Below are positions 1 through 17,377 of a stretch of DNA of 17,377 bases, piece by piece. The notes beneath the pieces are model-generated. The model was not told where the DNA came from and did not search any database. It was given only the letters and a program-made list of their open reading frames with translations. Positions within the stretch are counted from its first letter, which is position 1, and each line of letters begins with the position of its first letter. The translations under genes and the position numbers were made by a program. Source of the stretch: Candidatus Woesearchaeota archaeon (GTDB lineage Archaea; Nanobdellota; Nanobdellia; Woesearchaeales; DSVV01); assembly GCA_023267795.1 (NCBI GenBank), contig JAHFMP010000005.1:1-17377 (forward strand). Reading direction: 5' to 3'.

Positions 1-3
1 TAG

Positions 4-10
4 TCACCTC
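4..10 (-). promoter_or_regulatory. Ribosome binding site of a leftward gene starting outside the window
   Basis: Read on the minus strand this is GAGGTGA, a near-perfect archaeal Shine-Dalgarno sequence, lying at the very left edge. It suggests that a leftward gene starts just outside the window, divergent from the small peptide gene at 222. The 150 bases between the two hold nothing else I recognise except a short GC-rich patch at 141-157, flanked by TTACC and GGTAA (138-142 and 156-160), which could form a small stem. Confidence 0.4.
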
Positions 11-166
11 TTTTTTATTCAACAGTTATCTGCACTTTATTCATCACATCAATTTTTCCTTTCCAAAAGTTGAACATGAGAAGATATTATTCATACATTA
101 TTAAAAAATGTTTTGGTTTTGCGGAATAAATTTTCAATTACCCTCCTCCTCCGGTGGTAAGATAGT

Positions 167-176
167 TTTATATATT
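167..176 (+). promoter_or_regulatory. Archaeal TATA box for the 43-residue peptide gene
   Basis: The sequence TTTATATATT is a good archaeal TATA box. A transcript would be expected to start about 25 bases downstream, near 200, leaving a short leader that contains the ribosome site GAGGTG at about 210-215. The ATG follows at 222. The spacing of all three elements supports a real, separately transcribed small gene. Confidence 0.6.
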
Positions 177-221
177 TGGAGAAGTAAAGAACTGATTTAT
201 TATTCAAAAGAGGTGTGAGTT

Positions 222-353
222 ATGGCTAATGATGAAACAAATAACGAATACACTGAAACTGTCACAGTAACAAGTGATGATGTTGCAGAATGTTTGTGGT
301 CATGGCAGTGTGCATCAGGAGAGACGTGTGTTGAATATGATTGTGTATCGTAA
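222..353 (+). CDS. 43-residue acidic peptide with four cysteines in its C-terminal half
   Basis: I do not recognise this as a known family. The peptide starts with an acidic, Thr/Asn-rich stretch (residues 1-23) without cysteines or a signal peptide. It ends in a cysteine- and tryptophan-containing part (24-43) with Cys24, Cys30, Cys36 and Cys41, spaced x5, x5, x4. The start is well supported: TATA box at 167-176, GAGGTG about six bases before the ATG, and a T-rich terminator directly after the stop. The layout, a leader-like acidic half and a Cys/Ser/Thr core-like half, is that of a ribosomally made, modified peptide precursor. A radical SAM gene lies convergently at 478-1581, but in the opposite orientation, and no precursor-recognition domain is visible. 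A small metal-binding or disulfide peptide is an equal alternative. Existence is fairly sure; function is unknown. Confidence 0.62.
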   Translation: MANDETNNEYTETVTVTSDDVAECLWSWQCASGETCVEYDCVS

Positions 354-377
354 TTTTTTCTTTCTTTTTTTCTTTTT
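354..377 (+). terminator. T-rich archaeal terminator after the peptide gene
   Basis: Directly after the TAA stop comes a run of about 24 bases made only of T with three single C interruptions. Archaeal intrinsic termination needs such T-tracts without a stem. It closes the transcript of the 43-residue peptide. Confidence 0.6.
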
Positions 378-382
378 AGTAA

Positions 383-448
383 ATGATCAATGAGAAGTAC
401 AGTAACGCCAGTAGTTCCCACATCAATCGCAAGCATGTATTTCATCAA
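383..448 (-). pseudogene. N-terminal remnant of an FGGY (glycerol kinase-type) sugar kinase
   Basis: Read leftward from ATG 445 (or TTG 448) the frame gives MKYMLAIDVGTTGVTVLLID. This matches the phosphate-1 motif that opens FGGY-family kinases (compare the AIDQGTTGTRA type in glycerol kinase). The resemblance stops after about 21 codons: the frame runs into the poly-T terminator tract and then antisense through the 43-residue peptide gene, ending at 200 without any further kinase features. A full FGGY kinase is about 500 residues. The likely reading is a kinase gene, once downstream of the radical SAM gene, whose body was deleted or replaced by the small peptide locus. A chance match or an assembly join are alternatives. 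Confidence 0.5.
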
Positions 449-477
449 GAAAGGAAATGAAGAAGAGTTTATATGAA

Positions 478-1581
478 TTATTCAGTTCGAATGGAAATAA
501 TTTCTTCTTCTGAAAGAGGCCTATCTATGTTTCGCTTCATAAGTTTCAAATATTGCTGTGTTTTTTTCTTAATGTGGTTTGTAAGTTCAGTATCAAATCC
601 AAACGCATCAATTTCAGAGACATCTACGTTTGGAAGTGACGTTAATGTACCAAGAAATTTTCTTCCGCCAAGAACTGCTTGTGCTTCAATGTCTTTTGCA
701 GGTTTAGTTGCAAAAAGTTTAATTGCTTGAAATTTAGAAATAGAATTTGCGCCAGCGTGCAAGAGAGAAGAAATACGTTTTGTTCGATCTGACCAAATTC
801 CACATTGAATATCTAATTTTGGGAATGCAATTCTTGTTTGTGCAATCCACCATGCCTGTTCATCAACGCTTGGAGCTTGTGCTTCTGCATAAAGCGTTCC
901 TTCATGTGGAACAAGTCCATAAAAATGAAGTTTGGAAATATGATATTTTCTGATAGTTTCGACAAGTTTGGGAAAATCTGCACGTGTTTCTCCAAGCCCA
1001 ACAATAAAAGTCATGGCATTTTGCAAGCCAATTGCATGTGCGTTTTCAAACATACGATAATACGGTGCTGATGGTTTGCTTGGACATGCTTTTTTGTGAA
1101 CCTCGTCATTGACAGTTTCAACACTTCCAACAACACCTTTAATGTATGGCAAATATTTTTGTAAAACTGGTTTTGGAACAGCGCCAATGTTAATCCATAC
1201 TTTGTCACCATAAACAATATTGATTTTTTTTAGCATATCTGTGACTTTGTCAACATTAAATGCGTTGATACCACCACTGAAAAATCCAAACTCCCAGCCA
1301 AGTTTTTTACAGAGCCATGTTTCTGCAAGAATGCTGGATTCATGTCTGATAGATTCTTCTTTGCTGACTTTGTCTTTTGGCAAAGCAGACATGTAACAAA
1401 AACCACAATCATTGATCCCACACCACCAGCTAAAGAAGATAGCTCGCTCGAAGCATGTAGTTGCAGGAAAGTTTTTTAAATAGATCTTGTTTGCTTGTTG
1501 AACTAATGCTTCTGTTTCTGCTGAGAGTTGCATTACAGATAAAAATAGAGGTTTGTTTTTAAGGATTACGGAAAAAATCAT
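478..1581 (-). CDS. Biotin-synthase-like radical SAM enzyme
   Basis: This is a radical SAM protein of the BioB/HydE-like group, comparable to archaeal biotin synthase-related proteins. The iron-sulfur motif is Cys54-x4-Cys59-x2-Cys62 (CGINDCGFC). BioB and most relatives have x3 between the first two cysteines, so the spacing is unusual. Further family marks are a GG motif (SGG, about 102-104), GSVET (152-156), GLGET (195-199) and LVPHEGT (223-229), which correspond to SAM- and substrate-site strands of BioB. The length, 367 residues, fits a complete enzyme. The start at 1581 overlaps the upstream stop by ATGA; an ATG at 1533 would give a protein beginning at residue 17 and is possible. It is the last intact gene of the leftward operon. 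The substrate cannot be read from the sequence; actual biotin synthesis is unlikely because no other bio gene is present. Confidence 0.9.
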   Translation of the reverse strand: MIFSVILKNKPLFLSVMQLSAETEALVQQANKIYLKNFPATTCFERAIFFSWWCGINDCGFCYMSALPKDKVSKEESIRHESSILAETWLCKKLGWEFGFFSGGINAFNVDKVTDMLKKINIVYGDKVWINIGAVPKPVLQKYLPYIKGVVGSVETVNDEVHKKACPSKPSAPYYRMFENAHAIGLQNAMTFIVGLGETRADFPKLVETIRKYHISKLHFYGLVPHEGTLYAEAQAPSVDEQAWWIAQTRIAFPKLDIQCGIWSDRTKRISSLLHAGANSISKFQAIKLFATKPAKDIEAQAVLGGRKFLGTLTSLPNVDVSEIDAFGFDTELTNHIKKKTQQYLKLMKRNIDRPLSEEEIISIRTE

Positions 1582-1949
1582 TTCACCGATAGCAATTCCT
1601 TTTCCAATTTATTGATTTCTTCGTTTAACTGCTCTAATTCTATTTCAGTTGCGTGAGGAAGCTTTTCTTCGTGAACTTTTTCTGGTAGTCCCTTTACTGT
1701 TGGCAAACAAGCACGCAACTTTCCTGCATTTTCAGTCATCTGAGTTGTGATTGTTTTTAAGAAATCTATCTTTTTAAATTTTTCTGCCTTTATTTTTTTA
1801 TATTTTTCATAGCTTTTCAGACCCACAATAACTTGTTGCGATGCTTCTAACAAATTTCTTCGAGTAGTAGAAGGATCTGAGATATTCATAAAAAAAATTT
1901 CATCTTTTTTTGCTTCTATCCTGCGAGCTTTTTGCTTTTTTATAGCCAT
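1578..1949 (-). CDS. Short coiled-coil protein, function unknown
   Basis: The 123-residue product is highly charged. A Lys/Arg-rich start (residues 1-15) is followed by a helical middle, and a strongly predicted coiled coil closes the protein (about 100-123, leucines at heptad spacing in ELEQLNEEINKLEKELL). It has no signal peptide or membrane segment and is probably cytoplasmic. It begins one base after the stop of the preceding gene and its own stop overlaps the start of the radical SAM gene, so the three are translated from one transcript. I do not recognise a family. The tight coupling with another short helical protein suggests that the two form a complex, which is inference only. Confidence 0.8.
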   Translation of the reverse strand: MAIKKQKARRIEAKKDEIFFMNISDPSTTRRNLLEASQQVIVGLKSYEKYKKIKAEKFKKIDFLKTITTQMTENAGKLRACLPTVKGLPEKVHEEKLPHATEIELEQLNEEINKLEKELLSVK

Positions 1950-1950
1950 A

Positions 1951-2178
1951 TCACATATCCTCTGGTTCTGTTACTGTATTATCAATAAAATTCATTCTAT
2001 TTTCAATTTCATGAATTACTGTTTGCCATATCTCAAGTTCAACATCTTCTTCTTGTTTTAATTTTTTGATTTCATCAAGTGTCTCTTTTGCTACCTGCAC
2101 TTGGGTTTTCAAAGTATCAACAAGTATCAAAATATTTTTGTACTCTTCTAATTTCACATATATTTGTTTTTGCACCAT
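1951..2178 (-). CDS. Small helical, acidic protein, function unknown
   Basis: The 75-residue product is almost wholly helical by composition, with alternating Leu/Val/Ile and Glu/Lys (for example VKLEEYKNILILVDTLKTQV), and ends in a short acidic tail. There is no signal peptide or membrane helix. The ATG at 2178 has no good ribosome site directly before it. The nearest GAGGTG lies at 2257-2262, on the far side of the hairpin at 2181-2253, so folding of that hairpin could bring the site close to the start. One base separates its stop from the next gene. The family is not recognised. Confidence 0.75.
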   Translation of the reverse strand: MVQKQIYVKLEEYKNILILVDTLKTQVQVAKETLDEIKKLKQEEDVELEIWQTVIHEIENRMNFIDNTVTEPEDM

Positions 2179-2180
2179 AT

Positions 2181-2253
2181 AAAAATTCTACATTCACAGA
2201 TGCCAAATACACTCACTTTCGCTCGTGTATGGCGACGCTCATGAAGAATTTTT
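2181..2253. repeat. 73-base imperfect inverted repeat (hairpin element) between two operon genes
   Basis: Outer arms AAAAATTCTACAT (2181-2193) and ATGAAGAATTTTT (2241-2253) pair at 12 of 13 positions. An inner stem GCC..ATACAC (2202-2212) pairs with GTGTATGGC (2225-2233) around a two-base bulge. The 12-base loop (2213-2224) reads GAGCGAAAGTGA on the minus strand. A second hairpin at 9201-9237 has nearly the same loop but different arms. It could be a small mobile hairpin or a translational control element; it lies between a strong ribosome site (2257-2262) and the start codon at 2178. Confidence 0.65.
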
Positions 2254-2285
2254 CTTCACCTCTTTTTTTCTTTTTTCAATGATTT

Positions 2286-2957
2286 TTATGCTTTAAACAA
2301 AATCTTATCAATTTCCGCAAGCCGTAACTCAATGGAATGCTGCAGCGTTTGCCATTTTGCCATTTGCTCAATTTCCTGCTCGTTCAAATCTGTTAAACGA
2401 AACGCAGTATCTTTTGCCAAGGAAATATCTTCGTTAAAATGTATTAGTTGCTCACCTACTTCATACAGTGATGCAACTGTAATAAATTGTTTGCTAAAAT
2501 GTAAATGTTGTTGCTTTGCCGGCTCTTCTGCTTTTTGCTTTTTTTCTTGTCTTATGATTTCAGGTATAGAGAGAAGCTCCTGCGAAACATCAAAAGGAAC
2601 ATCCAGATCATGCTCTTCTTTTGGCGCTTCCTGATAGAACATAAATTGAGGAACAGGAGAGCCAATTTCTGTTTCTTCAGGAAATGGCATTGGCACTTCA
2701 TCATATGTCCCAAATCCAAAAGAGGTTTGTTCTGACATTTCTCTCTGTTTTGGCAACGGAAAATCTGGAGTTCGCTGCAACTCTTGCTGCATTTGTGGAG
2801 ATGCTGCAGAAAAATCATCTTGTGCCATAATTGATGAAAATTCTTCAGGTACTTCTTGAGGTTTTAAAATTTCTTGATCATCAGGAACAGGAGGTATTTC
2901 TAATTCTTTCAGAGGCAATACATACTTCTTTTTTTTAAATGAATCAAATAACCTCAT
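2286..2957 (-). CDS. Acidic proline-rich protein with a C-terminal helical domain
   Basis: This is the first gene of the leftward operon. The 223-residue product starts with a basic patch (FKKKK, 7-11), continues with a long Pro/Glu/Gln/Phe-rich, probably disordered stretch (about 12-145) and ends in a helical domain (about 150-223). No signal peptide or membrane segment is seen, so it is probably cytoplasmic. The start is supported by GGTGG at 2964-2968, six bases before the ATG. It shares the control region at 2958-3141 with the divergent giant surface protein, whose cytoplasmic tail is strongly basic; an acidic partner for that tail would fit but is speculation. The family is not recognised. 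Confidence 0.82.
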   Translation of the reverse strand: MRLFDSFKKKKYVLPLKELEIPPVPDDQEILKPQEVPEEFSSIMAQDDFSAASPQMQQELQRTPDFPLPKQREMSEQTSFGFGTYDEVPMPFPEETEIGSPVPQFMFYQEAPKEEHDLDVPFDVSQELLSIPEIIRQEKKQKAEEPAKQQHLHFSKQFITVASLYEVGEQLIHFNEDISLAKDTAFRLTDLNEQEIEQMAKWQTLQHSIELRLAEIDKILFKA

Positions 2958-3005
2958 TAAAAACCACCATTAGTTTTAATATTGAAAGATTTTAACAATT
3001 AAAGT

Positions 3006-3013
3006 ATTAAAAG
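3006..3013 (-). promoter_or_regulatory. Possible TATA box of the leftward operon
   Basis: On the minus strand this reads TTTTAATA, about 50 bases before the ATG at 2957 and 38 before its ribosome site. Position is right for an archaeal TATA box, but the surrounding DNA is so AT-rich that the match is weak evidence. Confidence 0.3.
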
Positions 3014-3026
3014 GTTTTGTACTATC

Positions 3027-3081
3027 ACAAAAGAGTAAAAAAAATTGTATTTTAGCTGATTGGAAAATTTTACTCTTTTGT
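3027..3081. promoter_or_regulatory. Perfect 14-bp inverted repeat in the divergent control region
   Basis: ACAAAAGAGTAAAA (3027-3040) and TTTTACTCTTTTGT (3068-3081) are exact reverse complements separated by 27 bases. Their centres are 41 bp apart, close to four helical turns. The right arm ends nine bases before the TATA box of the giant gene and the left arm begins just upstream of the possible leftward TATA box. This is the expected position for a two-site operator serving both directions. A transcribed hairpin is less likely because it lies upstream of both expected transcript starts. Confidence 0.6.
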
Positions 3082-3090
3082 TTTAGAAAC

Positions 3091-3099
3091 ATATAAATA
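3091..3099 (+). promoter_or_regulatory. Archaeal TATA box for the giant surface protein gene
   Basis: ATATAAATA is a close match to the archaeal TATA consensus. The transcript would begin about 25 bases downstream, near 3120-3124, giving a leader of roughly 20 bases with the weak ribosome site AAAGGGG (3126-3132) before the GTG start at 3142. Confidence 0.6.
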
Positions 3100-3141
3100 C
3101 TCTCGATATAAAAAAGTTAGTAAATAAAGGGGTCATAACTA

Positions 3142-6100
3142 GTGAAAAAACAAAGAATGGGATTTCGAATAGTTTTTTTCCTTACACTTCTACTTTTGTT
3201 TAGTATTATTTCTCTTAATGCTCTTGCAGGCTATTGTGCAAATCCCGACGTCAGCAGCTCAAGCTGGTACTGTAGCAGTAGTGGTGTAAGCCAGAGCGAT
3301 TGCTGCCCAAGCAGCTCAAGTGACTATGGAACATCTGGTGTCCCTGCTAGCTATAGTGAATGTGTTAGCGATTATTATTCAAGCACAGATAATACTGTTG
3401 GTGGAAAATGCAGTGATCTTGGCTGTTGTTATCTGGATACAGATGCAACATGTGATGATTCTTCTTTAGAAGGTTCCTGTAAATATGATGAAGGAACATG
3501 GGATAGTAGTGGATGCAGTGCAATTTCTGAATGTACTGAAGGATGTTGCATATATTATGAAGGAACTGCATTTACGTATGAAATAAGTTCTCTTGGATTT
3601 TGTGAAAATGTTGGTGGAGATTTTGACAGCAGCAAAACTGATGCAAGTTCTTGTGCAATTCTTGCTGCAACATATACTGAAGCAGACTTAGAATGCAGTG
3701 ATAGTGTTGATAATGATGCTGATGGTGCAATAGATTATCCGAATGATGCTGATTGTAGCAGTGCAACAGATGCCAGTGAAGCAACAACAACAGCTGCATG
3801 TTCTGATCTTGTTGATAATGATGGGGATGGTTCTATTGATACAGCTGATGCTGGTTGTTGTGGCAGTAGCAGCACTGCAAATGAAGAGCTTTGTGAACTT
3901 GCTGCATGTAGCACTGAAGAAATAAGCAGCAGCTGTAATTGTTATTCTGCAGATGCAGGAATTCCTAAAGAATATGGAACACTCTGTGAAGCAGGAAATT
4001 ACTGTTGTGACGGCATTTGTCAAGCTGAAACGTGTAGTGGTACGTGCAGTTCTGGAGAGCGAGAATATTGTGGTGTTGATAGTACAACACTGTGTTTGAT
4101 GTACAAGACATGCGATGATGGAACATGGGGACCATGCGATAAGACAAGTGCCTGTGGTTTAGAGCCAGAAGTGTGTGATGACAGCTATGATCAGGATGGA
4201 GATGGATTGAATAATTGTGATGATCTTGATTGTTATCAAACAAAATGTAGTGATGGGTCTGATACAACTGCTTGTGGAGATAAAGGATATTATTATGGAG
4301 GTGCTTATGTATGCTGCAGTACTAATGATATTAATGATTGTGAGGGTGATGGTGTTTTTGAGACATGCGGAAGTTGTGCATGCAGTACAACACCAATAGA
4401 TCCTGAAATTGATGCTATTGAGTATACACTTGGTGCGCCACAATTAACTATAAGTTGGACATTGGCTTGTGCTGATGTTTCATTTTTGCTGAGAAGATGT
4501 ACAGGTACAGAATGTGTAAGTGATACAACAGACTATACAGATGCAGAGAGAGAAACTGCATTTCCTGAAGTAGTGAGTGAAACTATAGAAGATGAATGGA
4601 AATATACTGATGCTACAATTGGCGTGAATCAGCAATACTGTTATGTGGTGCAAGCACTGTACACTGATGGAACAAGTACGTATTCTGAACCAATATGTGT
4701 TGATGATAGTGGAGATGCATGGTGTCAGCAAATGGCTACAAGTGAGTTTTGTCTTGACGAGTATGGAGGTATGACAGAGGAATTAACATATCGTGTTGGC
4801 TGCACATCTGAAAATAAAATAAGTTATATTGACAGCTGCCGCTCTTCTTATGGTTCTGATTATATTTGTACAGGACCGTATAGTGATGGAACAACACGCT
4901 GTGCATATCAAAGTAATTGTGCAACCTGTGGAGATCCACTTGGACTTTATGCAACACTGCTTTATGGCTCTGCAAGTTATGCAGGAAGCACAACACTTTG
5001 CTCTGACATTCCTACGTGTTATTTTGACTACACGATCACTACTCTTGATGCCTATGAAGAATGTGCAGCTGTGAGCAGTTGTTATTCTTATGCTAGCCAG
5101 AGCGCCTGTGATGAACAATATAATGAAAATGGGTATAACAATAAATGTTTGCAGCGAGATTGTGAATGGATTGATAGCAACAGCAATGGAATTGCAAATG
5201 ATGGTATCTGCAAAGAAAAAACAGCAGACTATGCACGATGTGAAGCATGCAATGATGCAGTGCATAATGGTATTTTTGATGCTTGCACACAAGATCGCTG
5301 CCAAGAATTTGGTGTTGATAGTGCAGATTGCTGGCTCAGTGGCTTAACAGAACAATGTACAGATATTGCTGACTTTACATGTACTGCGTATGAAGATGCA
5401 ACAAGCTGCAGAGGAGATTACAATGTAGTAATTGATAAAGAGACAAATGAAGTTGCTGTTGCAAGTGAGGATGCTCTTGGCATTGGACTTTGTTATTGGA
5501 ATGGAGAAAATTGCTATAAAGATGCAAATGGTGATGGTGCAGCAGATGCTGACCAAGAAGATATGACTGCACCAACAACGGCTATTCTTTCTCCTGAAAA
5601 GACAAAGACACTTAACATTACACTTCTTGCAAGAGACCTTAATGCTGATGGCAGTGAAGGATCTGGAGTTGCTGCAACATATTATTGTTATACTGATGAT
5701 AGTAGCAGCTGTTATCCTGATACTCTTATTGATTTAGAGAGCACTGGACTTGGCATGATAACATTAGGAGATGGAAATGGTGTATATGACTTTTATTACT
5801 ATTCTATTGATTATGCAGAAAATCTGGAAATTGTACAGCATAAAATTATAAATGTTGACAAAAAAGCTCCTGAAATTGTCATTAGTTACTATGTCAGTCC
5901 TGACACAAGCGATCCGTATGATGCTTCTTCCTTAACATTTGAAATTATAGTAGATGAAGAAGCATATTGTATTGATAGATTTGAGACAGGAGAATCTTCT
6001 TTTGAAAATGAGTTCAATGACCATTTTGTTGCAAAATATTCTGACCTTTCTGATGGAACTTACCTGTATACAGTTACCTGCACTGATAGTTTAGGAAATA

Positions 6101-9100
6101 TAGGAAATGCATTTGTCCTTGCACAGGTTGATGCAGATACTGCAATCTTTGACAGTAATCCCGCGCTGTATACTGATAGCAGTTCTGTCACACTCAGTGT
6201 AAAAACATTGCAGGATGGAACGTGCGGATTTAGTGAAGGAACAGAAGAAGAAAGCTTTGAAGCATTAGAAGAGGGATTTGAAAAACAAGATGAAGATGGA
6301 TATTATCTTCACACGCGAGAATGGACAATTAATGATAATGGCTTATATTTCTTTGATGTCAAATGTGAGCTTGATGATGGAACAGTGCATGACGATGAAA
6401 TTGAATTTGTTTATGATGATACTGCACCAGCAACAGATATTGTGGATAGTTTTGGAAATACGTTTGATTTCAGCAGCTTCTATAATGGAGAGCAGCTTGC
6501 TGTGTATTTAGCATGTACAGATATGCCAGATTATGGTTTTGGATGCAATGCAACGTATTATTGTGTTGATACAATAGAGTGTGAACCAACAGAATTGTAT
6601 GATCCAACAAATTCTATAGACTATGATCTCAGTGATGTCAGTAGACTCAATGTGTGTTACAGCAGTATTGAAAATACATATGCTGGCATGGGTGGTTTGG
6701 CAGAAGAGGTTAGATGCACTGAGATTAAAGTTGATTTCTATGATTCTGAATTAATTATTACTAATCCTTATGATGGAGAAGCAGTATTTTTGCCATACGT
6801 TGCTGTTACTGGCTCTGTTGATGATCCAGATGCAACAGAAGGAACTGCAATAAACACTGTTACTATTACTGTCCTTGATACAAATGGAAAAGAAACAACA
6901 TATACGAATATTGATGCAGATGATGGATTTAGCTCTACTATCCCAATTACATTAGAGAATAATGATACTGAATATAATTATATTACTGTTTATGGAACAG
7001 ATAGGTCTGGTGCAACAACAGAAGCCCAAACAGTGCGCGTCCGTTATACAACTGAGTTAGGTGATGCTGCAATATGGATAGTAGAACCGACTAATGGTGT
7101 TTCTACAAACACTTCTTTTGACATTGTTATTGGAACATATTTAGAAGCAGAAAAATGTGGGTATAGCAAAAATAATGCTGCACTGAATAAATCCATTGCA
7201 ATGAAATCTGTTGCGAGTGATACAGGAGGAGAATATCACTACAGTGCAGCATATAGTATTGATGCTTCTAAAAATGGAATTGAAGAATATGTGTACATAA
7301 AATGCCTGCTTGTAAATGCTGTTGAATATGCAGAGACTCTTACAATAGAATATGATGGCACAACACCTGTTATTGAAGCTATAGAAATTCTTAATAGTGA
7401 TGGAAAAAATCCTCCAAGCATTGTAGAAGAGCCTCTTGATCCAGAGGTTCAAGTGACAACAGATGACAGAACAAAATGTAAATATAGTTTTGATGCAAGT
7501 GATGGATTCAATACAGGCATGACAAAATTTTATGCTTATGATAATACGAGCTACAATACTGTCAATAATGTAACGATTGCTGGGCTTGATGACCTCCATA
7601 GTTATACTATATATGTTGCGTGTCAGAATGGTGCTTATATGACTTCAGAAACAGAAACATTGAGCTTTGCAATAAACACCAGTGCAGCATCTGGAATGTA
7701 TCTTATTTCTCCAGAAGCAAGTAGCAGTAGAAGTTTTATTATAACAATTGGCACAACACGCACTGCAAGCAGCTGCACTTATGGCAACACGAGTGAGAGC
7801 ATAACTACAACAATGAGTGCTGTCGCAGAAAAAGAATTCAAAACAGGAACAATTACTGTTGCAAGTGATGGTAATTACACGTATTATTTCACCTGCTGGT
7901 TTGTGGATGGAGAAAAAACAGACTACTTTATGTTCCCTGTTGACACTACTGCACCTGTTATTGATTTTATAGAAGATGGAAATGTGAGTTATTCCAATAC
8001 AAGTCTTTCTGCAGCATGGAGTGCAAGTGACAGTTTGACAGAAATTATTTATTATCTTTATTCTATTGGAACAAAACCTGGATATAATGATACGTTCTCA
8101 TGGACCACAACAACAGCAGAAGAAGTTATTGTGGAAAATCTTTCGTTGAAAAATCAAAGCACCTATTATTGGAATGTAAAAGCAGTCAATGAAGTGAGCT
8201 TGTCGAGTACTGTGAAGTCAAGTGATGGAGTATTTATTGATGCAAGTGGTTCTGGAACTGCAAAGGACTTGAATGCATCCACTATAGCAGAAGTTACATA
8301 TCATCCTTGCTCAAATGGAGAAAAAGATAGTGATGAAACAGATATTGATTGTGGAGGAAGCTGTGATAGTTGTGAAGCAGGAAAAGATTGCCTTGTTGCA
8401 GATGATTGCAGCAGCATCAACTGTGTTTCAGGAATTTGCCAAGAGTCAAGCTGCTCTGATAGCATTCAAAATCAAGGAGAAAGTGATATTGATTGTGGAG
8501 GCAATTACTGTGACAGCTGTGCTCTTGGTCAGAGTTGTACCTATCATAGAGACTGTGCTTCTGGCTATTGCAGCAACAAAATGTGTACAGAATCTGCATG
8601 TAATGATGGTATCAAAAATGGAGCAGAAACAGGTACTGACTGTGGTGGAAGTTGTACTCCATGTGAAGAAGTAGTATTGCAAAAATCTCCTCCTGCATCA
8701 AAAGATGATGTTGATAAAGAAGGAATGAGTATTTGGCTCTGGCTTTTGCTTGTTTTTTGTCTCTTGATTGTTGTGATAGGTGGTTATTATGGATACATTG
8801 CATATATGAAAAAGAAAGGAAAACTTCCTGCAAACTTTGAAGCGTTTGGGAGTATTGGCAGAAAATTCCCTGCATTGGCACTGCCAAAAATGCCGCAAAA
8901 AATCCAGATGCCTACATTTCAGAAAACAGGACTGCAACAGAAAATATTGCAGCAAAAACAGCAGATGCGAGAAAAACTTTTTGGTGCATTTGAAGATAGA
9001 AAACAATCAGCTGTTTCAGAAAAATTACCTGAACAAAAACCGACTATTAAACAAAGAGAGATAAAATTAGAAACAAAAGAAAAAGTTGGTATCAAAAAAC

Positions 9101-9168
9101 CAATAAAAAAACAGCCATCAAAAACATTTACTGCACTAGAACAACTTATTAAAGAAAAGAAAAAGTAA
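3142..9168 (+). CDS. Giant cysteine-rich, secreted and membrane-anchored surface protein
   Basis: The 2008-residue product starts with a signal peptide (basic MKKQRMGFR, then a hydrophobic core, cleavage probably near residue 30). The N-terminal third is packed with cysteines, including CC-containing modules, and has Asp-rich calcium-type loops (thrombospondin-3-like) at about 185 (CSDSVDNDADGAID), 220 and 345. A fibronectin-III-like stretch follows at about 421-520. The central region (about 815-1700) is Ig/FN3-like beta sequence with short Tyr/Cys motifs. Three DCGG cysteine repeats begin at 1723, 1771 and 1820. One membrane helix (about 1864-1888) is followed by a Lys/Gln-rich cytoplasmic tail of about 120 residues. 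The topology is large outside, small basic tail inside. The start is GTG; an ATG at codon 6 is an alternative. It leads the pilin-like gene cluster. The likely role is adhesion or host contact, by inference. Domain limits are approximate. Confidence 0.92.
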   Translation: MKKQRMGFRIVFFLTLLLLFSIISLNALAGYCANPDVSSSSWYCSSSGVSQSDCCPSSSSDYGTSGVPASYSECVSDYYSSTDNTVGGKCSDLGCCYLDTDATCDDSSLEGSCKYDEGTWDSSGCSAISECTEGCCIYYEGTAFTYEISSLGFCENVGGDFDSSKTDASSCAILAATYTEADLECSDSVDNDADGAIDYPNDADCSSATDASEATTTAACSDLVDNDGDGSIDTADAGCCGSSSTANEELCELAACSTEEISSSCNCYSADAGIPKEYGTLCEAGNYCCDGICQAETCSGTCSSGEREYCGVDSTTLCLMYKTCDDGTWGPCDKTSACGLEPEVCDDSYDQDGDGLNNCDDLDCYQTKCSDGSDTTACGDKGYYYGGAYVCCSTNDINDCEGDGVFETCGSCACSTTPIDPEIDAIEYTLGAPQLTISWTLACADVSFLLRRCTGTECVSDTTDYTDAERETAFPEVVSETIEDEWKYTDATIGVNQQYCYVVQALYTDGTSTYSEPICVDDSGDAWCQQMATSEFCLDEYGGMTEELTYRVGCTSENKISYIDSCRSSYGSDYICTGPYSDGTTRCAYQSNCATCGDPLGLYATLLYGSASYAGSTTLCSDIPTCYFDYTITTLDAYEECAAVSSCYSYASQSACDEQYNENGYNNKCLQRDCEWIDSNSNGIANDGICKEKTADYARCEACNDAVHNGIFDACTQDRCQEFGVDSADCWLSGLTEQCTDIADFTCTAYEDATSCRGDYNVVIDKETNEVAVASEDALGIGLCYWNGENCYKDANGDGAADADQEDMTAPTTAILSPEKTKTLNITLLARDLNADGSEGSGVAATYYCYTDDSSSCYPDTLIDLESTGLGMITLGDGNGVYDFYYYSIDYAENLEIVQHKIINVDKKAPEIVISYYVSPDTSDPYDASSLTFEIIVDEEAYCIDRFETGESSFENEFNDHFVAKYSDLSDGTYLYTVTCTDSLGNIGNAFVLAQVDADTAIFDSNPALYTDSSSVTLSVKTLQDGTCGFSEGTEEESFEALEEGFEKQDEDGYYLHTREWTINDNGLYFFDVKCELDDGTVHDDEIEFVYDDTAPATDIVDSFGNTFDFSSFYNGEQLAVYLACTDMPDYGFGCNATYYCVDTIECEPTELYDPTNSIDYDLSDVSRLNVCYSSIENTYAGMGGLAEEVRCTEIKVDFYDSELIITNPYDGEAVFLPYVAVTGSVDDPDATEGTAINTVTITVLDTNGKETTYTNIDADDGFSSTIPITLENNDTEYNYITVYGTDRSGATTEAQTVRVRYTTELGDAAIWIVEPTNGVSTNTSFDIVIGTYLEAEKCGYSKNNAALNKSIAMKSVASDTGGEYHYSAAYSIDASKNGIEEYVYIKCLLVNAVEYAETLTIEYDGTTPVIEAIEILNSDGKNPPSIVEEPLDPEVQVTTDDRTKCKYSFDASDGFNTGMTKFYAYDNTSYNTVNNVTIAGLDDLHSYTIYVACQNGAYMTSETETLSFAINTSAASGMYLISPEASSSRSFIITIGTTRTASSCTYGNTSESITTTMSAVAEKEFKTGTITVASDGNYTYYFTCWFVDGEKTDYFMFPVDTTAPVIDFIEDGNVSYSNTSLSAAWSASDSLTEIIYYLYSIGTKPGYNDTFSWTTTTAEEVIVENLSLKNQSTYYWNVKAVNEVSLSSTVKSSDGVFIDASGSGTAKDLNASTIAEVTYHPCSNGEKDSDETDIDCGGSCDSCEAGKDCLVADDCSSINCVSGICQESSCSDSIQNQGESDIDCGGNYCDSCALGQSCTYHRDCASGYCSNKMCTESACNDGIKNGAETGTDCGGSCTPCEEVVLQKSPPASKDDVDKEGMSIWLWLLLVFCLLIVVIGGYYGYIAYMKKKGKLPANFEAFGSIGRKFPALALPKMPQKIQMPTFQKTGLQQKILQQKQQMREKLFGAFEDRKQSAVSEKLPEQKPTIKQREIKLETKEKVGIKKPIKKQPSKTFTALEQLIKEKKK
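8308..8664 (+). repeat. Three tandem DCGG cysteine repeats inside the giant gene
   Basis: Units start at residues 1723, 1771 and 1820 (spacing 48-49). Each begins with Cys-x-(D/N)-(S/G)-x-(K/Q)-(D/N), continues with (E/D)xxTDIDCGG or a close variant, and then has a CxxC pair. Units one and two also carry a second block of the type CxxxxDCxSxxC. The third unit is cut short after CTPC and leads into the membrane helix. Such repeats occur in extracellular stalks of bacterial and archaeal surface proteins. Confidence 0.8.
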
Positions 9169-9169
9169 T

Positions 9170-9760
9170 ATGGAAAAAAAAGAAATAAACAACTATTCAT
9201 TAAAATCTTGCACGAACGAAGTGAGTACAAGACTTTATACTAAAGCACAAACTGCAGAAATTTTCTTTTTTATCCTTGCAATAGTGATTATAGGATTGCT
9301 TCTTTTATTTGGAGTGAAATATATTATGGAACTTGGAACAAAAGTGAATCAAATTGATATTGTACTCTTTAAAACAGATTTAGAATCATATGCAAATGAA
9401 ATAAGACCTGTGTATGGAAAATGGAAAAAACTCGAGATTGATGTTCCGGCAGGAATTGAAAAAGTTTGTTTTGTCCAGCATGAAACATTTACTGAAAGTC
9501 CATTGTATCAACAACAAGAAGGCATTTGTTTAAAAGAAGATGCTGATTATAATTTTCTGATGTGCAATGCGTGGCAGGAAGACAGCACTAGAAATGTGTA
9601 CACTGATCCTTTTGATGAACTAGATGTTGGTATTAACCTTGGTGCAATTGATGTTGGAGATGCAAACACCAATTATCTCTGTATAGATGCTTCTTCGCAT
9701 TTTATAAGAATAAAAATGACAGGAGAAGGAGATAGAGTAGTCATAGAAGCATGGGAGTAA
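9170..9760 (+). CDS. Pilin-like single-span protein with an unusually long N-terminus
   Basis: The 196-residue product has the class III-like junction TKA|QTAEI at residues 24-31, followed by a hydrophobic helix (about 31-52) and a soluble, probably external domain of about 140 residues with four cysteines. Other members of the cluster start only about 5-20 residues before the junction; here there are 26. Most of the extra sequence is encoded by a hairpin element (9201-9237), suggesting that the extension was gained by insertion. The gene starts one base after the stop of the giant gene and has no clear ribosome site, so translation is probably coupled. The external domain is not a family I can name. 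Confidence 0.85.
   Translation: MEKKEINNYSLKSCTNEVSTRLYTKAQTAEIFFFILAIVIIGLLLLFGVKYIMELGTKVNQIDIVLFKTDLESYANEIRPVYGKWKKLEIDVPAGIEKVCFVQHETFTESPLYQQQEGICLKEDADYNFLMCNAWQEDSTRNVYTDPFDELDVGINLGAIDVGDANTNYLCIDASSHFIRIKMTGEGDRVVIEAWE
9201..9237. repeat. Hairpin element inside the 5' end of a pilin-like gene
   Basis: Arms TAAAATCTTGCAC (9201-9213) and GTACAAGACTTTA (9225-9237) pair at 11 of 13 positions around the loop GAACGAAGTGA (9214-9224). The loop closely matches the loop of the hairpin at 2181-2253, read on the opposite strand (GAGCGAAAGTGA). The arms are unrelated between the two. Both could be copies of one small dispersed element. Confidence 0.55.
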
Positions 9761-9770
9761 CTATGGCAAC

Positions 9771-10847
9771 ATGGCAATAGCAAAAAACAAGAATGGACAA
9801 ATAGATGTTCAGTTTCATTGGATATTCATTATACTCATTGGTGCAATCATTCTTTCTTTTTTTGTTGGCCTGTCTGTTTGGTATAAAAATACACAGGAAC
9901 AAAAAAATACTGCAAATATTGTTGTTGCATTGGATTCAGTGCTTGATACTGCAAAAGAAAGCCCAAAAACAGCACGAACAACTACTATTCCAGACATTAC
10001 TCTTTCATTTACCTGCTCTTCAGATGAATGCAATGACTATGGCTGTGCTTCTGCGTTTTCAGGAGGAGGAATATCTCATGGAACAGAAACAGAAATTCTT
10101 TTTTCTCTAAAAGAGCTTTCTGGAAATGACTTAATTACATGGGCACTAGAATGGAAACTTCCTTATACAATTTCAAATTTTTTGTATGTCACCACAGACA
10201 ATGTGCGTTATATCTTTGTTTATGATGAAGAGCATAAAGAACTTGCCTATGCTGTTACTTCGCTGCTTGCAGAAAATGATTATCTTACAAAAGAAACAAT
10301 AAAAATAGAAGAGCCTTCTGATTTTGCAATTATAGATAAAAATGATAATTTTGTGAGAATTGTTGCATTTTTGGATTCTGACAGCTTGTCTGAAACTACA
10401 GTAGAAACTGCTCTTGGAGAAAACAGTGCTAATAACAAAAAATGGGATATTATCTATGTTGATGGCAGTGAAGAAAGTGGAACTATTTATTTTTCTGAAG
10501 AAAGTGTTTCAGTTTCATATGCAGGACTCCCTCTTTTGCTGGGTGCAATTTTTTCTGCAGATAGAGATTTTTATATGTGTAATGTCAAAAAAGCTGCACT
10601 TCAGGGAAAAGTAGTGAGTGCAGTTTATTTAGAGAGAACAAAAGCATTGTATGATGCAGTAAGCGCTGTTCCTGAGAAAAGCTATTGCAGCTATTATTAT
10701 GGACAAGATGTTCAAGAAGCAATAACAACTATAATGGAAAATGTTGATATACTTTTGTCAAATTCCATTGCATTCTCTTCTGCTGTTCAAGAGTTGATGG
10801 ATAACAATAATTATGCTGTTATTAAGAATTGTCCACGGGTGTATTAA
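9771..10847 (+). CDS. Pilin-like single-span protein with a large external domain
   Basis: The 358-residue product begins with a short basic stretch and the junction KNG|QIDVQ (residues 8-14), then a membrane helix (about 16-36). The rest is a soluble domain, with a cysteine cluster C82-x4-C87-x4-C92 and later cysteines near the C-terminus, as expected for a disulfide-containing external domain. It lies ten bases after the preceding gene and directly abuts the next start. An ATG at 9763 in another frame stops after five codons and is not used. The family is not recognised, but the N-terminus, Gly-Gln before an Ile/Phe-rich helix, is typical of the cluster. Confidence 0.85.
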   Translation: MAIAKNKNGQIDVQFHWIFIILIGAIILSFFVGLSVWYKNTQEQKNTANIVVALDSVLDTAKESPKTARTTTIPDITLSFTCSSDECNDYGCASAFSGGGISHGTETEILFSLKELSGNDLITWALEWKLPYTISNFLYVTTDNVRYIFVYDEEHKELAYAVTSLLAENDYLTKETIKIEEPSDFAIIDKNDNFVRIVAFLDSDSLSETTVETALGENSANNKKWDIIYVDGSEESGTIYFSEESVSVSYAGLPLLLGAIFSADRDFYMCNVKKAALQGKVVSAVYLERTKALYDAVSAVPEKSYCSYYYGQDVQEAITTIMENVDILLSNSIAFSSAVQELMDNNNYAVIKNCPRVY

Positions 10848-11354
10848 ATGCAGACAAAAATTCGAACAAAAAAAGCACAAAAAGCACAGCTCAAAACAGG
10901 AGAAACAATTATTGTACTAATTATCTTTTTTATTCTTCTTGCTGGTGGCATGATATTTTATGCAAAGATCCAAAAGTATACAACTTCACAAAAAAAACAA
11001 GAAACAGCAGCAGTTGACGCAATTTCTATAGAACAAAGAATTAGACATATGACAGAGATTCCATGCAGTATTGATGGAACTATTATATTTGACTGCTATG
11101 ATCTTGAAAAAATTAAGGGGTTGCAAAAAACAATTCCAGACTACATGCTATATTACAACAGTGTTATTTTTAAGAATTCGAAAGTAACAATAACATCTGT
11201 GTATCCTGTTGCAGAAGAGATTTTGCTTTTTGATGCTGAAACCAGAGAAATTAGTACTGGGACTCAACCATACAGAACTCCTGTCACTCTTTATGATCCA
11301 CTGACTAATATGTATAGTTTTGGTTATATTACTATCGAGGTGTTTACTTCATGA
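10848..11354 (+). CDS. Pilin-like single-span protein
   Basis: The 168-residue product has a strongly basic N-terminus (KIRTKKAQKAQLK) and the junction KTG|ETIIV at residues 16-23. A membrane helix follows (about 20-41) and then an external domain of about 125 residues with only two cysteines (PCSIDGTIIFDC), likely a disulfide. The ATG directly follows the stop of the preceding gene, and the stop overlaps the next start by ATGA. An alternative processing site KKA|QKAQ near residue 10 is less likely because the helix begins after TGE. Function is inferred only from its place among pilin-like genes. Confidence 0.85.
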   Translation: MQTKIRTKKAQKAQLKTGETIIVLIIFFILLAGGMIFYAKIQKYTTSQKKQETAAVDAISIEQRIRHMTEIPCSIDGTIIFDCYDLEKIKGLQKTIPDYMLYYNSVIFKNSKVTITSVYPVAEEILLFDAETREISTGTQPYRTPVTLYDPLTNMYSFGYITIEVFTS

Positions 11355-11872
11355 AAAAAAGAGGACAGGTAGAGATTATAGGGTTGATGATTATAGTAAT
11401 TATTCTATCTCTTGCACTGCTTTTTGTTATTAAAGTAGTTTTTACAAAGAAAAATCCTGATGTTTCGCAGAATTATCAAACAAACACACTTGTCGAAGCA
11501 TTTGTGAATACTCTATTCCAAACATCTTCTGGCTGCACCACTGATACCACAATTCAAGATTTGCTTGTTGACTGCGCAAAAAATCCATTCTCTAGTGGAA
11601 CAATAATGTGTAGTGATGGAAGAAGTTCTTGTCAATATGCAAATGAGACAATTGCATATATTTTGCAACAAACAATTGACAAGTGGGGTTTTCAAAACAC
11701 AGGTTATGAATTTGTTGCTGTTGCACCTCCAAATCAACAAATAGTGTATTATGGATCAGGAAATCTTTCTGCATCACTGGCTGGAGAGACCACTCCATTC
11801 ACTTTGCGCTTATATCCCAGCCAGCAATATTTACATGTCTATTTATGCATTGGAGGATGCGGATTGACGTAA
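11351..11872 (+). CDS. Pilin-like single-span protein, KKRGQVE type
   Basis: The 173-residue product begins MKKRG|QVEIIGL, a clean class III-like start with glutamine after the glycine, then a helix to about residue 27. The external domain has cysteines in pairs, including CTTDTT near residue 56 and the C-terminal CIGGC. The gene overlaps the preceding one by four bases. Its stop is followed by a TATA-like box for the next gene, so it may end the first transcription unit that starts at the giant protein. Confidence 0.87.
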   Translation: MKKRGQVEIIGLMIIVIILSLALLFVIKVVFTKKNPDVSQNYQTNTLVEAFVNTLFQTSSGCTTDTTIQDLLVDCAKNPFSSGTIMCSDGRSSCQYANETIAYILQQTIDKWGFQNTGYEFVAVAPPNQQIVYYGSGNLSASLAGETTPFTLRLYPSQQYLHVYLCIGGCGLT

Positions 11873-11874
11873 CA

Positions 11875-11882
11875 TTTAAATA
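11875..11882 (+). promoter_or_regulatory. Possible internal promoter before the 11918 gene
   Basis: TTTAAATA lies 43 bases before the ATG at 11918. A start of transcription about 25 bases downstream, near 11905, would place the ribosome site GAGGTG (11906-11911) at the very 5' end of the message. It is plausible, but the match is modest in AT-rich DNA. Confidence 0.4.
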
Positions 11883-11917
11883 GAATAAAACAGGCTGTTT
11901 GCAAAGAGGTGGTTCTT

Positions 11918-12232
11918 ATGAAGAATATAGGAAAAAATATATGGAAAAAAGGACATGGTATGTCTATAAAAGGACAAGGAATGTCTATTAATGTGATTAT
12001 TATTGCAGTTCTTGCATTATTGGTTCTTGTCGTGTTGGCATTTATTTTTACAGGCAAGATTGGAAAGTTCAGCACCACAACAGCAAACTGTGAAGCGATT
12101 AGTGGGGGAAAATGTGAAATTGACTGTTATTATCTTGGAAGCAACTATGTACAGGATAGTTCCAGAGTTTGTTTAGACAACAATGGAGAAGTTGACACTA
12201 CAGAAGTTTGCTGTGTTAAGGTAGGTGGATAA
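11918..12232 (+). CDS. Small pilin-like protein with one six-cysteine module
   Basis: The 104-residue product has a duplicated basic/glycine stretch (residues 11-24), then a helix (about 25-45) ending FTGKIGKF. A compact C-terminal domain has six cysteines: C58, C66, C70, C85 and the pair C98-C99. Order and the closing CC match the doubled module of the 15832 product, and the helix exits are alike (AFIFTGKIGKF and AFVLTGRISIF), so the two are paralogues. The ATG at 11918 is chosen because GAGGTG (11906-11911) lies six bases before it; the in-frame GTG at 11909 overlaps that site. A disulfide-knotted cap on a pilin-type helix is the likely architecture. Confidence 0.88.
   Translation: MKNIGKNIWKKGHGMSIKGQGMSINVIIIAVLALLVLVVLAFIFTGKIGKFSTTTANCEAISGGKCEIDCYYLGSNYVQDSSRVCLDNNGEVDTTEVCCVKVGG
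11948..11989 (+). repeat. 21-bp tandem duplication within the signal region
   Basis: Two adjacent 21-bp units (11948-11968 and 11969-11989) differ at three positions and encode KGHGMSI and KGQGMSI. The duplication doubles the presumed peptidase junction (Gly before Met) just before the membrane helix. Confidence 0.8.
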
Positions 12233-12262
12233 ATTTTGTTTTCTTTTTACTACAAAAAAAGC

Positions 12263-12400
12263 ATGCAAAAGACACGATTGTTTTTGAGTAAGAAAGCAAT
12301 GAGTGAAGAATTCCTCATTGGCTTGATATTATTTATTGTTGCATTGCTTGTAGTAGTCTGGATTATTAAAAAAAAATTAGGCAGTATTCTAGGGTTTTGA
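12263..12400 (+). CDS. 45-residue minimal pilin-like protein
   Basis: The small frame encodes a basic start, the junction SKKA|MSEEF (residues 9-17), a helix (about 17-36) and a ten-residue tail (KKKLGSILGF). It consists of little more than the signal region and helix. The charged EE pair just after the junction resembles the conserved glutamate of pilins. It ends one base before the next ATG. The start is uncertain: there is no ribosome site before ATG 12263, while a TTG at 12236 lies seven bases after AGGTGG and would add nine residues. A T-rich stretch at 12234-12249 separates it from the preceding gene. Confidence 0.7.
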   Translation: MQKTRLFLSKKAMSEEFLIGLILFIVALLVVVWIIKKKLGSILGF

Positions 12401-12401
12401 G

Positions 12402-13205
12402 ATGAACACAAAAGCAGATATGAATACAAAACAGCTTATGGTTCTGATTATTGGCATTGTAATATTTCTGATTTTTGTTATGTTTGGAACAAAAGTCTAT
12501 GAATTTATGAAGAGTAAAGGAGATGTTGAAGGATGTCGATTGAGTGTCTTGGCTGCTGCACAATCTCGTTTTGCAGGAGAATCTTCAATTGATTTAGATT
12601 GTCCTAGAAAACAGTTAGTTCTTTCTGAAAAAAGTTATACTGTTAATAATAAAGAAAAGAAGTATGGAAGCAAAGAATATACAACAAATATAAAACTAGT
12701 CTTTGCTCAAGAAATGGCAGAATGCTGGAAGAAAACAGGAGAAGGCTATGTGAATGTTTTTGAAGAAAGTGTTTTGAAAAACAATAATGCCTGTTTAATA
12801 TGCAGTCATATTAAATTTTTAGAATCGCCTAATGAAAATATTGAAACACTAGCAGAATATATAAAAGAAACAAAAATTCCAGCAACTGAATCACAATTTG
12901 AAGATACTACATATTATAACTACATTAACAAAGATTGGAAACAAAAAGCATTCTCTGATGACAGCATTTTTGTCCACATTCTTCAAGCACTTGGAATAAA
13001 TTATGGAACAAAAGAGATTAATACAAATATTTTACTTGATAATGAAGGAGAAATAGATTTTACTAAAGAGTATTATATTCTACTTCTTGGTGTAAAAAAA
13101 GGAGCATTTGAGTTTTATAACGAGGACACCTATTTTATTGTTGTAGGAAGAACAGAAACACTAACAGATCCTAAAATGAGATTTTGCGACTATCTTTACA
13201 ACTAA
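12402..13205 (+). CDS. Pilin-like protein with CW...CxxC domain (paralogue of the next gene)
   Basis: The 267-residue product has the junction TKA|DMNTK (residues 3-10), a helix (about 11-29) and an external domain with C45, C67, C108 and the CxxC pair C131/C134. The stretch ECWKKTGEGYVNVF followed by CLICS is matched in the neighbouring product by SCWYKIGEGKYEVF and CVICS, with cysteines at nearly equal positions. The two are therefore tandem duplicates of one family. The first 12 codons are themselves a rough repeat (MNTKAD, MNTKQL), so the start could be codon 7. It has no glycine-rich C-terminal segment, unlike its paralogue. The family name is unknown to me. Confidence 0.87.
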   Translation: MNTKADMNTKQLMVLIIGIVIFLIFVMFGTKVYEFMKSKGDVEGCRLSVLAAAQSRFAGESSIDLDCPRKQLVLSEKSYTVNNKEKKYGSKEYTTNIKLVFAQEMAECWKKTGEGYVNVFEESVLKNNNACLICSHIKFLESPNENIETLAEYIKETKIPATESQFEDTTYYNYINKDWKQKAFSDDSIFVHILQALGINYGTKEINTNILLDNEGEIDFTKEYYILLLGVKKGAFEFYNEDTYFIVVGRTETLTDPKMRFCDYLYN

Positions 13206-13206
13206 C

Positions 13207-14058
13207 ATGATCAACAAAAAAGCAATGCAAATTGAATTTTTGATTTACTTTTTGATTTTACTTGTTATATTAGTTATTTTTTTACTCTATTATCAAAAAA
13301 CAGCAGAACTCAGCACTGCAAATACTATTGCAGATCAGTGCAGACAAAGTATTACTGTTAATGCAATTGGTCATATTTCTGGACTACAGCTCTATGATGA
13401 AGTACAATGTCCTGTAGAATATACCACCATAGAAGAAACTGAAAGTGAAGAGATTAAAAAAGAGGTTGCAAATAGCCTTGCCAGCTGCTGGTACAAAATA
13501 GGAGAAGGCAAATATGAGGTATTTGATACAAATATTATGAAAACACAATACTGTGTGATCTGCAGTGTTTTAGAATTTGAAAGTGCACCTGATGAAATAA
13601 CAGGACTTGTTTCATATTTAGACCAGAATACTGTTCCTGTTCTGTTTACTGCTGCTACTCCAATGAGTTATACTGATTATTTACAGGGATTTCGTTCTGA
13701 TGCAAACCTAAAACTATTGTATAATCAAGAAACAAGAGATGTTATTTACACAGAAAATAATTATGCAGCTGTTTTCCTGTATGGTAAAAAAGGATATCTC
13801 AATCATATAGCTGCAGGAGCTGTTGGTGCAGGCACTGGCTTTGTGACAGGAGGTATTTTGATTTTTTCAGGAGTTGGCGTACCTGCTGGCCTGTTGGTTG
13901 CTGGAACAACAGTTGCAGGCACTGCTGCTGGATTTGCACTTGGCAGCGACAAAACAGCTGACTGGGAAAGTGCTGTTGCGTTATATCCATATAAAACAGA
14001 AGATTTAAAGAAACTGGATTGTGATATACTTCCAGCAGAACAAAACATTGTTTCTTGA
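13207..14058 (+). CDS. Pilin-like protein with CW...CxxC domain and a glycine-rich hydrophobic insertion
   Basis: The 283-residue product starts MINKKA|MQIEF, a good class III-like junction, then a helix (about 10-29). The external domain has C45, C68, C94 and C116/C119, matching the 12402 product. After KKGY (near residue 198) it contains about 48 residues made mainly of Gly, Ala, Val, Ile and Thr (for example AAGAVGAGTGFVTGGILI), which look like a glycine-zipper hairpin able to enter or cross a membrane. This block is absent from the paralogue. The gene starts one base after the preceding stop. It is the last gene before the toxin-antitoxin-type insertion. Confidence 0.88.
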   Translation: MINKKAMQIEFLIYFLILLVILVIFLLYYQKTAELSTANTIADQCRQSITVNAIGHISGLQLYDEVQCPVEYTTIEETESEEIKKEVANSLASCWYKIGEGKYEVFDTNIMKTQYCVICSVLEFESAPDEITGLVSYLDQNTVPVLFTAATPMSYTDYLQGFRSDANLKLLYNQETRDVIYTENNYAAVFLYGKKGYLNHIAAGAVGAGTGFVTGGILIFSGVGVPAGLLVAGTTVAGTAAGFALGSDKTADWESAVALYPYKTEDLKKLDCDILPAEQNIVS

Positions 14059-14072
14059 ATTATAAGTAAAAT

Positions 14073-14092
14073 TTATAAACAGATGTTTATAA
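14073..14092. promoter_or_regulatory. 20-bp palindrome over the TATA box of the MNT-HEPN pair
   Basis: TTATAAACAGATGTTTATAA has two perfect 9-bp arms around a central GA. Its left half contains the TATA-like TTATAAA, and the ATG of the nucleotidyltransferase gene lies at 14103, about 27 bases after the centre of that box, so the message is probably leaderless. A repressor on this palindrome would block TATA-binding protein. The encoded protein has a winged-helix domain, so autoregulation is the simplest reading. Confidence 0.65.
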
Positions 14093-14107
14093 TATTAAAC
14101 AGATGTT
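14077..14107 (+). repeat. Direct repeat of 11 bp, 20 bp apart, spanning promoter and start codon
   Basis: AAACAGATGTT occurs at 14077-14087 and again at 14097-14107. The second copy contains the start codon ATG. The offset of exactly 20 bp is two helical turns, so a dimer bound at the palindrome could contact the second copy from the same face. Confidence 0.55.
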
Positions 14108-14615
14108 GAAAGTTTTTGCTGATCTCAAACCTTTTTTTGAAGACAATTATAAAAGGATTAGTGTCAGGGAATATGCAAAAATCATAGGTTTAAGCCCTGC
14201 TACTGCATCAAAAATTCTTGAAAATTACCATAAGGAGGGGATATTAAAGAAAGAGAAGGATAGGATGTATATTTACTATTTTCCACAAAGAGATTCTATT
14301 CTCTTTCGGGATCTCTCTAGATTACACTGGAGATTTGTTTTTGAAAGAATAGGATTATTGGCATATTTCGAAAAAGAGTTTGCTCTTCCTATTGTTATTT
14401 TATTTGGATCCTGCGCAAAGGGAGAAGTTGATCCGCATTCAGATATTGATATTGCTATTTTCAGTCCTGCAAGAAAAGAATTGCGCTTCAATATATTTCA
14501 GAAAAAATTAAAACGAGAAATTCAGGTTTTTAGATTTGTATCACGTGACACTGTAACAAATAAAGAACTTCTGAACAATATTTTTACTGGATATATACTT
14601 TTAGGGAGTTGGTGA
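14103..14615 (+). CDS. Winged-helix / minimal nucleotidyltransferase fusion (MNT antitoxin type)
   Basis: The 170-residue product has an N-terminal winged helix-turn-helix (about 15-60; ISVREYAKIIGLSPATASKI as recognition part) and a C-terminal nucleotidyltransferase of the Pol beta superfamily. The active-site signature is G102-S103 ... S113-D114-I-D116 (FGSCAKGEVDPHSDIDIAI). The third carboxylate expected on a later strand is not obvious (REIQVF near 138-143). In MNT/HEPN modules the MNT protein is the antitoxin and in studied cases modifies HEPN with AMP; here it may also bind its own promoter. It is followed after one base by the HEPN gene, whose ribosome site lies in its last codons. It interrupts an otherwise uniform pilin-like cluster, suggesting insertion. 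Confidence 0.92.
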   Translation: MLKVFADLKPFFEDNYKRISVREYAKIIGLSPATASKILENYHKEGILKKEKDRMYIYYFPQRDSILFRDLSRLHWRFVFERIGLLAYFEKEFALPIVILFGSCAKGEVDPHSDIDIAIFSPARKELRFNIFQKKLKREIQVFRFVSRDTVTNKELLNNIFTGYILLGSW

Positions 14616-14616
14616 T

Positions 14617-15027
14617 ATGGACTGGCAAGAATGTCTTAGAAAAAGAATTGTCAAGAATACAAGTATAGATTCTCATAAAATTACCTCTATTCTGGAAATT
14701 TCTAAAGAAAAACTAAAAGTAGCACTGCTGTTAGAAGATAAACATTATTATGGAAAGCTCCCGCTTCTCTATGAAACGTTACGAGAACTTCTTGAGTGTC
14801 TTGCATTACAACACAGATATAAAATTTACAATCATGAATGCTATACTGCATTTTTGAAAGAAATCATGCATGAATCTTCATTAGGTGATTCCTTTGATAA
14901 ATTCAGAATTTTGCGAAATGGAATTAATTACTATGGAAAAAAGATTACCTTTGAAGAGGCACAAGAAATCATGATACAAATGATTGAATTTATAAAGAAA
15001 ATAGAACAGAAATTAGTACTAAAATGA
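14617..15027 (+). CDS. HEPN-domain protein (toxin partner of MNT), catalytic His replaced by Tyr
   Basis: The 136-residue all-helical product fits a HEPN domain: helix with LLYETLRELLECLALQ (50-65) and a late motif FRILRNGINYYG (96-107). Active HEPN ribonucleases carry Arg-x4-6-His. Here Arg100 is followed at +5 and +6 by Tyr105 and Tyr106 and there is no histidine, so RNase activity is doubtful. GGTGAT at 14611-14616 overlaps the end of the MNT gene and serves as ribosome site. Its stop overlaps the ATG of the following pilin-like gene (ATGA), so the module and the downstream cluster share a transcript. It may act as a binding or regulatory partner rather than a toxin, which is inference. 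Confidence 0.88.
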   Translation: MDWQECLRKRIVKNTSIDSHKITSILEISKEKLKVALLLEDKHYYGKLPLLYETLRELLECLALQHRYKIYNHECYTAFLKEIMHESSLGDSFDKFRILRNGINYYGKKITFEEAQEIMIQMIEFIKKIEQKLVLK

Positions 15028-15158
15028 AAAACAAAAAAGGAGACATGCCATACTGGATGGTCATGCTGATTTCGCTATTGCTTGGATTAGTGGTAATTCT
15101 TGGCATTATTGCAATTGAAAAAAATAAACTATTTGGACTTTTGGAGTGGTTAGGATGA
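15024..15158 (+). CDS. 44-residue minimal pilin-like protein
   Basis: The frame begins MKNKKG|DMPYW, a class III-like junction, then a helix (about 10-31) and a short tail (KNKLFGLLEWLG). There is no external domain. The ATG overlaps the HEPN stop and the TGA overlaps the next ATG, so translation is coupled on both sides. Its tail resembles that of the next product (TTKLTEWIEKNIGV), and both resemble the 45-residue protein at 12263. A scaffold, minor subunit or assembly factor is possible; function is not known. Confidence 0.8.
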   Translation: MKNKKGDMPYWMVMLISLLLGLVVILGIIAIEKNKLFGLLEWLG

Positions 15159-15295
15159 ACAAAAAAGCAGAAATGAACTGGATGCTGGTTTCTGTTACTG
15201 TTGCTGTTGTTGGTATTCTTATTTTTGGCTCTTTTGCAATATTTTCAAAAACCACGAAACTCACTGAATGGATAGAAAAAAATATTGGTGTTTGA
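15155..15295 (+). CDS. 46-residue pilin-like protein ending at an in-frame TGA
   Basis: The frame begins MNKKA|EMNWM, has a helix (about 10-32) and a short tail. It stops at TGA 15293-15295, but the same frame stays open for a further 179 sense codons. Taken alone it resembles the 44- and 45-residue neighbours and could be a genuine minimal subunit. Taken with the following sequence it is the N-terminus of a 226-residue protein cut by a nonsense codon. The start is secure through the ATGA overlap. Confidence 0.7.
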   Translation: MNKKAEMNWMLVSVTVAVVGILIFGSFAIFSKTTKLTEWIEKNIGV

Positions 15296-15835
15296 TTTGG
15301 ATTAGAAGAAACAACTACAACACCAATTGATGAAGAACGAATTGATAAAAAAACACTTATTACTATAGATACACTAGACTATGATAAAGAAAGTGGCTCT
15401 TGGATAGAAAAACAAGGATATGGTCAAGGATGGAATCTTTATAAAACTGTTCTTGAAGTTCAAGCTGTTGGTCCTGGATTTACAGGACAACAATCACAAG
15501 TTTCAAAAACAGAAACATTATTAGAAAATCAAGCATTAGAAATAATTCTCAACTCTGACAAACTTCATGGAAAAATAAAAGTGAATGAAAAAACGTATGT
15601 TCATACTAATTTATACAATAATTTTTGCTGGTTTGTTGCAACAAACAGTGATTTTACGTATTATGGTGAGTATTATAATGACAATAATAAAAACTGCCAA
15701 AAAGATGCAGATGAACCTTTTACAGACAGCAATAATAATAATCAATATGATGCTGGAGAAATAATAACAGCAAAAGATCTTGCACAACTCATTATTAGTG
15801 ATCTTTTTCAAGATGCAGAGGAAGAATCCTCATGA
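15155..15835 (+). pseudogene. Pilin-like protein with Asp/Asn-rich calcium loop, interrupted by one in-frame TGA
   Basis: From ATG 15155 to TGA 15833-15835 there is one reading frame with a single internal stop (codon 47, TGA at 15293-15295). The 95 codons after it (15296-15580) hold no ATG, GTG or TTG start in frame, yet the translation is protein-like and soluble in character (GWNLYKTVLEVQAVGPGF). The C-terminal part has an Asp/Asn-rich loop of calcium-binding type (DADEPFTDSNNNNQYDAGE), followed by a helix. With the short first part it makes a normal cluster member: signal junction, helix, external domain. The next gene overlaps its end by ATGA, as expected if the frame was one gene. Possible causes are a recent nonsense mutation (for example from TGG or CGA), programmed readthrough, or a sequencing error. 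TGA is the normal stop of several neighbours, so a changed code is unlikely. Confidence 0.75.
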
Positions 15836-16188
15836 ACATACACAAACAGAGAAACAAAAAAGCAGAAATCACAGTAGAGACAATGGTTCTTATAGCACTT
15901 GCACTGATTTTTCTTATTGTTGTTGCATTTGTGCTGACTGGAAGAATTAGTATTTTTAACAAAGCAGTAGGAGATTGTAAAAGCAAAGCAGGTATTTGCA
16001 CAAGCGCAAGTGAATGCACACTATTAGACGGCACAGAAACTGGCTTTGATTGCAGTGACACAACAGAAATCTGTTGTATGAATACCTGTAAAGGTGCTGG
16101 TGGAAGATGCACTTCTGATACGAAATGTAGCAATGAACAACTCTACACTGTTGCATGTGAAAATGAAAACGAAATATGCTGTAAATAA
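15832..16188 (+). CDS. Pilin-like protein with two tandem six-cysteine (knottin-like) modules
   Basis: The 118-residue product begins with the junction NKKA|EITVE (residues 8-16; Glu at +5 as in classical pilins), a helix (about 17-36) and FVLTGRISIF. The outer part contains twelve cysteines in two matching modules: C49, C56, C62, C74, C81-C82 and C86, C93, C99, C109, C116-C117. Spacings are x6, x5, x11, x6, CC and x6, x5, x9, x6, CC; both close with EICC. The module is paralogous to that of the 11918 product. A disulfide-locked surface cap is likely. The start overlaps the preceding stop. Confidence 0.9.
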   Translation: MNIHKQRNKKAEITVETMVLIALALIFLIVVAFVLTGRISIFNKAVGDCKSKAGICTSASECTLLDGTETGFDCSDTTEICCMNTCKGAGGRCTSDTKCSNEQLYTVACENENEICCK

Positions 16189-16202
16189 AGATAGGTAGAA
16201 TA

Positions 16203-16451
16203 ATGACAATGTTGAAACAGAAAAAAAAAGCAGACATGAATTTTTGGCTTGTTATGCTTGTGCTTGCTTTGATTTTTATGGTACTTCTTTTTTTTGTGAT
16301 GAATAAAGTGTTTAGCAATTGGAGCAAAACAACAGAAAAAGTACAGCAGGATATTAACAAACAAACAAAAGAAACTGACATTTTTGGGAATTTAGAATCT
16401 GATTCTGATAAAACAACTGATAATAACGAAAAGAACAGTGTAACAGGATAA
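16203..16451 (+). CDS. Small pilin-like protein with a polar, probably disordered tail
   Basis: The 82-residue product starts at ATG 16203 (GATAGGTAG just upstream as a weak ribosome site; a second ATG at 16209 is possible). The junction KKKA|DMNFW is followed by a helix (about 15-35) and a hydrophilic tail rich in Asp, Asn, Lys and Thr without cysteines. It ends one base before the next ATG. It resembles the minimal subunits with an added flexible tail. Confidence 0.82.
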   Translation: MTMLKQKKKADMNFWLVMLVLALIFMVLLFFVMNKVFSNWSKTTEKVQQDINKQTKETDIFGNLESDSDKTTDNNEKNSVTG

Positions 16452-16452
16452 C

Positions 16453-17061
16453 ATGAAACAAAAAAATGTTGGAAAAAAAGCAGAGACAGATATGTTGTCT
16501 GCGTTGACAAAAATAGTGCTCGTTATCATAATTCTTATTCCTTTGTTTTTTATTATGAAAAAACTTGTTGGTATTTTTATTCCAGAAGAAGTTGAATCAA
16601 CGAAAAGAAATTTTGATCAGCTTGTTGCAACACTTCAAAATCTTCCTGAATACAGCAACATTGCAAGCTATCCTATTTTTATTGATGAAAAATATGCAAT
16701 TGTTGGATATAAAAGCAACAGCAATGCAATTGGTGGGATGTGCACACAATACGCCATTGGTTCTCCATATTTCAACAAAAAACCAGAGGCATGTGGAATA
16801 GGAGATCAAGGTTGCATTTGTTTATGCAAAGCAACAAATGACTTTACAAAAATCTGTCAGGACAATGATGAAGTTGTAAAATGTTTTGGATATAATGAGT
16901 TAAAAGAAGATTTTTCATTCCAAGGATGTTCTTCTGAAACAGCACATTGTGATTTTGCAATTCTTAAAGGAAAGAAAGAAATTCAAACAATTTGGCTAGA
17001 GAGAGGAGAACTTTCTTACACAATATCTAGTGTTCCATGTGAACAAACAACTCCATCTTAA
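16453..17061 (+). CDS. Pilin-like single-span protein with a cysteine-rich external domain
   Basis: The 202-residue product has the junction GKKA|ETDML (residues 7-15), a helix (about 16-41, with a break at LIPLFF) and an external domain with about ten cysteines, including the dense CGIGDQGCICLC and later paired cysteines up to near the C-terminus. No catalytic motif is seen. It follows the preceding gene by one base, and its stop is followed by a new TATA box, so it may end this transcription unit. Confidence 0.87.
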   Translation: MKQKNVGKKAETDMLSALTKIVLVIIILIPLFFIMKKLVGIFIPEEVESTKRNFDQLVATLQNLPEYSNIASYPIFIDEKYAIVGYKSNSNAIGGMCTQYAIGSPYFNKKPEACGIGDQGCICLCKATNDFTKICQDNDEVVKCFGYNELKEDFSFQGCSSETAHCDFAILKGKKEIQTIWLERGELSYTISSVPCEQTTPS

Positions 17062-17073
17062 TTCCTGCAAAAG

Positions 17074-17081
17074 TATATATA
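17074..17081 (+). promoter_or_regulatory. TATA box for the last gene
   Basis: TATATATA lies about 30-37 bases before the ATG at 17111. A start of transcription near 17105 would give an almost leaderless message and makes the in-frame upstream ATG at 17081, which lies within the box, unlikely as a start. Confidence 0.5.
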
Positions 17082-17110
17082 TGAATTTCAACAAAATCCT
17101 TTGCGAACGT

Positions 17111-17377
17111 ATGATGAAAAAAAGAGGAGAGTTAAGCCATGCAGTTATTATAGAGATTGTTCTTGTTGTACTTATTAGTGCTGCATTTTTTTATTTTCAT
17201 GAAACAGTAAAAAATAATACGCTTTTTGAAAAATCATACGCTAGTAGAGATATTGCGCTCTTGCTGGAAACAAGCCAAAGCGTGCCTGGAGATGTTGAAG
17301 TGTATTACAGCCAACCATCATTTGATATTGGAAAGTACAGTTATGGTTTTACAGATAATCTATTGCGCGTCTATGAA
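17111..17377 (+). CDS. Pilin-like protein, KKRGEL type, cut by the window edge
   Basis: The first 89 codons are visible and the frame is open at the edge. The product begins MMKKRG|ELSHAVIIE (the second ATG at 17114 is equally possible), followed by a helix (about 11-30, VIIEIVLVVLISAAFFYF) and the start of an external domain without cysteines so far. The junction with glutamic acid after glycine fits the cluster rule. It shows that the pilin-like gene series continues beyond the window, possibly under its own promoter at 17074-17081. Confidence 0.8.
   Translation, partial: MMKKRGELSHAVIIEIVLVVLISAAFFYFHETVKNNTLFEKSYASRDIALLLETSQSVPGDVEVYYSQPSFDIGKYSYGFTDNLLRVYE

Follow-up and report, generated by a model that had tools for sequence, protein, structure and literature searches.

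A pilin-like gene in a Candidatus Woesearchaeota genome is interrupted by a single in-frame TGA that occurs in none of the 24 homologues recovered here. We interpret this stop as either a sequence error or a nonsense lesion private to this genome, and we regard programmed readthrough as unlikely. The reading that we prefer, and to which we give about an even chance, is that of a real, recent, and private nonsense lesion at the linker of an ordinary pilin-like gene. The weights given here and below to a lesion, an error, a short form, and readthrough are judgements rather than computed values.

The interrupted gene

The window, which is the whole 17,377-nucleotide stretch of DNA analysed, is contig C106 of a 151-contig genome (G000; 995,997 bases, 89.39% complete, 0.46% contaminated). 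The features of interest, with counterparts in two other genomes of the same genus (G001 and G002), are:

15155..15295, + strand: 5' piece of the interrupted pilin-like gene (46 codons and TGA), with an N-terminal KKAE-type segment and a hydrophobic helix; aligned with 23 homologues
15293..15295, + strand: in-frame TGA at codon 47, in this genome only; a sense residue in homologues
15296..15835, + strand: 3' piece (179 codons and final TGA), with a globular domain, an IDEERI motif, and a D/N-rich stretch; the first 95 codons lack a start
15284..15327, no strand: 9-bp perfect inverted repeat, arms 15284-15292 and 15319-15327
15024..15158, + strand: upstream 44-residue pilin-like gene, ATGA overlap; 46- and 53-residue counterparts directly upstream in G002 and G001, respectively
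15832..16188, + strand: downstream Cys-rich pilin-like gene, ATGA overlap; counterpart directly downstream in G001, start only in G002 (contig end)

Translation of 15155-15835 on the forward strand yields 46 codons, the TGA at 15293-15295, 179 sense codons, and a final stop, and thereby bears out a preliminary description of this DNA in which the frame was open except for that TGA. The same description held that the 95 codons after the TGA contain no usable start, and the first in-frame ATG, GTG, or TTG is indeed the GTG at 15581. A start-free run of this length is not rare on its own (of the 55,061 codon positions tested in long frames, 5,540 are followed by one). The ATGA overlaps described at both ends are real and involve the genes at 15024-15158 and 15832-16188.

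A codon model trained on non-overlapping long frames of this genome, which include the window's own 179-codon frame and some of which may not be genes, gave the downstream frame a score of 0.257, compared to a long-frame mean of 0.154 (sd 0.079). The other five readings of the downstream stretch all scored negative in the same model. This coding score, together with homology to unbroken proteins before as well as after the stop, shows that 15155-15835 is one gene and that the split exceeds chance, in agreement with the earlier proposal of one gene split by a single stop.

TGA is an ordinary terminator in this organism. It closes 67 of 231 closed long frames, compared to 125 for TAA and 39 for TAG, and the release factor aRF1 was detected over cut-off in two of the three genus genomes, G000 included (not in G002, which is 82% complete). 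Genome-wide reassignment of TGA is ruled out by this terminator use and by the finding of one clear internal TGA in 311.5 kb. That figure comes from a scan for stop-split genes in 41 stretches (311,544 bases, window included), which flagged this stop and a weak case inside a longer frame. With a looser threshold, 11 cases were returned; besides this TGA, there were nine inside longer frames and a TAA at L052:6276 whose right-hand score was 0.00. The assembly is thus not riddled with false stops, although the scan, which recovers 35.7% of virtual stops placed randomly in long frames, could miss other cases.

Homologues and the privacy of the stop

A profile search of 5.77 billion proteins identified 23 homologues (P0001-P0023) in addition to the window's own 46-residue fragment (P0024). 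When the frame was searched with X in place of the stop, one further homologue (P0025) was added, and the best match had 45% identity. All 24 homologues pass the aligned site with a sense residue, namely D (9), E (6), N (4), G (3), or T (1) in the 23 and S in P0025; neither Cys nor Trp occupies this column in any of the 24. Homologues ending naturally at the stop, which the preliminary description had considered as an outcome that would count against a split gene, were thus not what we found, since the homologues run on. P0001 is the G002 copy ('hypothetical protein HZA99_05515') and P0002 the G001 copy ('HZC31_02210'). P0001 is 47% identical to the window frame with the stop read as X, and the stop aligns with P0001 residue 49.

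A six-frame search of 60 genomes (the organism's own and relatives) with the downstream part of the gene revealed that G000 and both same-genus genomes carry it. In the latter, which are both recorded as Candidatus Woesearchaeota, the gene is an open frame of 235 or 242 codons with matching flanking genes. Because protein collections could hide stopped copies, we also scanned the DNA of 352 genomes of the order in six frames and counted stops. Fifteen of the 352 genomes had any match. Three matches were full-length (G000, G001, and G002), and the TGA was present in G000 only, where the match (G000:C106:15149-15826) spans model positions 2-232 with one TGA inside. The remaining matches in the order cover part of the model, mostly the N-terminal part; one of them, in G122 (model positions 1-53), contains a TAA. 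An internal TAA counted in the G001 match was rejected, as it is the gene's own terminator (the frame at 1501-2211 of L003 ends there).

The 179-residue downstream query alone returned no match from 39 candidates, yet the later profile search found 23 homologues, and we therefore do not read the former result as absence. A pattern scan of genome contigs returned 35 pattern matches, among which G002 contig JACRKI010000145.1 alone was confirmed. No near-identical copy was found in the protein searches, where the best downstream identity was 50% (P0004).

Two irregularities were observed among the relatives. At the end of the G002 contig (L002 2043-2409), both strands encode the same peptide, which is likely an inverted duplication resulting from an assembly artefact. 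In P0017 (346 residues) and P0020 (407 residues), the globular domain apparently occurs twice.

Conservation and predicted anatomy of the protein

The other 23 sequences conserve 39 columns, of which three are changed in the window sequence, compared to 0 to 10 for other members (gaps counted). One departure is a Phe to Val replacement in the codon immediately preceding the TGA, and the other two lie farther along. The terminal branch of the window sequence is the fourth longest of 21 both before (0.49) and after (0.58) the stop. The part downstream of the stop thus shows no decay, and the stop must be false, be subject to readthrough, or have arisen very recently.

The predicted model of P0001 (mean pLDDT 78.9, pTM 0.65) comprises a helix at residues 7-45, a low-confidence linker at 47-57 (pLDDT under 50), and further elements from residue 61. 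According to this model, the stop would fall on the linker after the N-terminal helix, and the short product would be a bare helix. The D/N-rich stretch is possibly calcium-binding. The charged N-terminal segment, processing site, and hydrophobic helix form a layout that, by eye, fits an archaeal type IV pilin or class III signal peptide. The pilin-like label derives from this layout and from the modelled helix at 7-45, and cleavage by a PibD/FlaK-type peptidase and assembly into a filament are putative. P0001, the one full-length member scanned, had no Pfam match over cut-off and none to a pilin model. Sequence searches identified no solved relatives at E under 0.08, and a fold search yielded no convincing match. 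A literature search at the level of titles and the beginnings of abstracts returned nothing on the P0001 family.

A recent lesion as the favored explanation

The window gene resembles the rest of the Woesearchaeota P0001 family in its layout, IDEERI motif, neighbours, and homology on both sides of the site. In contrast to the 24 other members, which all run through the site, it has a TGA at codon 47 and a Val in place of a nearly invariant Phe. It also resembles unitary pseudogenes and interrupted genes in assembled genomes in that a single nonsense codon interrupts a frame that is conserved and elsewhere open; unlike them, it has no further damage, which points to a very recent lesion or an artefact. 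If the lesion is real, it must be very recent, given that the downstream frame is perfectly kept.

Under this explanation, an ordinary pilin-like gene, full-length in relatives and encoding a hydrophobic helix at the N-terminus that a flexible linker joins to a globular domain, would have acquired a nonsense codon. Termination by aRF1 at codon 47 would then yield a 46-residue bare helix, the remaining 179 codons would go untranslated, and the gene would represent either the start of pseudogene life or a strain-level variant. Against a lesion, there are almost no other split genes, so the genome is not pseudogene-rich.

How such a lesion might have arisen is suggested, more weakly, by the 9-bp inverted repeat. 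The last base of its left arm immediately precedes the TGA, and the codon with Val for the nearly invariant Phe lies within that arm. In two reports, template switching between imperfect inverted-repeat arms is described as making clustered changes (PMC7202029, PMC8604942). The lesion may accordingly have been a small multi-base event at the hairpin by quasi-palindrome template switching, and one such event would explain two neighbouring oddities, the stop and the Phe to Val replacement, which both lie at the inner edge of the repeat. However, this idea is post hoc, it concerns one site, and the window is slightly richer in repeats than shuffled sequence, with 21 9-bp inverted repeats compared to 5 to 20 in ten shuffles. 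Of all window positions, 1.06% are no more than 3 nt from the inner end of a repeat of this kind, and another such repeat is located close by (arms 15237-15245 and 15279-15287). No perfect inverted repeat of at least 7 bp with a loop of 3 to 60 was present at the matching place in G001 or G002.

Sequence error as an alternative

It is quite possible, if somewhat short of an even chance, that the organism's gene is unbroken and that the TGA exists only in the contig as a sequencing, consensus, or assembly error. The absence of decay in the downstream half and the fact that every homologue found runs through the site are both expected of an error, and the assembly is in 151 contigs and 89.39% complete. 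The two odd codons are moreover adjacent, and the hairpin could trouble sequencing or assembly. Conversely, one clear split gene in 311.5 kb indicates that stop-making errors are rare, with the caveat that the scan sees about a third of them. The TGA also lies outside any long homopolymer run, and the Phe to Val replacement beside it would require more than one wrong base, unless it is unrelated. The preliminary description had named a nonsense mutation or a read error as simpler explanations than a switch, and we agree.

Truncation and readthrough

A selected truncation, in which the bare 46-residue helix is kept as a small pilin-like subunit beside the 44-residue one, is improbable in our estimation. 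The stop does lie on the linker between helix and globular domain (aligned residue 49 in the P0001 model), and the genes immediately upstream, in the window as well as in G001 and G002, encode natural subunits of similar length. However, no homologue found ends at the site, and the 179 downstream codons, if useless, would be expected to decay and show no such decay. The linker is in addition a small but non-negligible share of the gene, such that the position of the stop may be due to chance. The resemblance that had been pointed out between the short product and the neighbouring 44-residue protein holds for the layout but not at the level of alignment, where BLASTP finds none.

Programmed readthrough or selenocysteine (Sec) insertion at the TGA, which would produce a short and a long form, appears very improbable. 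Two forms would make sense, as the frame beyond the stop is conserved and open throughout and the stop lies at a domain boundary. Archaeal selenoprotein genes, as portrayed in one study, likewise have an in-frame TGA with conserved protein downstream (PMC11227280). The window gene differs from them in that no sought Sec component exceeded its cut-off and no relative has Cys in the aligned column. The components sought were SepSecS, PSTK, and tRNA-Sec. SepSecS was detected in none of the three genus genomes, while the control Methanocaldococcus jannaschii gave a match. PSTK was over cut-off in none of the three, with weak matches below cut-off in G001 and G002. The tRNA-Sec search of G000 stayed below cut-off, its sole weak match being the place where ARAGORN calls a tRNA-Leu. 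G000 is 89% complete, and its 98% complete congener G001 is likewise without SepSecS or over-cut-off PSTK. The gene has no match to a redox family. According to the study cited above, Sec is used among archaea by Methanococcales, Methanopyrus, and Asgard archaea only (PMC11227280).

Nor was a suppressor tRNA or a downstream signal evident. Among 22 tRNA matches in G000 (21 over cut-off), the 15 distinct ARAGORN tRNA genes include none with anticodon TCA, in a set that is incomplete and in which no tRNA-Trp is named; of the seven other matches, four are visible in the Rfam alignments and three are not. In several tRNA genes of G000 (on L014, L017, and L020), the anticodon region seems to be interrupted by about 25 to 57 extra bases, which are probably introns. 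A search of 14900-17377 against Rfam gave four weak matches, none of SECIS type, a class for which archaeal elements may be poorly covered. Folding downstream of the TGA was not clearly unusual, with z-scores of 0.12 (15296-15380) and -1.46 (15299-15420; 21 of 200 shuffles fold as well). The hairpin of the 15284-15327 repeat probably does not act as a readthrough signal, since it is not unusually stable (z -0.89) and is absent from G001 and G002; its left arm, moreover, would sit inside the ribosome at the stop.

The stop-or-readthrough switch put forward in the preliminary description therefore finds no support, given that the stop occurs in no homologue, that the sought Sec components fall below cut-off, and that no downstream structure is clearly unusual. 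A species-specific leaky switch, which would produce mostly bare-helix subunits and few long ones with the globular domain, with no Sec component detected, is very improbable. If it were true, no archaeal readthrough other than that for Sec and pyrrolysine (Pyl) would have been demonstrated before it; these are the only two for which a review reports demonstrated cases (PMC8211752).

As it stands, a single interrupted gene in one assembled genome matters little. It does provide a caution: before relatives are aligned, an in-frame TGA that coincides with a domain boundary can mimic recoding. The gene family itself, with its 24 homologues, IDEERI motif, helix-linker-globular layout, and pilin-like cluster, deserves study more than the stop does.

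Genomic neighbourhood

In both congeners compared (G001 and G002), the neighbourhood is conserved, with a small gene upstream and the Cys-rich gene downstream. About a dozen genes in a run at 9170-17061 of the window encode a short charged start followed by a hydrophobic helix and are pilin-like by eye; no Pfam match over cut-off was obtained for the five of these neighbours that were scanned. The N-terminal helix of an 82-residue neighbour (window 16212-16379) gives a weak match to the family profile (E 1.4e-4), and the small genes in the cluster may be relatives that have the helix in common.

Inside the pilin-like cluster, window 14103-15027 contains a nucleotidyltransferase gene (MntA-like, below the NCBIfam cut-off; PDC-M05A in PADLOC) and a gene for a 136-residue partner with a weak PDC-M05B match. 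A like pair occupies the same place in G002 (partner 40% identical), and G001 is without the pair, its flanking genes being adjacent. Upstream of the cluster, window 3142-9168 encodes a 2008-residue Cys-rich protein with a GTG start and a hydrophobic stretch near the C-terminus, whose sole match is a weak one to an acidic double-disulfide repeat.
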